Assembly: GCF_024508335.1 (NCBI RefSeq)
Contig: NZ_CP101988.1
Span: forward strand, 620,001 to 684,000
Direction: 5' to 3'
Origin: Cellulomonas chengniuliangii
GTDB taxonomy: Bacteria > Actinomycetota > Actinomycetes > Actinomycetales > Cellulomonadaceae
Length of the DNA stretch: 64,000 nt
Each line of letters begins with the position of its first letter. Positions within the stretch are counted from its first letter, which is position 1. Position numbers and translations under genes: made by a program. The notes beneath the pieces are model-generated. The model was not told the origin of the DNA and made no database searches. It was given only the letters and a program-made list of their open reading frames with translations. Below, piece after piece: positions 1 through 64,000 of this stretch.

Positions 1-2
1 TC

Positions 3-617
3 AACCACCTCGAGAAGGTGGACCGGGGACTGGTGTCCCTCGACGGCGAGCTGATCGGCTACCGGCGCACGGCACGCGGGACCCTGCAGGAGCTCAAGGA
101 GCGGGAGGTGCTGCGGCAGCGGTCGCACATCGGGTTCGTGTTCCAGTCCTTCAACCTGTTCCCGCACCTGACGGCGCTCGAGAACGTGGTCGAGGCCCCC
201 GTGTCAGCGCAGGGCCGGCCGCGGGCCGAGGTCGAGGCCGAGGCGCGCGCGCTCCTCGAGCGGGTGGGACTCGCGGACAAGGCCGACGTGCACCCGCGCC
301 GGCTCTCGGGCGGGCAGCAGCAGCGTGTGGCCATCGCACGGGCCCTCGCGCTGCGCCCCAAGGTCGTCCTGTTCGACGAGCCGACGTCCGCCCTCGACCC
401 CGAGCTGGTGGGCGAGGTGCTCGACGTGATCAAGGACCTCGCGTCGTCGGGGACCACGCTCGTCGTCGTCACCCACGAGATCGGCTTCGCCCGCGAGGTC
501 GCCACCACCGTGGTGTTCATGGACGAGGGGCTGATCGTCGAGCAGGGCACGCCCGCCGAGGTCCTCGAGCACCCCCGGCACGAGCGCACCCGCGCGTTCC
601 TCGACAAGGTCCTCTGA
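3..617 (+). CDS. Polar amino-acid ABC transporter ATP-binding protein (5' partial)
   Basis: Energising subunit of a GlnQ/HisP-type amino-acid importer. The reading frame is open from the first base of the window, so the start codon and Walker A motif lie upstream; the first visible residues (NHLEK) are those that normally follow Walker A in this family. About 204 residues are visible. They contain the Q-loop ([11 protein letters not shown]), the ABC signature LSGGQQQR, Walker B with D-loop ([14 protein letters not shown]) and the switch histidine (VVTHEIGFA). The next gene on the same strand encodes a family-3 binding protein, so the two probably belong to one importer whose permease lies upstream. 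The substrate within the polar amino-acid group cannot be read from the sequence. Confidence 0.93.
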
Positions 618-723
618 CCTGCCGTCACCCGACGGCTCCCCAACCCCGGGGCGCGTCCCCGAGGGGCGCCCGCACGCCGTGCGCGCGTCCGCAGTTCCCG
701 TTCCGACCGAGAGTGAGCTTCCC

Positions 724-1731
724 GTGACCGCATCGACCCGACGAGCAAGGCTCGTGACCGCACTGGCCGTCGTGCCCCTGCTGGCGCTCGCCGCGTGCGC
801 CGGCGCCCAGGCCGGCACGGACGTCGCAGCACCCGAGGACGACGCCGCGAAGGCGAAGGCCGTGGGGCTGCAGATCAGCACCAGCCCGGAGCAGGACAGG
901 GTGCGCAGCACCGAGAGCCCCGACGCGATCGCCCTGCTGCCCGCCGCCATCGCCGAGCGGGGCGTGCTCAAGGTGGCGACGAGCGCCAGCGGCAGCGCGC
1001 CGCTCACCTTCCTGGCCGACGACGAGAAGACCCCCATCGGCAACGAGACCGACATCGCCCAGCTCGTCGCCGACGCCCTGGGCCTCGAGCTCCGGCTCGA
1101 GGTGCGGGCGTGGGCTGACTGGCCGCTCGCGCTCCAGTCGCAGGACGTCGACGCCGTCATCTCCAACGTGACCGTCACGGAGGAGCGCAAGGAGCTGTAC
1201 GACTTCTCGTCGTACCGCAACGACCAGCTCGGGTGGATCGTCGGGGCCGAGGGCGATGTGGAGGCGATCACCGAGCCGGCGGACATCGCCGGGCTCAAGG
1301 TCGCCGTCGGATCGGGCACCAACCAGGAGAAGATCCTGCTCGCGTGGAACGAGGAGAACATCGCCAACGGGCTAGAACCGATCAAGGACGGGGAGCCGGA
1401 CTACTTCGACAACCTCGCCGACGCGCTCCTCGCGCTGCAGTCCGGGCGCCTCGACGCGTACGTGGGCCCGAACGCCTCGCTGGCGTTCACCGCGGCGTCC
1501 TCGCCGCAGGACTTCCGGATCGCGGGGACGCTCAACGGCGGGTGGCCGCTGACGGCGCAGATCGCGGTGGCCACCCTCAAGGGCGCCGACCTGGCGCCCG
1601 CGGTGACGGCGGCGTTGGCACACGTCTTCGACGACGGGACCTACCTCGAGGTGCTCCAGCGCTGGGGGCTGGAGGGCGAGGCCATCGACAAGCCCGAGAC
1701 CAACCCGCCGGGGTTGCCGAAGACCAGCTGA
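724..1731 (+). CDS. Amino-acid ABC transporter substrate-binding lipoprotein (SBP family 3)
   Basis: Extracytoplasmic receptor that would deliver an amino acid to the importer whose ATPase ends 106 bases upstream. With the GTG start chosen here the protein has 335 residues and a classic lipoprotein signal: RRAR, a hydrophobic stretch, then LALAAC with the lipidated cysteine at about residue 25. An upstream in-frame GTG at 679 would add 15 residues ahead of the signal peptide and is less likely. The mature part has the SBP_bac_3 pattern: an N-terminal lobe with GNETDIAQLVADALG, then an SNVTVTEERKELYDFS segment, and a second lobe with VAVGSGTNQEK. Spacing and orientation suggest co-transcription with the ATPase gene. 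The ligand is unknown. Confidence 0.9.
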   Translation: MTASTRRARLVTALAVVPLLALAACAGAQAGTDVAAPEDDAAKAKAVGLQISTSPEQDRVRSTESPDAIALLPAAIAERGVLKVATSASGSAPLTFLADDEKTPIGNETDIAQLVADALGLELRLEVRAWADWPLALQSQDVDAVISNVTVTEERKELYDFSSYRNDQLGWIVGAEGDVEAITEPADIAGLKVAVGSGTNQEKILLAWNEENIANGLEPIKDGEPDYFDNLADALLALQSGRLDAYVGPNASLAFTAASSPQDFRIAGTLNGGWPLTAQIAVATLKGADLAPAVTAALAHVFDDGTYLEVLQRWGLEGEAIDKPETNPPGLPKTS

Positions 1732-1752
1732 GCCGAGGGCCGTGGCCTCGCC

Positions 1753-1783
1753 CCGTGCCGTTCAGTGGCGCCGTGCCGTTCAG
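1753..1783. repeat. 13-bp direct repeat with 18-bp period
   Basis: CCGTGCCGTTCAG occurs at 1753-1765 and again at 1771-1783, separated by five bases. It lies between two convergent genes, and the second copy covers the stop codon of the minus-strand gene. It looks like a small local duplication; no function is evident. Confidence 0.6.
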
Positions 1784-2196
1784 CGGTGCGCGGGCGAGGC
1801 CTCTGCCTCCGCGGCGTCGTCCGCGTCGCGGTCGTGCTCGTGGTGGCGGCGCGACGCCCACGCCGTGTGGACGAGCATGCCGCCGCCCGTGAGCAACGGC
1901 GCCGCCAACGCCATCGTCACCCACCAGCTGGGGCCCGCGCGGAACGTGCCGGAGCTGGACGTCCAGGTGCACGTCAGGCCGACGGGGAACCACGTCCACG
2001 AGCCCTGGACGTCGGTGAAGTCCTGATAGTCCTCGGGGATCTCTGCGGTGATGCTCGCGCACGAGCGGGCGGGGGAGCGGTAGCCCACCGGCGCTGACGC
2101 GGCCGCGGCGATCGCCAGCAGCACCGCGACCGCCGAGGCCAGCGCCCAGCCGACGAAGACCCGGCTGGGACGCTGCCCGGTGGTGATCGCGGCCAC
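1780..2196 (-). CDS. Hypothetical two-helix membrane protein
   Basis: 138 residues from a GTG start placed 7 bases after the stop of the DUF4032 gene, so it is probably the distal gene of that operon. One hydrophobic helix lies near residues 13-35 and a second near 88-110. The loop between them is presumably extracytoplasmic and holds two cysteines (one at residue 46, one about 30 residues later) that could form a disulfide. The C-terminal tail is rich in His, Asp and Glu (HHEHDRDADDAAEAE). I recognise no family. Similar small membrane proteins occur beside DUF4032 genes in actinobacteria, but that is only general background. Confidence 0.65.
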   Translation of the reverse strand: MAAITTGQRPSRVFVGWALASAVAVLLAIAAAASAPVGYRSPARSCASITAEIPEDYQDFTDVQGSWTWFPVGLTCTWTSSSGTFRAGPSWWVTMALAAPLLTGGGMLVHTAWASRRHHEHDRDADDAAEAEASPAHR

Positions 2197-2203
2197 CGTC
2201 GGC

Positions 2204-3505
2204 TCAGCGGTGGGAGCGCGTGGCGTCGTCGACGGCGGGGATCGACCCCGTCGGGTGTGCGTCCTCCCGCAGGTCGGCGGCGCTGACCCCGAGGATCGCC
2301 TGCTCGTCCGGCCGGCCCGGGAGGATGTTCTCCACGTAGGAGCGGGTCGCCTCGGGCATGGGCACGTCGCGGCGCTGCTGCTGCGAGAGGAACCACCGGT
2401 GGTCCAGCAGCTCGTGGAACACCTGCGCCGGCTCGAGCTTGAGCCGCAGCTCGCGCGGCACGGCGCGGACCGCCGGCTCGAACACCTCGGTGAGCCAGTC
2501 GTGCGCGGCGAAGGACTCGTCCTCGCCCTGCCGGTGGGACGCGGCGCGGAACGAGTCGAGGTCGTTGAGCAGCCGGCGGGCCTGGTTCTCCTGGACGTCG
2601 AGGCCCGTGAGGCGCATCAGCCGCCGGGAGTGGTGCCCGGCGTCGACGACCTTCGGCTGGATGCTCACGGTGGTGCCGCCCACGTCCGTGGTGATGTCGA
2701 GCTCGCCCACGTCGAAGCCCAGGTCGTTGAGGCGCTCGATGCGGGCCTGCACCCGCCACCGGTCGCCCAGGCCGAAGGACTCCGCGTCCGTCAGCGCGGT
2801 CCACAGCTCCTCGTACCGGTCGACGAGCATTTGGCCGATCGCGATCGCGTCGACGTCGTCCTCGAGGAACTCCCCGGCCTGCAGGTCCATCAGCTCGCCG
2901 ATGATGTTCACGCGTGCGACCTCGAGGTCGTAGCCGCGTTGGCCGTCGGTGAGCGTGTCGTGCAGGTCGCCGGTCTCGGCGTCGACGAGGTACGCCGCGA
3001 AGGTCTCGGCGTCGCGCCGGAACAGCGTGTTCGACAGCGACACGTCGCCCCAGTAGAAGCCGATCAGGTGCAGGCGCACCAGCAGCACGGCGAGGGCGTC
3101 GATGAGCCGGGTCGCGGTGTCGGGGCGCAGCGCCTGGCTGAACAGCGCGCGGTACGGCAGCGAGAACTGCAGGTGCTTGGTGATGAGCACCGCCTCGAGG
3201 GGCTCGCCCTCGGGGGAGGACCGGCCGGTGATGACGCCCACCGGCTCGACGCCGGGCACGTCGAGGCGGTTGAGCTGGCGCAGCAGCTCGTACTCGCGGT
3301 AGGCAACTGACTCGCCGATCTCCTTGATGGCGATGACCCCGCCCGACAGGCGGGCGAACCGCACGATGTGGCGCGAGATGCCGCGGGGGAGGGCGGCGAG
3401 GTTCTCAGCGGGCCAGTCCTCGAGCGGGATGTGCCAGGGGAGGTCGAGAAGGGCCGGATCAGGTGACGCGGCGGTGATCTGCAACCGCTGCGGGCGGGGA
3501 CTCAT
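2204..3505 (-). CDS. DUF4032 domain protein, kinase-like fold
   Basis: 433 residues from the ATG chosen here; a longer frame would begin 13 codons upstream. The N-terminal half resembles lipopolysaccharide-kinase or protein-kinase-like folds. It has IAIKEIGE (possible nucleotide-binding lysine), YREYELLRQL, and LHLIGFYWGDVSLSNTLF, where WGD-x3-N imitates the HxD-x4-N catalytic loop, followed by AYLVDAETG in the place of DFG. The C-terminal half (about residues 255-433) carries the DUF4032 signature. The family is widespread in Actinomycetota and is annotated as a putative phosphotransferase, but no substrate is established. The start has a purine-rich GAGAGGAT upstream. It is probably co-transcribed with the small membrane protein 7 bases downstream. 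Confidence 0.85.
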   Translation of the reverse strand: MSPRPQRLQITAASPDPALLDLPWHIPLEDWPAENLAALPRGISRHIVRFARLSGGVIAIKEIGESVAYREYELLRQLNRLDVPGVEPVGVITGRSSPEGEPLEAVLITKHLQFSLPYRALFSQALRPDTATRLIDALAVLLVRLHLIGFYWGDVSLSNTLFRRDAETFAAYLVDAETGDLHDTLTDGQRGYDLEVARVNIIGELMDLQAGEFLEDDVDAIAIGQMLVDRYEELWTALTDAESFGLGDRWRVQARIERLNDLGFDVGELDITTDVGGTTVSIQPKVVDAGHHSRRLMRLTGLDVQENQARRLLNDLDSFRAASHRQGEDESFAAHDWLTEVFEPAVRAVPRELRLKLEPAQVFHELLDHRWFLSQQQRRDVPMPEATRSYVENILPGRPDEQAILGVSAADLREDAHPTGSIPAVDDATRSHR

Positions 3506-3567
3506 GGCCTCGATCCTCTCAGAGGTCCGGGATGTGGGGCGCACAGGTTCGTGTGCCTGTCAGACGT

Positions 3568-3607
3568 CTTGAGGGCGGGCCCGGCAGCAGCCGGACCCGC
3601 CCTCAAG
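3568..3607 (-). terminator. Strong hairpin downstream of the MalK-like gene
   Basis: A 17-bp inverted repeat with one G-U-compatible mismatch: arms at 3568-3584 and 3591-3607, loop of six bases. It lies between the stop of the UgpC/MalK-like gene and the start of the DUF4032 gene, both on the minus strand. There is no clear U-tract, so termination is inferred from stem strength and position. Confidence 0.65.
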
Positions 3608-3626
3608 GATGTTGCGGTGGTCAGGT

Positions 3627-4754
<1,128 letters not shown>

Positions 4755-4929
4755 GTCAGTTCCCTTCACCGGCAGGTACGTGCCGGACGATCCGTTGTGA
4801 AAGGTGTCAGAAGTGTCGCCGCTGACACAGTCCGAAGGCGGCCATCGTCAGTCGACGCTGAAGCCTGCGGTCCGCGGCCCATCTTGCCACATGGCGCAGG
4901 GCGCGTTGACCCACCCTCCGGGCGCCGGA

Positions 4930-6495
4930 TCAGGAGCCGTACAGGCGCAGCCGCTCTGGCTCGGCGCCCTCCAGGAGCGCCAGCATCCCCGCCACGCTCA
5001 CGAGCCAGCTGCCCGATCCCTCCTGGTTGATCGGCGCCGTCCAGAGCTCTTCGCCGTCCGCCAACGACAGGGCGACGACCCGGGTGGGCGCCGAGAAGGA
5101 ACCTGAGCGGGTCGGCTCGTCCGGGACGAGCAGCGCCCTCCCGTCGGTGTGGAGGGCGTTGTCGGAGGGGGCGCCGTTCTCGCGTTCCCACTGCCAGAGC
5201 ACCTCCTCGCCCACGATGTCGATGGCGAAGACCCAGGAGGCCGAGCTGCTGTACAGGACGCCGTCGAGCAGCACACCCGTGGTGGGCACGTAGGAGTCGA
5301 GCGTCCACAGCGGCTCCCCGGTGGCGCAGTCGTGCACGATCAGGCCGCCCCTGGTCATGAGGCACCGGCCCGGGGCTGATCCGTCGTCGACGGTGAGGCG
5401 CACCGCGTGCCCGGGGTGGGGGGCGCGGGACCCGTCGGCGCCGAGTAGGACGACGGAGCCCGTCGCCTGGTCGGTGAGGGTGACCGCCCCCGCGCGCAGG
5501 CTCTCCAACCGGGAGCCGGGCGGGCCCGCGTGCAGCACGGCGCCGTCGGCCGCCAGCATCCACGTCCCCTGGGCGGCCATCACGGAGAGCCCGAGGCCGT
5601 GAGGGCTCGGGGAGAGCACGGCCTCGGTCCCCCACGTGGTGGCCCAATCGTCGAGAGCCGCGCCCTCGTCGGCCGGCACGGGCGCCAGGTCGCGGGTCCA
5701 CCGCGTCTGGGCCGAGCGCACGTCCCTGGCCCGCACCGTGACTATGCCCTGCGCGTCGGCGGTCGCCGTGACGAAGACGTCGTCCAGCATCACCACCGAG
5801 CCGAGGCGCTCGAGCTCGTGCTCCACCACGATGGCCCGCTCGGCGGGGTCGATCACCACGAGCCGCTGCCGGGTGGGGAGGGGGCGGTCCGGCTCGTCTG
5901 GCTCCGCCCACTCGACCGCCCCCAGCTCGTACCCGTCCCACACCTGGCACGAGACGAGGCTGTCGGCCGCGGCGAGCTGGCAGGCAGGCGGGGTGGCCTG
6001 CCACTCCATGGACGTCGGAGGGGACGGTTCGGGGGGCGCCACCGGCGCCTCCCACAGCACCTCGCCAGTGTCAGCGCGGAGGGCGCGCACCGTCTGGGAG
6101 CCGTCCGGCCCGACCTGCCCCACGACCAAGTCCGTGCCCACGCGGACTGGCGGCGCCCACAACCAGGTGAGGTCCGTCTGCCACAGCTCGCGCAGGGACT
6201 CGTCGACAGGGAGCAGCACGCCCGGGACGTCCCGCAGGCGCTCCGTCGCGGCGCGCTCCCGGCGGTCGATGACGCCCTGGGCGGCCACGAGCCCGCCCAC
6301 CAGCAACAGCGCCGCCGCTGCGGCGATCGGCCACCGTCGCAGGTTCGCGGGGCGTCGCGCCTCGTCGGTGGGCTCGTGCGAGCCGTGCGGCTTCGAGGCC
6401 GCCGGCTCATCGCCGTCGTCCAGGAGCACGCGAACCGTCTTCGCCGGGCCTGTCACCGATGCCTCCAGGGGAGATGCGTCGAGCCGTGGGGGCAT
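4930..6495 (-). CDS. Membrane-anchored PQQ-like beta-propeller protein, copy A
   Basis: 521 residues. A short cytoplasmic N-terminus carries VRVLLDDGDE. One membrane helix follows at about residues 54-72, then a long extracytoplasmic domain built from WD/PQQ-type blades. Repeated units have the form DTGEVLWEAPV, ATGEPLWTLDS, VGEEVLWQWE and DGEELWTAP, each ending in the W of a PQQ-like repeat. No pyrroloquinoline ligand motif or dehydrogenase active site is visible, so it is more likely a structural or sensing propeller than a quinoprotein enzyme. The next gene upstream is a clear paralogue 49 bases away (same N-terminal LLDD motif, same VDDGSAPG segment, same blade order), so the pair is a tandem duplication. 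Function unknown. Confidence 0.8.
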   Translation of the reverse strand: MPPRLDASPLEASVTGPAKTVRVLLDDGDEPAASKPHGSHEPTDEARRPANLRRWPIAAAAALLLVGGLVAAQGVIDRRERAATERLRDVPGVLLPVDESLRELWQTDLTWLWAPPVRVGTDLVVGQVGPDGSQTVRALRADTGEVLWEAPVAPPEPSPPTSMEWQATPPACQLAAADSLVSCQVWDGYELGAVEWAEPDEPDRPLPTRQRLVVIDPAERAIVVEHELERLGSVVMLDDVFVTATADAQGIVTVRARDVRSAQTRWTRDLAPVPADEGAALDDWATTWGTEAVLSPSPHGLGLSVMAAQGTWMLAADGAVLHAGPPGSRLESLRAGAVTLTDQATGSVVLLGADGSRAPHPGHAVRLTVDDGSAPGRCLMTRGGLIVHDCATGEPLWTLDSYVPTTGVLLDGVLYSSSASWVFAIDIVGEEVLWQWERENGAPSDNALHTDGRALLVPDEPTRSGSFSAPTRVVALSLADGEELWTAPINQEGSGSWLVSVAGMLALLEGAEPERLRLYGS

Positions 6496-6544
6496 GCCAG
6501 CCCACCGGCCCGGCGGGCGCGGACGCTGTCGCGGCCGATGACGG

Positions 6545-8119
6545 TCACCTGTGGCCGTACACGCGGGTGGTGCTGCTGAAGTGGTCGTTCTCGGTGCTCG
6601 TGATCGCCAGGCGGCCGCCCAGCTCGGACATCGAGTGCCACCCGTACCGGGAGGGAGACGACTCGAGGGGGGTCCGCCACGACTCCGACCCGTCCGCCAT
6701 GGACAGGGCGACGAGCTCGAGCCGCTCCACGTCCGCCGCGTCGCCGGCCGTGGACGGCGCCTCCTCGAGCATGAGGAGCTGGTGGCCGTCCGTGATGACC
6801 TCGTCGGCGCTCATCGACACGGTGGCGTCGCGCTGGGCGTGCCACTTCGCCTCACCGCTCGCCGCGTCCACCGCGAGGACGTCGACGCTGGTGGACAGGT
6901 AGAGCGTGCCGTCGATCAGCAGGCCCGAGGCGCCGCCGAAGGACTGCTGGGCCCAGCGCTGGGCCGTGGTCGCGCAGTCGATCGCGCGGATCTGGCCGCC
7001 GCCGCTGGTGAAGCAGAGGCCTGGCGCCGAGCCGTCGTCGACGGACAGCAGCACCGGCTGCTCGCCGACGGGCTCGCCCCAGGTCCCATCGGCGCGCAGC
7101 AGGGACGTCATCGGGGAGCCGCTGGAGTAGTCGACCGCGGTCCACAGGCCGCCCCGGAGCCGATCGATCCACGCTTCCGGGCCGAGGGCGGAGAGCGTGC
7201 GGCGCACCTGCCCGTCCTCCGACACGAGCCACACATGAGACGGGTCCATGACCGCGAGCATGTCGTCGGCGGTGGCGCACGCCACCGGGGCCCGGGCGGG
7301 CGTCCTGACGGGCTGCTGCTCGTGGTCCGGGGCGCCGGGCGGCGTCGGCAGGGTGGACTGCCACGCGGTGCGATCAGCCCGTGGGTCCCAGGCCTGCAGG
7401 GCGACGGCGCCGTCGTCCGCCTCCGCGCAGGTGACGAGGTTGTCGCCCAGGGCCGCCGTCGAGCCGCCGGGAGCGGTCGCGCGCTCGGCCACGACCTCCC
7501 CGGTGGTGGCGTCGACCGCGACGATCCGGGTGCGGCCGGGCGTCGGCCACTCCCGGAAGTCGGGCGTGAACGCCGGGTATTCGTCGCTCACGACGCACCA
7601 CACGAGGCTCCCGTCAGGGACCGTCTGGCAGACCGGGGACTGCCAGTACCCGATGGCGGCCACGGCGTTGGACACATGCGGGTCGACCGCGGCCAGAGGT
7701 GTGGACCACACCTCGGCGCCGGTGCCCCCGTCGAGCAGGCGGACGGCCTGGGCGCCGTCGGAGCCGACCATGCCCTCGAGCAGCCCGTCGGTGACGCTGA
7801 TTCTCGTCGAGGACCCGCCGGACTCCATGCTCCACAGCTCGCCCAGCAGCGCGGGGTCGACGGCGTCGAGCACGCCCGGCAACGCGCGCAGGCGGTCGAG
7901 CCGCTGCTGCTCGCGGCTGTCGAGCACCTGCTGCGCCCCCACCAGTCCGACGACGACGACGAGCGCGGCGGCCAGCCAGCGCAGACGCGCCGTGCGCCAT
8001 CGGCGAGGCGGGGCCCCGCCTCCCAGGGCCCGGCCCCCGCCGTCCGGGGGTGCGCTCGCGGTGGGCTCGTGTGCCTCGTCGTCGAGGAGCACGGGCTGCA
8101 TCGGGCGCGGCCTAGTCAT
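6545..8119 (-). CDS. Membrane-anchored PQQ-like beta-propeller protein, copy B
   Basis: 524 residues with the same architecture as its downstream neighbour: a cytoplasmic stretch containing PVLLDDEAHEP, a membrane helix near residues 47-65, a QQVLDSREQQRLDRLR linker, then propeller blades (GGTGAEVWSTPL, TTGEVVAERA, ASGEAKWHAQ, DGSESWRTPL). Shared landmarks with copy A include ALPGVLDAVDP versus DVPGVLLPVDE and the nearly identical VDDGSAPG segment. The ATG start is supported by a TAACGT hexamer six bases upstream, suggesting a leaderless transcript that would cover both copies. No enzymatic residues are recognisable. Confidence 0.8.
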   Translation of the reverse strand: MTRPRPMQPVLLDDEAHEPTASAPPDGGGRALGGGAPPRRWRTARLRWLAAALVVVVGLVGAQQVLDSREQQRLDRLRALPGVLDAVDPALLGELWSMESGGSSTRISVTDGLLEGMVGSDGAQAVRLLDGGTGAEVWSTPLAAVDPHVSNAVAAIGYWQSPVCQTVPDGSLVWCVVSDEYPAFTPDFREWPTPGRTRIVAVDATTGEVVAERATAPGGSTAALGDNLVTCAEADDGAVALQAWDPRADRTAWQSTLPTPPGAPDHEQQPVRTPARAPVACATADDMLAVMDPSHVWLVSEDGQVRRTLSALGPEAWIDRLRGGLWTAVDYSSGSPMTSLLRADGTWGEPVGEQPVLLSVDDGSAPGLCFTSGGGQIRAIDCATTAQRWAQQSFGGASGLLIDGTLYLSTSVDVLAVDAASGEAKWHAQRDATVSMSADEVITDGHQLLMLEEAPSTAGDAADVERLELVALSMADGSESWRTPLESSPSRYGWHSMSELGGRLAITSTENDHFSSTTRVYGHR

Positions 8120-8125
8120 CCCGGC

Positions 8126-8131
8126 ACGTTA
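8126..8131 (-). promoter_or_regulatory. -10-like TAACGT, 6 nt before start of propeller gene B
   Basis: Reading the minus strand, TAACGT-N6-ATG places transcription initiation at or next to the ATG at 8119. Confidence 0.5.
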
Positions 8132-8177
8132 CCGAGGCGCGGGCGCCCGCGTGCCCGATCCGGGATGCCGCCGTCGC

Positions 8178-8981
8178 TCAGCCGGCGGACGGCGCCAGGG
8201 CGTCGCGGAACTGGGCGAGTGCCGCCACCACGTCCTCCGGGCTCTGGACCCGGTACCGCGCGACGGTGTCGCCCGGCCCCACCTTGACGGTGATGTCCTG
8301 CTCGCCGAGCGCCTCGAAGGCGCGCTCGTCGGTCACGTCGTCGCCCGCGTAGACCACGACGGGCGCCCCGATCTCGTCGCGCAGCGCGATCAGCGCCTCG
8401 CCCTTGCTGGCGTGCAGCACGGTGAGCTCGACCACGGCCTTGCCGTGCATCACGCCCGTGCCCAGGCGCTCGCCGAGCGCGAGCGACTCCTGCTCGGCGG
8501 ACCGTGCCACGTCCGCGTCGGCCAGCCGGGTGTGCACCACGACGGCCGTCGGCTTGGTCTCGACCCAGACGCCCTCACGACCGCGGGCGACGGCCGCCGC
8601 CTCTGCGCCCAGCGTGGCGAGCTGGTCAGCCTGGTCGTCGGTGAGGCGCACGACGTCGCGGTCCAGCCCGTGGGGCGTGACACGCGCGCGCTCCGCGCCG
8701 TGGCTGCCGACCAGCAGAGTGCCGACCGGGACCTCGGCGAGGAGGTGCAGGTCCGCCATCGCCCGGCCGGAGACGAGCGCGAGCGAGACGCCGTCGGTGG
8801 CCGCGAGGTCGGCGAGGACGCCCACCCCCGCGGGGAGCACCCGCGAGGCCGCGGGGTCGTCCTGCAACGGCGCCAGGGTGCCGTCGAAGTCCAGGGCGAC
8901 CAGCACGGGGCGCCGGGACCGGTCCGCGGCCAGCGCGGCCAGGGCCTCGGCGGGGTCGGGGAGCGGAAATGCGTCAGGCAT
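8178..8981 (-). CDS. otsB: Trehalose-6-phosphate phosphatase
   Basis: 267-residue HAD-superfamily phosphatase that removes phosphate from trehalose-6-phosphate in the cytoplasm. HAD motif I is DFDGT at residues 31-35, with D31 the nucleophile and D33 the acid/base. Motif II appears as LALVSGR. Motif IV is [13 protein letters not shown], with the Mg-binding acidic cluster; GDD-x-TDE is diagnostic for OtsB. Length matches the family. The start codon overlaps the end of otsA by 8 bases, so the two steps of trehalose synthesis are translationally coupled. Trehalose serves as osmoprotectant and carbon store in actinobacteria. Confidence 0.95.
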
Positions 8982-10440
8982 GGGTCGGCGAGTCCTCGGT
9001 GGCCGGACGGGTGTCGGAGCCCAGCGGGGCGGGCACGGCGGCGAGGGCGGAGAGGAACGAGCGCGACCAGGCCGCGACGTCGTTCTCCAGCACCCGTCGC
9101 CGCAGCCGCCGCATGCGCTTGCGGGCCTCGCGCGGGTCGATGTTGGCTGCGTACACGATGGCGTTCTTCAGGCCGGCGATGTCGTGCGGGTTGACCAGGA
9201 CGGCGCTGGTCAGCTCGTCCGCCGCACCGGTGAACTCGCTCAGCACCAACGCGCCGCGGTCGTCCGAGCGGGCCGCCACGTACTCCTTCGCGACCAGGTT
9301 CATCCCGTCGCGCAGCGCGGTGACGAGCATGACGTCCGCCGCGAGGTAGAGCGCGGCCATCTCCTCCATCGGGTATGAGTGGTGCAGGTAGTGCACCGCG
9401 GGCCGCCCCAGCTCCCCGAGGTCGCCATTGATGCGGCCCACCAGGAGCTCCACGTGCTCGCGCAGCTGCTGGTACGCGCCCACGTTCTCCCGGCTGGGGC
9501 TGGCCACCTGCACCAGCACCGTCTCGGGGACGCTCAGCCGCCCGTCCTCGAGCAGCTCTCCGAAGGCCTTGATGCGGTGCCGGATGCCCTTGGTGTAGTC
9601 GAGGCGGTCCACGCCCAGCAGCACGACCTCCGGGTCGCCGAGCTCGGCGCGGATCTCCTTGGCGCGGGCCTGGACCTCGGGCGTGCGGGCCAGCTCGTCG
9701 AACTTCTTGGAGTCGATCGAGATGGGGAACGGCATGGCGCGCACGTGCCGCTCGGGGTGCTCCGCGTCGGCGGGCACCGTGATCATCTGGCCGCGGGTCG
9801 TGAGGTCGGTGAGCCGACGCACCACTCGCACGAAGTTCTGCGCGTCACCGGCCCGCTGGAACCCGATCAGGTCCGCGCCGAGCAGGCCCTCGACCACGGC
9901 GGTGCGCCACGGCAACTGGGCGAACAGCTCGAGCGGGGGGAAGGGGATGTGGTTGAAGAATCCGATCCGCACGTCGGGCCGCAGCTCGCGCACCATGCGG
10001 GGCACGAGCTGCAGCTGGTAGTCGTGCACCCACACCGTGCCGCCGGGGGCGACCTGCGCGGCGGCCGCCTCCGCGAACCGCTGGTTGACCTTGCGGTAGA
10101 CCTCCCACCACTGCCGGTGGAACGTGGGCGGCTCGATCACGTCGTGGTACAGGGGCCACAGGCTGTCGTTGGAGAAGCCCTCGTAGTAGTCGGCGACGTC
10201 CTCGGCGGACAGCGCCACCGGCACCAGCCGCATCCCGTCGGTGTCGAAGGGCTCGAGCTCGAGGTCCGGGGCGCCGCCCCAGCCCACCCACGCGCCGTCA
10301 GCCTCGACCATCACAGGCTCCAGCGCGGTCACCAGCCCTCCGGGCGACCGGTCCCAGGACACGTTCCCGTCCTGGTCGACGGACACGTCGACCGGAAGGC
10401 GATTCGAGACGACGACTAGGTCGTAGCCGACAGATCCCAC
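8974..10440 (-). CDS. otsA: Trehalose-6-phosphate synthase (GT20)
   Basis: 488-residue glycosyltransferase making trehalose-6-phosphate from a nucleotide-glucose donor and glucose-6-phosphate. GT20 landmarks are all present: [11 protein letters not shown] at the N-terminus, [55 protein letters not shown] and [14 protein letters not shown] near the C-terminus. The start is a GTG preceded by AAGGAG at nine-base spacing. The gene leads an otsA-otsB operon. Neighbouring kinase and propeller genes give no hint of a special function. Confidence 0.96.
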
Positions 10441-10547
10441 CGAGGCACACTCCTTCTTGGGGTTCTCTCGACCCTAGCGTGACCTGCGGTTGCTCGCGCG
10501 GCTGACCTCGCACGGAGCGGCTTCGCGCGCATCCGGCCGGGCGCGGA

Positions 10548-10553
10548 TACGGT
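10548..10553 (+). promoter_or_regulatory. -10-like TACGGT, 7 nt before kinase start
   Basis: TACGGT-N7-ATG in front of the Ser/Thr kinase gene; no Shine-Dalgarno sequence is present, so a leaderless mRNA is likely. Confidence 0.5.
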
Positions 10554-10560
10554 CGATGCC

Positions 10561-12462
10561 ATGGAGCGCATCGGGCTGGAGCCGGGGTCCGAGGTCGGGG
10601 GCTACACGGTCGTGGCGCCCCTGGGCTCAGGGGGCATGGGAACGGTGTACCGGGCGCTCGACGGCGCCGGCAACGCGGTCGCCCTGAAGCTGCTGCACCC
10701 GCACGTGGGCGCCGACCCCGCGGCCCGCGACAGGCTGCGCCGCGAGGTGGTGGCGCTGCAGCGGCTGCGCCATCCGGCCGTCGCGGCGGTGCTCGACGCC
10801 GAGGCCGACTCCACCGAGGCGTTCATCGTCACCGAGCTCGTCGCGGGCCGGAACCTCGAGGACCATGTCCGCGACAACGGGCCCCTCGACCTGGACCAGC
10901 TGGCCGAGTTCGCCGACGGGCTGCACGGCGCGCTCGCGGCCGTGCACGAGGCCGGGGTGGTCCACCGCGACCTGAAGCCCAGCAACGTGCTCGTCACGGA
11001 CTCCGGTCCCGTGCTCATCGACTTCGGCATCGCGCAGGCCGCCGACGACCCGCGCATCACCTCCACCGGGCTGGTGATCGGCACCCCCGGCTACCTCGCC
11101 CCCGAGCTGCTGGACGACGCCGAGCCCACCGCCGAGACCGACTGGTGGGGATGGGCGGCTGTTCTCGCGTTCGCCGCCACCGGCCGGCCGCCGTTCGGGC
11201 TGCGGCCGCTCGCCGCCGTGATCGCCCGGGCGCGCAGCGGGGAGGCCGACCTGGTGGGCCTGGGGCCACGGACCGCCGACGCGCTCCGCCACGCGCTGGC
11301 CGGCGAGGCCGCCGACCGGCTGCCCCCCGCCGATCTGGTGGACGAGCTGCACGAGGCCGCGGCGTCTGGCGACGCGCACTTCGGCCCGGACGGCGACGAG
11401 ACGGCGGTGCTGCACGCGGCCGACGCGCACGACACCGAGGTGTTCGGGGGACCCGCCACGCAGCGGCTCGACGCCGATCCCGCCACTCAGCGGCTGCCCA
11501 TGGAGGTGGACCCGACGGCCGTGTGGGGCCCTGCCGCCGGGGCGACGCAGCTCTACCCGGTGCAGCGCGACGTGCGACGCGACTCCGCCTACCCCCGCGC
11601 CGACGGGCCCGGCGACACCGCGGTCTTCGGGGCGGCGCAGGACGAGCATGGCCACGACGGCCCCGACGACTGGGCCGGCGGCTACGACGACGGCGACGAC
11701 CGGGCGGGGTATGGCGGTGGCTGGGACGGCCAAGGCGGCGTCGGGCCGTGGTCCGCCGATCCCGCCTCGCCGGAGGAGGCGGGATCCGGCTACGCCCGCC
11801 CGCCGGCGCGCCGGCGCTGGGGCACGACGCTCGCCCTGGGGCTGCTGGCCGTGGCCGGCTCCGCGACGTTCCCCGGCGTGACCCTCGTGGTGCTCGCCGT
11901 GGTGCTGGTGCTCGTGCGGACCGTCGGCTCCGCGTCGGAGGCGATGCACCGTCGCCGCGAGCGCAAGGGCGTGCGCGGCAGCGACGCGTTGGTGGCCACC
12001 ATGAGCAGCCCGTGGCACCTGCTGCGCGCCATCGTGGGCCTGCTGCCCTCGGTGATCGTCGCGAGCTCGGTCGTGGTGATCGTGCTCGGCGCGGTGTGGT
12101 GGCTCATCGGCAGCGGGTCGTGGACGCCGGGCGGCGCGGCCCCCGGCCAGACGCCGAGCGCAGAGTTCACGGCCGTGTTGATCGCCGGGGCGTTCCTGCT
12201 CGGGCTCGTCGTGCTGTGGTGGGGGCCGATGTCGGCGCTCACCCGGATCGGGACCCGGCGGGTGCTCGGCGCCGTCGCCCCCGGCCGGACGGGGGCCACG
12301 GTGGTGGTGCTCATCTCGCTGGCGATCACGGCGATGCTCACCGCCCAGGCGCTCTCCGGAGAGCCGCTGCAGTGGGCGCCGCTGCCCGAGGTCAGCCTGC
12401 CCGAGGTGGCCCTCGCCGACGTGCGGGTCACGGTCCCCGGGCTGCTCGACCACCTGCGCTGA
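10561..12462 (+). CDS. Receptor-like serine/threonine protein kinase with four C-terminal membrane helices
   Basis: 633 residues. The N-terminal Hanks-type kinase domain (about 15-275) is complete: glycine loop GSGGMGTVY (22-30), catalytic lysine in VALKLL (K43), HRDLKPSN (135-142), DFG (154-156), and IGTPGYLAPE in the activation segment. A long acidic, Gly/Asp-rich juxtamembrane linker (about 276-415) carries seven short Thr motifs of the form T-[AEQ]-[VRL]-[LFWY], at residues 281, 292, 300, 309, 319, 329 and 353. These resemble phosphothreonine/FHA docking sites. Four hydrophobic helices follow at roughly 420-455, 490-520, 535-560 and 575-600, so there is no PASTA or other extracellular sensor domain. 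The signal and substrates are unknown. A TACGGT box lies seven bases before the ATG. Confidence 0.9.
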   Translation: MERIGLEPGSEVGGYTVVAPLGSGGMGTVYRALDGAGNAVALKLLHPHVGADPAARDRLRREVVALQRLRHPAVAAVLDAEADSTEAFIVTELVAGRNLEDHVRDNGPLDLDQLAEFADGLHGALAAVHEAGVVHRDLKPSNVLVTDSGPVLIDFGIAQAADDPRITSTGLVIGTPGYLAPELLDDAEPTAETDWWGWAAVLAFAATGRPPFGLRPLAAVIARARSGEADLVGLGPRTADALRHALAGEAADRLPPADLVDELHEAAASGDAHFGPDGDETAVLHAADAHDTEVFGGPATQRLDADPATQRLPMEVDPTAVWGPAAGATQLYPVQRDVRRDSAYPRADGPGDTAVFGAAQDEHGHDGPDDWAGGYDDGDDRAGYGGGWDGQGGVGPWSADPASPEEAGSGYARPPARRRWGTTLALGLLAVAGSATFPGVTLVVLAVVLVLVRTVGSASEAMHRRRERKGVRGSDALVATMSSPWHLLRAIVGLLPSVIVASSVVVIVLGAVWWLIGSGSWTPGGAAPGQTPSAEFTAVLIAGAFLLGLVVLWWGPMSALTRIGTRRVLGAVAPGRTGATVVVLISLAITAMLTAQALSGEPLQWAPLPEVSLPEVALADVRVTVPGLLDHLR

Positions 12463-12469
12463 CGGTCCC

Positions 12470-12499
12470 TTCAACACGGCCAGGGGCACCCCGTACCCT
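12470..12499 (+). promoter_or_regulatory. Candidate leaderless promoter TTCAAC-N18-TACCCT
   Basis: A -35-like TTCAAC (12470-12475) and -10-like TACCCT (12494-12499) end six bases before the ATG at 12506. Confidence 0.5.
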
Positions 12500-12505
12500 G
12501 GCCGC

Positions 12506-13024
12506 ATGACCGTTGCCCGCGCACGCCTCGCCGCCATGCGGCGCGCGTTGGCGCGGGACATCAGCACCGTCGCGCTCGCCGCGATCGGCGTGGGCGCCCT
12601 GCTGCAGGTGCTGATGGGCGGCCGGGTGCTGCTGCATGCCTGCACCACCGCCGACGGCCCGCTCGCGATGCTGGGGGTGCGGCTGGCCCTGCTGCAGGGC
12701 GGCGCCGACTGCCCCGACGGGACGCTCGCGATGGGCCCCGCCGACCCCCGCGGCGCGGTGCTGGTGCTGAGCCTGGCCGTGCCGGTGCTGGCCGCCCACG
12801 TCGCGCTGGGCGCTTGCGGGCTCGGTCTCACCGCCGTCATGGTGCGTGTGGCCAGCGCCGCGGCGCAGGTGCTGGCCGGTGCGCTGCACCGGCTGCCGTC
12901 GGCGATGGCGTCGATCGTCCCCCGGCGCCCCGCCCCGGCGCCCCGCCCCGGCCCGGTCGCCCGCCTCCGATCCGTCCGTTTGGCCAGCCCGCTCCGACGG
13001 GGTCCGCCGCTCAGGCTCGCCTGA
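12506..13024 (+). CDS. Hypothetical membrane protein
   Basis: 172 residues with two clear hydrophobic stretches, about residues 17-37 and 85-120 (the second may be two helices). Between them is a loop with two cysteines (HACTTADG and GGADCPDG) that could form a disulfide outside the cell. The C-terminal 40 residues are Pro/Arg-rich and presumably cytoplasmic. I recognise no family. It lies 38 bases before a membrane-tethered thiol oxidoreductase on the same strand; a shared role in envelope disulfide chemistry is possible but rests only on adjacency. The start is set by a TACCCT hexamer six bases upstream. Confidence 0.65.
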   Translation: MTVARARLAAMRRALARDISTVALAAIGVGALLQVLMGGRVLLHACTTADGPLAMLGVRLALLQGGADCPDGTLAMGPADPRGAVLVLSLAVPVLAAHVALGACGLGLTAVMVRVASAAAQVLAGALHRLPSAMASIVPRRPAPAPRPGPVARLRSVRLASPLRRGPPLRLA

Positions 13025-13062
13025 CCAGCCGACCGCACCTCCCTCCGCACGAGAGCAGGACC

Positions 13063-13935
13063 ATGTCCAACCCGAACAGCCCTCGCCCCACCAAGGCCCA
13101 GCGTCGCGACGACGCCCGCGCCAAGGCCCTCGAGCTCCGGCAGGAGCAGGCCAAGCGCGAGAAGCGCAACCGCGTCATCGCCATCAGCGGCCTGGTCGCC
13201 GCGCTCGCAGTGCTTGCCGTGGTCATCACGATGATCCTGTCCCAGCAGTCCGACGACAGCGCCAGCGGGGACGCCGCGTACACGGGCGACACCGTGACCC
13301 TGTCCGACGTGAAGGCCCCGTCGACCGCCCAGGACAACGGCGGCATCCCCGTGGCCGCCGACGGCGCCGCGGGCACCAGCACTGACGGCACCGTCGTCGA
13401 CGTCTACCTCGACTACATGTGCCCGGTGTGCGGCACCTTCGAGGCGGCCAACGGCCACCAGCTCGAGGAGTTGCGCGCCAGCGGTGACGTGACCGTGGTC
13501 TACCACCCGATCTCGATCCTCGACCAGGCGTCCAACGGCTCCGCGTTCTCCACGCGCGCGGCCAACGCCGCCGCCGCTGTCGCCGACCTTGCCCCCGACA
13601 AGTTCCTCGCGTTCAACGACGCCATGTTCGCCAACCAGCCCGAAGAGGGCACCGACGGCCTGAGCGACGCGGAGATCGCGGAGATCGCCGCCGAGGCGGG
13701 CGTGCCCGCCGACGTCATCGACGTCTTCACGCAGACCGACGGCGACAACCCGTGGCGGCTCTACGCCCCGTACGTCTCGGCGTTGACGCAGCAGGCCGGC
13801 GAGGACCTGGAGGCCGCGGGGACCAACCTCGCGACCCCGACGGTGGTCATCGACGGCAAGCCGCTCGACACGAAGACCTACGACTGGCGGATCGACGGCA
13901 AGCTCATCGAGGCCGTGGAGGCCGCGAAGAGCTGA
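13063..13935 (+). CDS. Membrane-tethered DsbA-family thiol oxidoreductase
   Basis: 290 residues. A basic, Lys/Arg-rich cytoplasmic N-terminus (1-38) precedes one membrane helix (about 42-62). The extracytoplasmic thioredoxin-like domain has a CPVC active site at residues 120-123 in VYLDYMCPVCGTFE. The helical insertion typical of DsbA/thioredoxin_4 proteins follows, and the cis-proline loop appears as ATPTVVIDGKPL. The family introduces or shuffles disulfides in secreted proteins; in actinobacteria it usually works with a VKOR partner, which is not in this window. The start has GAGAGCAGGA upstream. A strong hairpin follows the stop codon, marking the end of the transcript. Confidence 0.9.
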   Translation: MSNPNSPRPTKAQRRDDARAKALELRQEQAKREKRNRVIAISGLVAALAVLAVVITMILSQQSDDSASGDAAYTGDTVTLSDVKAPSTAQDNGGIPVAADGAAGTSTDGTVVDVYLDYMCPVCGTFEAANGHQLEELRASGDVTVVYHPISILDQASNGSAFSTRAANAAAAVADLAPDKFLAFNDAMFANQPEEGTDGLSDAEIAEIAAEAGVPADVIDVFTQTDGDNPWRLYAPYVSALTQQAGEDLEAAGTNLATPTVVIDGKPLDTKTYDWRIDGKLIEAVEAAKS

Positions 13936-13948
13936 CCGGATGCGCACA

Positions 13949-13986
13949 GGACGGCGTCGGCTCGGTAGGCTGAGCCGGCGCCGTCC
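13949..13986 (+). terminator. Hairpin after the DsbA-like gene
   Basis: Arms at 13949-13963 and 13972-13986 form a 15-bp stem with one mismatch and an 8-base loop, 13 bases after the stop codon. A U-tract is lacking, as is common in high-GC actinobacteria. Confidence 0.6.
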
Positions 13987-14030
13987 TCGTCGCAGCGCTC
14001 CACGGAGCCGCGACGCAGCCTCGACGCCAC

Positions 14031-14104
14031 GCCTCCTTAGCTCAGCTGGCCAGAGCACCTGTCTTGTAAACAGGGGGTCACCGGTTCGAATCCGGTAGGG
14101 GGCT
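14031..14104 (+). tRNA. tRNA-Thr (anticodon TGT)
   Basis: Cloverleaf read by eye. The acceptor stem pairs GCCTCCT (14031-14037) with AGGGGGC (14097-14103). The D-arm contains AGCTCAGCTGGCCAGAGC. The anticodon stem CCTGT/ACAGG encloses the loop CTTGTAA with anticodon TGT at 14065-14067. The T-arm carries GGTTCGAATCC. It reads threonine ACA codons. The 3' CCA is not encoded. A stable hairpin nine bases further on probably ends the transcript. Confidence 0.95.
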
Positions 14105-14112
14105 CCGCGTGA

Positions 14113-14147
14113 GACGAGGGTCCCTGGTCTGTGCAGGGGCCCTCGTC
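14113..14147 (+). terminator. Hairpin downstream of tRNA-Thr
   Basis: Arms GACGAGGGTCCC (14113-14124) and GGGGCCCTCGTC (14136-14147) pair over 12 bp with one G-U-type position. It is immediately 3' of the tRNA and suits a Rho-independent end. Confidence 0.65.
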
Positions 14148-14282
14148 GTCGTTCACACGCCCCCGACGAGCAGGGCCCTCCCCGACGGCGGCACTGCTGA
14201 TGTCTCCCTCCCGGTCTACCGTCGAGGTGTCAGGCGTCGGAGCCTGAGCCAGCGGTCAGGGCATGACGTCCCGGAGGTGACC

Positions 14283-15248
14283 ATGCGCGCGGCAGTGGTG
14301 ACCGAGTTCGACCACCCTCCGCAATGCCTGGACGTGCCCGAGCCGACGCCAGGCGACCACCAGGAGATCGTGGACGTGCTGGCCGTTGGGCTCCATCCCA
14401 GGGTGCGGTCGCAGGCGAACGGCTCCCACTACACGTCGGCCGGTGTGCTCCCGGTGATCCCCGGTGTCGACGGGGTGGGGCGGCGCGCCGACGGGTCGCT
14501 GGTGTACTTCGTGCTGCCGCCAGGCGCCACGCAGGGCTCGATGGCCGAGCTGGCGACGGTCGACACCCGCAGCAGCGTGACCCTCCCGGATGACGCCGAC
14601 CCGGTGCGGGTGGCCGCCGCGATGAACCCGGCGATGTCCTCGTGGCTGGCGCTGCGACGGCGGGTCGGGTTCACGCCCGGGGAGCACGTGCTGGTGTTGG
14701 GGGCGACGGGCAGCGCGGGGCAGCTCGCCGTCCAGGTAGCCCGGGCACTGGGCGCTCGCTCCGTCACGGCCGTCGGCCGGGGGACGGAGCGGTTGGCGTT
14801 CCTGCCGGACCTGGGCGCCGACGTCGTGGTCTCGCTCGACGGGGACCCGGACGAGGCCGCCCAGGCCGTGGGCCGTGCGGCGTCCGAGGTCGACGTGGTG
14901 CTCGACTACCTGTGGGGCGCGCCCACCCAGGCGGCGATCGGTCCGGTCCTCGCGCACCGTGCCGACCCGGCCCGGCGGCTCGACTGGATCGAGATCGGCT
15001 CCGTGGCCGGCCCGCAGATCGCCCTGCCGGCGGCCGCCCTGCGCGCCGTGAACCTCCGGCTGCTGGGCAGCGGCCACGGCTCCGTCTCGACCGACGCCAT
15101 GGTCGCGGAGCTCGGGGAGCTCGCGCGCTGGATCGTCGCGGGGACGTTCACCCAGGCGGTGCTGACGTTCGACCTCGCCGACATCGAGCAGGCGTGGGCG
15201 GCGCCGGTGCCGGCCGGCGCCCGGGTGGTCGTCACCCCGACGCGGTGA
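14283..15248 (+). CDS. Zinc-independent MDR-family oxidoreductase (quinone-reductase like)
   Basis: 321 residues from the ATG with GGAGGT five bases upstream; an open frame continues further 5' but lacks a ribosome site. The N-terminal half is a GroES-like fold (VDVLAVGLHPRVRSQANGSHY, VIPGVDGVG). The second half is a Rossmann fold with HVLVLGATGSAGQLAVQVARALGA, which binds NAD(P)H. The zinc-ligand cysteines of true alcohol dehydrogenases are absent, placing it with quinone-oxidoreductase or enoyl-reductase-like members. The substrate cannot be told. It stands alone between the tRNA gene and an unknown gene. Confidence 0.85.
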   Translation: MRAAVVTEFDHPPQCLDVPEPTPGDHQEIVDVLAVGLHPRVRSQANGSHYTSAGVLPVIPGVDGVGRRADGSLVYFVLPPGATQGSMAELATVDTRSSVTLPDDADPVRVAAAMNPAMSSWLALRRRVGFTPGEHVLVLGATGSAGQLAVQVARALGARSVTAVGRGTERLAFLPDLGADVVVSLDGDPDEAAQAVGRAASEVDVVLDYLWGAPTQAAIGPVLAHRADPARRLDWIEIGSVAGPQIALPAAALRAVNLRLLGSGHGSVSTDAMVAELGELARWIVAGTFTQAVLTFDLADIEQAWAAPVPAGARVVVTPTR

Positions 15249-15302
15249 GGCCGGACGGTGGGAACCCGCCACGTGAACGGCCCGGCAGCTCTCCGGCGGC
15301 CC

Positions 15303-15308
15303 TACGGT
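15303..15308 (+). promoter_or_regulatory. -10-like TACGGT, 6 nt before gene at 15315
   Basis: TACGGT-N6-ATG; it fixes the start codon of the downstream unknown gene if the mRNA is leaderless. Confidence 0.5.
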
Positions 15309-15314
15309 GGCGCG

Positions 15315-16412
15315 ATGACGACGGCCGCCGAACTGCTGAGGTCCGTGCGCGGCCGACGGCTCTGCTTCGAGGTCGCCCAGCGCGGCGCTGGCGGGGCCGA
15401 GGCGCGCCGCGCCATGCTCGACGAGGCGCGGCAGGTGGAGGAGGAGCGAGGAGACGGCTCTCGCGCTGCCGTGTCCTACCTCCTCTTCACCGGACCAGGT
15501 GATGCTCGCGAGCCCATCCCGATCCCTCCTCTGGCCGAGGCGCTCGCAGACGCCGCGACGCAGGTCGTCGACGCACGCCACCTTCTGCCCGCGCTCGCGG
15601 ACACGGTCGCGTCGGCGATGTACTGGCAGCCCCCGCAGGCCGAGGACCTGGTGCTCGCCGCCCCCTCGGTCAGTGCCGCGCTGCTGCCCACCGCCGAGGC
15701 GGTGCTGGCCGCGCCGGAGGCCCGGTGGTGGTCGATGCCTGTCGAGCACGACACGCAGGTTCGCACGGTGTTCGAGGGGGCCACGCCCTCGGCTCCGCAG
15801 GGGACCGCCGCCGAGCGGCTTGTCCGGTGGCGGGACACGGTGACAGACGCGGAGCGCTGGTTCGCCCGGGAGCGCGCGCGCCACCCCTACCGCCAGATCG
15901 GCGGCATGTGGTGGGTCACGCCGGCGCTGGCCGGGTTCGGCCTGACGTCGCGGGCGCTGACTGGGGCGGGGTCTGCCGCGCTGTGGCTCACCGAGGACGA
16001 GCTGGGCTGGCGGGCCGCCGAGCTGTCGCCCTGCGCGGTGGATTCCGCGGTGCGCGTGCTCGAGGTCACCGGGCCTGGGGACTGGGCCGCCCTCGTGGCG
16101 GCCTACCCGCTCGACGTCACGGCCTCGCGCCAGCCTGACTGGTTCGGCGCGGTGGGCGCCCACGAGGGCTCCTGGCTCATCCCCGACTGGTCCGCGGTGG
16201 CCGCGGCCTACGACGCCGTGCACGTCAGCGTGCTCGGTTGGCTCACCACGTCGGGGATGGCTGTGCCGGTCTCCCCGGGGGCGACGACGACGCTGGCCGG
16301 GTGGGGCCCCGACGCCACGTGGTGGCTCGCCGACGCGGTGCGTGAGCAGGGCGAGCGCCAGGCCTGGGTTCGCGACGACACGACCTGGCGCCCGGCGGAC
16401 CACCCTCGGTGA
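15315..16412 (+). CDS. Hypothetical protein, no recognised family
   Basis: 365 residues, soluble, rich in Trp, Ala and acidic residues. No signal peptide or membrane helix is visible. Features include an N-terminal helix (TTAAELLRSVRGRRLCFEVA), a FTGPGDAREPIPIPPLAEAL segment and a Trp-rich middle (YRQIGGMWWVTPALAGFG). The C-terminal half has WAALVAAYPLDVT, AVAAAYDAVHVSVLGWLTTSG and ATWWLADAVREQG. Codon use is normal for the window, so it is a genuine gene. The start at 15315 is favoured by the -10-like TACGGT six bases upstream over the longer frame beginning at 15258. I cannot assign a function. Confidence 0.6.
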   Translation: MTTAAELLRSVRGRRLCFEVAQRGAGGAEARRAMLDEARQVEEERGDGSRAAVSYLLFTGPGDAREPIPIPPLAEALADAATQVVDARHLLPALADTVASAMYWQPPQAEDLVLAAPSVSAALLPTAEAVLAAPEARWWSMPVEHDTQVRTVFEGATPSAPQGTAAERLVRWRDTVTDAERWFARERARHPYRQIGGMWWVTPALAGFGLTSRALTGAGSAALWLTEDELGWRAAELSPCAVDSAVRVLEVTGPGDWAALVAAYPLDVTASRQPDWFGAVGAHEGSWLIPDWSAVAAAYDAVHVSVLGWLTTSGMAVPVSPGATTTLAGWGPDATWWLADAVREQGERQAWVRDDTTWRPADHPR

Positions 16413-16440
16413 CGCATGCGGAGCATGGCGCCCCGACTGC

Positions 16441-16902
16441 TCAGCCGCCGAGGTCGCAGAAGACGTCGCCGTCCACGATGCCCAGCATCGGGTCGGTCCA
16501 CAGCTCGTCGAAGGCCACGGCGTCGTCGTGCGTGGGAAACACGACCCCCACGCCGAACTCGGTGCTTGGCCCATCCGTGACGCCCAGGTCCTCATAGGCG
16601 TCGTACTGGCAGCTCAGCGGCCACTGCGACCCGTCGTACCCGACGGCCTCGAGCTGGGCGCTCGCGGGGTTCAACTCGGCGTCGAGGTCGTCGTCGCCCA
16701 AGGTGGCCACCGCGATCCAGACGACCGACAGCGGGTTGCTCTGGCCCGCGGTGGCGGTCTCCAGGTCCACAGCCTCGGGCCACGCAGCGTCGGCGGCTGT
16801 GCTCGGGGTGGCCGGGTGGGGCTCGGCGTCGTCGGACCCGCAGCCGACGAGGAGGCCCAGGGCCAGGATCGCCCCGCCGAGGAGCATGGCGGTCGACTTC
16901 AT
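16441..16902 (-). CDS. Hypothetical small lipoprotein
   Basis: 153 residues with a lipoprotein signal: MKSTAMLLGG, a hydrophobic core, then LLVGC with the modified cysteine at residue 21, followed by an acidic, Pro/Thr-rich linker. The mature domain includes a WIAVATLGDDDLDAEL segment and ends with two cysteines (LSCQYDAYED and DVFCDLGG) that may pair outside the membrane. It is convergent with the preceding gene and separated by 28 bases. No family recognised. Confidence 0.65.
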   Translation of the reverse strand: MKSTAMLLGGAILALGLLVGCGSDDAEPHPATPSTAADAAWPEAVDLETATAGQSNPLSVVWIAVATLGDDDLDAELNPASAQLEAVGYDGSQWPLSCQYDAYEDLGVTDGPSTEFGVGVVFPTHDDAVAFDELWTDPMLGIVDGDVFCDLGG

Positions 16903-17071
16903 GCGGACGACCTTGCCACGCGCGGATCGGCCCCGCCTCTGGGGCAGGGGTCGGAGGGCCTCGGCTGACGCGCACCTGGGTGAACGGCGCCGTGACCGCT
17001 CACCCGCGTGGCGGCCGTGCCGATGGTGCAGGACAGGTCGAAGGATCGACTGTGGCGCGCGCAGGAGGCGA

Positions 17072-17488
17072 ATGCCCGTGGGCTCTGGTCAGAGGCGTGC
17101 CCGGCGCGTCGCCGTGGGCTGGTTGGCCGTGCTCGGTATCGCGGGGCTCGCGGCCCCGACTGTCGACGCCCTGGGCGAGGGCGGTGAGTCGCCGGTCGAC
17201 GCCGCGCCGCCGGGGTGCTCGGCCGCGCGGATCGCCGTGGACTACGACGTCGAGCACGTGGCCGACATGGGCGCCCAGGGTGTCACCGCGCTGCGCCTCA
17301 CCGGCGTGCCGGCAGAGTGCGAGGGCGTGGGCCTGCGCGTGGCGCTGCTCGCGGCCGATGGCCGCCTGGTCGCGGACGTCCCGGCTCCTGGCGGCGGCCC
17401 CACCCGGAGCGCCGGGCTGGCGGAGCCGGTCCTGGCGTCCGAGGTGGCCGCCGTGTCGCTGGTGATCGGCGACCTGGCCGCCGGCTGA
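17072..17488 (+). CDS. Hypothetical exported protein
   Basis: 138 residues from an ATG with CAGGAGGCGA directly upstream. The N-terminus (RRARRVAVGWLAVLGIAGLAAPTVDA) reads as a signal peptide or single membrane anchor. The mature part has DYDVEHVADMGAQGVTALRLTGVP and VGLRVALLAADGRLV, a pattern resembling a small beta-sandwich of the kind seen in SipW- or camelysin-associated surface proteins, though that likeness is weak. Two cysteines (PPGCSAAR and PAECEGVG) may form a disulfide. It ends 24 bases before a convergent SGNH hydrolase gene. Function unknown. Confidence 0.6.
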   Translation: MPVGSGQRRARRVAVGWLAVLGIAGLAAPTVDALGEGGESPVDAAPPGCSAARIAVDYDVEHVADMGAQGVTALRLTGVPAECEGVGLRVALLAADGRLVADVPAPGGGPTRSAGLAEPVLASEVAAVSLVIGDLAAG

Positions 17489-17511
17489 CGGGTGGGCCCC
17501 GGCCGGCCCGC

Positions 17512-18363
17512 TCACCCCCGGTGGGCGCCCGAGCGGGCGTGCTCCACCGGCGCGAGGTCGGGCCGCTTCGGCAGTCGCTCGTCGCCGTTCTGCCGCCGCA
17601 ACCGCCTGGTCGCCCACGGGTACAGGTGCTCGCGCACCCACTGGGCGTCGTCGCGGGCCTGCTGGAGGCGGGGGGTGGGCTGCAACGGCGTCAGGGGGTC
17701 GTCCCAGTCCGGATCGTCTGGCGGGAGGCCGAGCGCCACGAGCGCGGCCTGCGCCACGCGGGTGTGGCCCTCGGTGGTGAGGTGGATGCGATCGGGCGCC
17801 CACATGCGCCAGTCGCGCAGCGAGCGGATTCCCCAGAGGTCCAGCACGCTGGCGCCGTGGCGCCGGGCGATCGACCAGACGTGCGCGTTGAACAGCCCGG
17901 TCCGGTTCCGGGTCCGGCGCACCAGCAGGCTGTCGGCCGCGTCCATGCCGGTGGCCAGGAGCACGTGGGCGCCGGCCTGGGTGGCGCGGACCACCGCGCG
18001 CTCGAGCTCGTGGGCCATCGCGTCGACATCGGTGGTGGGGCGCAGCATGTTATTGCCGCCGCCCACCAGGCTCACCAAGTCCGGCTGCAGGTCGAGGGCC
18101 TGGGGCAGCTGGTCGGACAGGATCGGGTGCAGCAGGCGCCCCCGCACGGCCAGGTTCGCGTACTCGAGCGGCTCCTCCCCAGCAGCCACGCGCCGGGTGG
18201 AGAGCGTGCTCGCGAGCATGTCCGCCCAGCCGCGGCACGGGCCGTCCGCCACGGGCTGGTCCCATAGGCCCTCGGTGAACGAGTCGCCCAGCGCGACGAA
18301 CCGCGTCCAGGTGGGCGGCCGCCCGGCCTCGGCGGGCTGACGGACGGACGCTGCGCTGCTCAC
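17512..18363 (-). CDS. SGNH/GDSL-type hydrolase
   Basis: 283 residues from a GTG start; upstream sequence in the same frame is Arg/Pro-rich and antisense to ung, so it is not coding. The family blocks are clear: block I FVALGDSFTEG with the nucleophile Ser, block II glycine in NLAVRGRLL, block III VGGGNNMLR with the oxyanion Asn, and block V DRIHLTTEGH with the catalytic Asp and His. No signal peptide is seen, so the enzyme probably acts in the cytoplasm as an esterase or lipase-like deacylase. The substrate is unknown. It lies 61 bases downstream of ung on the same strand. Confidence 0.88.
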   Translation of the reverse strand: MSSAASVRQPAEAGRPPTWTRFVALGDSFTEGLWDQPVADGPCRGWADMLASTLSTRRVAAGEEPLEYANLAVRGRLLHPILSDQLPQALDLQPDLVSLVGGGNNMLRPTTDVDAMAHELERAVVRATQAGAHVLLATGMDAADSLLVRRTRNRTGLFNAHVWSIARRHGASVLDLWGIRSLRDWRMWAPDRIHLTTEGHTRVAQAALVALGLPPDDPDWDDPLTPLQPTPRLQQARDDAQWVREHLYPWATRRLRRQNGDERLPKRPDLAPVEHARSGAHRG

Positions 18364-18424
18364 GTGCCCATTCTGCAACCCGGCCGACCAGCGCGCGCGC
18401 AGTGCGGCGTGTGGAGTCGTGGGC

Positions 18425-19126
18425 CTAGGGCAGGGACCAGTCCACGGGTTCGGCCCCCTGGGCCCGCAGCAGCTCGTTGACCGTCGAGAAGGGCCGCGAG
18501 CCGAAGAACCCCCGGCGGGCCGACAACGGGCTCGGGTGGGCGCTGGCGACCACCGGCGTCGATCCCAGGGACGGCCGCAGCGTCTGGGCGTCCCGGCCCC
18601 AGAGCACCGCGACAAGCGGGCCGCCCCGCTCCACCAGCGCCTCGATGGCGCGGTCGGTGACGGCCTCCCAGCCGTGCCCACGGTGCGATCCGGCCGCCCC
18701 GGCGCGCACGGTCAGCACCCGGTTGAGCAGCATCACCCCCTGGTCGGCCCACGGGGTCAGGTCGCCCGAGGTGGGCGGGGCGACCCCGACGTCGGCCACC
18801 AGCTCGGTGAACAGGTTCGCCAACGACCGGGGCAGCGGCCGCACGTCCGGCTGCACCGAGAAGGACAGGCCCATCGCGTGCCCGGGCGTCGGGTAGGGGT
18901 CCTGGCCCACCACCAGCACCCGCACGTCCGCCAACGGACGGGCGAAGGCGCGGAAGACCGCGTCCTCGGCGGGCAGGACCTGGCGCCCGGCCCGCGTGTC
19001 CGCCGCGGCGTGCTCGAGGGCGGCGCGCAGGCGTCCCTCCACCGGGGCGAGTGCGCGCGCCCAGTCGGGGGCCATCAGCGTGGGCAGGTCGGCGGACTCG
19101 AGCCGGGCGAGGGGAGTGGTGTCCAC
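18425..19126 (-). CDS. ung: Uracil-DNA glycosylase (family 1)
   Basis: 233 residues; removes uracil from DNA as the first step of base-excision repair. The catalytic water-activating loop is [19 protein letters not shown], with D76 as the general base. The uracil-binding block follows as [16 protein letters not shown], then GHGWEAVTD. The minor-groove intercalation loop is [12 protein letters not shown] with catalytic H197, and the C-terminus has PFSTVNELL. Length matches bacterial Ung. The GTG start is six bases from a TAGCCT hexamer, so the transcript is probably leaderless. It is divergent from the DUF3263 gene. Confidence 0.95.
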
Positions 19127-19132
19127 CGGCGG

Positions 19133-19138
19133 AGGCTA
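19133..19138 (-). promoter_or_regulatory. -10-like TAGCCT, 6 nt before ung start
   Basis: On the minus strand TAGCCT-N6-GTG leads directly into ung. Confidence 0.5.
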
Positions 19139-19201
19139 CCGCCAGCGCGCGAGGAGGCCCGCCCGAGCCGTGCGCCGGGTGGGAGCGGCCATGGCCAGCC
19201 T

Positions 19202-19232
19202 GAATGACACCCGTGTCATTCGCGCCTACCAT
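19202..19232 (+). promoter_or_regulatory. Palindromic operator over a consensus-like promoter of the DUF3263 gene
   Basis: A perfect 9-bp inverted repeat with a 2-bp centre, GAATGACAC-CC-GTGTCATTC, occupies 19202-19221. Its left arm contains ATGACA (19204-19209), which sits 17 bases before TACCAT (19227-19232). That makes a near-consensus -35/-10 pair with a symmetric protein-binding site lying on the -35 box. The GACAC core is also the reported WhiA recognition word, but the binding protein here is unknown. Confidence 0.6.
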
Positions 19233-19276
19233 GACGACGTCGGCCTGAGGCCGGCATCGTCTGGCGAGGAGGACGC

Positions 19277-19585
19277 ATGGAGGCCACGGCCACCGCAGAG
19301 CGGGACCTGGGCGACGCGACGGTCGCCGAGCAGCCCGGCTTGTCCGAGCGCGACGAGCAGGTGCTGGCGTTCGAGCGCCAGTGGTGGAAGTACGCGGGAG
19401 CCAAGGAGCAGGCCATCCGCGAGCTCTTCGACATGTCCGCCACGCGGTACTACCAGGTGCTCAACGCGCTCATCGACTCTCCCGCGGCACTCGAGCACGA
19501 CCCGATGCTGGTCAAGCGCCTGCGCCGCATGCGCTCCACGCGGCAGCGCGCCCGCACGGCCCGACGGCTCGGCGCCGACGCCTGA
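19277..19585 (+). CDS. DUF3263 domain protein
   Basis: 102 residues matching the actinobacterial DUF3263 family. The core runs from SERDEQVLAFERQWWKYAG to ELFDMSATRYYQVLNALID, then an Arg-rich tail (RLRRMRSTRQRARTARR). The middle resembles a helix-turn-helix (KEQAIRELFDMSATRYYQVL), and the basic tail would suit nucleic-acid binding; the family has no proven function that I know. The ATG has AGGAGG nine bases upstream. Its promoter overlaps a perfect palindrome, so expression appears to be under specific control. Confidence 0.85.
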   Translation: MEATATAERDLGDATVAEQPGLSERDEQVLAFERQWWKYAGAKEQAIRELFDMSATRYYQVLNALIDSPAALEHDPMLVKRLRRMRSTRQRARTARRLGADA

Positions 19586-19647
19586 GCTCACAGGGGCCTT
19601 TCGCGGCTCGCCGTCGCACGGGCGCCCCTCTGCCCAGCCGCACCCGT

Positions 19648-19653
19648 TAACCT
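19648..19653 (+). promoter_or_regulatory. -10-like TAACCT, 7 nt before LytR_C gene
   Basis: TAACCT-N7-GTG; sets the GTG at 19661 as the likely 5' end and start. Confidence 0.5.
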
Positions 19654-19660
19654 GTCCGCC

Positions 19661-20311
19661 GTGACCAAGGGCAGATACCCGTATCCGGACGATGAGTTCG
19701 ACGTCGTCGACGGCTCTGTCGGCCCACGTGGCGTGCACCGAGCCCCCCGCTCGCGGTGGAGCCGGGTCTGGCCCTTCCTGCTTGTGCTCGTGCTGTTCCC
19801 CGCGCTCGCCTACGGCGTCGTCACCTTCCTGTACAGCTGGGACGGCAACTCGGCTCCGAGCGCCTCCCAGGAGCAGGTCGGGGAGCCTGTCGACGACGAG
19901 GGCGCAGCGGACGAGGGCGCGGCGGACGACGGCACGGCGCAGGACGGCGCCGCCGACGAGGCCGGTGACGGCGCCGCCGCCGACGAGGAGCCCGCGCAGC
20001 AGGAGCCGGAGCTGCCCGCCGCGCCGGTCGTCGACAAGTCCACCGCCGTGCGGGTCCTCAACGCCGCCAAGGTCTCGGGCCTCGCGGGCAAGACGGCCAC
20101 GAAGCTCACGACCGCCGGGTTCGCCAGCGTCGACTCGGACAACTACACCGGCGCCGCGACCACCGTCTCCGGCGTGTACTACGCCACCGAGGACCAGGCG
20201 GCCACCGCCGCCGACATCGCCACGACTCTCGGCATCTCCAAGGTCGAGCTGTCCCCGGCCCAGTCGCCCAGCGGCATCACCGTCGTGGTGGCCAAGGACT
20301 ACAGGTCCTGA
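19661..20311 (+). CDS. LytR C-terminal (LytR_C) domain membrane protein
   Basis: 216 residues. A short cytoplasmic N-terminus holds YPYPDDEFDVVDG. One membrane helix lies at about 38-60 (WPFLLVLVLFPALAYGVV), then an Asp/Glu/Ala-rich linker of low complexity (about 70-120). A LytR_C domain at the end begins with VRVLNAAKVSGLAGKTATKL and continues to GVYYATEDQAATAADIATTLG. The catalytic LCP phosphotransferase domain that usually precedes LytR_C in cell-wall ligases is absent, so this is a stand-alone accessory form, common next to DUF3263 in actinobacteria. It is probably extracytoplasmic and wall-associated. Confidence 0.85.
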   Translation: MTKGRYPYPDDEFDVVDGSVGPRGVHRAPRSRWSRVWPFLLVLVLFPALAYGVVTFLYSWDGNSAPSASQEQVGEPVDDEGAADEGAADDGTAQDGAADEAGDGAAADEEPAQQEPELPAAPVVDKSTAVRVLNAAKVSGLAGKTATKLTTAGFASVDSDNYTGAATTVSGVYYATEDQAATAADIATTLGISKVELSPAQSPSGITVVVAKDYRS

Positions 20312-20405
20312 CGAACCCCTGGTCGGCGGCGGCCTCCCAGGTCTAGGCTCGCGACCACCGCGGCGCCGGCGGGGCGTTGCGCGGACGTAGGCAAGGGAGC
20401 ACGGA

Positions 20406-20609
20406 ATGGCCCAGGGGACCGTCAAGTGGTTCAACGCGGAGAAGGGGTACGGGTTCATCACGCCGGTTAGCGGCGGACAGGACCTCTTCGTCCACTACAG
20501 CTCGATCCAGACGGATGGCTACCGCTCGCTCGAAGAGGGGCAGCAGGTCGACTTCGAGGTGGGGCAGGGGACGAAGGGGCCCCAGGCCGAGCAGGTTCGT
20601 CCACTCTGA
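20406..20609 (+). CDS. Cold-shock protein, CspA family
   Basis: 67-residue single cold-shock domain that binds single-stranded RNA or DNA. RNP1 is seen as [12 protein letters not shown] and RNP2 as DLFVHYSSI. Length is standard for the family. AAGGGAG lies before the ATG. A 14-bp perfect hairpin follows the gene, so it is transcribed alone. Many actinobacterial CspA copies are constitutive; nothing in the sequence shows cold induction. Confidence 0.96.
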
Positions 20610-20669
20610 TCACACGACTGCACGCGCGGTGAGCCGAACGCTCAACGCTGAGTGACCCAGCACGGCGAC

Positions 20670-20702
20670 GAGGGCCGCGCACCGCACCGGTGCGCGGCCC
20701 TC
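20670..20702 (+). terminator. 14-bp perfect hairpin after cspA-like gene
   Basis: Arms 20670-20683 (GAGGGCCGCGCACC) and 20689-20702 are perfectly complementary with a 5-base loop. It lies between the cold-shock gene and the next gene on the same strand. Confidence 0.75.
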
Positions 20703-20784
20703 ATCGCGTCCGGTGGCGGGGCCGTTCAGCCCGCCGGGCGACTTCTGACGTCCAGCGGCTGATCCCATGAGCCAGGATGGCCCT

Positions 20785-22272
20785 ATGAGACCGACCCGCT
20801 CGACCGAGCTCGACGCCGTCGTCATCGGATCCGGCCCCAACGGGCTGGCAGCCGCGGTCACGCTCGCCCGGGCGGGCCTGGCGGTGCAGGTCGTCGAGGC
20901 GCAGGACGCCTTGGGCGGGGGGACGCGCACGGTCGACCTGGGCCTCGCGGACGGGGTCGTGCACGACTTGTGCTCGGCGGTGCACCCCATGGCGCTCGCG
21001 TCGCCGTTCATGCGGGAGTTCGACCTGGCCTCTCGGGTGGACCTGCTGGTGCCGGAGGTCGAGTACGCCCAGCCGCTCGACGGCGGGCGGGCGGCGCTCG
21101 CCTATCGCTCCGTGGAGCGCACCGCCGATGGGCTCGGGCGTGACGGCGCCGCCTGGCGCCGGCTGCTCGGCCCCCTCGCCGCGGACCGGGAGGGCCTCGT
21201 CGAGATCGCCCTGGGCGACCGGCGCAGCGTCCCACGCCACCTGGTCACGGCGGCCCGCTACGGGCTGGGGGTCCTCGAGCAGGGCTCCCCGGCATGGGGC
21301 GTGCGCTTCCGGGGCGACGAGGCCCCGGCGCTGCTCACCGGCGTGGCCGCGCACGCCATCACGCCCATGCCCTCGGTGCCGGCCGCCGGCGCCGCGCTGA
21401 TGCTGGCCGGGCTCGCGCACGGCGTCGGGTGGCCGATCCCGCGCGGCGGGAGCCAGGCCATCGCCGATGCGCTGGTCGCCGACCTGCTGGCCCATGGCGG
21501 CACGGTGGTGACCGGCATGGAGGTCATGGACCTCGACGAGCTGCCCCGGGCCCGCGCGTACCTGTTCGACACGACCCCCCGCACCCTGGTGCGCGTGCTG
21601 GGCTCCCGGCTGCCGACGCGGACGGCGCGGGCGTTCGGGCGGTACCGGTACGGCAACGCCGCGGCCAAGGTGGACTTCGTCCTCTCGGGACCGGTGCCCT
21701 GGGCGCGGCCCGAGGTCGGCCTCGCGGGGACCGTGCACCTGGGCGGCTCCCGGGCCGAGATGGCCGCGGCGGAGGCCGACCTCGTCGCCGGGCGGCACGC
21801 CGAGCGGCCCGTGGTGCTGCTGAGCGACCCCGCCGTCGTGGACCCGGGCCGGGTCGGCGCGGGCGGGCGTCGGCCGTTGTGGACCTACGCCCACGTGCCG
21901 GCCGGCTCCACGGTGGACCCCACCGAGGCCGTCACCGCGCAGATCGAGCGGTTCGCGCCGGGGTTCCGCGACGTCGTGGTCGCCTCCCGGGCGATCCCCG
22001 CCGCGGAGATGAGCGCGCACAACGCCAACTACCCGGGCGGGGACATCGCCGCGGGCGCGGTCACCCTGGGGAGGGTGTTGATCGGGCCCCGGATGGCGTG
22101 GGACCCGTTCGGCGGCGGCCTGCCGGGGGTCTACCTCTGCTCGGCCTCGGCCCCTCCCGGGCCCGGCGTGCACGGCCTCGGCGGCTGGTACGCAGCCCGT
22201 CGGGCACTGCGGGACCGGTTCGGCATCACGCGCCTGCCGTCGCTGAGCCCGGACGCGGCCCGCGCCGGCTGA
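20785..22272 (+). CDS. FAD-dependent oxidoreductase, phytoene-desaturase/amine-oxidase like
   Basis: 495 residues from the second ATG, which has CCAGGA upstream; the ATG at 20767 is an alternative. The N-terminal dinucleotide-binding motif is VVIGSGPNGLAAAVTLARAG, followed by VVEAQDALGGGTRT, the FAD-contacting GG doublet of the phytoene-desaturase group. The C-terminal FAD motif (GVYLCSASAPPGPGVHGLGGWYAAR) is also present. No carotenoid genes are adjacent, so assignment to carotenoid synthesis is not supported; actinobacterial members of this clade are often simply called NAD(P)/FAD-dependent oxidoreductases. The 3' end overlaps the end of the convergent HTTM gene by 47 bases. Confidence 0.88.
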   Translation: MRPTRSTELDAVVIGSGPNGLAAAVTLARAGLAVQVVEAQDALGGGTRTVDLGLADGVVHDLCSAVHPMALASPFMREFDLASRVDLLVPEVEYAQPLDGGRAALAYRSVERTADGLGRDGAAWRRLLGPLAADREGLVEIALGDRRSVPRHLVTAARYGLGVLEQGSPAWGVRFRGDEAPALLTGVAAHAITPMPSVPAAGAALMLAGLAHGVGWPIPRGGSQAIADALVADLLAHGGTVVTGMEVMDLDELPRARAYLFDTTPRTLVRVLGSRLPTRTARAFGRYRYGNAAAKVDFVLSGPVPWARPEVGLAGTVHLGGSRAEMAAAEADLVAGRHAERPVVLLSDPAVVDPGRVGAGGRRPLWTYAHVPAGSTVDPTEAVTAQIERFAPGFRDVVVASRAIPAAEMSAHNANYPGGDIAAGAVTLGRVLIGPRMAWDPFGGGLPGVYLCSASAPPGPGVHGLGGWYAARRALRDRFGITRLPSLSPDAARAG

Positions 22273-23212
22273 GGCGCCGCCACACCGCCTGCACGGGAGG
22301 CGCCAGGCGCTCCAGGGGTGCGAACGCCGCCCAGCAGATGACCGTGGGCAGGAAGTGGATGCCCAGGCTCAGGTACGTCGCCAGGTGGAAGACGAGGAAG
22401 AACCCGATCGCGAACGCGAGCCACTTGCCGCGCAGCCAGAACACCACCGGCGACAGGAACTCCGCGATGAGCAGTCCCCACTGGCTGAGCCGCAGCACCC
22501 ACGGGTACTCCAGGGTCCAGGTGATGAGCTCGGAGCCGCGCCGCATGATGGCCCAGGTGAACACCGCGCCGTTCGCCCACGCCCACGGCGATCCGGTGCG
22601 GACCACCTTGTTGACGGCGGATCCCACGTAGGTCGCCACGGTCGCGACCTGGATGGCGCGCAGCGCCCACCCGCCCGCCTCGGAGGGCCGCAGGTCGGTG
22701 AACCGGGCGCGGCCGACGGTGGGGAGCACCCAGGTCGCGATGATCAGGGCGAGGTGGTCGTGGGACACGTAGGCGAACCCCTGGGAGTTCACCATCCACG
22801 CGAGATAGGCCACGGCGACGATGCCGCCTACGAGCCGCGGCAGCAGGCCGGTGGCGGCGACGAGCGAGCCGACGATGATCGTCACGAGCAGCAGCCAGCC
22901 GACGCCGGGAGACGGGGTGGGGAACGGCAGCAGCCGGCCGATCAGCGTGGGCTGGTACAGGTCAGGCGCGTACCCGTGCGGGATGACGTCGTTGGTGAGC
23001 GCCAGCACGTCGTAGATGAGGAACAGGTAGATCGCGACCCGCAGCACCGCGACGCGCGCGAGCGGGACGGGTGAGGTCCACCACCGGCCCACGGCGCGCG
23101 CGGCCCGGGGAAGCGCCCCGGGGCGGGTGTCGGGCCGGGCCGCCGTCGGCGGGGCGCTCGACGGGGTCTCCGCCGCTCCGGGGGTCACGGGCTGCTCGGG
23201 GGACGCGGTCAT
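22226..23212 (-). CDS. HTTM-domain multi-pass membrane protein
   Basis: 328 residues. After a Pro/Ala-rich N-terminus (1-40) come about seven to eight hydrophobic helices, beginning with VPLARVAVLRVAIYLFLIYDVL. The HTTM/VKGC-like signature is seen in AWANGAVFTWAIMRRGSELI and RLSQWGLLIAEFLSPVVFWL. The family is related to vitamin K-dependent gamma-carboxylase membrane domains; the bacterial forms have no settled function. The start overlaps the stop of the upstream 155-residue gene by four bases (ATGA), so the two proteins are translationally coupled and may form a complex. Its 3' end overlaps the convergent oxidoreductase gene. Confidence 0.82.
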   Translation of the reverse strand: MTASPEQPVTPGAAETPSSAPPTAARPDTRPGALPRAARAVGRWWTSPVPLARVAVLRVAIYLFLIYDVLALTNDVIPHGYAPDLYQPTLIGRLLPFPTPSPGVGWLLLVTIIVGSLVAATGLLPRLVGGIVAVAYLAWMVNSQGFAYVSHDHLALIIATWVLPTVGRARFTDLRPSEAGGWALRAIQVATVATYVGSAVNKVVRTGSPWAWANGAVFTWAIMRRGSELITWTLEYPWVLRLSQWGLLIAEFLSPVVFWLRGKWLAFAIGFFLVFHLATYLSLGIHFLPTVICWAAFAPLERLAPPVQAVWRRLSRRGPRPGSATAGA

Positions 23213-23676
23213 GGCTGCACCGTCCAGGTGGCGAGGGTCTCGCGGGTGGCGTCGCCCACCGGGCGGCCGTCCACCAGAGGGCGGGTGCTGCGCACGATGG
23301 CCAGCTCTCGGTAGGGCGGCTCGTCTGGGTGCAGGCCCGCGTGCGCGTCCGCGATGGACTGCAGCAGCGAGGGGTCGTCGAGGATCCGCCCGAGCTGCCC
23401 TTCGATCTCGGCTCTCCCCACGCCGACGCCGGTCTGGTTCAGCGGCACCCGGAGCGTCTCCCCGGACGCGTCCACGGCGTCGATCGAGATCGAGCGGACG
23501 GTGCCGTTGAGGTCCCGGGCCGTTGCGTACTGCGACAGGGAGCCGAGCGGGAACCAGTCGTTGGTGTCCACGACCTGGGCGGCCGCGAGGACTCCCAGGA
23601 CCAGGGCGGTGGCCGTCAGGCGCCACGCCCGAGGCAGCCGCCGCAGCTTGATCTCATCGGAGGATTCGCTCGACAT
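23209..23676 (-). CDS. Hypothetical exported partner of the HTTM protein
   Basis: 155 residues. A basic N-terminus (LRRLPRAWR) and one hydrophobic helix (about 18-36) anchor it in the membrane. The outer domain has the landmark DTNDWFPLGSLSQYATARD, and then DLNGTVRSISIDAVDASGETLRVPLNQ and RELAIVRSTRPLVDG. No enzyme motif is visible. It is the first gene of a two-gene unit with the HTTM protein. The ATG lies seven bases after a TAGTGT hexamer. The likely role is as a structural partner of the HTTM protein, inferred from coupling only. Confidence 0.7.
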   Translation of the reverse strand: MSSESSDEIKLRRLPRAWRLTATALVLGVLAAAQVVDTNDWFPLGSLSQYATARDLNGTVRSISIDAVDASGETLRVPLNQTGVGVGRAEIEGQLGRILDDPSLLQSIADAHAGLHPDEPPYRELAIVRSTRPLVDGRPVGDATRETLATWTVQP

Positions 23677-23683
23677 GGCGGGC

Positions 23684-23689
23684 ACACTA
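23684..23689 (-). promoter_or_regulatory. -10-like TAGTGT, 7 nt before the HTTM-partner gene
   Basis: Minus-strand TAGTGT-N7-ATG serving the two-gene HTTM unit. Confidence 0.5.
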
Positions 23690-23823
23690 CGGGGGATCGC
23701 GAGGGTGCGACTACGGTTTCTCACCGGATTCGCCAGGCCTCCGCAGGCGCCGCGGAGCCGCCCCGGGAGGCTGTCGAGCGTGCCCCGCGGCAGGTCGCCG
23801 CGCTCCCGAGATCGAGCGGACGC

Positions 23824-23850
23824 CTTGCACTCGGGGGTGGTGAGTGCTAA
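23824..23850 (+). promoter_or_regulatory. CIRCE operator 1 (HrcA site)
   Basis: CTTGCACTC-N9-GAGTGCTAA; the right arm is a perfect match to the CIRCE consensus (TTAGCACTC-N9-GAGTGCTAA) and the left arm has two mismatches. HrcA repressor binding here would shut groEL at normal temperature. Confidence 0.85.
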
Positions 23851-23858
23851 CCATGGGG

Positions 23859-23885
23859 TTAGCACTCTCCGGTGGAGAGTGACAG
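23859..23885 (+). promoter_or_regulatory. CIRCE operator 2 (HrcA site)
   Basis: TTAGCACTC-N9-GAGTGACAG; here the left arm is perfect and the right arm matches six of nine positions. It starts eight bases after CIRCE 1. The two perfect arms (GTGCTAA and TTAGCAC) face each other and could also pair into a hairpin. Confidence 0.7.
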
Positions 23886-23900
23886 AATCACGGACATTGA

Positions 23901-25631
<1,731 letters not shown>

Positions 25632-25671
25632 TCGACTGATCAGGGTCCGCTGCCCAGCGGCTCAGCTTCAC

Positions 25672-25720
25672 AGCACGACGGGTCGGTTGCCTTCGGGCGG
25701 CCGGCCCGTCGTTCTGTGCT
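25672..25720. terminator. Hairpin between convergent groEL and MFS genes
   Basis: Arms AGCACGACGGGTCGG (25672-25686) and the matching segment at 25701-25720 pair over an inner 12 bp (one mismatch) plus an outer 5 bp separated by a small bulge. It may serve both convergent transcripts. Confidence 0.55.
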
Positions 25721-27102
25721 CAGCGCTGTGGCCGGGGCCGGGCGCCGGTCGCGGCCCAGAGCGTCACGGGCGCGACGAGCACGAGGAAGGCGACCGCGAG
25801 CCAGGCATAGCCGAACGTCCCCAGCACCCAGCCGCTGGCGACCTGCGAGAGCCCGCTCGCCACCCAGACGGCCGAGTCCGCGACCCCCTGGGACGCGGCG
25901 CGCTGCTCGATGGCGACCGATGAGGTCAGCAGGGACGAGCCGGCCACGAGCACCGCTGACCAGCCGATGCCCAGGCCCGCCAGGCCGATCCCGAGGCCGA
26001 GGCCAGCCGAGCCCGGGAGCTGGGCGATGCCGGCGACGGAGACGATGGTCAGCCCAAGGCCCAGCACGACGACGGTGCGCTCGCCGAGCCGCCTTGCCGC
26101 CCACCCCATCACGGGCGAGAACGCGTACATGCCCGCGAGGTGCGCCGAGAGGACGTAGCCGATGGCAGCCTGGCTGGACGTCCCGCCCGCATGCGCCCCG
26201 TGCAGGTGCGCCGAACCGGCCATCGAACCCGCCATGTGCACCGGGGTCCACGCCATGACCCCGATCATCGCGGCGTGGGCGACAGCCATCGCCGTGAGTG
26301 CGAGACGCGCCTGCTGCGAGCGGGCGATCGCCCGGGCGCCCGACCGGAGCTGCTGGCCCTGCGGTGCGGCGGCCTCGGCGCCAGGATCGTGTTCGAAGGC
26401 AGTGCGGGCGAGCAGTAGCGGGTCGGGGCGGAGCCGGACAGCGATCACCAGTCCGGCCAATGCGAAGGCCACCGCCGCGGTGACGTAGGCGCCCGCCCAC
26501 GGGTCGATCCCACGCCTCGCGAGGACGTCGCCTCCCCAGGTGGCGAGGTTCGGGCCGACGACGGCGCCCACCGTGGACATCCACAGGACGAGCGCGATCC
26601 CCGCTGCCCGGCCGTGAGGCGGTGCGAGGTCGGCAGCCGCGAAGCGTGACTGGAGCGTGGTGGCGTTCGCGACGCTGAACAGGGCGCCCCCGACGAGGAA
26701 CACCAGGAACTGGTGGCTCGTGATCCCGACAACGGCGACGAGGGCCCCAGCGGCGGCGACGACATAGCCGATCGCGAGGCCCGGGCGTCGGCCCCGGGAC
26801 GCGGAGACGCGGGCGAGCAGGATCGTCGCGGCGACCGTCCCCACCACGGACAGCCCCTGGAGCAGGCCTGCCTGCGCGGGCGAGCTCGAGAGGCTCGTGG
26901 CGACGAGGGCCGAGACGGCGAACCCGACGCCGACGCCGATGCTGCCGAACACCTGCGAGACGCTCAGTGTGGTCAGCGTCCGGCGTTGCGTGGCGTGCAG
27001 GTCGATCGCCGGCGCAGCGCCGGCGGTCAGGCGGCTCTCGGACAGGGCGCGCTCCTTCGACGGGGTGGCGACAGGGGTCGAGGCGAGGAGCGTGCCGCGC
27101 AC
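25720..27102 (-). CDS. MFS transporter with a His/Met-rich outer loop
   Basis: Up to 460 residues from a GTG; a shorter start within the first 35 residues is possible because the helices begin only after TLTTLSVSQVFGSIG. About twelve hydrophobic helices are visible. The loop-2 signature of the major facilitator superfamily appears as ARVSASRGRRPGLAIGY, and the matching segment of the second half as MGWAARRLGERTVVVLG. An insertion in the outer loop between helices 7 and 8 reads VHMAGSMAGSAHLHGAHAGG, unusually rich in His and Met; such loops can bind metal ions, but this is conjecture. Substrate unknown. Upstream on the same strand is a DUF4031 gene, 77 bases away. Confidence 0.88.
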   Translation of the reverse strand: MRGTLLASTPVATPSKERALSESRLTAGAAPAIDLHATQRRTLTTLSVSQVFGSIGVGVGFAVSALVATSLSSSPAQAGLLQGLSVVGTVAATILLARVSASRGRRPGLAIGYVVAAAGALVAVVGITSHQFLVFLVGGALFSVANATTLQSRFAAADLAPPHGRAAGIALVLWMSTVGAVVGPNLATWGGDVLARRGIDPWAGAYVTAAVAFALAGLVIAVRLRPDPLLLARTAFEHDPGAEAAAPQGQQLRSGARAIARSQQARLALTAMAVAHAAMIGVMAWTPVHMAGSMAGSAHLHGAHAGGTSSQAAIGYVLSAHLAGMYAFSPVMGWAARRLGERTVVVLGLGLTIVSVAGIAQLPGSAGLGLGIGLAGLGIGWSAVLVAGSSLLTSSVAIEQRAASQGVADSAVWVASGLSQVASGWVLGTFGYAWLAVAFLVLVAPVTLWAATGARPRPQR

Positions 27103-27179
27103 ATGTCGCTGACCTGCGAAGACTTCCGTCAGACCGACAGGTGGGTCAATGGGCGGTCCATGCTCTGGGCAGGAGTCGC

Positions 27180-27455
27180 TCAGACCGCGGTTCGACGGTC
27201 GGCGGGGCGCACGCGCAGGCCCGAGGCGCGCAGCCGTCGGACCAGCTCCCGGCTGTCGACAGGGACCGCGCCCAGGGCGACGAGCTCGGCGTGACGGGTG
27301 TGCGGCACGTCGTAGTGGTCATGGTCGAACGCTCGGCGGGGGAGGCTCGCCCGGGCCGCGAGCGCGTGCAGCTCGGCGAGGGACTCGTCGCTGACCAGGT
27401 GGCTCCACAGCAGGCCGTGCCGCGGCCACAGCGGCGGGTCGATGAGCACGGTCAT
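27180..27455 (-). CDS. DUF4031 domain protein
   Basis: 91 residues fitting the small DUF4031 family: TVLIDPPLWPRHGLLWSHLVSD, LHALAARASLPRRAFDHDHYDVP and a C-terminal VDSRELVRRLRASGLR. The family is conserved in actinobacteria and proteobacteria; the DHDHYD segment is the most striking feature and could bind metal. No function is established. The start is set by TAGCCT seven bases upstream; longer in-frame sequence exists but is not needed. Confidence 0.85.
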   Translation of the reverse strand: MTVLIDPPLWPRHGLLWSHLVSDESLAELHALAARASLPRRAFDHDHYDVPHTRHAELVALGAVPVDSRELVRRLRASGLRVRPADRRTAV

Positions 27456-27462
27456 GGGTCCG

Positions 27463-27468
27463 AGGCTA
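27463..27468 (-). promoter_or_regulatory. -10-like TAGCCT, 7 nt before DUF4031 gene
   Basis: Minus-strand TAGCCT-N7-ATG. Confidence 0.5.
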
Positions 27469-27503
27469 CGTCGCCCCCACCCGGACACGGCCGCGTCGGT
27501 ATC

Positions 27504-27552
27504 GAGACCGGCCGGAAACGTCCTGTTCACGACGTACGAAGGGGTACGAAAC
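27504..27552 (+). promoter_or_regulatory. Candidate GlnR-type nitrogen-control box before urtA
   Basis: Five pentamers are phased at exactly 11 bp: GAGAC (27504), GAAAC (27515), TTCAC (27526), CGAAG (27537) and GAAAC (27548), each separated by six bases. The actinobacterial GlnR consensus is GTNAC-N6-GAAAC repeated. The match is partial but the phasing is exact. GTACGAA is also directly repeated at 27534 and 27544. It lies about 120 bases before the urea-importer operon, a classic nitrogen-regulated target. Confidence 0.45.
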
Positions 27553-27673
27553 ACCGCCTCTCTAGCGTCCAGCGTCATGGCCACAGGGACGTATACGCGG
27601 CGGGACACAGCGCGGTGGCCCGGTGTCCTCCCCGGCCTGACCACGCAGGGACCCTCCAGCGAAAGGCACTCCG

Positions 27674-28939
27674 TTGACTAGAACCCGCACCCGCGCGCTC
27701 GCGCTGCCAGCAGTCGCGCTCACCGTCGCCCTGGCTGTCGCCGGCTGCGGCTCGCGCACCGACGCCTCCGGCGATCCCGCCGCTGCGTCCGCCTCCGCAG
27801 GCGCCTCCTGCGTCGACACCAGCGGCGACTCGGTGAAGATCGGGTTCCTCAACTCGCTCTCCGGCACGATGGCGATCTCCGAGCAGACGGTGCGGGACGC
27901 GCTCGATCTCGCGGCTGAGGAGATCAACGCGTCCGGGGGAGTGCTCGGCAAGCAGCTCGAGGTGGTGGGCGAGGACGGCGCCTCGGAGCCGACCGTCTTC
28001 GCGGAGAAGGCCGAGAAGCTCATCTCGAGCGACTGCGTCGCCGCCGTCTTCGGCGGGTGGACCTCCTCGAGCCGCAAGGCGATGCTGCCGGTGTTCGAGT
28101 CGAAGAACTCGCTGCTCTTCTACCCGGTGCAGTACGAGGGCCTGGAGTCGTCGCCGAACATCTTCTACACGGGCGCCACGACCAACCAGCAGATCGTCCC
28201 GGGCATGGACTACCTCAAGGAGCAGGGCAAGACGAAGGTCTTCCTGGTGGGCTCTGACTACGTCTTCCCGCGCACCGCGAACAAGATCATCAACGCCTAC
28301 GCCGAGGCGAACGGCATCGAGATCGTCGGCGAGGAGTACGCGCCGCTGGGCCACACCGACTTCTCGACGATCGTCAACAAGCTCAAGGGCTCCGGGGCGG
28401 ACGCGGTGTTCAACACCCTGAACGGCGACTCCAACGTGGCGTTCTTCAAGGAGTACAAGAACGCCGGGCTCGGCAAGGACGCGCTGCCCGTCGTCTCGGT
28501 GTCCATCGCCGAGGAGGAGGTCGGCGGCATCGGGGTCGAGAACATCGAGGGCCAGCTCACCGCCTGGAACTACTACCAGACCGTCGAGAGCGCCGAGAAC
28601 TCCACCTTCGTCGCGGCGTTCAAGGCCGCCTACGGCGCGGACCGCGTCACCTCCGACCCGATGGAGGCGGCCTACACCTCGCTGCACTTGTGGAAGCTCA
28701 TGGTCGAGAAGGCCAAGTCCTTCGACGTCGCAGCCATCCAGGACGCCGCCGACGGCGTGACCTTCGACGCCCCCGAGGGCACGGTGACCGTCAACGGCGA
28801 GAACCACCACATCGCCAAGACGGCCCTGATCGGCAAGATCGGCGCCGACGGGCTCATCCACACCGAGTGGAGCTCGGACGGGGCCATCGAGCCCGACCCG
28901 TTCCTCAAGGGCTACGACTGGGCCACCGGCCTGTCCTGA
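27674..28939 (+). CDS. urtA: Urea ABC transporter, substrate-binding lipoprotein
   Basis: 421 residues from a TTG start with GAAAGG upstream. A lipoprotein signal ends in LAVAGC (Cys25). The mature protein is a family-4/Leu-Ile-Val-type binding protein with UrtA hallmarks: [78 protein letters not shown] and the [13 protein letters not shown] region. It captures urea outside the membrane for UrtBC. Gene order urtA-B-C-D-E follows on the same strand. Two hairpins separate it from urtB, which may raise its expression relative to the permease. A GlnR-like box lies upstream. Confidence 0.95.
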
Positions 28940-28946
28940 CCTGAAC

Positions 28947-28963
28947 GGGCGGCCGCGCCGCCC
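28947..28963 (+). terminator. Short hairpin directly after urtA
   Basis: GGGCGGC (28947-28953) and GCCGCCC (28957-28963) form a perfect 7-bp stem eight bases past the stop codon. Confidence 0.4.
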
Positions 28964-29005
28964 GAGCGCCCTTCGGGGTCGCACCACCCTCCGCACGACC
29001 CGCAC

Positions 29006-29050
29006 GCCCGTCCGTCCCGTCGCCGCACCGCGCTGACGGGACGGACGGGC
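29006..29050 (+). promoter_or_regulatory. Perfect 16-bp inverted repeat between urtA and urtB
   Basis: Arms GCCCGTCCGTCCCGTC (29006-29021) and 29035-29050 are perfectly complementary around a 13-base loop. The 3' arm ends 18 bases before the urtB ATG. It could act as a partial terminator or as an mRNA stabiliser protecting the urtA message, keeping the binding protein in excess over the membrane parts. Confidence 0.65.
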
Positions 29051-29068
29051 CGCACGAAAGGGGCCGGC

Positions 29069-29953
29069 ATGGATGCCCTGTTCTCACAGCTGTTCGCCGG
29101 GCTGAGCCTGGGATCGGTGCTGCTGCTCGCGGCACTGGGCCTGGCGCTCACCTTCGGCCAGATGGGCGTCATCAACATGGCGCACGGCGAGCTCATGATG
29201 GCCGGCGCCTACACCGCGTACGTGGTGCAGGGCATCGTCTCCGACGCCGGGGCGTCGCTGCTCGTCTCGCTCGTCCTCGGCTTCCTGGTGGGCGGCCTGA
29301 TCGGGCTGCTGCTGGAGGTCACGCTGCTGTCCCGCATGCACCGCAGGCCCCTCGACACGCTCTTGGTCACGTGGGGCGTCGCCCTGGTGCTCCAACAGTT
29401 GGCGCGAGACGTGTTCGGGGCGCCGAACGTGGACGTGCGGGCGCCGCAGTGGCTCTCCGGAGCCGTGCAGGTCTTCGGGATCGGCATGCCGAAGACCCGC
29501 CTGTTCATCCTGCTCGTGGCGATCGTGTGCGTGACCGCCCTGGCGCTCGTGCTGCGCCTGACGCCCCTGGGACGGCAGATCCGGGCCACGGTGCAGAACC
29601 GCGACCTCGCCGAGACCACCGGCATCTCGACGCGGGCCACCGACCGGCTGACGTTCTTCATCGGGTCCGGCGTCGCCGGGGTCGCAGGCGTCACCCTGAC
29701 GCTGCTCGGGTCGATCGGCCCGACGCTCGGCACCGCCTACATCGTCGACGCGTTCCTCGTGGTCGTCGCGGGAGGCATCGGCCAGCTCAAGGGCACCGTG
29801 ATCGCCGCGTTCGCCCTGGGGCTGCTGCAGGCCACCATCGAGTACTCGACCACCACCAGCATCGCCAAGGTGCTGGTCTTCGTGGCCATCGTCGCGTTCC
29901 TGCAGGCCAGGCCGCAGGGCCTGGTCGCCGTGCGGACTCGGAGCCTGGCATGA
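29069..29953 (+). CDS. urtB: Urea ABC transporter permease
   Basis: 294-residue branched-chain-type permease with about eight membrane helices. Landmarks: LGLALTFGQMGVINMAHGELMMAGAYTAY at the N-terminus, the cytoplasmic coupling region LGRQIRATVQNRDLAETTGI, and VAGGIGQLKGTVIAAFALGLLQATIEY near the C-terminus, all typical of UrtB. The ATG has AAAGGGG upstream. The stop overlaps the urtC start (ATGA). Confidence 0.94.
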   Translation: MDALFSQLFAGLSLGSVLLLAALGLALTFGQMGVINMAHGELMMAGAYTAYVVQGIVSDAGASLLVSLVLGFLVGGLIGLLLEVTLLSRMHRRPLDTLLVTWGVALVLQQLARDVFGAPNVDVRAPQWLSGAVQVFGIGMPKTRLFILLVAIVCVTALALVLRLTPLGRQIRATVQNRDLAETTGISTRATDRLTFFIGSGVAGVAGVTLTLLGSIGPTLGTAYIVDAFLVVVAGGIGQLKGTVIAAFALGLLQATIEYSTTTSIAKVLVFVAIVAFLQARPQGLVAVRTRSLA

Positions 29954-31200
29954 GCGCCCCGCTGGCGCCGGAGCGGCAGACCGCTTCGGCCACCGGGCGG
30001 GCGACGGCCGGCATGCGGGGCCGGCTGCTCGCCGGCGGCCGGTCACGCACGCTCGGCGGCTTCGCCATCGCCGCGGCGCTCCTCTTCGGTGTGGCCCCCG
30101 CCGTGCTCTCCGACTTCCGGCTCAACCTGCTGGCCAAGTTCCTGTGCCTCGCGATGGTGGCGGTCGGCATCGGCCTCGCGTGGGGCCGGGGCGGGATGCT
30201 CACGCTCGGGCAGGGCGTGTACTTCGGCCTGGGCGGCTACCTCATGGCGATGCACCTCAAGCTCGCCGACGCCGGGCCGGGCGGCGTGCCCGACTTCATG
30301 CTGCTGTACGGCGATGGCACGGTGCCGGGGTGGTGGGAGCCGTTCCGCAGCCCCGTCGTCACGATCATCGCGATCGTGGCGGTCCCGGTGCTCGTCGCCA
30401 CCGGCCTGGGCTGGGCGGTCTTCAGCCGCCGGGTGCGTGGCGCCTACTTCGCGATCCTGTCGCAGGCCCTCGCCGCCGCGTTCGCGATCCTGCTCATCGG
30501 CCAGCAGAAGGTCACCGGCGGCACCAACGGGCTCAACGGGTTCCGCTCGTTCTTCGGCTTCGACCTCGCCGACCCCGTGAACAAGCGGATGCTGTTCTTC
30601 ATCGCGGCGGGGACCCTCTTGGTGATGGTCGCCGTGGTGCGCCTGCTCATGGTCTCGCGGTTCGGCGAGCTCCTCGTCGCGGTGCGCGACCAGGAGAACC
30701 GGGTCCGGTTCCTGGGGTACGACCCCGCCCTGGTCAAGGTCGTCGCGTACGCGGTGGCAGCGGCCTTCGCCGGCATCGGCGGGGCGCTGTTCGTGCCGAT
30801 CGTCGGGATCATCTCGCCCGCGGACGTCGGGGTGGTGCCGTCCATCGCCTTCCTGGTGGGCGTCGCCATCGGCGGCCGCGCGACGCTGCTGGGACCGGTC
30901 CTGGGGGCCATCGCGGTGTCGTGGGCGCAGACCAGCCTGTCTGAGTCGTTCCCCTCGATGTGGATCTACTTCCAGGGAGCGCTGTTCATCCTCGTCGTGG
31001 CGTTCCTCCCCGGCGGGCTCGCCTCGCTCGGCGGGGCGTGGCGCCGCAGGCGTTCGCCCGCCGCCGAGCCCACCATCCCCGTGGCGCCCGACGACGACCC
31101 CGTGGCGGCCGGGCTCGCCGTCTCGGCAGATCCGGCCGAGGCAGGCGTCGCCGGCGCCCAGCCCGATCCGTCCGCGACGACCGCCGGGAGGCTGACATGA
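29950..31200 (+). CDS. urtC: Urea ABC transporter permease
   Basis: 416 residues. A cytoplasmic N-terminus (about 1-38) precedes the first helix. The UrtC/LivM fold shows GLAWGRGGMLTLGQGVYFGLGGYLMAMHLK, the coupling loop SRFGELLVAVRDQENRVRFLGYDP, and VGVVPSIAFLVGVAIGGRATLLGPVLGA. The Ala/Asp/Pro-rich tail after residue 365 is longer than in many homologues and looks unstructured. It starts within the urtB stop codon and its own stop overlaps the urtD start, so translation is coupled throughout. Confidence 0.94.
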   Translation: MSAPLAPERQTASATGRATAGMRGRLLAGGRSRTLGGFAIAAALLFGVAPAVLSDFRLNLLAKFLCLAMVAVGIGLAWGRGGMLTLGQGVYFGLGGYLMAMHLKLADAGPGGVPDFMLLYGDGTVPGWWEPFRSPVVTIIAIVAVPVLVATGLGWAVFSRRVRGAYFAILSQALAAAFAILLIGQQKVTGGTNGLNGFRSFFGFDLADPVNKRMLFFIAAGTLLVMVAVVRLLMVSRFGELLVAVRDQENRVRFLGYDPALVKVVAYAVAAAFAGIGGALFVPIVGIISPADVGVVPSIAFLVGVAIGGRATLLGPVLGAIAVSWAQTSLSESFPSMWIYFQGALFILVVAFLPGGLASLGGAWRRRRSPAAEPTIPVAPDDDPVAAGLAVSADPAEAGVAGAQPDPSATTAGRLT

Positions 31201-32120
31201 CCGAGCCCGCAACGCTCAGCGGCGCAGCGCACGACGACGACCAGGCACGTCGGTTCCGGCACGACTACCTCGAGGTGCGGGACCTGCGCGTCGAGTTCGA
31301 CGGCTTCGTGGCCGTCGACGGCGTGGACCTCACGGTGACGCAGGGCGACCTGCGGTTCCTCATCGGGCCGAACGGCGCCGGGAAGACGACCATCGTCGAC
31401 GCGCTCACCGGGCTGGCGGCCGCGAGCGGGTCCGCGCAGTTCGGCGGGGTCGAGCTCGTCGGCGCCAAGGTCCACCGCATCGCGCGGGCCGGGGTGGGGC
31501 GCACCTTCCAGACGGCCAGCGTCTTCGACGAGCTCACCGTGCTGCAGAACCTGGACATCGCCGCGGGCTCCCGGCGCGGGCCGGGAGCGCTGCTCCGGAG
31601 GCGCTCGGAGGTCCCCGCGGCAGTCGAGGAGGCGATGGACACCATCGGCCTGGCCGGCGCCCGGGACACCCCCGCCGGGGTGCTAGCCCACGGCCAGAAG
31701 CAGTGGCTGGAGATCGGCATGCTGCTGGTCCAGGACGCCCGTCTGCTGCTCCTCGACGAGCCCGTGGCCGGCATGAGCCACGCGGAGCGCGAGGAGACGG
31801 GCCAGCTCCTGCGCCGGGTCGGCGCGGAGCGGACCGTGGTGGTCGTGGAGCACGACATGGAGTTCCTCCGCAGCTTCGCCTCGTCCGTCACGGTGCTGCA
31901 CCAGGGCACGGTGCTCAGCGAGGGATCGGTCGCGCACGTCCAGGCGGATCCGCGGGTGGTCGAGGTCTACCTGGGCGGCGGGTCCCGCGCCAGGGGAGTC
32001 CGCGGCGACGGCTCACAGGACAGGCCAGGAGACGGGCCGGCAGGAGACGGGCCGGCAGAAGACGGGCCGGCAGGGGACGCGGCGGCAGGGCGCGATGTGC
32101 GCGCCGGAACGGAGGCATGA
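31197..32120 (+). CDS. urtD: Urea ABC transporter ATP-binding protein
   Basis: 307 residues. Walker A is GPNGAGKTT in FLIGPNGAGKTTIVDALTG. The Q-loop GVGRTFQTASVFDELTV and the UrtD-type signature variant LAHGQKQWLEIGMLL follow, with Walker B LLLLDEPVAGMS and the switch VVVEHDMEFL. The C-terminal 30 residues are a low-complexity Gly-Asp-Pro-Ala tail encoded by a 15-bp tandem repeat, absent from typical UrtD. The start overlaps the urtC stop (ATGA). Confidence 0.94.
   Translation: MTEPATLSGAAHDDDQARRFRHDYLEVRDLRVEFDGFVAVDGVDLTVTQGDLRFLIGPNGAGKTTIVDALTGLAAASGSAQFGGVELVGAKVHRIARAGVGRTFQTASVFDELTVLQNLDIAAGSRRGPGALLRRRSEVPAAVEEAMDTIGLAGARDTPAGVLAHGQKQWLEIGMLLVQDARLLLLDEPVAGMSHAEREETGQLLRRVGAERTVVVVEHDMEFLRSFASSVTVLHQGTVLSEGSVAHVQADPRVVEVYLGGGSRARGVRGDGSQDRPGDGPAGDGPAEDGPAGDAAAGRDVRAGTEA
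32027..32086 (+). repeat. 15-bp tandem repeat at the 3' end of urtD
   Basis: Four units at 32027, 32042, 32057 and 32072, base unit AGGAGACGGGCCGGC. The first two are identical, the third has one change and the fourth is degenerate. They encode a repeated GDGPA-type pentapeptide, so copy-number change would keep the frame. Confidence 0.85.
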
Positions 32121-32818
32121 TGCTCGAGTTGTGCGATGTGCACGTCGGGTACGGGCGCACCACGGTGGTGCACGGGGTCAGCCTCACCGTGCCGTCCGGG
32201 GGAGTGGTGGCCGTGATGGGGCACAACGGCGCCGGGAAGACGACCCTCCTCCGCTCTGCGGTGGGGCTGCTGCGACCACGGTCGGGCGCCGTGCGGATCG
32301 ACGGGCAGGACGTCACCCGCCTTCGCCCGCACGAACGGGTGAGACGCGGGCTGGCCTACGTCGCCCAGGGCCAGCAGTCGTTCGGCCAGCTCACCGCGCG
32401 GGAGAACCTGCAGCTCGTCGCCGACACCCAGCCGCGGGGCCTCGGGACCCGGCGCACCGACGAGGCGCTCGACCTGTTCCCCGCCCTGCGCGGTCTGCTC
32501 GGCCGCCGCGCCGGCTTGCTCTCCGGCGGGCAGCGCCAACAGCTCGCGATTGCGAGGGCACTGATCACCGGGCCCCGCGTGCTACTGCTCGACGAGCCGA
32601 CCGAGGGCATCCAGCCCTCTGTCGTCACCGAGATCGAGGACGCCGTGCTGGAGCTGACGGGCTCCGGGGAACTCGCCGTGCTGCTCGTCGAGCAGCACGT
32701 GGGCTTCGCGCTCGCCGCCGCCGCCCGGTACCTGGTGCTGGAGTCCGGGCGGGTGCGCGACGAGGGTGCCGGTGGAGCGGAGAAGGAGGCGCAGGTCCGT
32801 GCGGCGATGGCGCTGTGA
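32120..32818 (+). CDS. urtE: Urea ABC transporter ATP-binding protein
   Basis: 232 residues from the second of two consecutive ATGs. GGAGG lies four bases before this ATG and only one base before the first (32117), which favours the second; the difference is one Met. Walker A is GHNGAGKTT, the signature LSGGQRQQLAIARAL, Walker B VLLLDEPTEGIQPS and the switch LLVEQHVGFAL. The EGIQPS segment is typical of the LivF/UrtE group. The ATG overlaps the urtD stop by one base (TGATG). It completes the importer. Confidence 0.94.
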   Translation: MLELCDVHVGYGRTTVVHGVSLTVPSGGVVAVMGHNGAGKTTLLRSAVGLLRPRSGAVRIDGQDVTRLRPHERVRRGLAYVAQGQQSFGQLTARENLQLVADTQPRGLGTRRTDEALDLFPALRGLLGRRAGLLSGGQRQQLAIARALITGPRVLLLDEPTEGIQPSVVTEIEDAVLELTGSGELAVLLVEQHVGFALAAAARYLVLESGRVRDEGAGGAEKEAQVRAAMAL

Positions 32819-32854
32819 GGCAGTCCGTGCCCATCGCGAGCCCGGAGGACGCGC

Positions 32855-33586
32855 ATGAGCGCCGGTCGTGCCGGGGACGGTCCGCCCGACGCCGGGTCTC
32901 CCGTCGCGGGGGCTGAGTCGCGGGCGTTGCGGGATGTCATCTACGAGCAGCTCCGCGACGAGATCCTCAGCGGCCAGGTGTCCCCGCGCGAGCGTCTCAC
33001 CGAGCCCAAGCTCAGCAAGGTGTTCGCGGTGTCCCGCACGCCGGTGCGGGAGGCGCTCGCGCGTTTGCTGGCCGACGGGATCGTGGAGCGCACCGACTAC
33101 GGCTACGCGGTCGTGGCTCCCAGCCTGGCGGACCTGCGCGACCTCTACGAGCTGCGGGTGACGCTCGAGCTGCGCGGCATCGCCCGGGCTATCGAGAACC
33201 CCGAGGTTCGCCATGACCATGTGCTGCTGCGCGAGGAGCTGCAGCGGTGGCTGCCACTGCGCGACCATCCCCCCGAGCCCGCAGCCGCCTTCGTGATGCT
33301 CGACGAGCAGTTCCACATCACGTTGTCGCGCGCCTCGGGCAATGCCCAGCTCACCGCCGCCCTCGTCGGCGTGAACCAGAAGCTCCGCGTGGTGCGCAGG
33401 CACGATTACGTCGAGGCCGAGCGGGTCACGACGACCGTCGCCGAGCACATCGAGATCCTCGAGCTGGTGCTCGAGCACCGCCTGGACGAGGCGCTCCGTG
33501 CCCTGCACCGCCACGTCGGGGAGTCGCTCGAGGTCGTGATGCAGCGGGCCACGGTCGCCATGACCCGGATGACGCTCGCGAGCTGA
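32855..33586 (+). CDS. GntR-family transcriptional regulator, FCD subgroup
   Basis: 243 residues with GGAGGA before the ATG. The winged helix-turn-helix (about 25-90) has LRDVIYEQLRDEILSGQVSPRERL, then LSKVFAVSRTPVREALARLLADGIVE. The FCD effector domain (about 95-225) carries YELRVTLELRGIARAI, the metal-site motif DEQFHITLSRASGN and EHIEILELVLEHRLDEAL. It lies 36 bases after urtE on the same strand and before a strong terminator, so it is probably the last gene of the urt operon and may control urea or amide use. No urease gene is in the window. Confidence 0.9.
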   Translation: MSAGRAGDGPPDAGSPVAGAESRALRDVIYEQLRDEILSGQVSPRERLTEPKLSKVFAVSRTPVREALARLLADGIVERTDYGYAVVAPSLADLRDLYELRVTLELRGIARAIENPEVRHDHVLLREELQRWLPLRDHPPEPAAAFVMLDEQFHITLSRASGNAQLTAALVGVNQKLRVVRRHDYVEAERVTTTVAEHIEILELVLEHRLDEALRALHRHVGESLEVVMQRATVAMTRMTLAS

Positions 33587-33613
33587 GGCGGGCGTCGCGC
33601 CGACGCCCGCCTC
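33585..33613. terminator. Perfect 12-bp hairpin ending the urt-gntR unit
   Basis: GAGGCGGGCGTC (33585-33596) pairs perfectly with 33602-33613 around a 5-base loop. It overlaps the stop codon of the GntR gene and lies before the end of the convergent WXG100 gene, so it may work in both directions. Confidence 0.75.
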
Positions 33614-33643
33614 TCGCGCCCGCGGTTCAGCGACCCGCGCCGC

Positions 33644-33934
33644 TCATCGGAGGAACAGCCGCGAGGCCTGGTCCTCGGCGTCGGCGTAGGTGCGCGCCGC
33701 CGCGTGCAGGGCGGCGGTGATGCTGTCGAGGGCCTGCTCGACGCGCACCTGGGTGGCGCCCCACTCGGTCATCACACCCGCGAACGCCGTCGCCGCGCCG
33801 CCGCGCCAGGCGTTCTGCAGGTCGGCGAGCTGACGCTGCATCGCCCCGACCTCTGACCGCACCGCGGCGGTGCGGGCCTGCACGGCCGCTGCCGCCTGAC
33901 CGACCTGGGCGCTGTCGACCTCGTACCTGCTCAT
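33644..33934 (-). CDS. WXG100-family (ESAT-6-like) protein
   Basis: 96 residues, the standard size of WXG100 proteins, which form helical hairpins exported by type VII secretion. The central turn is NAWRGGAATAF with W43-R-G45. Both flanks are helical (QAAAAVQARTAAVRSEV and QALDSITAALHAAARTYADAE). A YADAEDQAS segment near the C-terminus resembles the YxxxD/E export signal. AGGAGGAGG lies before the ATG. No EccC or other type VII gene is adjacent. Confidence 0.9.
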   Translation of the reverse strand: MSRYEVDSAQVGQAAAAVQARTAAVRSEVGAMQRQLADLQNAWRGGAATAFAGVMTEWGATQVRVEQALDSITAALHAAARTYADAEDQASRLFLR

Positions 33935-34040
33935 GCGTCCTCCTCCTGTGCTGGAGCGGCGGACGCTACGCGGAGCCCCGGGGGAGCGGGCGCGCCGACG
34001 TGGCGACCGCGGCGCAGGCGCGACGGTCGGCAGGCTGTGG

Positions 34041-34082
34041 GTGGCAGGTGGCAGGTGGCAGGTGGCAGGTGGCAGGTGGCGG
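34041..34082. repeat. Heptanucleotide tandem repeat
   Basis: Five perfect copies of GTGGCAG start at 34041 and run to 34075, followed by one variant copy to 34082. It lies just 3' of the stop codon (34086) of the minus-strand HD-like gene. The unit length and position suggest replication slippage. Confidence 0.9.
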
Positions 34083-34085
34083 GTG

Positions 34086-34781
34086 TCAGTGCGCGAGCGC
34101 CGACAGCTCGCGGTCGATCCGCTGGCGCTCGGCGGCGAGGTTCTGGCGCGCAGGCTCCTCCCAGACCGCTCCGAGCGGGCTCGTGAACAGCTGCGGCCTG
34201 TCCAGCAGGCGGCCGATGATCGCCACCCGCGCGCGCAGGTAGTCCTCGACCGGCAGGTGGGCGTACTCGGCGCGCAGGTCCTGGAGGTAGGCCTTGTACC
34301 GCTGCGGCTCGGCGGCCAGCATCGCCAGGTCGGCGTCGCAGAGCACGGCGCCGTCGAAGTCGCCCGGCCGGGCGTGGTGGTGCGCCAGGGCGAGCACCAG
34401 CTCGTGCACGCGTCGCGCGTGGGCCTCGGGGACTCCCAGGCCGAGCAGCTCCTCGACCGCCAGCCGCGCGCTGCCCGGCTCGTCCTCGCCGCCCTTGTTC
34501 GCGTACGCGGCCGCCTCCGCCGCGTCGAACTTGGCTCCGTGGTACCAGGCGGCCAGCCGGACCAGGTCGGGCTCGTGGGTCTCCTCCGCGAGCTCGTCGA
34601 CATGGGCCAGCACATCGATCAGGTGGCGCAGGTTGTGGTAGCACCGCTCCGGCGACGACCACCGGGCGATGAGCGCCTCGCCGACCTCGCGGATCTGGTC
34701 GGGCGGGGCGGTGGCGCCAGCCTCGACGACGCTGCGGACGAATGCGGACATCAACCACTGCGGTGCGTCATGGACGCCCAT
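34086..34781 (-). CDS. HD-superfamily-like protein with altered HD motif
   Basis: 231 residues resembling the predicted metal-dependent HD phosphohydrolases found widely in bacteria. The first helix pair has CYHNLRHLIDVLAHVDEL with H49 and H53. The position of the name-giving His-Asp reads AAWYHGAKFD, that is H81-G82, so the second metal ligand is glycine, although an Asp follows at residue 86. Further conserved parts are NKGGEDEPGSARLAVEELL, LALAHHHARPGDFDGAVLCDADLAML and VEDYLRARVAIIGRLL. Whether it keeps activity is uncertain. It is transcribed alone and followed by a heptamer repeat. Confidence 0.8.
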   Translation of the reverse strand: MGVHDAPQWLMSAFVRSVVEAGATAPPDQIREVGEALIARWSSPERCYHNLRHLIDVLAHVDELAEETHEPDLVRLAAWYHGAKFDAAEAAAYANKGGEDEPGSARLAVEELLGLGVPEAHARRVHELVLALAHHHARPGDFDGAVLCDADLAMLAAEPQRYKAYLQDLRAEYAHLPVEDYLRARVAIIGRLLDRPQLFTSPLGAVWEEPARQNLAAERQRIDRELSALAH

Positions 34782-34832
34782 GAGCCAGCCCTCACCTGTC
34801 GCTGTCGTGCCTCGGACGCGCCATCGTAGCCC

Positions 34833-36458
34833 TCAGCGCGTGGGAGGCCCCTCCCCGGTCGGGTCGTGCGCTGCGCGGCCCTCGGAGCCGCCCGCCACGG
34901 GCAGCGTGACCTGCACGGTCGTCCCGCCGCCCGCCGTCTGCGATATGGACACCTCGCCGTGGTGCGCCGCCACGATGGCCGCCACGATGGCCATGCCCAG
35001 ACCTGCCCCGGCCGATCCGCCGGCGCCCCGCGACCGGCTCGCGTCGACGCGGTAGAAGCGCTCGAACACCCGAGCGGCGTGCTCGGGGTCGATGCCGGGG
35101 CCGTGGTCGCGGACCCAGAGCACCCCCGCCCCGTCCCGGGCCGCGGCGCCGATCTCGACCGGGCTGCCCGCGGGGGTGTGCTGGACGACGTTGCCCACGA
35201 GGTTCGCCACCACCTGCCGCAGCCGTGGCTCGTCCCCGATCACCACGCACGGCCCGCTCGTCGGCTCCAAGTGCAGGGGCCGGGTGGGGTCGAGCGCGTG
35301 CAGGTCGCTGAGCGCGTCGGCGGCGAGCACCGTGAGGTCGACCTCGTCGGCGCGCAGCGGGCGCCCGTCGTCCATGCGGGCGAGGGTGAGCAGGTCCTCG
35401 ACGAGCACCCCCATCCGGGACGCGGACTGCTCGATGCGGCGCATCGTGTCGTCCACCTGCGCGGGCTCGGTGAGTGCCCCCATGCGGTACAGCTCGCTGT
35501 AGCCGCGGATCGCCGCGAGAGGGGTGCGCAGCTCGTGCGAGGCGTCCGCGACGAAGCGCCGCATCCGCTGCTCGGAGGCGGTCCGGGACGCGAAGGCCTG
35601 CTCGATCTGCGACAGCATGCCGTTGAGCGCGCCGCCGAGCCGGCCCACCTCGGTGCCCGCGGGGGCTGCCGGGACACGTCGTGCGAGGTCCCCGGCGGCG
35701 ATGGCGGCGGCCGTGTCCTCGATCTGGCGCAGCGGCCGCAGCGAGCGCCGCACCGCCCAGCCGCCCACGACCGCGCCGAGCGCGACGATGCCCACACCGC
35801 TGAGCACGAGCACCAGGACGATGCGGTGCACGGTGCTCTCGATGTCGGTGAGCGGGAGGCTGACGGCTGCGGTCAACGGGTAGCCCGTGGCGGTCTGGAA
35901 CGGGATGACCACCGTGCGCCACGACGATCCCGCGCGCGTGCTGCCGACGGTGAAGGGGGAGCCGTCGGCAGCCACAGCCTCTTGCGCCGTCATCGCGGGC
36001 AGGCGCGGTCGGCCGTACTCCTCGTACGTCGCCTGGCGGCCCAGGTCGGCGGTGGCGCCGTCCTGGAGGGTGACCACCACGGAGTAGTCGCTCGGCAGCA
36101 CCGACCGGTCCCACCGCACGGAGCTGCCGCCGAACAGCTGGTCCAGCTTGGCCTGGGCGAGGTCCTGCGCCTGCCGGGACAGCTGCTCGTCGACCTGCGC
36201 CACGAGGTGGCGCTGCGTCAGCACGGCGGTTGTCGTCCCGGCGATGGCCAGGCCCGCGGCCAGCAGCACGGTGATGAGCGCCACCAGTCGGCCCCGCAGC
36301 GGCACCGCGGCCCACCACGCCCGTGCCCCACGCAGGACCGAGCGCCCGCCGCGAAGCCAGCGGTCCGCGAGGGGGCCCCGGCGGGACGGTGTCGGCGGGT
36401 CCGGCTGCGCCGTGGGCGGCGCGTCGTTAGCGGGCCTGGCGGAGCGCGTCGCGCTCAT
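34833..36458 (-). CDS. Two-component sensor histidine kinase (HAMP type)
   Basis: 541 residues. A Pro/Arg-rich cytoplasmic N-terminus leads to membrane helix 1 (about 58-80), an extracytoplasmic sensor domain (81-211) and helix 2 (about 212-236). HAMP (237-290) and the HisKA dimerisation helix follow, with phospho-acceptor H308 in FVADASHELRTPLAAIRGY. The HATPase domain has N-box RQVVANLVGNVVQHT, G1 VRDHGPGIDPEHAARVFERFYR and G2 GAGLGMAIV. It is closest in layout to MprB/TrcS-type kinases. The start overlaps the response-regulator stop by four bases. The signal is unknown. Confidence 0.93.
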   Translation of the reverse strand: MSATRSARPANDAPPTAQPDPPTPSRRGPLADRWLRGGRSVLRGARAWWAAVPLRGRLVALITVLLAAGLAIAGTTTAVLTQRHLVAQVDEQLSRQAQDLAQAKLDQLFGGSSVRWDRSVLPSDYSVVVTLQDGATADLGRQATYEEYGRPRLPAMTAQEAVAADGSPFTVGSTRAGSSWRTVVIPFQTATGYPLTAAVSLPLTDIESTVHRIVLVLVLSGVGIVALGAVVGGWAVRRSLRPLRQIEDTAAAIAAGDLARRVPAAPAGTEVGRLGGALNGMLSQIEQAFASRTASEQRMRRFVADASHELRTPLAAIRGYSELYRMGALTEPAQVDDTMRRIEQSASRMGVLVEDLLTLARMDDGRPLRADEVDLTVLAADALSDLHALDPTRPLHLEPTSGPCVVIGDEPRLRQVVANLVGNVVQHTPAGSPVEIGAAARDGAGVLWVRDHGPGIDPEHAARVFERFYRVDASRSRGAGGSAGAGLGMAIVAAIVAAHHGEVSISQTAGGGTTVQVTLPVAGGSEGRAAHDPTGEGPPTR

Positions 36459-37189
36459 GTCCCGGTCGGTTGGCGCAGCATGTAACCCACCCCGCGCTTG
36501 GTGTGGATGAGGGGGGTGACGGGTGTCCCGTCCGCGGCCTGCACGTGGTCGATCTTGCGCCGGAGGTAGGAGATGTAGGACTCCACGATGTTCGCCTCGC
36601 CACCCCAGTCGTACTGCCAGACGTGGTCGAGGATCTGCTGCTTGGACAGCACCCTGCCCGGGTTGAGCATCAGGTAGCGCAGCAGCTTGAACTCGGTGGG
36701 GGACAGGTCGATGACCCGCCCCGCCCGCCGGACCTCGTGGGAGTCCTCGTCGAGCTCGAGGTCGGCGTAGGTCAGCAGGTTGCCCTCGAGCAGGTCGGAG
36801 GAGCTGGTGCGGCGCAGGATCGCGCGGATGCGCGCCACGACCTCCTCCAGGCTGAACGGCTTGGTCACGTAGTCGTCGCCGCCCACGGTTAGGCCCTGGA
36901 CCTTGTCGGCGGTGTCGTCGCGCGCCGTGAGGAACAGCACGGGGACGTGCTGGCCCTTCTCACGCAGCCGGCGGGTGACGGTGAAGCCGTCCATGTCCGG
37001 CAGCATCACGTCCAGCACCACGAGATCCGGGTCGATCAACCGGGCCAGGCGCAGCGCGCTGGCGCCGTCAGCGGCGGAGTGGACCTCGAACCCGCCGAAG
37101 CGCAGCGAAGTGGCGAGCAGCTCGCGGATGTTCGGCTCGTCGTCGACGACCAAGAGCCGGGCCTCAGGCTCAACGGGCGCACCGGTCAT
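36455..37189 (-). CDS. OmpR-family response regulator
   Basis: 244 residues. The receiver domain has the acidic pocket VVDDEP, phospho-acceptor D60 in LVVLDVMLPDMDGF, the switch Thr in LFLTARD and the conserved Lys in DDYVTKPFS. A winged-helix output domain (about 140-240) shows IDLSPTEFKLLRYLMLNPGRVLSKQQIL and NIVESYISYLRRKID, ending with HTKRGVGYMLR. It is resembled by TrcR/MprA-type regulators. The gene leads the operon with the kinase (ATGA overlap). Confidence 0.94.
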   Translation of the reverse strand: MTGAPVEPEARLLVVDDEPNIRELLATSLRFGGFEVHSAADGASALRLARLIDPDLVVLDVMLPDMDGFTVTRRLREKGQHVPVLFLTARDDTADKVQGLTVGGDDYVTKPFSLEEVVARIRAILRRTSSSDLLEGNLLTYADLELDEDSHEVRRAGRVIDLSPTEFKLLRYLMLNPGRVLSKQQILDHVWQYDWGGEANIVESYISYLRRKIDHVQAADGTPVTPLIHTKRGVGYMLRQPTGT

Positions 37190-37316
37190 GCCCCCAGTCT
37201 GCGCTCTCTTCCTGGAAGTCCGCTGAGGACGCGCAGAACCCCAGGTCACCGCGCCGAGCCACGAGCGGCCCCCTGCGCCCCACCGGCCGGTGGCGTCCAC
37301 CCGCCGGTGGTCGGGG

Positions 37317-37322
37317 TACTTT
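37317..37322 (+). promoter_or_regulatory. -10-like TACTTT, 7 nt before amidotransferase start
   Basis: TACTTT-N7-GTG; supports GTG at 37330 as start of a leaderless mRNA. Confidence 0.5.
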
Positions 37323-37329
37323 TCTCGGC

Positions 37330-38079
37330 GTGATCGACGAACTCCAGCCCCCTGTCGTGACCGTGGTCCAGAGCTCCGCGGACGTGGCGCTCGACCGCCT
37401 GCGGCGCTGGCTGCCCGGGACGCGGCTGCGGCTGGTCCGCGCCGACCAGGGCGAGGCGGTGCCGGTGGGCGCGGCGGCGGTGGGCGACGGCCTGGTGGTG
37501 CTGGGCGGCCCGATGTCCGCCTACGACGACGCGCGGGCGCCGTGGCTGCCCGAGACGCGTGCGCTGCTCTCCGAGTGCGTCGACGCGCGGATCCCCACGC
37601 TCGGGATCTGCCTGGGCGCGCAGCTGCTCGCGGTCGCCCGGGGTGGTCGTGTGCAGGTGGGCGCCCCTCCAGGGCTCGAGCACGGCGTGGTCGACGTGCG
37701 GTGGCGGCCCGAGGCGACCGGCGACCCGCTCCTCGGCGGGCTGGCCGGGTACGTGGAGGGACGGCGGAGCACCCGCATGCTGAGCTGGCACGCGGACGCG
37801 GTCGTGGAGCTGCCCGCCGGGGCGGTGTGGCTGGCCGCGTCTGCCATGTACCCCTACCAGGCGTTCCGCACCGGCACGGCGTGGGGCCTGCAGTTCCACC
37901 CCGAGGCGGGCGCCGAGACGCTGGGCGTGTGGGCCGCCGAGGACGGCATGGCCCCGGGACCGGTCCTCGAGGACTTCGCAGCGCACGAGGCGGAGGTCAC
38001 CGCGGCCGGGGAAGCGCTGGGCGCGGGTTTCGCCGTCCTCGTCCGGGAGCACGCCGACCGGCGCACCGCAGCAGCCTGA
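37330..38079 (+). CDS. Class-I glutamine amidotransferase-like protein
   Basis: 249 residues with the GATase-1 triad: nucleophile C94 in GICLGAQLLA, and H190 and E192 in WGLQFHPEAG. The oxyanion region VVLGGPMSAYDD resembles the stand-alone GMP-synthase-like amidotransferases. No synthase partner domain is fused or adjacent, so the acceptor is unknown; related solitary enzymes hydrolyse gamma-glutamyl compounds. The GTG start is placed by a TACTTT hexamer upstream. It is divergent from the response-regulator gene. Confidence 0.88.
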   Translation: MIDELQPPVVTVVQSSADVALDRLRRWLPGTRLRLVRADQGEAVPVGAAAVGDGLVVLGGPMSAYDDARAPWLPETRALLSECVDARIPTLGICLGAQLLAVARGGRVQVGAPPGLEHGVVDVRWRPEATGDPLLGGLAGYVEGRRSTRMLSWHADAVVELPAGAVWLAASAMYPYQAFRTGTAWGLQFHPEAGAETLGVWAAEDGMAPGPVLEDFAAHEAEVTAAGEALGAGFAVLVREHADRRTAAA

Positions 38080-38108
38080 CGTGGCAGGCCGCCCGGGCCC
38101 GAGCGGGA

Positions 38109-38846
38109 TCAGCCCTCGATCTGCGGGGCCGCGGAGCCGGCCTTGAGCGCGGCGAGGCGCGCCTCGACCTCGAGCTCCTCGCCCGAGGCCTCCAGCTCGG
38201 CGAACTGCGCGTCGAGCGACGACGCCGCCAGCTCGGCCTGGCCCATCGCGAGGGCCTCCTCGCGGCGGACCTTCTCCTCGAACCGGGCCAGCTCGCTGGT
38301 GGGGTCGAGCACGTTGATCGAGCCGATCGCGGACTGCACCTGCACCTGCGCCTGCGCGGACTTCTGCCGGGCGACCAGCGTGTCGCGGCGCTGCTTGAGC
38401 TGGACCAGCTTGTCCTTCATCTGCGCCAGGCCGGACTTGAGCTTCTCCACCGTCTCGCGCTGCGAGGCGATCATCGGCTCTGCCTGCTTGGCCTCGCCCT
38501 CGGCGGAGATCTGCTTCTGCAGCGCGATCTTGGCCAGGTTGTCGAACTTGTCGGCGTTGAGCGAGTCACCCGAGGCGCGGTACTGGTCCGCGCGCGACGA
38601 CGCGGCGATCGCCTTGCCGCCCCACTCCCGGGCGGCGGCGACGTCCTCGTTGTAGTCCTGCTCGGCCAGCCGCAGGTTGCCGATCGTCTGCGCGATGGCC
38701 TTCTCGGCGTCAGCGATGCTGTTGGTGTAGTCGCGCACCAGCTGGTCCAGCATCTTCTGCGGGTCCTCGGCATTGTCGATCAACGAGTTGATGTTGGCCT
38801 TCGCCAGCTGGGTGATCCGGCCGAAGATGCTCTGCTTCTCGGTCAT
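38109..38846 (-). CDS. pspA: PspA/IM30 family membrane-stress protein
   Basis: 245 residues, almost wholly helical coiled coil. It begins TEKQSIFGRITQLAKANINSLIDNAEDPQKMLDQLVRDY, the diagnostic PspA/Vipp1 N-terminus with its amphipathic membrane-binding helix. The rest is heptad-rich (AIAQTIGNLRLAEQDYNEDVAAAREW; SGLAQMKDKLVQLKQRRDTL). It would bind to and support the inner membrane under stress. GAGAGGCAGC precedes the ATG. The next gene upstream on the same strand encodes a TPM-domain membrane protein, a frequent neighbour of PspA in actinobacteria. Confidence 0.95.
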   Translation of the reverse strand: MTEKQSIFGRITQLAKANINSLIDNAEDPQKMLDQLVRDYTNSIADAEKAIAQTIGNLRLAEQDYNEDVAAAREWGGKAIAASSRADQYRASGDSLNADKFDNLAKIALQKQISAEGEAKQAEPMIASQRETVEKLKSGLAQMKDKLVQLKQRRDTLVARQKSAQAQVQVQSAIGSINVLDPTSELARFEEKVRREEALAMGQAELAASSLDAQFAELEASGEELEVEARLAALKAGSAAPQIEG

Positions 38847-38932
38847 GGGTGCTGCCTCTCAGTGGTCAGGATGTGCCAGATGATGGGGTCGGTGTCGTCG
38901 TCGGCGCGCCCGCGGCGCAGGTCAGGTGCGCG

Positions 38933-40990
38933 TCAGAAGCCGCCCCCTCGTCCGCCACCGCCGCCTCCGCCGCCGAAGCCGCCGCCGCGTCCGCCTCCGC
39001 CGCCGCCGAAGCCGCCGCCTCCGCCGAAGCCTCCGCCGCCGAAGCCGCCGCCCCCGCCGCGCAGGATCGAGTCGATGAGGATCCCCCCGAGGATCATGCC
39101 GCCGACGTTCGCGCCGCCCCCGCCGCCGAAGCCCCCGTCGTTGCGGCGGTTCCGCGCCTCGGCGGCCTCCACATCGGCCCGGGCGCGCCACTGGGCGTCC
39201 GCCGCGAAGCGCTCGGCGTGCTGCGCGGCCGCGAGGGCCGACGTCGGGTCGGAGTCGCGCTGGTCGAGCGCCTGGCGGAACAGCCGCTGCGCCTCGGCGA
39301 GGCTGGTGCGGGCCTCGGGGCCAACGGCTCCGCGGCGGGTCTCGACGAAGTCCGTGGTGGCGCGGATCTGCGAGTCGAGCCGCCCCAGGACGTCGCGCAG
39401 CAGCGCGGACGACCGCCGGGCCTGCTCCTCGGCCTCGCGCATGGGCGCCAGGGCGGCGTCCAGTGCGGCCTCCGCCGCGGTGATGTCCCGCAACGCGGCC
39501 AGGGGGTCGCCGCCCCGCTGCGCGGCCCGGGCCTGGTCGATGGCCTGCTGCGCGTCGGTGACGCGCGCGGTCACATCAGGACGGTCAGGAGCAAGGCGGG
39601 CCGCGTCGGCGATGTCGGAGGAGATCGACGCGATGGCCTCCTGGAGCCGGCCGCTCGCCGCGGCCAGGTCCTCGCCGGCGCGGTCCACGGCGTCCAGCAG
39701 CGTGGTGACCTGCCCGAGCGCGTTCTCCGCGGCACGCGCGTACGCGACCGCCCGGCCGCGGTCGTCCTGGTCGAGCGCGGCACGGCCCTGGTCGATCGTG
39801 GAGCGCACGTCCGCGAGAAGCGCGAGCGCCTGGTCCGGGTTCGCCGCCACGGAGGCCAGCGCCTCGGGCGGGTAGGTCTGCCCGAGCGTCGCCAGCGTCG
39901 CGCGGGCCGGGTCGACGCGTGCGGCGAGGGCGTCCGCGCTCGCCGACTCGTCCGCGAGCATCTGCGGCGCGCGTGCCTGCAGGTCGCGCAGCTCGTCGAA
40001 CTTGTCCTGCTGCGCGTCGAGGGCCTGCGCCGCCTGGTGGCAGATGGTGAGGATGTGGATCGCCGCGGCCCGCACCTGCGGCTCGGCCTCGCGCTGCGTG
40101 TCATCCAGCTGCTGACGGGCCCGGAAGGCCTCGTTGACCTGCGTCTTCGCGGTGGCCAGCACCTGGGTGAACTCGCGCGTGGCCTCCGGTCCGAACTGCG
40201 CCTCGGCGAAGCCGAGCTCCTGCTCGGAGGTGCGCAGCGCGTCGTCGAGCTGCACCAGCGCGGTGCTCGCACGGCTGCGGAGCTCCTCGGTGGGAAGGCG
40301 CTCGAGCCCGGCGGGGGCGCCCGCGCCGACCGGTGCGGGGCGCTTGCGGCGCCGCACCGTGGTCCACACCAGGATGCCGACGATCACCACGAGGCCGAAC
40401 AGCAGGAAGGTGAGGAATCCGCCGCCCGAGGACGTGCCGGTCGAGGCCCCGGACTCGTCGTCCTCCCCGCCCTCGCCGCTCCCGCTGGCAGCGGCGGCTT
40501 CGATCTCCTGGGCGGCCGTGATGGCGGCGCCCGCCCAGTTGTCCCCGCTGAGCTCGTCCTCGATGGCCGCGGCGATGTCGTCCAGCTGGGACGCGCTGAG
40601 CCCGGGCACAGACTCCGGGGAGAGCGTGTACCTCCGGTCGTCGACGGCGACGGCGAGCATCATGTCGTCGGAGCCGAGCCCGGACCGGGCCCGCGTCTCG
40701 TCGGACCACGTCACCGGCGCCGTGCCGCTGAACGAGGAGACGTACACGACGTAGAGCTGGTAGCGCGTCTCCGCCGCGAGGTCGTCGAGCGCCGACTGCA
40801 CCTCGGCGGTGTCGCCGCCGAGCGCGTCGACCTGGTCGGTGATCTCATCGGTGACCTGCAGCGGCCCGACGGCCGAGGCCGCCCCCGCGGGCAGGAGCAC
40901 GGCGCACAGCGCCACGACGATCGAGGCCAGCACCGCCCACCCGGTGCGAGCCTGCGATGCGCCTGTCAATGTCGTGCGGCGGTGTGGCAC
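38933..40990 (-). CDS. TPM-domain membrane protein with long coiled coils and Gly-rich tail
   Basis: 685 residues from a GTG preceded by GGGAGAGG; a GTG at 41017 is possible. A signal peptide (about 1-40) is followed by the TPM phosphatase/PSII-repair-like domain (45-165; AETRYQLYVVYVSSFSGTAP, GLGSDDMMLAVAVDDRRYTL). An acidic Ser/Gly linker leads to one membrane helix (192-212) and then about 400 residues of Ala/Arg/Glu-rich cytoplasmic coiled coil. The last 50 residues are almost pure Gly with Phe and Arg. The layout is known in actinobacterial TPM proteins and suggests an envelope sensor or scaffold for the adjacent PspA. The low-complexity tail makes the local DNA repetitive (38940-39070). 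Confidence 0.88.
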   Translation of the reverse strand: MPHRRTTLTGASQARTGWAVLASIVVALCAVLLPAGAASAVGPLQVTDEITDQVDALGGDTAEVQSALDDLAAETRYQLYVVYVSSFSGTAPVTWSDETRARSGLGSDDMMLAVAVDDRRYTLSPESVPGLSASQLDDIAAAIEDELSGDNWAGAAITAAQEIEAAAASGSGEGGEDDESGASTGTSSGGGFLTFLLFGLVVIVGILVWTTVRRRKRPAPVGAGAPAGLERLPTEELRSRASTALVQLDDALRTSEQELGFAEAQFGPEATREFTQVLATAKTQVNEAFRARQQLDDTQREAEPQVRAAAIHILTICHQAAQALDAQQDKFDELRDLQARAPQMLADESASADALAARVDPARATLATLGQTYPPEALASVAANPDQALALLADVRSTIDQGRAALDQDDRGRAVAYARAAENALGQVTTLLDAVDRAGEDLAAASGRLQEAIASISSDIADAARLAPDRPDVTARVTDAQQAIDQARAAQRGGDPLAALRDITAAEAALDAALAPMREAEEQARRSSALLRDVLGRLDSQIRATTDFVETRRGAVGPEARTSLAEAQRLFRQALDQRDSDPTSALAAAQHAERFAADAQWRARADVEAAEARNRRNDGGFGGGGGANVGGMILGGILIDSILRGGGGGFGGGGFGGGGGFGGGGGGRGGGFGGGGGGGGRGGGF

Positions 40991-41140
40991 TCCACGATCC
41001 TCTCCCTGGGGTCTCACGGGTGCAACGACGCACGCGGAGCGCTGGTTCCCGGGCGGTAGGCGACCTCCCCGCCGTCCGGCAGCGGGACGATAGCGCGAAG
41101 CGCCCCCCGGGCGGCCGGGGTCAGCCGTTCGGGGGAAGGG

Positions 41141-42784
41141 CTACTCGGGGACCAGGTCCTCCGCGTCGACGATCGTGTACGCGTATCCCTGCTCGGCGAG
41201 GAACCGCTGGCGGTGCGCCGCGAAGTCCTGGTCGACGGTGTCCCGGGCCACCACGGCGTAGAAGTGCGCGGTGCGGCCGTCGCCCTTGGGGCGCAGCAGC
41301 CGGCCGAGGCGCTGGGCCTCCTCCTGGCGGGACCCGAAAGACCCGGAGACCTGGATCGCTACCGACGCCTCGGGCAGGTCGATCGAGAAGTTGGCGACCT
41401 TCGACACCACGAGCTTGGTGATCTCCCCGGCGCGGAACGCGTCGAACAGCCGCTGCCGCTCCGGCACCGTGGTGGCGCCGGTGATGACGTCGGCGCCGAT
41501 GTGCTCGCCGAGCTCCTCGAGCTGGTCGAGGTACTGGCCGATCACCAGCGTCGGCTCGCCCTCGTGCTTGGCCACGAGTCGCTCGACCACGGTGTTCTTG
41601 CCCGGCGCGCTCGCGGCCAGGCGGTACTTGTCCTCCGGCTCCGCGGTCGCGTAGAGCATCCGCTCCCGCTCGGGCAGCGTCAGCCGCACCTCGACGCAGT
41701 CGGCGGGGGCGATGTAGCCCTGCTGCTCGATGTCCTTCCAGGGCGCGTCGTACCGCTTGGGGCCGATCAGGCTGAACACCTCGTCCTCGCGGCCGTCCTC
41801 GCGCACCAGCGTGGCGGTCAGGCCGAGGCGGCGGCGGGCCTGCAGATCGGCCGTCATGCGGAAGATGGGCGCGGGCAGCAGGTGCACCTCGTCGTAGAGC
41901 ACCAGGCCCCAGTCGCGGGCGTCCAGCAGCTCGAGGTGCGTGTACACGCCCTTCCGCTTGGTGGTGAGCACCTGGTAGGTGGCGATGGTGACGGGCCGGA
42001 TCTCCTTGCGCGAGCCGGAGTACTCGCCGATCTCGTCCTCGGTGAGCGTGGTGCGCTTGACCAGCTCGTCGCGCCACTGCCGGGCGCTGACCGTGTTCGT
42101 CACGAGGATCAGCGTGGTGGTCTGCGAGCGGGCCATCGCGGCCGCCCCGACAAGCGTCTTGCCGGCGCCGCAGGGCAGCACCACGACACCCGATCCGCCG
42201 TGCCAGAAGCCATCGACGGCCTGGGCCTGGTAGGGGCGAAGCGACCAGCCGTCCTCGGTCAACGACATCGCGTGCGCCTCGCCGTCGACGTAGCCGGCCA
42301 GGTCCTCCGCGGGCCACCCGAGCTTGAGCAGAACCTGCTTGAGGTGCCCGCGCTCACTGGGGTGCACCACCACGTCGGTGTCGTCCAGCCGCTGCCCGAC
42401 GAGGCCCGCGGTGCGCTTGGAGCGCAGCACCTCCGCCATGACCGCGCGGTCCAGGGAGTGCAGCACCAGGCCGTGCACCGGGTCCTGGATGAGCTGTAGG
42501 CGGCCATAGCGGGACATGGTCTCCGCGATGTCGATGAGCAGCGCGTGCGGGACCGGGTAGCGCGAGTACTCGAGCAGCACCGACACGACCTGCTCGGCGT
42601 CGTGGCCCGCCGCGCGCGCGTTCCACAGGCCTAGCGGCGTGAGCCGGTAGGTGTGCATGTGCTCGGGGGCGCGCTCCAGCTCGGCGAACGGGGCGATCGC
42701 ACGGCGGCACGCCGCGGCCTGGTCGTGGTCGATCTCGAGCAGGAGGGTCTTGTCGCTCTGCACGATCAGGGGGCCGTTCGTCAT
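41141..42784 (-). CDS. XPB/ERCC3-type DNA repair helicase
   Basis: 547-residue superfamily-2 3'-5' helicase of the bacterial XPB group. An N-terminal damage-recognition region (1-170) is followed by RPYQAQAVDGFWHGG (Q-motif region), Walker A PCGAGKT (204-210), DEVH (298-301), LGLTATLVREDGREDEVF containing the XPB-specific RED motif, and helicase lobe 2 with LVVSKVANFSIDLPEASVAIQVSGSFGSRQEEAQRLGRLLRPK. GGAAGG lies six bases before the ATG. The helicase-associated protein gene lies 115 bases upstream on the same strand, as in mycobacteria. The enzyme unwinds damaged DNA in vitro in homologues; its cellular role in bacteria is not settled. Confidence 0.95.
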   Translation of the reverse strand: MTNGPLIVQSDKTLLLEIDHDQAAACRRAIAPFAELERAPEHMHTYRLTPLGLWNARAAGHDAEQVVSVLLEYSRYPVPHALLIDIAETMSRYGRLQLIQDPVHGLVLHSLDRAVMAEVLRSKRTAGLVGQRLDDTDVVVHPSERGHLKQVLLKLGWPAEDLAGYVDGEAHAMSLTEDGWSLRPYQAQAVDGFWHGGSGVVVLPCGAGKTLVGAAAMARSQTTTLILVTNTVSARQWRDELVKRTTLTEDEIGEYSGSRKEIRPVTIATYQVLTTKRKGVYTHLELLDARDWGLVLYDEVHLLPAPIFRMTADLQARRRLGLTATLVREDGREDEVFSLIGPKRYDAPWKDIEQQGYIAPADCVEVRLTLPERERMLYATAEPEDKYRLAASAPGKNTVVERLVAKHEGEPTLVIGQYLDQLEELGEHIGADVITGATTVPERQRLFDAFRAGEITKLVVSKVANFSIDLPEASVAIQVSGSFGSRQEEAQRLGRLLRPKGDGRTAHFYAVVARDTVDQDFAAHRQRFLAEQGYAYTIVDAEDLVPE

Positions 42785-42899
42785 GCGTCGCCTTCCGGTA
42801 GGTCACAGGTCCGGGCATGGGTCCGAACGTCGCGCGGGCCGCGCTTTGTTCCACGCGCGCCCCAGTGTGAGGTGATGACAACAGGTCGAGGGTTGCGGC

Positions 42900-45206
42900 T
42901 CAGACGGGGGTCGCGGACGCGATGCGGTGCACGGCCACGGTGAGCTCGGCGTCGCGGGCCTCGTCGCGCACCCGCACGCGCCCGCCCTCGACGTGCACCG
43001 GCCGCACCCGTCGACGCTGGTGCACCCCGTGCGGGCCCACCATCTCGAGCCACACCTCGCGGCCCTGCGCCGCGGCCTCCCGGAGCACGCCGAGCGCGGT
43101 GACGGGGTTGGTGGCCACCGGCTCGTGCACGCGCCGTTCGTCCCCCTCGCCCAACGGGGCGCCGGACTGCTCGGCCTCGCGCAGCGCCGGGACGAGCTGC
43201 GCCACGAGACCCGCGCGCTCCTGGGCCGTCAGCGTCTCCGGGCGACGGGTCGGCGCCCCGATCCTGCTCGTGGGGCTGCGCCGCAGGTTCCGCACCCGGT
43301 GCACCAGCGGCTCAGGATGCAGAACCTGTCCGCCCGGCCCCTCCGCCAACGGCGCAAGCCCGTGCTCGCGGAGCACGGCGAGCAGCTCGCGCGGCGGCAC
43401 CACCGAGCCGAGCACGGTGGGGGCGAGGCGCATCAGGCCCAGCTCCGCCAGCGAGGGGTCGTCCACCAGGCCTGCGAGCAGCGCGGGGTCGTCGGCGCGC
43501 AGGTAGCTCGCGGCGTACCCGGCTCGCAGCTGCCCGTGGCGGCGGCCCGCGTCGCGGACCATGTACTCGAGCGGCTGGGGGATCCCGCCGCGAGCGTGCG
43601 CCGCCAGCCCGGCCAGCAGGTCGTCGGCCGTGCCGCCGACGTCGAGGGCCGCGCGGATCGACTCCGGGGTGAACCGGACCGTGAGCGCGGCGCCCCGCGA
43701 CTCGATCACGCCCGACCGTTCGAGCAGCGCCGCGAGCTCGGGGGTCGGGCGGCCCGGGACGATGCCGGTCAGGTCGCCCTGCAGCAGGAGGTCGGACACC
43801 GGCTGCGGCAGGGCGCCGGCGAGGGCAGCCTCGGGTGTCGGGCCGGCCGGCTCGCTCGACGGCACAGCGTGGCCCGAGCGGTCGAGCTCCTCGAGCAGGG
43901 CGCGGCCCGCGGGCGACAGCGCCCCGGCGCCGAGCACGCCCAGCAGCCCGCCCTCGTGGAGGGTCGCGGCGACAGCGGCCTCGGGCGGCACCGAGCGCGG
44001 CGTGCGCCAACGGAGCATCTCCAGCACCGCTTCGGTGCGGAGCACCGTGCCGGGCGGGACCTCGGCGAGCACGGTGAGCACCGCATGCCGCACCCGCGGC
44101 GCCCAGGGCCGCGTCAGGTCGGGGTCGAGGGCCGCGCGGACGCCGCCACGCTCGTCGCGGCCGCCCACCATCCACGGGGTGCGGACCATGGTCGCCCAGG
44201 CCCTGGCCAGGGTGGCCCACCGCGACGGCAGCTCGTCGTTCAACCACTCGTCCACGGACAGCGTCGGGGCGAAGGACGGGCTCTCCTCGCCGTCCTCGGC
44301 GATGAGGCCGGCCGCGGCGGCGAGCTCGACAACGAACGCGGCCTCGGTGTCGTCGACCTCCAGGGTGGCGGCGATGCGGCGCAGCTCGCGCACGCCCAGC
44401 CCGCCCGAGCGCAGCACCGGGGCAGGAGTCTGCTCCCAGGTCCGCACCAGAAGGGCGACCAGCCGCACGAACCGCTCGGCGGCGGCCGCCGACTCCGCGG
44501 CGACCAGGGCCTCGGCGTGGGGGACACCGGTGGGGACGGGCTCCGGCGGCGTCGCGGGAGCCCGGTGGGTGCGGCCATCCCGCAGCGCCATGGCCACCGC
44601 GCGGGGGAGCACGACGTGGCGGGCGTCCCCGTGCATGAGCAGATGGTGCTCGAGCAGCCAGTCGACGGCCGCAGCCGCGGGGCTGTCGACCGGCGGCGCG
44701 ATGCCGACTGGCGGGCCCCAGGTGAGCGCGTCGAGCACCGAGCGTGCCGCCGGGGGCGCGTCGGCGAGCGCGGCCAGGTCGACGGGGTGCTCAGGCGACC
44801 CGGTCGAGGGCGCCAGTCCGGCGGGGTAGGGGCCGAGCAGCTCCGCCAGGCCCGGGGCCGGGTGCAGGCCCTCGTCGTCGGTCCACAGCAGGGCGAGCTG
44901 GTGCGCCCGGTCCAGGGCGTGCTCGACGCGGTCGCGCTGGGCCCGCTGGGCGCCGACCGCCGCGGCGACGTCGTCACGGTGGACGACGGCGCCCCCCTCG
45001 GTGAGCGCCACCACGGCCTCGAGCGCCTGCAGGACGGACGCGTCCACGGCGGCGAGCGCCCGCTCGAGGCTGGACCGGCTCGAGGCGCGGGCCGCGAGCG
45101 ACGACAGCGTCGAGGGCGAGGGCGCCGCCAGGTCAGGGCGCTGCAGCAGCAGAGCGACGAGCTCGTCGTCGCCGCGTGCGCGCAGGTGCTCCGTGAACGT
45201 GACCAT
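42900..45206 (-). CDS. Helicase-associated (XPB/Ssl2-like) domain protein
   Basis: 768 residues. No Walker motifs, so not itself an ATPase. The N-terminal part (TFTEHLRARGDDELVALLLQRPDL) and the C-terminal segment (ILREHGLAPLAEGPGG-like, reading LAVLREHGLAPLAEG) match the helicase_C_3/XPB-associated family that sits beside XPB in actinobacteria. Several winged-helix-like segments recur (ALEAVVALTEGGAVVHRDDVAAAVG; LRSGGLGVRELRRIAATL). The C-terminus (WLEMVGPHGVHQRRRVRPVHVEGGRVRVRD) resembles a WYL-like beta-barrel. The start ATG has TATCGT seven bases upstream as well as GAGAGGG. Likely partner of the XPB helicase. Confidence 0.85.
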   Translation of the reverse strand: MVTFTEHLRARGDDELVALLLQRPDLAAPSPSTLSSLAARASSRSSLERALAAVDASVLQALEAVVALTEGGAVVHRDDVAAAVGAQRAQRDRVEHALDRAHQLALLWTDDEGLHPAPGLAELLGPYPAGLAPSTGSPEHPVDLAALADAPPAARSVLDALTWGPPVGIAPPVDSPAAAAVDWLLEHHLLMHGDARHVVLPRAVAMALRDGRTHRAPATPPEPVPTGVPHAEALVAAESAAAAERFVRLVALLVRTWEQTPAPVLRSGGLGVRELRRIAATLEVDDTEAAFVVELAAAAGLIAEDGEESPSFAPTLSVDEWLNDELPSRWATLARAWATMVRTPWMVGGRDERGGVRAALDPDLTRPWAPRVRHAVLTVLAEVPPGTVLRTEAVLEMLRWRTPRSVPPEAAVAATLHEGGLLGVLGAGALSPAGRALLEELDRSGHAVPSSEPAGPTPEAALAGALPQPVSDLLLQGDLTGIVPGRPTPELAALLERSGVIESRGAALTVRFTPESIRAALDVGGTADDLLAGLAAHARGGIPQPLEYMVRDAGRRHGQLRAGYAASYLRADDPALLAGLVDDPSLAELGLMRLAPTVLGSVVPPRELLAVLREHGLAPLAEGPGGQVLHPEPLVHRVRNLRRSPTSRIGAPTRRPETLTAQERAGLVAQLVPALREAEQSGAPLGEGDERRVHEPVATNPVTALGVLREAAAQGREVWLEMVGPHGVHQRRRVRPVHVEGGRVRVRDEARDAELTVAVHRIASATPV

Positions 45207-45213
45207 CCCTCTC

Positions 45214-45219
45214 ACGATA
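45214..45219 (-). promoter_or_regulatory. -10-like TATCGT, 7 nt before helicase-associated gene
   Basis: Minus-strand TATCGT-N7-ATG; the closest of the set to the TATAAT consensus. Confidence 0.5.
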
Positions 45220-45282
45220 CGTGCCGGACGCCCCTCCTACCCTGCGGCGTCATCGGCGGACGTCGCACGGCGTGCCCGCTGG

Positions 45283-45690
45283 TCAGCCGCGACGTCCGCG
45301 CCCTGGGCCGGTGCGGGCCGCGCACCGGATGCACGTGCGCGCCGCGGGCCGTGCCTCGAGCCGGGCGGCGCCGATCGGCTCCCCGCAGACCTCGCACCAG
45401 CCGTACGCGCCCTCCGCGACCCTCGCGAGCGCGGCGTCGAGCTCGGCGATCTGGGCCAGCGCGCTCCGTGCGAGGGAGTCGGCCTGGGCGCGCTCGAAGG
45501 CGAGGGTGGCCCCCTCGGGGTCGTGCTCGTCGTCGGTCGCGGTGTCGCGCTGCGCGTCGGCGAGCCCTGCCAGGTCCCCACGCAGCGACCGCAGCCGCCC
45601 GACGGCCTCCGACCGGGCCCGGGACAGGCGCTCGCGGGCGTCCACGGGATCGGCCCCCGGGGAGTCCTGGCGCGTCGTGTCGTCGCCCAT
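45283..45690 (-). CDS. TraR/DksA-type C4 zinc-finger protein
   Basis: 135 residues. A coiled-coil N-terminal half (DARERLSRARSEAVGRLRSLRGDLAGL) precedes the zinc finger with C99, C102, C120 and C123 (WCEVCGEPIGAARLEARPAARTCIRC). The fold fits DksA-like factors that reach into the RNA polymerase secondary channel; the acidic tip DxxDA of E. coli DksA is replaced here by ATDDEHDPEG. The ATG is seven bases from TAACGT, so the mRNA is probably leaderless. It is divergent from the cold-shock operon. Confidence 0.88.
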   Translation of the reverse strand: MGDDTTRQDSPGADPVDARERLSRARSEAVGRLRSLRGDLAGLADAQRDTATDDEHDPEGATLAFERAQADSLARSALAQIAELDAALARVAEGAYGWCEVCGEPIGAARLEARPAARTCIRCAARTGPGRGRRG

Positions 45691-45697
45691 CTCCGCC

Positions 45698-45703
45698 ACG
45701 TTA
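45698..45703 (-). promoter_or_regulatory. -10-like TAACGT, 7 nt before DksA-like gene
   Basis: Minus-strand TAACGT-N7-ATG. Confidence 0.5.
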
Positions 45704-45822
45704 CGGGGGTCCCCGCCGACCTGGCACGGTCCGCGCGCGACGCGGCGGCGCGGGACGAGGGCGCCGCGACGCCAGCGGGTAGCATTGATCGGTACATCAT
45801 CCAACGAACACCAGGGGTTGCG

Positions 45823-46206
45823 GTGCCCACCGGCAAGGTCAAGTGGTTCGACACCGAGCGCGGATTCGGATTCATCGCCAGTGACGAGGGCGACGAGGTC
45901 TTCCTGCACGCCTCGGCGCTGCCCGCTGGCACGACGGCTCCCAAGCCCGGCGCCAAGGTCGAGTTCGGCGTCGCCGACGGCCGACGCGGCCCCCAGGCGC
46001 TGTCCGTGAAGCTCATGGACCCGCCGCCCTCGGTCGCGAAGGCGCAGCGCAAGCCCGCTGACGACATGGCGGTCATCATCGAGGACCTCATCAAGCTCCT
46101 CGACGGCGTCGGCAACGGCCTGCGCCGCGGCCGCTACCCCGAGAAGGGCGGCGCGACCAAGGTCGCCGCCGTGCTGCGCGCCGTCGCCGACGACCTCGAG
46201 GCGTGA
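45823..46206 (+). CDS. Cold-shock domain protein with actinobacterial C-terminal extension
   Basis: 127 residues from a GTG with AGGGG upstream. The N-terminal cold-shock domain (1-66) has RNP1 KWFDTERGFGFI and RNP2 EVFLHASALP. The second half (67-127; DDMAVIIEDLIKLLDGVGNGLRRGRYPEKGGATKVAAVLRAV is its core, read in parts) is a helical extension seen in actinobacterial CspB-like proteins and not in E. coli CspA. It is the first gene of a four-gene unit with DUF3027, an HSP90-like protein and an MFS transporter. Confidence 0.92.
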   Translation: MPTGKVKWFDTERGFGFIASDEGDEVFLHASALPAGTTAPKPGAKVEFGVADGRRGPQALSVKLMDPPPSVAKAQRKPADDMAVIIEDLIKLLDGVGNGLRRGRYPEKGGATKVAAVLRAVADDLEA

Positions 46207-46208
46207 GG

Positions 46209-47135
46209 ATGGCCACCGCGACGAAGGACGCCGTCCTCTCCTCCGAGGCCACCGTCGAGCTCGCCCGCGCGGCCGCCGTCGAGCTCGCCGAGCAGCCCAG
46301 CGACGTCGGCGAGCACCTGGGGGCCGTGGTCGAGAGCGACCGCCTGGTCTCCCACCGCTTCGCCTCCACCGCGAAGGGCTACCGGGGCTGGGCATGGACC
46401 GTCACGGTCGCCCGAGTCCCGCGTGGGCGCACGGCCACGGTGTGCGAGGCCGTGCTGCTGCCTGGCGACGACGCGATCCTCGCCCCCGAGTGGGTGCCGT
46501 GGTCCGAGCGGCTGCGCCCCGGCGACATCGGGCCCGGCGACGTCCTCCCGTTCCGCGCCGACGACCCGCGCCTCGAGCCCGGCTGGACGCCCTCGGGCGA
46601 CCCCGAGGCCGACGAGGTCGCGATCGACGACCTCGCCCTGGCGCGCACCCGCGTGCTGTCGCCCCAGGGCCTCGCGGAGACCGCCGAGCGCTGGTACCGC
46701 GGCCCGCAGGGCCCCACGGCAGCCGGCGCCGTGTCCGCCGCGGCGGCCTGCACGACCTGCGCGTTCCTCATCCCGCTGCAGGGCTCGCTGGGCCAGCTGT
46801 TCGGGGTCTGCGCCAACGAGTGGTCCCCGGACGACGGGCGCGTGGTGAGCCTCGACCACGGCTGCGGCGCGCACTCGGAGACGGACGTCGAGCCCCACCC
46901 GAGCGACTGGCCGGCGCCGGACACGAGCGCCGACGCGATGGACGTCGAGGTCATCGAGACCGCGCCGGAGGCGGCTGCCGACGAGGCGGCTGCCGGTGAG
47001 ACGGCTCCGCAGGCTGACGCGACGACCGCTGACGAGGCCACCGCCGAGGAGCCCACCGCCGAGGAGCCCACCGCCGAGGTGGCGCCCGCCGACGCCCCCG
47101 AGCCGGGCGCCGACCCGCTGAGCCCGGACCGGTGA
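46209..47135 (+). CDS. DUF3027 domain protein
   Basis: 308 residues; ATG chosen because GAGG lies seven bases upstream, though a GTG at 46203 overlapping the previous stop is possible. The DUF3027 core (about 15-235) contains GYRGWAWTVTVARVPRGRTATVCE, PWSERLRPGDIGPGDVLP and RWYRGPQGPTAAG. A probable zinc site is formed by C181, C184 (CTTC), C201 and C219/H222. The C-terminal 70 residues are an Ala/Glu/Thr-rich repetitive tail (DEATAEEPTAEEPTAEVAP). Function not established; conserved next to cold-shock genes in actinobacteria. The stop overlaps the next start (GTGA). Confidence 0.88.
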   Translation: MATATKDAVLSSEATVELARAAAVELAEQPSDVGEHLGAVVESDRLVSHRFASTAKGYRGWAWTVTVARVPRGRTATVCEAVLLPGDDAILAPEWVPWSERLRPGDIGPGDVLPFRADDPRLEPGWTPSGDPEADEVAIDDLALARTRVLSPQGLAETAERWYRGPQGPTAAGAVSAAAACTTCAFLIPLQGSLGQLFGVCANEWSPDDGRVVSLDHGCGAHSETDVEPHPSDWPAPDTSADAMDVEVIETAPEAAADEAAAGETAPQADATTADEATAEEPTAEEPTAEVAPADAPEPGADPLSPDR

Positions 47136-50100
47136 CCTCGGACGCCTTCGACACGGCGGCGCTGCGCGCGGCCGTGCTGGAGGCGTGGCGGGCCTCCGCC
47201 GCACGCCTGCGGGAGGACGCCAACACCGAGGAGGACCACGCCCGCGGGTACTACCGCGACCGGGTGCTCGTCGAGCTCGCGCAGAACGCCTCCGACGCCG
47301 CCGCCCGAGCGGGCGTGCCAGGCCGGTTACTGCTCCGTCTCGCCGCGACCGAGGGCGGCGCCGTGCTGGTGGCCGCGAACACCGGCGCCCCGCTCGACGC
47401 CGCGGGGGTCGCCTCTCTCGCGTCGATGCGCGCCTCGGCGAAGCGCGGCACAGCCGGAGCCGGCAGGCCCGGCCTCGTCGGCCGGTTCGGCGTGGGGTTC
47501 GCGGCGGTGCGCGCCGTCGCCGACGAGATCTCCGTCCTGTCCACCTCGGGCGGGGTGCGATTCTCGCTCGCCGACACCCGTGAGCTGCTCGCTCGGGCCA
47601 GCGCGGACGTGCCCGGCCTCGCCGAGGAGGTGCGCCGCCGCGATGGCTCGCTGCCCGCGCTGCGGTTGCCGTTGCCCGCGGAGGGGACCCCGCCCACGGG
47701 CTACGACACCGCCGTGGTGCTCGAGCTGCGCGACGAGGTCGCGACCGACGAGGTCCGCGCGCTCCTCGGAGGCGTTGGGGACCCGCTGCTGCTGGCGCTG
47801 CCCGGCCTGGTCGAGATCGTCGTCGAGGACGACGGCGCGGAGCAGCCGGTGCGGCGCGTCGCCACGGTCGGGGAGCGCTGGCACGTCGCCTCCGCGCAGG
47901 GCGAGCTCGACCTGGCCCTGCTGGCCGACCGGCCCGTGGAGGAGCGCGACGCCCGGGCCTGGCGGGTGACCTGGGCGGTGCCGGTCGCGGGAGCGGCGGC
48001 GGACTGGGAGCGCGTGGTGCACGCCCCGACCCCCACTGATGAGCCGTGCACGGTCCCCGCACTGCTGGTGGCCACCTTGCCGCTCGACCCGGCGCGGCGC
48101 CACGTGGCCCGCGGGCCCCTCACCGAGGCGGTGCTGGACCACGCTGCCGACGTGTACGCCCAGCTCGCGACATCGCTCGCCGGGTCGGGGCAGGACCCCC
48201 TGGCACTGGTCCCGACCGGGTTGCCCGCTGGCCCGCTGGACGGCGCCCTGCGGGAGCGGCTCGTGGAGCGGCTCGCACGCACGCCGCTGCTCGTGCCCGC
48301 CGCGCGGCTCGACCTGGGCGGCGACGACGCTGGCTCGGGCGCGCTCCTCGAGCCGGGCCGATCGGTGGCGCTGGCCGGGCCTGCCGGTCGCGACCGCGGG
48401 GCGGTGGCGGCGCTCGCCGTGCACGCCTCAGGGCTCGTGCGCGTGCCGCCCGGGTCGGAGGCCGCCGCTCGGACGCTGGGCGTGGAGCTGCGCGAGCTGG
48501 CCGACCTGGTCGAGGAGCTGCCCGCCGCGGGCGGCGTCGATCCGGGACGCTGGAGGGACCTGTACGCCGCGCTCGACCCCGTCGCCACGGAGTCCGACGT
48601 CCGCGAGCAGCTCGGCGCCCTGCCCGTGCCGCTGGCCGACGGCCGGGTGGTCCGGGGGGCGCGAGGGCTGGTGCTGCGCGACGCCCGTGCCGGGACCGCC
48701 GCGCAGGACGCGGCGTTCGAGGTGCTGTCCCGCTGGGGGCTGCGGGTGGTGCACCCTGACGCCGCGCACCCGCTGCTCGAGCGGCTCGGCGCCACCGCGG
48801 CCGACGCGGCAGGGCTGCTCGCGCACCCCGCGGTGCGGCAGGCGGTGCTCGACCAGGCGGACGATGACGACCTGCGGCTCGCGGACGAGGTGACGGACGC
48901 CGTGCTGGCGCTGGTCGCGGCGGCGCTCGAGGAGTCGGGCGAGGGGCCCGCCCAAGCGCTCCCCTCCGAGATCGGCGCGTGGCTCGGCCTGCTGACGCTG
49001 CCCGCCGCGGACGGCGAGCCCACCCCGGCGCACGGGCTGCTGCTGCCGGGCTCGGAGGCGGACCGGTTGCTGGACCCGCGCGTGATCGCGGCCGTGGAGG
49101 TCGGCGCGCTCGACCGCTGGGGCTCCGAGGCGCTGGTCGCGGCCGGTGTGCGCGACGACCTGGCGACGGTCCGGGTGCGCGATATCGTCGCCGACCCCGA
49201 TGCCCTCGACCTCGACGCCGACGGCGCCGACCAGCTCGTGGCGCAATCCCTCGACGGCTGGGAGGACTACGTCGCCGAGCTGGCCCGGGTGCTCGGCTCC
49301 GGCTCGTACGTCGCCGAGGTGACGGCTGTCGCTGATCTAGACGCGGTGCGGGACGACGCGTGGCCGCTCGTGCTGGAGCGGCTCACCGGGTCGCCGCGGC
49401 TCCGCTCGGCGCTCCTCGACCCGGTGCGGGCCGAGGGCGTGGGCCGCACCGCCCCCTCGTACACCGCGTGGTGGTTGCGCACGCGGGCGCCGCTCGGGCT
49501 CGGTCGTCCGTTCGCGCCGCGCGACGCCGCGCCGGCCGCGCGGACCCTGCTCCCCGCCGCTCCGGCGGCGGTGGCCGACCTGGACGCGGACGCGCAGCGC
49601 GCGCTGGGCGGAGTCGCCGACCTGCACCGGCTCGACGCCTCGGCGTGGGGCGAGCTGCTCGACGGCCTGGGGGACGTCGGGACCCCCGTCGACCTCACGC
49701 TCGCCGCCGGGCTGTGGCGCACGTGGGCCTGGATCGCTCGGCACGCGCCGCACGACGGCCCCAGCGACGTCGACCTGCTGCCCGCGCTCACCTCGGCGGA
49801 CCAGGCGCAGGTCGCCGACACCGACGACATGGCGGTGGCCGACGCGCCGATGTGGCTGCAGCGCACCGACCTGGCGGCGTTGATCCCGGCGCCGGTGGTC
49901 GACGGACCGGTCCCGACCGGCGCCACGCCGGACGATCCACGCGACGCAGCCCGCCGATCTGCCGAGGCGCTCGCCGCGCTCCTCGACTTGCCGCTCGCCT
50001 CCGACCTCGCCGACGGCCGGGTCGACCCGGACGACGAGGTCGACCCTGACGACGAGGGCGCGGACCACGGCTCGGCCCCGGCGCCCACCCCCGCCGCGGT

Positions 50101-50368
50101 GCTGGACCTGCTGCCCGGCGCCCCCGCGACCTGGGTCGAGCACGAGGCGCTGCGGGTCGACGGCGTTCCCGTCGACTGGTGGGTCGAGGGCGAGGGCGAG
50201 ACGGCGGTGGTCCACGCCACCCAGCTCGCCGGGCTCGCCCGCGGGCTGGCGCAGGCCGCCGGGCGCTTCTGGGCGCGGCACGCCGTGGAGCTGGTGCTCA
50301 CCGAGCCGGAGCGCGCCGAGGAGCTGCGGGTCGAGGCTGCTCTGGACCCGTTCCAGGCGGCTGGATGA
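47132..50368 (+). CDS. Large HSP90-like (sacsin N-terminal) ATPase-domain protein
   Basis: 1078 residues. The N-terminal GHKL domain (about 25-260) is like that of sacsin and HSP90. The N-box is VELAQNASDA with E48, N52 and D55. The nucleotide-binding loop follows in VAANTGAPLD, with the SMRASAKR helix and the glycine-rich lid GLVGRFGVGFAAVRAV (115-130). The remaining 800 residues are Ala/Leu/Asp-rich with no recognisable HSP90 middle domain. Such sacsin-N-terminal proteins are conserved in actinobacteria but unstudied as far as I know. The start lies in the DUF3027 stop and its own stop overlaps the MFS start (ATGA). A chaperone or regulatory ATPase role is plausible. Confidence 0.88.
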   Translation: MTSDAFDTAALRAAVLEAWRASAARLREDANTEEDHARGYYRDRVLVELAQNASDAAARAGVPGRLLLRLAATEGGAVLVAANTGAPLDAAGVASLASMRASAKRGTAGAGRPGLVGRFGVGFAAVRAVADEISVLSTSGGVRFSLADTRELLARASADVPGLAEEVRRRDGSLPALRLPLPAEGTPPTGYDTAVVLELRDEVATDEVRALLGGVGDPLLLALPGLVEIVVEDDGAEQPVRRVATVGERWHVASAQGELDLALLADRPVEERDARAWRVTWAVPVAGAAADWERVVHAPTPTDEPCTVPALLVATLPLDPARRHVARGPLTEAVLDHAADVYAQLATSLAGSGQDPLALVPTGLPAGPLDGALRERLVERLARTPLLVPAARLDLGGDDAGSGALLEPGRSVALAGPAGRDRGAVAALAVHASGLVRVPPGSEAAARTLGVELRELADLVEELPAAGGVDPGRWRDLYAALDPVATESDVREQLGALPVPLADGRVVRGARGLVLRDARAGTAAQDAAFEVLSRWGLRVVHPDAAHPLLERLGATAADAAGLLAHPAVRQAVLDQADDDDLRLADEVTDAVLALVAAALEESGEGPAQALPSEIGAWLGLLTLPAADGEPTPAHGLLLPGSEADRLLDPRVIAAVEVGALDRWGSEALVAAGVRDDLATVRVRDIVADPDALDLDADGADQLVAQSLDGWEDYVAELARVLGSGSYVAEVTAVADLDAVRDDAWPLVLERLTGSPRLRSALLDPVRAEGVGRTAPSYTAWWLRTRAPLGLGRPFAPRDAAPAARTLLPAAPAAVADLDADAQRALGGVADLHRLDASAWGELLDGLGDVGTPVDLTLAAGLWRTWAWIARHAPHDGPSDVDLLPALTSADQAQVADTDDMAVADAPMWLQRTDLAALIPAPVVDGPVPTGATPDDPRDAARRSAEALAALLDLPLASDLADGRVDPDDEVDPDDEGADHGSAPAPTPAAVLDLLPGAPATWVEHEALRVDGVPVDWWVEGEGETAVVHATQLAGLARGLAQAAGRFWARHAVELVLTEPERAEELRVEAALDPFQAAG

Positions 50369-51690
50369 CGCCGGTCGAGCCGACCGAGCCGGGCGGCCCC
50401 GGACCTGGCACGCCCGAACCCGGCGGCGCCCGGTCGGCGTCGCTGTCCTCGGGCGCCGTCCTCGCCGGCGTGCTGGCGCCCAGCCTGGTCTTCGAGATCG
50501 GCCTCGGCGCGATCCTGCCCGTCGTGGCGCTCACCGCCTCCGACCTGGGCGCGACCCTCGCCGGGGCCAGCGTGCTGGTGGCGCTGCTCGGTGTCGGGCA
50601 GGTGCTCGGCGATGTGCCCGCGGGGGCGCTGGCCGCGCGGGTGGGGGACCGGCGGGCGATGCTCGTGGCCACGGTCCTGGCGCTGGTCACGCTGGCCGGG
50701 TGCGCCCTCGCGCCGAACCTGGCGACGTTCGGCGCCGCGGTGCTCGTCACCGGGGCTGCGAGCTCGGTGTTCCACCTGGCACGGCACTCGTACCTCACCG
50801 AGATCACCCCGGTGGTGAATCGCGCCGGGGTGATGTCGACGCTCGGCGGCGTGAGCCGCATCGGCGCCTTCCTCGGGCCATTCCTCGGGGCGGCGGTGCT
50901 GCACTGGACCGGCCTGCGCGGCGTCTTCTGGCTCGCGGTGGCGACGTCGCTCGCGGCAGGGGTGGTGGTGCTGCTGGTGCCCGACGTCGAAGACGGCCCG
51001 CGCCCGTCACGCGCCGCCGCCCCCCGCGTCTCGACCGCCTCGGTGCTCGCCCGCCACTGGCGGGTGCTCGCGACCCTCGGCTCCGCGGTGGTGCTGGTCG
51101 GCGCCGTCCGGGCCAGCAAGCAGGTGGTGCTGCCGCTGTGGTCCGAGCACATCGGGCTGTCCCCGACGGCGACGAGCCTCGTCTTCGGCCTCTCCGGCGC
51201 GGTCGACATGCTGCTGTTCTATCCGGCAGGACGTGTCATGGACCGGCGCGGGCGGCTGTGGGTGGCGGTGCCGTCGATGCTCGTGCTGGGCCTGAGCATC
51301 GCCGCGCTGCCCCTGACTCACAGCCTGGCCGGCCTCGCCGTCGTGGCGATGGTCATGGGGCTCGGCAACGGCATCGGCTCCGGCATCCTCATGACGCTCG
51401 GCGCGGACGTCGCCCCGGTGCGGGGACGCTCGCAGTTCCTCGGCGCGTGGCGGCTGCTCCAGGACTCGGGCGCCGCCGCCGGGCCATTGGTGGTGTCGGC
51501 GGGCGCCGCGCTCGGCAGCCTGGCGGCCGGCATCGCGACGATCGGTGGGCTGGGCCTGCTCGGGGCGGCCGCCCTGGCGCGGTGGACGCCGCGCTGGTCG
51601 CCGCACGCGAACGCCACGACCCGGAGGCGGGCGGGCATCGAGATCCCGCCGAGCCGGCGGGCGGTGCGCTCCCGGGAGGACCTGGAGTGA
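50365..51690 (+). CDS. MFS transporter
   Basis: 441 residues. A Pro/Gly-rich N-terminus (1-28) precedes about twelve membrane helices. Superfamily signatures: GVGQVLGDVPAGALAARVGDRRAMLVA between helices 2 and 3, and YPAGRVMDRRGRLWVAVPS in the second half; DAPVRGRSQFLG-like loop reads DVAPVRGRSQFLGAWR. The fold resembles multidrug or sugar exporters (cluster with YajR/Tet-like proteins); substrate unknown. It is the last gene of the cold-shock/DUF3027/HSP90-like unit and ends four bases before a convergent gene. Confidence 0.9.
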   Translation: MTPVEPTEPGGPGPGTPEPGGARSASLSSGAVLAGVLAPSLVFEIGLGAILPVVALTASDLGATLAGASVLVALLGVGQVLGDVPAGALAARVGDRRAMLVATVLALVTLAGCALAPNLATFGAAVLVTGAASSVFHLARHSYLTEITPVVNRAGVMSTLGGVSRIGAFLGPFLGAAVLHWTGLRGVFWLAVATSLAAGVVVLLVPDVEDGPRPSRAAAPRVSTASVLARHWRVLATLGSAVVLVGAVRASKQVVLPLWSEHIGLSPTATSLVFGLSGAVDMLLFYPAGRVMDRRGRLWVAVPSMLVLGLSIAALPLTHSLAGLAVVAMVMGLGNGIGSGILMTLGADVAPVRGRSQFLGAWRLLQDSGAAAGPLVVSAGAALGSLAAGIATIGGLGLLGAAALARWTPRWSPHANATTRRRAGIEIPPSRRAVRSREDLE

Positions 51691-51694
51691 GCGG

Positions 51695-51934
51695 TCAGCG
51701 ACCGGGGCGCCTCGACCACACGTAGCCCGCGGCCCCCAGCAGGGCGCCCGTGAGGCAGACCCAGATCGCGGTGGAGTCGATGACCCCGCGGGCGCACAGC
51801 ACAGCGGCGACGGCGAGCGCGACCAGCCAGGCGGCGATGCCGACCAGGAACACCGGGCGCAGGCTGACGGGCACGGGCTCCGGGTTCGCCTTGCGGCGTT
51901 CTGGGTGGAGCACGACCTCGATCAGTGATGGCAC
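51695..51934 (-). CDS. DUF2530 small membrane protein
   Basis: 79 residues with two membrane helices (about 27-45 and 51-70). It fits the DUF2530 family of actinobacteria, with PVPVSLRPVFLVGIAAWLVAL and ending GYVWSRRPGR. No function is known. The GTG start follows a TAACCT hexamer at seven bases. Tail-to-tail with the MFS gene, with only four bases between. Confidence 0.82.
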   Translation of the reverse strand: MPSLIEVVLHPERRKANPEPVPVSLRPVFLVGIAAWLVALAVAAVLCARGVIDSTAIWVCLTGALLGAAGYVWSRRPGR

Positions 51935-51941
51935 GGTGACC

Positions 51942-51947
51942 AGGTTA
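51942..51947 (-). promoter_or_regulatory. -10-like TAACCT, 7 nt before DUF2530 gene
   Basis: Minus-strand TAACCT-N7-GTG. Confidence 0.5.
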
Positions 51948-51960
51948 CGTCGCCGCGCTG

Positions 51961-53184
51961 CTAAGACCGGGACCCGACCGCCAAGGACGTGGCCGTGGCG
52001 AGCGCCTCGGGCACGGCCGCGAGGTACGCGTGGGCCACGTCGTACGGCTCCAAGCCGGTGGCACGCACGCCGTCCACGTCGTTCTCCTCGTGCGCGAGGA
52101 CCGCCGCGAGGGTGGGGCCGTACGGGCCCGTCTGCTCGTTGAGGGCGTGCGCGACATCGGCCGAGACGCCTGTGCGGCTGACCAGGTCGGACGTCGCGAT
52201 GCCCAACTGGGAGGCGACGGCCGAGAGCAGCCCGACGGTGTACGCGGCGTCGTCGCCGGCGAGGGCGCGGCACGTCAGCGCCCGGGTCAGGGTGGCCCAG
52301 AGCGCGCCCACCGTGGTGGGGCGGGCGTCGATGAGCGAGGCCATGGCCAGGGCCGCGAGCTGCTGGGGGCCGACGAGCACCACGGCCTGGTGCACCGAGT
52401 CGATCTCACGGCGCAGCGCGTAGACGCTCGAGTTGACCAGGTGCAGCACGCGGATCGCGAGCTCGGGGTCCGAGCTGACCACGCGCACCACCGCGGCCTG
52501 GTCGATGGACTCCCCGCTGAGCAGCTGCATGAGCTCGAGGCACTGCAGCTCGCCGGCGGAGAAGTCGCGGCCCGTGGTCTCGGGGTGCCGCTGGAACATG
52601 GGGCCCTGCAGCAGGTCGATGCCGGCCTGCTGGCCGATGCGGATCCGCTCGCGGTTGTCGGCGCGCTCGCCGATCACCGTGGCGCCCGCGGCGTGCGCGC
52701 GGGACGCGAGCTCGCTGACCCGGTCGGGTCCCCGGGCCACGTCCACCTTGACCAGGTCGACCTGGGGGAGCAGCTCGTCCTGCGAGGAGCTGCCGGTGTA
52801 GTCGGCCAACGCGATGCGCGCGCCGCGCTGCCGTGCCGCGTCGACGAGCAGACGGGCGTCGGCGCGCTGGGCGAGCAGGGGGGACAGTTCGAGGACCACC
52901 CCGTGCGGGCTGGTCGGGACCTCGAGCTCGCCGGTGAGCAGTCGGTTGGTGGCGCGGAGCAGGACGGCGCGATCGCCGGCCAGCGCGGCGAGGTCGAGCT
53001 TGTCGTACTCCGCCTCGATGAGGTGCTCGACCTGGTGCTCGGGGAAGGCCGTGCCATTGGCGTCCAGCACGACCACTCGGATGGCGTACCCGTACACCGC
53101 CCGGTCCGAGTGCACCACGGGCTGCCGCAGCACGGTGATCTCGCTGACCCGTGCGGCCGGGTTGCGACCATCGAGGACACTCAT
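51961..53184 (-). CDS. EAL-HDOD regulator with degenerate EAL domain
   Basis: 407 residues from an ATG with GGGGGA seven bases upstream. The N-terminal half has an EAL-like fold (LRQPVVHSDRAVYGYAIRV; LVDAARQRGARIALADYTG; DLVKVDVARGPD), but the catalytic EAL motif is replaced by YAIRV and the metal ligands are missing, so no c-di-GMP hydrolysis is expected. The C-terminal HDOD domain (about 200-400) contains LECLELMQLLSGESIDQAAV-like sequence, SSDPELAIRVLHLVNSSVYALRREIDSV and SQLGIATSDLVSRTGVS. YuxH/CdgJ-type proteins of this build act in motility and signalling. A CTCAT-N16-CCGAT promoter upstream matches those of flagellar genes next door. Confidence 0.88.
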   Translation of the reverse strand: MSVLDGRNPAARVSEITVLRQPVVHSDRAVYGYAIRVVVLDANGTAFPEHQVEHLIEAEYDKLDLAALAGDRAVLLRATNRLLTGELEVPTSPHGVVLELSPLLAQRADARLLVDAARQRGARIALADYTGSSSQDELLPQVDLVKVDVARGPDRVSELASRAHAAGATVIGERADNRERIRIGQQAGIDLLQGPMFQRHPETTGRDFSAGELQCLELMQLLSGESIDQAAVVRVVSSDPELAIRVLHLVNSSVYALRREIDSVHQAVVLVGPQQLAALAMASLIDARPTTVGALWATLTRALTCRALAGDDAAYTVGLLSAVASQLGIATSDLVSRTGVSADVAHALNEQTGPYGPTLAAVLAHEENDVDGVRATGLEPYDVAHAYLAAVPEALATATSLAVGSRS

Positions 53185-53235
53185 GGACAGATCCCCCTGG
53201 GGATGACGGGCGGTCAAACTGACGACACCAGTCTG

Positions 53236-53261
53236 ATCGGCCTGCTGCCTGCGGAGATGAG
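53236..53261 (-). promoter_or_regulatory. Sigma28-like promoter of the EAL-HDOD gene
   Basis: Minus strand: CTCAT (53261-53257), 16 bases, CCGAT (53240-53236). The -10 element ends about 51 bases before the ATG. TTTTCA lies just upstream of the -35 element. Confidence 0.6.
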
Positions 53262-53301
53262 TGAAAACGCTTGCGCAGTTCCAGGCGGAGCCGCGTGCGG
53301 C

Positions 53302-53724
53302 TCAGCCGAGGGGCGCGTGCAGGGGCCAGTCGTCGTTGAGGACCGTCTGCACGGCCGCCCCGGTGCTGGGGTCGACCACGAGCGGGGCCAGCAGGTTCGC
53401 CGTGTGCGGCACCCCGCCGTCGGCGGGGTGCACCACGACCAGCAGCAGGTGCTCCTCGGGGCTCCCGCCGACGAGCGCCTTCGCCTCAGCGTCGACACGC
53501 GGTGAGTAGTCGGGGAAGAACAAGCGCGGCGGGACGACGAACAGCCGCACCGGGGCCCGGCCTGCGGGGGCGCTCCGCATCGCGAACAGGGTGCCCTCGT
53601 CGTCCAGTGCGTCGAGTGTGAACGTCTCGTGCCCAGGGAGCCCGGGGAGCGGGGCGCGCAGGTGGAGCTGGTGCGGGACCGTCGTCTGATGTGTGGGGCT
53701 GTCCGCCACCGCCACGGCGCTCAC
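53302..53724 (-). CDS. fliW: Flagellar assembly factor FliW
   Basis: 140 residues. FliW binds flagellin and antagonises the translational repressor CsrA in other bacteria. Family features: PLPGLPGHETFTLDALDDEGTLFAMRS, RLFVVPPRLFFPDYSPRVD and LLVVVHPADGGVPHTANLLAPLVVDP, with the usual NLxAPxV block. The GTG start overlaps the flgL stop (GTGA), so it closes the flgN-flgK-flgL-fliW unit. No csrA gene is visible beside it, although csrA often follows fliW. Confidence 0.94.
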   Translation of the reverse strand: MSAVAVADSPTHQTTVPHQLHLRAPLPGLPGHETFTLDALDDEGTLFAMRSAPAGRAPVRLFVVPPRLFFPDYSPRVDAEAKALVGGSPEEHLLLVVVHPADGGVPHTANLLAPLVVDPSTGAAVQTVLNDDWPLHAPLG

Positions 53725-54626
53725 CGGAGGTAGTCCATCAGGCTGGGCTGGAGCACCTTGGCGGCGGCTCCGAGCGCGCCCTGGTAGGCGACCTCCTGCA
53801 TGCCGAGCTGGAGGATGATCTCGGCCAGGTCGATGTCCTCGATCGCGGAGAGCTGGGTCTTGGTGGTCTGCGCGCTCTCGGCCAGGTTGGTCTGCGCGTT
53901 GATCACGCGGGTCTGCCGGGCGCCGACGGCCGACAGCTCGGTGAGCACCGTCTCGAAGCGGGAGTCCAGCGTGTTGAGCTGCGCTGTGGCGTCGCCGCCC
54001 GGGGTGCGCAGCGTCGCCGCGATCGTGTCGAGCAGCGCGAACACGGACTGCGCGCCGTCGCCGTAGATCTTCGCGCCGTCGGCGTCGACGCGGATCGTGG
54101 TGGCGTCGGCGACCCGGCGCTCGACCGTCGCGGACCCCGCCCCGGTGAACGAGTACGTCGGGGGTGTGGTGGTGCTGTCGACGGTGAAGGCGACCCCCGC
54201 GTCGGAGGTGCCGGCGAAGACGGTGCGCCCCAGGTAGGTGGTGTTCGCCTGCTGGAGCAGCTCGTCGCGCAACCCCTCGATCTCGACGGCGATCGCCTCG
54301 CGGGCCGGCGTGTTCATGGCGCCGCTGCCGCTCTGCACCACGAGGTCGCGCACCCGGCGCATCGTCGTGGAGGTGGTCTGCAGGGCGCTGTCGATCGTGG
54401 TGAGCCAGGCGTTGCCGTCGTCGGCGTTGCGCTTGTACTGGTTCTGCACCCGCTGCTCGCCGCGCAGGCGGAGCATGTCGGAGGCTCCGGCGGGGTCGTC
54501 CGACGGCACGTTGATCTTCTTGCCGCTGGACATCTTCGCCTGCAGGTCGGCCATGGTCGACAGGTTGAGCTGCAGGTTGGCCAGCGTCGAGCGCTGGACG
54601 GACTGGTGCGTCACACGGTTGATCAT
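53721..54626 (-). CDS. flgL: Hook-filament junction protein FlgL (HAP3)
   Basis: 301 residues. The N-terminal flagellin-like D0/D1 segment is INRVTHQSVQRSTLANLQ, then LQAKMSSGKKINVPSDDPAGASDMLRLRGEQ. The C-terminal helix (DIDLAEIILQLGMQEVAYQGALGAAAKV) is typical of FlgL. It joins the hook to the filament outside the cell. The start is two bases after the flgK stop. Confidence 0.95.
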   Translation of the reverse strand: MINRVTHQSVQRSTLANLQLNLSTMADLQAKMSSGKKINVPSDDPAGASDMLRLRGEQRVQNQYKRNADDGNAWLTTIDSALQTTSTTMRRVRDLVVQSGSGAMNTPAREAIAVEIEGLRDELLQQANTTYLGRTVFAGTSDAGVAFTVDSTTTPPTYSFTGAGSATVERRVADATTIRVDADGAKIYGDGAQSVFALLDTIAATLRTPGGDATAQLNTLDSRFETVLTELSAVGARQTRVINAQTNLAESAQTTKTQLSAIEDIDLAEIILQLGMQEVAYQGALGAAAKVLQPSLMDYLR

Positions 54627-54628
54627 CT

Positions 54629-56056
54629 TTACCGCCCCACGATTCCGGTTCTGTTGATCAGGGTGTCGAGCATCTCGTCGATCGCGCTCATCACCCGGGC
54701 GGCGCCCTCGTAGGCGCGCTGGTAGGCGAGCAGGTTGACCGTCTCCTCGTCGGTGTCGACGCTCGTCTGCGCGACCTGCTGCGCGGCGGCCGACGCCCGC
54801 GTGGCCTCAGCGGCGGTGGCGCGCGACACGGCGCTGCCGGTGCTGACGCCGAGCTGGACGACGAACGCGCTCCAGGCCGCGTCGGGGCCGTCCACGGCCG
54901 CGCCGAGCTGGGCGATCTTGTCGGCGAACGAGCCGTCGAGCGCGCCTGCGCCCGGAGCCGCGACCGCGACCAGTGCCGGGTCGTCGAACGCGACCGTGAG
55001 GCCGAGGGCGGCGGGCCGCCCCGCCTCGAAGGTGAAGAAGTCGCCCCCCGGCGCGCCGGTGGTGGTCAGCGCCTGGCCGTGCAACGCGTTGACCTGAGTC
55101 GCGAGCTGGGTCGCCAACTTGTCGTAGGAGGCCGCGGCCTCGGTGAGCATGCCACCCGTGCCGCCCGCGGCTGGCGGAGCCAGCACCGACAGGAGGCCGG
55201 CGACCTGGCCGCCCTCGAGCCCTGCGGAGCGGGACGTGTCGGCGGCCCAGACGACACGGACGTCCGCGCCGCCGGTCGCGTCGGCGAACCCGGCGGCGCC
55301 GGTCACCGCGAGCGCGCGGGCCTTCGAGCCGTCGACCATCATGTTGCCGCCGACGAGGACGTCGATCTGGCCGTTCTCCTGAGTGCGGGTGGTCGCGCCG
55401 ACGAGGCCCGACAGCTCGGTGACGAGCAGGTCACGCTGGTCCTTGAGCTCGTTCGCGCTCGAGCCCGAGTTCTCGACGGCCAGGATGCGCTTGTTCAGGT
55501 CCGCGATGTTCGCCGCCGCGGTGTTCGCCTTCTCGACCAGCGACGCTGTCTGGGTGCGGGCCTGCGTCCACTGGGTGCCCGCCGCGGTGTACAGGGTGGC
55601 GATGCGGTCGCCCACGGCGGCGGCCGTCTCTAGGAGCACCGCCCGCGACGACTCCTTGTTGGGCGTGTTGGCGACGTCCTGGAAGGCCGCCCACAGGTCG
55701 GTGAGCTGTGTCGCGAGCCCGGTGGCGGCCGGTTCGCCGATGTTCGTCTCGAGCAGCTTCGACGCCGCGGCGCGAGCGCCCAGGTACGAGCTGCTGGCCG
55801 TGGTGGTGCGGACCTGCGCGTCGAGGAACACGTCGTTGAGCCGCGCGATGTCGGTCACGGCCGTGCCGTAGCCCGGGCCGTTCGTCGTGGAGAACATCGA
55901 CGGCAGCTGCGACGCGGGCAGCGACGACAGCGCGGCGCGCTGGCGCGTGTAGCCGACGGTGTTGGCGTTGGCGATGTTCTGCCCGGTGACCTCGAGGGCC
56001 TGGCGCTGGGCGATCAGCGAGCTCAGCGCGGTGCCGAGTCCGGAGAAGGTGCTCAC
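54629..56056 (-). CDS. flgK: Hook-filament junction protein FlgK (HAP1)
   Basis: 475 residues from a GTG with GAGAGGCC upstream. The N-terminal rod-type motif is LEVTGQNIANANTVGYTRQRA, and the C-terminal helix ETVNLLAYQRAYEGAARVMSAIDEMLDTLINR-like region is present (read in parts). The middle contains the usual Ala/Thr-rich D2 region. It precedes FlgL in the junction and lies 11 bases after flgN. Confidence 0.95.
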   Translation of the reverse strand: MSTFSGLGTALSSLIAQRQALEVTGQNIANANTVGYTRQRAALSSLPASQLPSMFSTTNGPGYGTAVTDIARLNDVFLDAQVRTTTASSSYLGARAAASKLLETNIGEPAATGLATQLTDLWAAFQDVANTPNKESSRAVLLETAAAVGDRIATLYTAAGTQWTQARTQTASLVEKANTAAANIADLNKRILAVENSGSSANELKDQRDLLVTELSGLVGATTRTQENGQIDVLVGGNMMVDGSKARALAVTGAAGFADATGGADVRVVWAADTSRSAGLEGGQVAGLLSVLAPPAAGGTGGMLTEAAASYDKLATQLATQVNALHGQALTTTGAPGGDFFTFEAGRPAALGLTVAFDDPALVAVAAPGAGALDGSFADKIAQLGAAVDGPDAAWSAFVVQLGVSTGSAVSRATAAEATRASAAAQQVAQTSVDTDEETVNLLAYQRAYEGAARVMSAIDEMLDTLINRTGIVGR

Positions 56057-56067
56057 GTGGGGGCCTC

Positions 56068-56550
56068 TCAGAAAGACTGGTCGAGCAGCTGGGCGCTGCG
56101 GTCGGATTCCGGCGCGAGGCCGTGGGGAGCGTAGGTCTGCACCGTGTCCTGCAGGGACATGAGCGTCTCCTGGGTGGCGCGGTGCGACATCGCAAGCAAC
56201 TCGCGGTTGCCGTTGGCGAGCTGGGAGATCTCGGAGGTGAGGGTGACGAAGGCGTCGCGGTGCGCGCGCAGCAGCTCGTCCCACGGGCTCGGGGCGTGCT
56301 GGGACAAGGTCAGCAGGCTGGTGTCCTCGTCCACGCCGAGCATCGCGGCGGCGGCCTCGGCCTCGATCGAGCGGCCGAGCTCCGCCTCGCGGATCTGCTC
56401 GAGCACGGACTCGACCTCACGCGTCGCGTGGCCGAGCCAGCGGGTGCGTCCGCTGGTGAGGATCAGCTGCTCCTCCTCCAGCTTGAAGAGCAGGAGCTCG
56501 AGCAGGCGCCGCTCTTGCCACAGCACGTCGGACAGCCGGCTGAGGACCAC
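56068..56550 (-). CDS. flgN: Flagellar export chaperone FlgN
   Basis: 160 residues, mainly helical: LSDVLWQERRLLELLLFKLEEEQLILTSGRTRWLG is read at the start and ANGNRELLAMSHRATQETLMSL near the end. FlgN-family proteins bind FlgK and FlgL and pilot them to export. The position directly before flgK agrees. The GTG start has GAGAGGCGG about ten bases upstream. It is first in the minus-strand unit and divergent from fliA. Confidence 0.88.
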   Translation of the reverse strand: MVLSRLSDVLWQERRLLELLLFKLEEEQLILTSGRTRWLGHATREVESVLEQIREAELGRSIEAEAAAAMLGVDEDTSLLTLSQHAPSPWDELLRAHRDAFVTLTSEISQLANGNRELLAMSHRATQETLMSLQDTVQTYAPHGLAPESDRSAQLLDQSF

Positions 56551-56609
56551 CTGGCCACCGCCTCTCGCTCGTCGTTCGGCGCGGTCCGCGCCGGGGTTCT
56601 GGCTTCCTG

Positions 56610-56635
56610 ATCGGATGCGGCGCCCAGGTCATGAC
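56610..56635 (-). promoter_or_regulatory. Sigma28-like promoter of flgN-flgK-flgL-fliW
   Basis: Minus strand: GTCAT (56635-56631), 16 bases, CCGAT (56614-56610); AAAA abuts the -35 side. The -10 element ends about 60 bases before the flgN start. Confidence 0.55.
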
Positions 56636-56781
56636 CTTTTCGCGGGGGGTGATCTGCACTCGATGGGGTGGTCCGGCTGGCGCCGGGGCGCGTGGGCGGG
56701 GGGTCATGGACGGGTGTCCAGCGTCTTCACCGTGTCGTCGAGCCATGCGCCACGCCGGATGTGACCTTCGTCACACTCGTC

Positions 56782-57816
56782 GTGGCGGGATCTCCTGATG
56801 CGCCTCCTGTGGGCGATTCGACCGTCCGCAATCGTCCGCTTCGTCATTCTCGCCCGACGCGCAGCGCCAGCGGCGATCTGCCCGACGGGCTCAAGCACCT
56901 CGGGGCGGCGGTCGAGAGAACCTGGGTGACAGCCTCCGGACACCCCACCGACGACCTCGTGGTCGCGAACCTGGCCTTGGTCGGGTACCACGTCAGCGAG
57001 GTCATGATGCGGGTGCCCCCCACCGTGACGCGCGACGAGCTCGCCTCGGCCGGGAGCCTGGCCCTCGTGCTGGCGGCCCGTGCCTACGACGCGTCCACCG
57101 GGGTGCCGTTCGCCCGCTACGCGGCGCTGCGTATCCGCGGAGCGCTGCTCGACGAGCTGCGCTCCATGGACTGGGCGACCCGCGGGGCCCGCCACCGCGC
57201 CCGCGAGCTCGCCGCGACGAACGACCGCCTGACCGGCGCGCTCGGTCGCGCCCCCTCGCGCGAGGAGCTGGCCCAGGCCCTCGGCACGGACGTCACCGCC
57301 GTCGACCAGGCCCGCCAGGACGCCGAGCGCCGCGTGCTCAGCATCGACGCGACGGTCAACCCGGTCGCGGACCTGCTGAGCGACGACAGCCCCGGCCCGG
57401 AGGACGCGCTGCTCATCAGCGAGCGCATGCGCTACCTGCGCGCCGGCGTCGAGGCGCTGCCTGACCGACTGCGCCAGGTCGTCGAGGAGCTGTTCTTCCA
57501 CGACCGCCCGGTCGCCGAGCTCGCCGCCGAGATGGGCGTCACCCAGTCCCGGATCAGCCAGCTGCGCACCGAGGCTCTCGGCCTGCTCCGCGACGGCCTC
57601 AACGCGAGCCTGGACCCCGATCTGGTCACCACCGGCGAGCGCCCGCAGGGCGTCGCCGAACGACGTCGGCAGACGTACTTCGCCGCCGTGGCGGCTCGTG
57701 CGGCCACCTCGGCGAACCGCGCCGCCATGACCGAGGCGGTCTCCGTGCCGACCCCGCGCCGTGGCGCGGACAGCGGTCGTGCCGTCGGAGCCCCGTCGCG
57801 GCTCACCAGCGCCTGA
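56782..57816 (+). CDS. fliA: FliA/WhiG-type (sigma-28) RNA polymerase sigma factor
   Basis: 344 residues from the GTG used here. The start is uncertain by up to 50 codons because no ribosome site stands out (other in-frame GTGs at 56761, 56809 and 56926). Region 2 shows VANLALVGYHVSEVMMRVP and YDASTGVPFARYAALRIRGALLDELRSMDW, diagnostic of FliA/WhiG. Region 3 has APSREELAQALGTDVTAVDQAR. Region 4 has LPDRLRQVVEELFFHDRPVAELAAEMGVTQSRISQLRTEAL with its helix-turn-helix. The C-terminal 65 residues are an unusual extension. It lies between the divergent flagellar units, making it the likely reader of the shared TCA-N17-CCGAT promoters. Confidence 0.88.
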   Translation: MAGSPDAPPVGDSTVRNRPLRHSRPTRSASGDLPDGLKHLGAAVERTWVTASGHPTDDLVVANLALVGYHVSEVMMRVPPTVTRDELASAGSLALVLAARAYDASTGVPFARYAALRIRGALLDELRSMDWATRGARHRARELAATNDRLTGALGRAPSREELAQALGTDVTAVDQARQDAERRVLSIDATVNPVADLLSDDSPGPEDALLISERMRYLRAGVEALPDRLRQVVEELFFHDRPVAELAAEMGVTQSRISQLRTEALGLLRDGLNASLDPDLVTTGERPQGVAERRRQTYFAAVAARAATSANRAAMTEAVSVPTPRRGADSGRAVGAPSRLTSA

Positions 57817-57862
57817 GCGCCGCCCAGCGCGCACGGCCGGAGAAAAAAAGCCGCACGAACTC

Positions 57863-57888
57863 CTCAGGAGTGGGGCCACCGGCCCGAT
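57863..57888 (+). promoter_or_regulatory. Sigma28-like promoter of flagellin gene
   Basis: CTCAG (57863-57867), 16 bases, CCGAT (57884-57888). A run of seven A residues (57843-57849), rare in this DNA, lies 13 bases upstream of the -35 element where an UP element would be. The -10 element ends 56 bases before the ATG. Confidence 0.7.
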
Positions 57889-57944
57889 GAGGGAGGTGTG
57901 CCCACGGATGGGCAGCACTAGACCCCTCAAGGAGGACGTTCATC

Positions 57945-58769
57945 ATGGGTCTCTCGATCAACCAGAACATCGCCGCGGTCAACTCGTACCGCAACCTGTC
58001 GAACACGCAGAACGACCTGAGCAAGTCGCTCGAGAAGCTCTCCTCGGGCTTCCGCATCAACCGCGCGGCGGACGACGCTGCCGGCCTCGCGATCTCCGAG
58101 GGCCTGCGCTCGCAGGTCGGTGGCCTCAAGGTCGCCGCCCGCAACGCCCAGGACGGCATCTCGGTCGTCCAGACCGCTGAAGGCGCGCTGACCGAGGTCC
58201 ACGCGATCCTGCAGCGTGTTCGTGACCTCGCGGTCCAGGGCGCCAACGACTCGAACAACGACAAGGCTCGCGAGAACATCGAGACCGAGATCACGAGCCT
58301 CGGCGCCGAGCTCAACCGCATCTCGGAGGCCACGAACTTCAACGGCACCAAGCTGCTCAACGGCGACAACGCCAGCCTGAAGTTCCAGGTCGGGGCAGAT
58401 GGTGACCAGAACAGCATGATCGAGGTCACGCTCGCGGACGTCGCCGCGACCGTCGAGAACATCGGCGACCTCAAGGTGACGGACCACGACACCGCGCAGG
58501 CGTCGATCGTTTCTGTCGACGCGGCCATCCAGGCCATCTCGACCAACCGCGCCGAGCTCGGTGCGCTGCAGAACCGGTTCGAGCACACCATCAAGAACAT
58601 CAACGTGTCGGTGGAGAACCTCTCGGCCTCCGAGAGCCGCATCCGCGACACCGACATGGCGTCCGAGATGGTCAGCTTCACCCGGGCGCAGATCCTGTCG
58701 CAGGCCGGCACGGCGATGCTCGCGCAGGCCAACCAGATCCCCCAGGGCGTGCTCTCGCTCCTGCGGTGA
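57945..58769 (+). CDS. fliC: Flagellin
   Basis: 274 residues. Only the conserved D0/D1 helices are present: an N-terminal GLSINQNIAAVNSYRNLSNTQ and LEKLSSGFRINRAADDAAGLAISE, and a C-terminal ILSQAGTAMLAQANQIPQGV ending in LLR. The surface D2/D3 domains are almost missing, as in short Gram-positive flagellins. AAGGAGG lies before the ATG, the strongest ribosome site in the region. A clear Rho-independent terminator follows, so the mRNA is monocistronic and likely abundant. Confidence 0.98.
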   Translation: MGLSINQNIAAVNSYRNLSNTQNDLSKSLEKLSSGFRINRAADDAAGLAISEGLRSQVGGLKVAARNAQDGISVVQTAEGALTEVHAILQRVRDLAVQGANDSNNDKARENIETEITSLGAELNRISEATNFNGTKLLNGDNASLKFQVGADGDQNSMIEVTLADVAATVENIGDLKVTDHDTAQASIVSVDAAIQAISTNRAELGALQNRFEHTIKNINVSVENLSASESRIRDTDMASEMVSFTRAQILSQAGTAMLAQANQIPQGVLSLLR

Positions 58770-58807
58770 TCGCGACCTCACCCGTGAGGTGAGGGCACAG
58801 CACCACA

Positions 58808-58855
58808 CGATCGGCGGTGGGTGGACAACCGTCCGCCCACCGCCGATCGCTTTTT
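58808..58855 (+). terminator. Rho-independent terminator after flagellin
   Basis: Arms CGATCGGCGGTGGG (58808-58821) and 58836-58849 form a perfect 14-bp stem, with GGAC/GTCC continuing it inside the loop, followed by CTTTTT. It is the only stem in the window with a true U-tract. Confidence 0.93.
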
Positions 58856-58903
58856 CAGGCCAGTGACGAGCACGTAGGCACGCAAGACGGAGGAAGGCGC
58901 CAG

Positions 58904-60265
58904 ATGGGATCGCTCGGGATCGACGGGTTGGTCAGCGGTCTGAACACCACGGATCTGATCAACCAGCTCATGCTTGCCGAGGCCGGGCCGCAGCGGCTCC
59001 TCGTGTCGAAGCAGTCGAGCACGAGCAGCATGGTCACGGCGCTGCAGGCGCTGAACGCGAAGCTCTCGTCGCTGGGCGACGCTGCGACGGCGGCCACCAA
59101 GACCTCGTCCTGGGCAGCGGCGCACGCCACGTCCTCGCACTCCTCCGTGACGGCCACCGCCACGGCGGGCGCCCAGCCGTCCACTCTGAGCTTCACCGTC
59201 TCGCAGGTCGCGCAGTCCCAGTCCTCTCTCGTGACGCTCCCGAGCGGCTACGACACCACGACCCCGAGTTTCACCATCTCGCAGGGTGGCGTCGACACGG
59301 TTGTCACCGCTGCCAGCAGCGACATCACCGACATCGTCTCCGCCTTCAACGCGTCCGGCACGGGTGTCAAGGCCGCGGCGGTCAACGTCGGCACGGCGGC
59401 GGCGCCCGAGTACCGGCTCCAGCTCACGGGAGTCGAGACCGGGGCCGGCAAGGGCTTCTCGCTGTCGGTTGCCACCGGCGCGGACGGCTCAGGCACGCAG
59501 CCATTGACGCTGAACGACGTGCGCACCGCCCAGGACGCCCGTCTGACCCTGTGGGCGGGCACCGCGTTCGAGCAGCCCGTCACCTCCTCGACGAACACGT
59601 TCTCCGGTTTGATGGCGGGTGTCGACGTCACGGTCACCCAGGTCGAGGCCGAGCCGGTCTCCCTCACGGTGGCCCGCGACGACGCGGCAGTGACCAAGCT
59701 GGCCACCGACCTGATGGGCTCCCTCGGCGTGGTCATGTCCGAGATCTCCAGCCGCACGGCGCCGACGACAACCACGGCTGCCGACGGCCGCTCGATCGTC
59801 ACCGGCGGGCTGTTCAGCGGCGACAGCGCCGTGCGTGGCCTGCAGCAGCAGCTGCAGAGCGCCATGGCCTTCCCCGTGGACGGGATGTCGCCCTCCGAGG
59901 TGGGCATCAGCATCAACGCCAAGACCGGCCAGTTCGACTTCGACGAGGAGAAGTTCGCCGCGGCGCTCGCCGCCGACCCGGCACGGGTCGAGAAGATCGT
60001 CTCCGGGCTCGCCGCGCGCGTCGGGGAGGTGGCCACAGGAGCCTCCGACAAGTACGAGGGCACCCTGACGCTGAAGATCCAGAGCCAGGAGGGCATGGTC
60101 AAGAGCCTCGGCGAGCAGATCGCGTCGTGGGACCTGCGCCTGGCGTCCCGCCGCGAGGGCCTGCAGAAGACCTACGCGGCACTCGAGGTCTCGCTCTCGA
60201 ACCTCCAGTCCCAGTCGAGCTGGCTGACTAGCCAGATCGCGTCGCTCCCGTCCACGAGCTCCTGA
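58904..60265 (+). CDS. fliD: Flagellar filament cap protein FliD (HAP2)
   Basis: 453 residues. The N-terminal HAP2 block is LGIDGLVSGLNTTDLINQLM. The middle is a Ser/Thr/Ala-rich outer domain. The C-terminal block has VGISINAKTGQFDFDEEKFAAAL and a coiled coil (MVKSLGEQIASWDLRLASRREGLQKTYAALEVSLSNLQ read in parts). It caps the growing filament. GGAGGAAGG precedes the ATG. It is followed by fliS after 45 bases. Confidence 0.95.
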   Translation: MGSLGIDGLVSGLNTTDLINQLMLAEAGPQRLLVSKQSSTSSMVTALQALNAKLSSLGDAATAATKTSSWAAAHATSSHSSVTATATAGAQPSTLSFTVSQVAQSQSSLVTLPSGYDTTTPSFTISQGGVDTVVTAASSDITDIVSAFNASGTGVKAAAVNVGTAAAPEYRLQLTGVETGAGKGFSLSVATGADGSGTQPLTLNDVRTAQDARLTLWAGTAFEQPVTSSTNTFSGLMAGVDVTVTQVEAEPVSLTVARDDAAVTKLATDLMGSLGVVMSEISSRTAPTTTTAADGRSIVTGGLFSGDSAVRGLQQQLQSAMAFPVDGMSPSEVGISINAKTGQFDFDEEKFAAALAADPARVEKIVSGLAARVGEVATGASDKYEGTLTLKIQSQEGMVKSLGEQIASWDLRLASRREGLQKTYAALEVSLSNLQSQSSWLTSQIASLPSTSS

Positions 60266-60310
60266 GGCCGGGACCTCCTCCGACCTGATCCGTGACCCAA
60301 GGAGACCGGC

Positions 60311-60751
60311 ATGTATGACGCCCGATCGCGGTACCTCGCCGACACCGTCGCGACGGTCGGATCCGAGCGCCTGCTGACGATGCTGTACGACCGGATGCTG
60401 CTCGACGTGGAGCGGGCCGAGGCGGCGCAGCGTGCCGGTGACCGGGTGGAAGGCACCGCGCAGCTCACGCACGCCCAGGAGATCCTCTCGGAGCTCATCG
60501 CGAGCCTCGACGTCGACTCCTGGGACGGCGGGCCTGGTCTCATGTCGATCTACACGTTCCTGCTCTCCGAGCTCATCGAGGCCTCGACGACGGCGGACCC
60601 CGACCGCACGGCGGCGTGCCGCGGGATCATCGAGCCGCTGCGTGAGGCGTGGCACGGCGCCGCCGATGCCGTGGCACGGACCGCGGCTCCGGCGCCGCCG
60701 CCCGCCATGACCAGCACCGAGGCCCTCATGGGCGAGCTGGGCGTCGGCTGA
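60311..60751 (+). CDS. fliS: Flagellin export chaperone FliS
   Basis: 146 residues. FliS motifs: YLADTVATVGSERLLTMLYDRMLLDVERAE at the start and HAQEILSELIASLDV in the middle, then LMSIYTFLLSELIEAS. It prevents premature polymerisation of flagellin in the cytoplasm. AAGGAGA lies before the ATG. A Pro/Ala tail follows residue 120. The next gene starts one base after its stop codon. Confidence 0.95.
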   Translation: MYDARSRYLADTVATVGSERLLTMLYDRMLLDVERAEAAQRAGDRVEGTAQLTHAQEILSELIASLDVDSWDGGPGLMSIYTFLLSELIEASTTADPDRTAACRGIIEPLREAWHGAADAVARTAAPAPPPAMTSTEALMGELGVG

Positions 60752-60752
60752 C

Positions 60753-61115
60753 ATGGGCTCCGACACGGCAGTCGCCGTGGCCGGCGACGACCAGGTCGAG
60801 GCGAGCGGCCCGGCCGATGGCTGGGACGCGGCCCTCGACGCCCTCGAGATGGCAGCCGCGCAGGCTCAGGCGCTGGCGCTGGCAGGCCTCGCCGGCGAGG
60901 CGACGTCGCCCGCGGTATGGGCGCCTGGCTCTGAAGACCTTGGCCCTCTCCCCGCTCGCCTGGCCGCGCGAGCCCAGCAGATCCTCGACGCCCAGGCCGA
61001 GGCGGCCCAGCTCGTGGCCGAGGCGTCCGCGCTGAGCCGGCGGCACCTGGAGACGGTCGCGGCCCTCCGCCCGCACCCCTCCGGGACCCCCGTGTACCTC
61101 GACGTCGAGGGCTGA
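60753..61115 (+). CDS. Hypothetical protein in the FliT position
   Basis: 120 residues immediately after fliS. An acidic N-terminus is followed by helical segments (WDAALDALEMAAAQAQALALAGLAG; LAARAQQILDAQAEAAQLVAEASALSRRHLETVAAL). FliT, the chaperone for FliD, is small, helical and often follows fliS, so a FliT-like role is suggested by position, size and predicted helicity. There is no sequence motif that proves it. Confidence 0.65.
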   Translation: MGSDTAVAVAGDDQVEASGPADGWDAALDALEMAAAQAQALALAGLAGEATSPAVWAPGSEDLGPLPARLAARAQQILDAQAEAAQLVAEASALSRRHLETVAALRPHPSGTPVYLDVEG

Positions 61116-61227
61116 CGGCGCGTTTCGGCGGGTCGCCACGCGACGGCCCGACCCGGACACCGGCGGACACACAGGCGCGAACCCGTTCGGCCGTCCGGGT
61201 GAAGGTCGGCCTCGGGGGGTGGAACCC

Positions 61228-61253
61228 CTCAGGTCCTCGTGAGGGCCTCCGAT
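61228..61253 (+). promoter_or_regulatory. Sigma28-like promoter of flgB-flgC-fliE-fliF unit
   Basis: CTCAG (61228-61232), 16 bases, CCGAT (61249-61253), ending 83 bases before the flgB ATG; spacing is identical to that of the flagellin promoter. Confidence 0.65.
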
Positions 61254-61336
61254 GGGGAACCCGAGCACGGATCGCTCACGTCGAAGGCCACGGATCGGCC
61301 GACCTGAAGTACCACGTCGGTGAGGTGGCCCCCCGC

Positions 61337-61684
61337 ATGTCCATGTTCAGCTCGGTCAGCTATGTGGCGCTCAACAGCGCCCTGGACGGCCTGGCGCTGC
61401 GACAGCGCGCCATCGCGGAGAACGTCGCGAACATCCAGACCCCTGGCTACCACGCCCAGCGCGTGTCCTTCGAGGACGCCCTCGGTCGCGCGGTGAGCAG
61501 GGGCACGGGCGCCGCGTCCGCCACGACGGCGCGGTCCCTCGAGCCCACCCGCGAGGACGGCAACAACGTCAACCTCGACGCCGAGACCCTGCTCAACATC
61601 GACACCAATCTGCGCTACCAGCTCGCGACGCAAGCCGTCAGCGGCACGTACTCCGGGATCCGCACCGCCATGAGGAGCAGCTGA
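61337..61684 (+). CDS. flgB: Flagellar basal-body rod protein FlgB
   Basis: 115 residues. The rod motif LALRQRAIAENVANIQTPGYHAQRVSFEDAL is present (read in parts), and the C-terminal part has DAETLLNIDTNLRYQLATQAVSGTYS. It forms the proximal rod with FlgC. GAGGTGG lies upstream; a second ATG two codons later is possible. Its last base is shared with the flgC ATG. Confidence 0.94.
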   Translation: MSMFSSVSYVALNSALDGLALRQRAIAENVANIQTPGYHAQRVSFEDALGRAVSRGTGAASATTARSLEPTREDGNNVNLDAETLLNIDTNLRYQLATQAVSGTYSGIRTAMRSS

Positions 61685-62085
61685 TGACCACGTTCGGCGC
61701 CATCGGCATCGCCAGCACGGGCCTGACCGTCTACCGCAAGTGGCTGGACGCCGTCAGCGACAACCTGGCGAACATGTCCACCGCGACGTCCACCACCGAG
61801 GACGCGTACCAGGCCAAGTACGTGATCGCCCAGGAGATCGCCACGCAGGACGGCGGCGGCGTCCAGGTGGCCGGCATCGCCCTCGGCGACGCGGAGGGGC
61901 GCATGGTCTACGAGCCGGAGAACCCGCTCGCCGACGAGGCCGGGTACGTGCGCTACCCCGATGTGGACATGTCCAGCCAGATGACCCAGCTGATCATGGC
62001 CCAGCGCGGCTACCAGGCGAACGCCGCCGTGGTGGACCGCGCCAAGGCGACCTATGAGGCGGCACTCCAGATCGGACGCAACTGA
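61684..62085 (+). CDS. flgC: Flagellar basal-body rod protein FlgC
   Basis: 133 residues. N-terminal rod motif KWLDAVSDNLANMSTATST; C-terminal motif GYVRYPDVDMSSQMTQLIMAQRGYQANAAV, typical of FlgC. Start and stop each overlap the neighbours by one base (TGATG), so translation runs on from flgB to fliE. Confidence 0.95.
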   Translation: MTTFGAIGIASTGLTVYRKWLDAVSDNLANMSTATSTTEDAYQAKYVIAQEIATQDGGGVQVAGIALGDAEGRMVYEPENPLADEAGYVRYPDVDMSSQMTQLIMAQRGYQANAAVVDRAKATYEAALQIGRN

Positions 62086-62399
62086 TGAGCATCCCCGCGA
62101 TCGGTGGCGTGACCTCGGTCGCGCCCACCGCGTACCTGTCCGCGCTGACCGGCGCCGACACCGCAGCCCCGGCCTCCGACGGCAGCGCGTTCGCGTCGGT
62201 GCTCGGGTCCATCGACTCGCTGCAGGGCCTGCAGGCGACCAGCAACGAGCTCGCGGTGCGCGCCGTGACCGGTGACCTCGACGACGTGCACGACTACACG
62301 GTGGCCGCGGCCGAGGCGAGCCTCACGCTCGAGCTCACCGCGGCGCTGCGCAACAAGGCTGTGGACGCGTTCACCGAGATCATGCGGATGCAGGCCTGA
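62085..62399 (+). CDS. fliE: Flagellar hook-basal body protein FliE
   Basis: 104 residues. The FliE signature is in the C-terminal half: HDYTVAAAEASLTLELTAALRNKAVDAFTEIMRMQ (read in parts). FliE links the MS ring to the rod. The N-terminal 45 residues are Ala/Ser-rich and variable. Confidence 0.94.
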   Translation: MSIPAIGGVTSVAPTAYLSALTGADTAAPASDGSAFASVLGSIDSLQGLQATSNELAVRAVTGDLDDVHDYTVAAAEASLTLELTAALRNKAVDAFTEIMRMQA

Positions 62400-63991
62400 T
62401 GCCCGCGCAGATCTCCGCGGTGCTGGAGCGGATGGGCGGCACCGTCAAGCAGTTCACGCTGGCGCAGCGCACGCTCGCGATCATCGGACTGGCAGTGCTG
62501 GTGCTGGGGGCCGTGGCCCTGACCAGCTGGATGACCAAGCCGAGCCTGAGCCCGCTGTTCACCAGCCTCTCCGCGACCGACGCGAGCGCCGTCGTGGACG
62601 AGCTCAGCGCGGCGGGCGTCGCCTACGAGCTCGCCGACGGCGGCTCGACGGTGATGGTCCCCGCCGACCAGCTGTACTCGATGCGCCTCAAGCTGGCGGC
62701 GGCGGGCCTGCCCGCGAACGCGGACGGCGCCGGGTACTCGCTGCTCGACGACATGGGCATGACCGCCTCGGAGTTCCAGCAGGAGGTCACCTACCAGCGG
62801 GCGCTCGAGGGCGAGCTCTCCAAGACGATCAGCGCGCTGTCCGGGGTCGAGGCCGCGACGGTCAAGCTGGCCATCCCCGAGGACAGCGTCTTCGTGTCGC
62901 AGACGGCCGACCCGACCGCCTCGGTGTTCGTCCGGACGGCCCAGGGCTCCACGCTCGGAGCCGAGAAGGTCCAGGCCATCGTGCACCTCGTCTCGGCCGG
63001 CATCGAGGGCATGAAGCCCGCCGACGTCGCCGTTGTCGACTCGAGCGGCGCCGTGCTGTCCACGGTGGGCGCCGAGACCGGCACCGGGCTCTCCGGCCAG
63101 CAGACGGCCGAGTACGAGTCGCGGGTGCAGCTCGCGGTGCAGGCGATGCTCGACCGGCTCGTCGGCGCCGGCAAGTCCGCGGTGACGCTCACCGCCGAGC
63201 TGGACTACGACAAGACGGAGCGGGTCAGCGAGCAGTTCTCGGCGACCCCTGACGTGCCGCCGCTGATCTCCGCGACCACCACCGAGGAGTACACCGGTCG
63301 TGGCAGCACCTCCACCGGGGTGCTCGGCCCGGACAACATCGCCGTGCCGTCGGGGGACGCCGACGCCGGCGCGTACTCGTCGACCACGGAGAACCTCAAC
63401 AACGCCGTGAACAAGGTGACCGAGCAGACGGTCACCGCCCCCGGCAGCGTGAAGCGGCAGTCGCTCGCGGTCGCCGTGGACGCGGCCGCCGCGGCCAAGA
63501 TCGACATGAACGAGCTCACCGCCATGGTCAGCGCCGCCGCGGGCATCGACACCGCGCGGGGCGACACGGTCGCCGTGCAGCGGATGGCCTTCGACACCAC
63601 GACCGCGGAGGCGGCGCAGGCCGCGTTGAGCGCGGCCGACGCGCAGGCGGCGAAGGCCGCGACGGCCTCACTGGTCCGCGAGCTGGCGATCGCCGGCGCG
63701 GTCCTGCTCATCGTGCTGGCGCTGCTCGTCGCGGCCGTCCGCCGGTCGCGGCGGAACCGCCGGGAGTCGCTCGACATCGGCGAGCTGCCCTTGCTGGGCG
63801 CCGGTGACGACCCGCTCGAGCTGGAGGGCCCGGACCTGGCGCTCGCCGCGCTGACCCCGCCGGTGGCGCCGGACGGCTCGGCGATCCGGCGCGCGGAGAT
63901 CAGCGCGCTGGCCGACGAGCAGCCCGCGGAGGTCGCGGACCTCCTGCGCGGCTGGCTCAGCACCTCCGGCTCCGGGGCGGGCAGGCGCTGA
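62399..63991 (+). CDS. fliF: Flagellar MS-ring protein FliF
   Basis: 530 residues. Membrane helix 1 lies at about 24-44. The YscJ/FliF ring-building domains follow (PLFTSLSATDASAVVDELSAAGVAYELADGG; MSEFQQEVTYQRALEGELSKTIS-like, reading SEFQQEVTYQRALEGEL). A periplasmic loop is rich in Ser/Thr. Membrane helix 2 lies at about 427-448, then a cytoplasmic tail whose end (ALADEQPAEVADLLRGWL) is the FliG-binding peptide. Start overlaps fliE (TGATG); the stop overlaps the fliG ATG. Confidence 0.96.
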   Translation: MPAQISAVLERMGGTVKQFTLAQRTLAIIGLAVLVLGAVALTSWMTKPSLSPLFTSLSATDASAVVDELSAAGVAYELADGGSTVMVPADQLYSMRLKLAAAGLPANADGAGYSLLDDMGMTASEFQQEVTYQRALEGELSKTISALSGVEAATVKLAIPEDSVFVSQTADPTASVFVRTAQGSTLGAEKVQAIVHLVSAGIEGMKPADVAVVDSSGAVLSTVGAETGTGLSGQQTAEYESRVQLAVQAMLDRLVGAGKSAVTLTAELDYDKTERVSEQFSATPDVPPLISATTTEEYTGRGSTSTGVLGPDNIAVPSGDADAGAYSSTTENLNNAVNKVTEQTVTAPGSVKRQSLAVAVDAAAAAKIDMNELTAMVSAAAGIDTARGDTVAVQRMAFDTTTAEAAQAALSAADAQAAKAATASLVRELAIAGAVLLIVLALLVAAVRRSRRNRRESLDIGELPLLGAGDDPLELEGPDLALAALTPPVAPDGSAIRRAEISALADEQPAEVADLLRGWLSTSGSGAGRR

Positions 63992-64000
63992 TGGCCACGC
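63991..64000 (+). CDS. fliG: Start of the next flagellar gene, probably fliG (3' partial)
   Basis: Only ATG GCC ACG and one further base are visible. The ATG shares its A with the fliF stop codon (TGATG), the same coupling as in the preceding genes. fliG follows fliF in nearly all flagellar operons, so the name is inferred from position. Confidence 0.5.

Follow-up and report, generated by a model that had tools for sequence, protein, structure and literature searches.

The canonical sigma-28 promoter has a spacing of N15 between TAAA and GCCGATAA, the enteric flagellar scheme is tiered, and the anti-sigma partner FlgM commonly accompanies flagellar FliA but is no defining trait of WhiG. The flagellar promoter of the zoospore former Actinoplanes missouriensis reportedly reads CTCA(N15-17)GCCGAA, as Jang et al. 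are said to have described (J Bacteriol, 2016). In the accessible part of one source, the flagellar/WhiG-type consensus is given as TAAA / GCCGATAA, and a WhiG-RsiG-(c-di-GMP) switch is described for Streptomyces and Rubrobacter (PMC8325347). According to the available part of another, FliA of Pseudomonas putida controls the phosphodiesterase gene bifA, favouring swimming, with two mapped bifA starts, one of which has a putative sigma-70 promoter (PMC5300878). The c-di-GMP enzymes are more numerous in flagellated Actinobacteria, a correlation taken from the accessible part of PMC10746217.

The window analysed here is the whole stretch of 64,000 nucleotides from Cellulomonas chengniuliangii, and its motility genes and predicted promoters are as follows.

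51961..53184 (-), EAL-HDOD protein gene, ATG 52 bp past the motif (Pfam HDOD 57.5 bits)
53236..53261 (-), predicted flagellar-sigma promoter of the EAL-HDOD gene, CTCA-N17-CCGAT
53302..53724 (-), fliW, within the flgN-flgK-flgL-fliW unit (Pfam FliW 69.5 bits)
53721..54626 (-), flgL, same unit; open reading frame with relatives by tblastn, named from sequence and gene order
54629..56056 (-), flgK, same unit; open reading frame with relatives by tblastn, named from sequence and gene order
56068..56550 (-), flgN (Pfam FlgN 70.3 bits)
56610..56635 (-), predicted flagellar-sigma promoter of flgN-flgK-flgL-fliW, GTCA-N17-CCGAT
56668..57816 (+), open frame of a flagellar sigma factor, FliA/WhiG type, recognition helix TQSRISQLR
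57863..57888 (+), predicted flagellar-sigma promoter of fliC, CTCA-N17-CCGAT
57945..58769 (+), fliC, flagellin (Pfam Flagellin_N 158.4 bits, Flagellin_C 101 bits)
61228..61253 (+), predicted flagellar-sigma promoter of the flgB operon, CTCA-N17-CCGAT
61337..61684 (+), flgB, which opens the rod/basal-body operon (TIGR01396 FlgB 74.6 bits, cut-off 59.05)

The initial annotation had reported one signature at these four promoter places, and TCA-N17-CCGAT is found at each of them with identical spacing; its coordinates were right, but its printed strings were one base longer than those coordinates. The motif ends 52, 60, 57 and 84 bases before the likely starts of the EAL-HDOD gene, flgN, fliC and flgB, in keeping with the 50-85 bases claimed; four, however, is too low a count, as ten sites are present in the motility cluster, six of them outside the window. 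The EAL match of the EAL-HDOD protein (27.1 bits) is under the Pfam cut-off of 31.3, and the true start of the sigma factor lies probably further inside its open frame, judging from where the matches of its relatives begin. The motif occurs eight times in the window against a shuffle mean of 1.38, eight being reached by 1 of 100 shuffles; two matches (48971 and 61702) lie within genes of the opposite strand, one (17000) stands 105 bp before a small ORF, and the eighth is at 29777. These statistics alone are modest and too weak to decide, and the decisive tests, independent of the four reported sites, are the spacing scans in relatives, the placement before orthologous genes and the genome context.

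In the loci of 46 relatives, 84 of the 114 fliC, flgB and flgN upstreams carried T[ACT]A-N17-CCGAT (flgN 34/44, fliC 27/39, flgB 23/31) and 30 lacked it, any other spacing reaching at most 8, with the test restricted to fliC matches of at least 55% identity, to matches beginning no later than residue 25 and to upstreams not cut by contig ends. The same form was present in 8 of 194 control upstreams of operon-internal genes, in none of 47 upstreams of the sigma gene and in none of 39 of fliW in these relatives. Its placement at fliC is near-fixed, from -80 to -93 among the exact matches, and it stands close to the start in 15 of the 35 EAL-HDOD matches, own included, the other 20 being without a site. 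When the spacing was varied from 11 to 23, [CT]TCA-Nk-CCGAT gave 59 matches at k=17 in the Cellulomonas loci (375 kb) against 0-5 at every other k, 16 against 0-3 in Sanguibacter/Flavimobilis, and 7 against 0-1 in Cellulosimicrobium/Xylanimonas/Puerhibacterium; a clear spike was not found in the loci of Actinotalea (1 at k=17), Demequina (4 at k=17, also 4 at k=12) or Jonesia/Timonella (4 at k=17, also 4 at k=20). The loci were grouped by name, with L074, L079, L095, L099, L106, L113 and L129 in no group. Motif density in the family genomes had a median of 16.8 per Mb in 51 with a close sigma orthologue versus 12.0 in 56 without a match below 1e-15, in a comparison that ignores phylogeny and base composition and a rank test that excluded five genomes with a mid-strength match; it was also fairly high (median 15.6) in nine genomes with only a distant match.

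The predicted -35 element keeps the register of TAAA but has C as its second base and a free fourth base, TCAn-N16-CCGAT versus TAAA-N15-GCCGAT. The T and A of TCA correspond to the first and third bases of TAAA, the flgN site of Mobiluncus reads CTAAAG in register, and some kin have TAAA, TAAG or TTAT there. The second base is C in 79, T in 2 and A in none of 81 sites placed among 96 upstreams of high-GC Micrococcales, a count confined to fliC matches of at least 44% identity, matches beginning by residue 10 and upstreams not cut by contig ends; TAAA-Nk-CCGAT with k from 11 to 23 is absent from the 375 kb of Cellulomonas loci. The likeness to the sigma-28 consensus seen by the initial annotation thus stands for the register, spacing and CCGAT core, but its "GC-rich -35" is too simple. 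Sigma-28/FliA/SigD/WhiG promoters share with the present ones these three traits, a FliA/WhiG-type sigma in the cluster and flagellar and chemotaxis targets, whereas the -35 here is TCA and purines, often GGG, not AA, follow CCGAT. CCGATAA was accordingly rejected as the downstream half. In a set of 70 sites aligned by T.A and CCGAT, CCGAT is preceded by G in 25, T in 19, C in 16 and A in 10, the first base after it is G in 42, A in 20 and C in 8, the third is G in 50, and the spacer carries little information; this set left out fliC matches of less than 55% identity, matches beginning past residue 7, upstreams cut by contig ends and eight loci (Demequina, Jonesia, Mobiluncus, Timonella, L055). 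A dyad search was noisy and dominated by coding repeats: with CGAT as the downstream half, the top-ranked partner was CTCA/TCAG for Cellulomonas, CTCA for Sanguibacter and TTAC for Microbacterium, and with CCGA, GCCG or CGAA other dyads ranked first.

In the whole genome, YTCA-N17-CCGAT has 50 matches, and the spacings N18-N27 total 300, or 30 each (Poisson P about 5e-4); between 598 and 758 kb no plus-strand match of another spacing is present among those listed, and N17 has eight cluster sites there on that strand. The own motility cluster (673-712 kb) holds ten sites, nine YTCA and one GTCA, which precede the EAL-HDOD gene, flgN, fliC, flgB, flbD, fliM, cheA, an MCP gene, a periplasmic-binding-protein/MCP pair and cheB, that is, rod, filament, switch and chemotaxis units as judged from gene order. 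The expectation that matches would be confined to motility genes fails literally, as 28 of the 50 exact matches lie inside genes, but 13 of the 16 that are promoter-placed (a called start on the same strand 25-110 bp further on; observed 32-105 bp) belong to flagellar, chemotaxis or c-di-GMP genes, the periplasmic-binding-protein gene followed by an MCP gene included. The other three (424 kb, 637 kb and glmM at 2915 kb) precede genes without a known motility link, and six of the 50 are intergenic, with no gene called to start in the next 110 bp. Outside the cluster, an MCP or GGDEF gene follows four of the seven promoter-placed YTCA matches (hypergeometric about 6e-9), and these four are listed below together with a site of the GTCA form.

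147 kb, site before an MCP gene
420 kb, site of the GTCA form before a GGDEF gene
1265 kb, site before a PAS-GGDEF-EAL gene
1497 kb, site before a GGDEF-EAL gene
2869 kb, site before a GGDEF gene

A good site is absent at one MCP gene (1375 kb) and at five of the nine GGDEF genes of this genome. Genus orthologues of three outside-cluster genes scored 11 or more in 5/7, 3/6 and 3/6 cases (own genome counted), with a random-window false rate that is inflated by the recruitment of its loci through motif matches themselves. A reversed-pattern control (50 forward versus 13 reversed in the own genome; also a family search) was dropped as a poor one, because genomes without the sigma also show about three times more forward than reversed matches, and the spacing and orthologue controls were used instead. 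The proposal of a promoter signature for motility units is borne out, at the level of sequence, by the spacing, orthologue and genome-context tests.

A FliA/WhiG-type sigma had also been placed in the cluster, rightly so: Pfam regions 2, 3 and 4 are over their cut-offs, and the best matches are TIGR02479 (FliA_WhiG) in NCBIfam and E. coli FliA (6pmi) in the PDB. Its TIGR02479 score of 152.9 bits is below the curated cut-off of 189.6, and by these profiles it is a divergent FliA/WhiG relative. No match to FlgM (PF04316) was observed in the genome at E up to 0.001, the controls E. coli, B. subtilis and T. maritima all matching. A C-terminal tail is conserved within the sigma clade (residues 328-345 in the own protein, consensus G-V-A-x-R-R-R-x-x-Y-F-A-x-V-A-x-R) and is absent in 9/9 outgroup sigmas; 73 relatives were compared after shortened sigma frames were dropped (the L113 tail is cut by a contig end), and alignment A1 comprises 40 of 74 sigma sequences, own included. 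At the recognition-helix position that follows SQ-L/I, R (R300 in the own protein) replaces the canonical H in 35/35 aligned members. A change of E to Q in this helix was dropped as the cause of TCA, since Actinoplanes has E and yet uses CTCA; the change of H to R would fit the shift better and is offered as a hypothesis, because Jonesia, Mobiluncus and Timonella have R with mixed -35s (C, G, A and T once each among the 4 sites placed in 8 upstreams).

Very probably, the four reported sites, together with at least eleven others in the genome, are promoters of the FliA/WhiG-type sigma at 56668-57816, and we infer that they mark transcription starts and are read by this sigma rather than another. 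If the motif were instead the site of a transcription factor, such as a motility activator or a BldD-like c-di-GMP repressor, the c-di-GMP genes preceded by it and the site 1496983-1497011, readable both ways as CTCAT...GCCGATGAG, would find an explanation; the placement of the 16 sites 32-105 bp before starts with a fixed gap of 17 bp, the identity of the downstream half with the CCGAT core of the consensus TAAA / GCCGATAA in the accessible part of PMC8325347, and the occurrence of TAAA, TAAG or TTAT at the corresponding bases in some kin leave this a very small probability. That another sigma reads the promoters, the cluster sigma having another role, is highly unlikely. Three FliA-family sigmas are given for A. 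missouriensis in the available part of PMC13293333 and two more weak sigma matches occur in the present genome, but both are remote (1.7e-24 and 1.2e-8) and contain stops within the matched stretch. In Cellulomonas and Sanguibacter the motif spike tracks the loci of the cluster sigma, and it is absent at those of Microbacterium, which have another recognition helix (SHAAVSQQR) and a -35 of TTA. Chance combined with a post hoc choice of motif by the initial annotation can appeal to the one window shuffle in 100 that reached the observed count; it is negligible given that the relatives' loci, the other spacings and the internal-gene controls all separate from the N17 form.

Read as a flagellar-sigma promoter, the motif may be compared with the known systems. 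Among flagellins of the Actinoplanes group, CTCA-N16..18-CCGA[A/T] is present in 13 of 14 distinct upstreams, a Pseudonocardiales MAG supplying one of the 14 (16 genomes sampled, 2 without a flagellin match, L107 left out); their loci around the sigma gene gave no spacing spike, the CTCA form being seen only in their flagellin upstreams. The Cellulomonas-kin sites contain this actinomycete-type CTCA -35 at N16-18 before CCGA. They resemble the A. missouriensis promoter in the CTCA, the CCGA core, the spacing range (N16-18 before CCGA equals N15-17 before GCCGA) and the flagellar targets, and they differ in a core ending in T (CCGAT), a free base before it and a spacing nearly always of 17. The promoter is therefore, on its predicted elements, of a known actinomycete type, and the new part is its extension to the kin of Cellulomonas, in place of a zoospore former, and to c-di-GMP enzymes. 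With the WhiG-RsiG-(c-di-GMP) switch, as far as the accessible part of its source goes, the locus shares a sigma of the same family and a c-di-GMP connection, which here would lie in the targets, the GGDEF/EAL genes with the promoter. With the P. putida FliA-bifA case, similarly limited to the available part of the source, it shares a flagellar sigma acting on a c-di-GMP enzyme gene, predicted here in a different phylum, whereas two starts were mapped there.

Holoenzyme with the cluster sigma would read T-C-A at -35 and CCGAT with following purines at -10, 17 bp apart, that is, a canonical sigma-28 register with an altered -35. Since the rod, switch, filament, chemotaxis, EAL-HDOD and c-di-GMP enzyme genes carry the promoter and the sigma gene does not, a two-step circuit is likely: another signal would produce the sigma, which would then turn on the motility programme together and reset c-di-GMP, in a direction that we likewise infer. 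A wider and rather doubtful reading is that motile actinomycetes have a rebuilt flagellar sigma, with the helix changed, TCA read in place of TAA(A), the tail gained and FlgM lost, which alone drives rod, switch, filament, chemotaxis and c-di-GMP enzyme genes together and has the tail, in place of FlgM, as a control handle for its restraint, perhaps via c-di-GMP that the regulon's own GGDEF/EAL proteins would set.

Thus, a concrete regulon is proposed for one group of flagellated actinomycetes, and it looks single-tier, in contrast to the enteric scheme, with one kind of predicted promoter before both a basal-body operon and flagellin. That some c-di-GMP enzyme genes carry the flagellar promoter may be one possible reason for the excess of such enzymes in flagellated Actinobacteria, and the tail and helix changes of the sigma would be new leads on how it is restrained and how its specificity shifted.

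The CTCA/GTCA-N17-CCGAT element, which the initial annotation had placed before four motility genes, was found before all of them exactly where described, around the gene of a FliA/WhiG-type sigma factor:

53236-53261, minus strand, site before the EAL-HDOD gene
56610-56635, minus strand, site before flgN, of the GTCA form
56668-57816, plus strand, sigma factor gene
57863-57888, plus strand, site before the flagellin gene fliC
61228-61253, plus strand, site before flgB

The window corresponds to G000:C1:620001-684000. Family searches at the locus recognised FliW, FlgN, flagellin, FlgB, the HDOD protein and the FliA/WhiG-type sigma, the EAL match of the HDOD protein being sub-threshold. TCA-N17-CCGAT occurs eight times in the window against a shuffle mean of 1.38, with 1 of 100 shuffles equally high, an excess that is probably above chance.

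The spacing and placement of the element are retained in relatives. In loci around the sigma gene scanned for [CT]TCA-Nk-CCGAT with k from 11 to 23, k=17 was found 59 times in Cellulomonas (375 kb) versus 0-5 for each other k, 16 versus 0-3 in Sanguibacter/Flavimobilis, 7 versus 0-1 in Cellulosimicrobium/Xylanimonas/Puerhibacterium, 5 versus 0-2 in Georgenia and 4 versus 0-2 in Mobiluncus/Actinomyces, these counts not being independent because the loci share descent; the same scan gave no clear k=17 spike in Actinotalea, Demequina, Jonesia/Timonella, Actinoplanes (sigma loci), Microbacterium or deltaproteobacteria. In the 150-nt upstreams of 46 relatives' loci (L051-L096), T[ACT]A-N17-CCGAT precedes fliC in 27/39, flgB in 23/31 and flgN in 34/44 cases (84/114 in sum), while the best other spacing, k=16, gave 5, 2 and 1, respectively, and the operon-internal controls carried the N17 form in 8/194 (flgK 3/43, flgL 0/42, fliW 0/39, fliS 2/34, fliD 3/36). 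The position before orthologous genes is nearly fixed, at -80 to -93 for fliC (exact matches) and -99 to -115 for flgB (at most one mismatch). The sigma gene itself lacks the N17 motif (0/47, own included, within 500 nt upstream of roughly residue 90). The fliC, flgN and flgB sites on a contig labelled Cellulosimicrobium cellulans DE0111 (L054) hardly differ from those of Cellulomonas sp. ACRRI (L052), possibly through mislabelling or recent transfer.

With T.A and CCGAT as anchors and the remaining bases unconstrained, 70 sites were placed: at the second -35 position 68 have C and 2 have T, G or A follows CCGAT in 62, the third base past CCGAT is G in 50, and the spacer is poor in information. 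Relaxing the downstream anchor to [ACGT]CGAT (81 sites placed in 96 high-GC Micrococcales upstreams) gave C 79, T 2 and A 0 at that position, and Demequina (7 placed in 9 upstreams) C 5, T 1 and A 1. TCAn-N16-CCGAT overlays the sigma-28-type flagellar consensus TAAA-N15-GCCGAT in register, the published form being TAAA with GCCGATAA (PMC8325347). Since A or T occupies the second -35 base in some kin (CTAAAG upstream of Mobiluncus flgN, CTTATG upstream of Timonella flgB, T in 5/5 placed Microbacterium sites), the -35 core reads, on sequence comparison, as T-N-A, its middle base being C in the high-GC kin of Cellulomonas, T in Microbacterium and A in the classical form. In five Microbacterium loci (L114, L115, L116, L118, L119) the variant GTTAC...CGCGATAGT stands 84-86 bp before flgN.

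In flagellin upstreams of the Actinoplanes group, CTCA-N16..18-CCGA[A/T] was found in 13 of 14 distinct sequences, the set of 14 including one sequence of a Pseudonocardiales MAG. Jang et al. in 2016 reportedly derived CTCA(N15-17)GCCGAA from mapped starts and are said to have concluded that all flagellar genes share a single sigma; the spacing reported for that promoter agrees with our flagellin count, and the Cellulomonas element thus belongs to an already known actinomycete promoter type. Among the searched listings of an open-licence library, no print report was found of the promoter in Cellulomonas kin, of its presence on their c-di-GMP genes, or of the sigma tail.

The sigma scored below the curated FliA_WhiG cut-off, its best solved relative being E. 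coli FliA (6pmi), and its best-matching named relatives are mostly Cellulomonas, with C. cellasea at 80% identity (very near records are perhaps absent from the comparison). The stretch RIRGALLDELRSMDW is conserved across Cellulomonas kin, which fits the conservation of CCGAT. The sigma has TQSRISQLR as its recognition helix, where E. coli FliA has GESRVSQLH and chain 6pfv, which we take to be Streptomyces WhiG, has TESRVSQIH; R300 is present in 35/35 actinomycete alignment rows and Q293 in 26/35. Microbacterium combines the helix SHAAVSQQR with a TTA -35; the relation of helix to -35 is a correlation only. RINWA replaces RIRGA in the Microbacterium sigma.

Past the recognition helix, the C-terminal tail of these motile actinomycete sigmas extends by about 55-110 residues, and by 214 in Mobiluncus, while the deltaproteobacterial/Acidimicrobial sigmas stop after 17-20. 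It contains a conserved block, G328-V-A-E-R332-R-R-x-x-Y337-F-A-x-V-A-x-R344:

57649-57702, plus strand, tail block GVAERRRxxYFAxVAxR, sigma residues 328-345, also in the sigma genes of relatives' loci L051-L112

Y337 is found in 35/35 rows and G328, R333 and R334 each in 34/35; a loose tail pattern is present in 40/40 Micrococcales and 13/16 Actinoplanes-group rows, and missing from Microbacterium (0/7), the deltaproteobacterial/Acidimicrobial sigmas (0/9) and the cut sequence L113 (0/1). A Pfam search of the tail gave no match, and a FlgM search whose positive controls worked gave none in the own genome; FlgM absence is reported for later actinobacterial classes in PMC10746217 and for motile actinobacteria in PMC4255298. 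The tail is a candidate control handle in place of the missing FlgM.

The expected confinement of the motif to motility genes was borne out in part by a scan of the whole genome (one contig, 3.57 Mb; context from a simple codon-usage gene caller): 28 of the 50 YTCA-N17-CCGAT matches lie inside genes, and most promoter-placed matches precede motility, chemotaxis or GGDEF genes. Of the 22 intergenic matches, 16 are followed at 25-110 bp by a start called on the same strand, nine of them in the motility cluster (before EAL-HDOD, fliC, flgB, flbD, fliM, cheA, an MCP, a periplasmic-binding protein then MCP, and cheB; the fliM start is uncertain, fliM and cheA are named by sequence and order, other regulon domains by Pfam) and seven outside:

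148.6 kb, MCP gene
424.3 kb (G000:C1:424273-424298, plus strand, L168), TTCA-N17-CCGAT before the gene of an unannotated 231-aa protein, at a guess NERD-like, with no obvious motility role
637.0 kb (window 17000), small protein gene
1265.8 kb, PAS-GGDEF-EAL gene
1497.0 kb, GGDEF-EAL gene
2869.0 kb, GGDEF gene
2915 kb, gene of a GlmM-like protein, named from sequence

The genome contains 9 GGDEF and 6 MCP-signal matches, and the fall of 4/7 outside sites on 13 GGDEF/MCP genes has a hypergeometric probability of about 6e-9 (3200 genes assumed). Of the 97 RTCA-form matches, read in context in part, a GTCA-form site (G000:C1:421837-421862, minus strand, L211) lies 57 bp upstream of a large GGDEF gene (418388-421780), bringing the GGDEF genes with a predicted flagellar promoter to 4/9. 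Two further MCPs are preceded by one-mismatch sites (1363254 plus, 2861231 minus), and the MCP at 1375 kb by a poor match only. In the seven genus genomes, own included, orthologues of the three GGDEF genes listed above scored at least 11 in 5/7, 3/6 and 3/6 cases; of the rest, four clearly have no site and the others score 9.7 (two), 9.8 and 10.9; between the own genome and its two nearest relatives, spacer letters vary before the PAS-GGDEF-EAL and GGDEF genes, with TCA and CCGAT unchanged. The site before the GGDEF-EAL gene (G000:C1:1496983-1497011, L166) is near-palindromic, CTCATCGG...CCGATGAG, with the promoter legible on both strands.

The 50 N17 matches compare with 300 over spacings N18-N27 (30 each); on the plus strand between 598 and 758 kb no other-spacing match is listed, versus eight cluster sites at N17. 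Across 121 family genomes, the median motif density is 16.8 per Mb where a close sigma orthologue exists (51 genomes, E < 1e-60), 15.6 with a distant match (9 genomes), 12.0 with no match below 1e-15 (56 genomes) and 10.2 where the sigma is 41-44% identical (5 genomes); a rank test comparing the 51 with the 65 that lack a close match, phylogeny ignored, gave P 9e-9.

Holoenzyme with this sigma would start transcription 7-10 bp past CCGAT, and production of the sigma would be the switch, after which the structural classes would be expressed jointly, with c-di-GMP presumably tuned by the EAL-HDOD and GGDEF/EAL targets.
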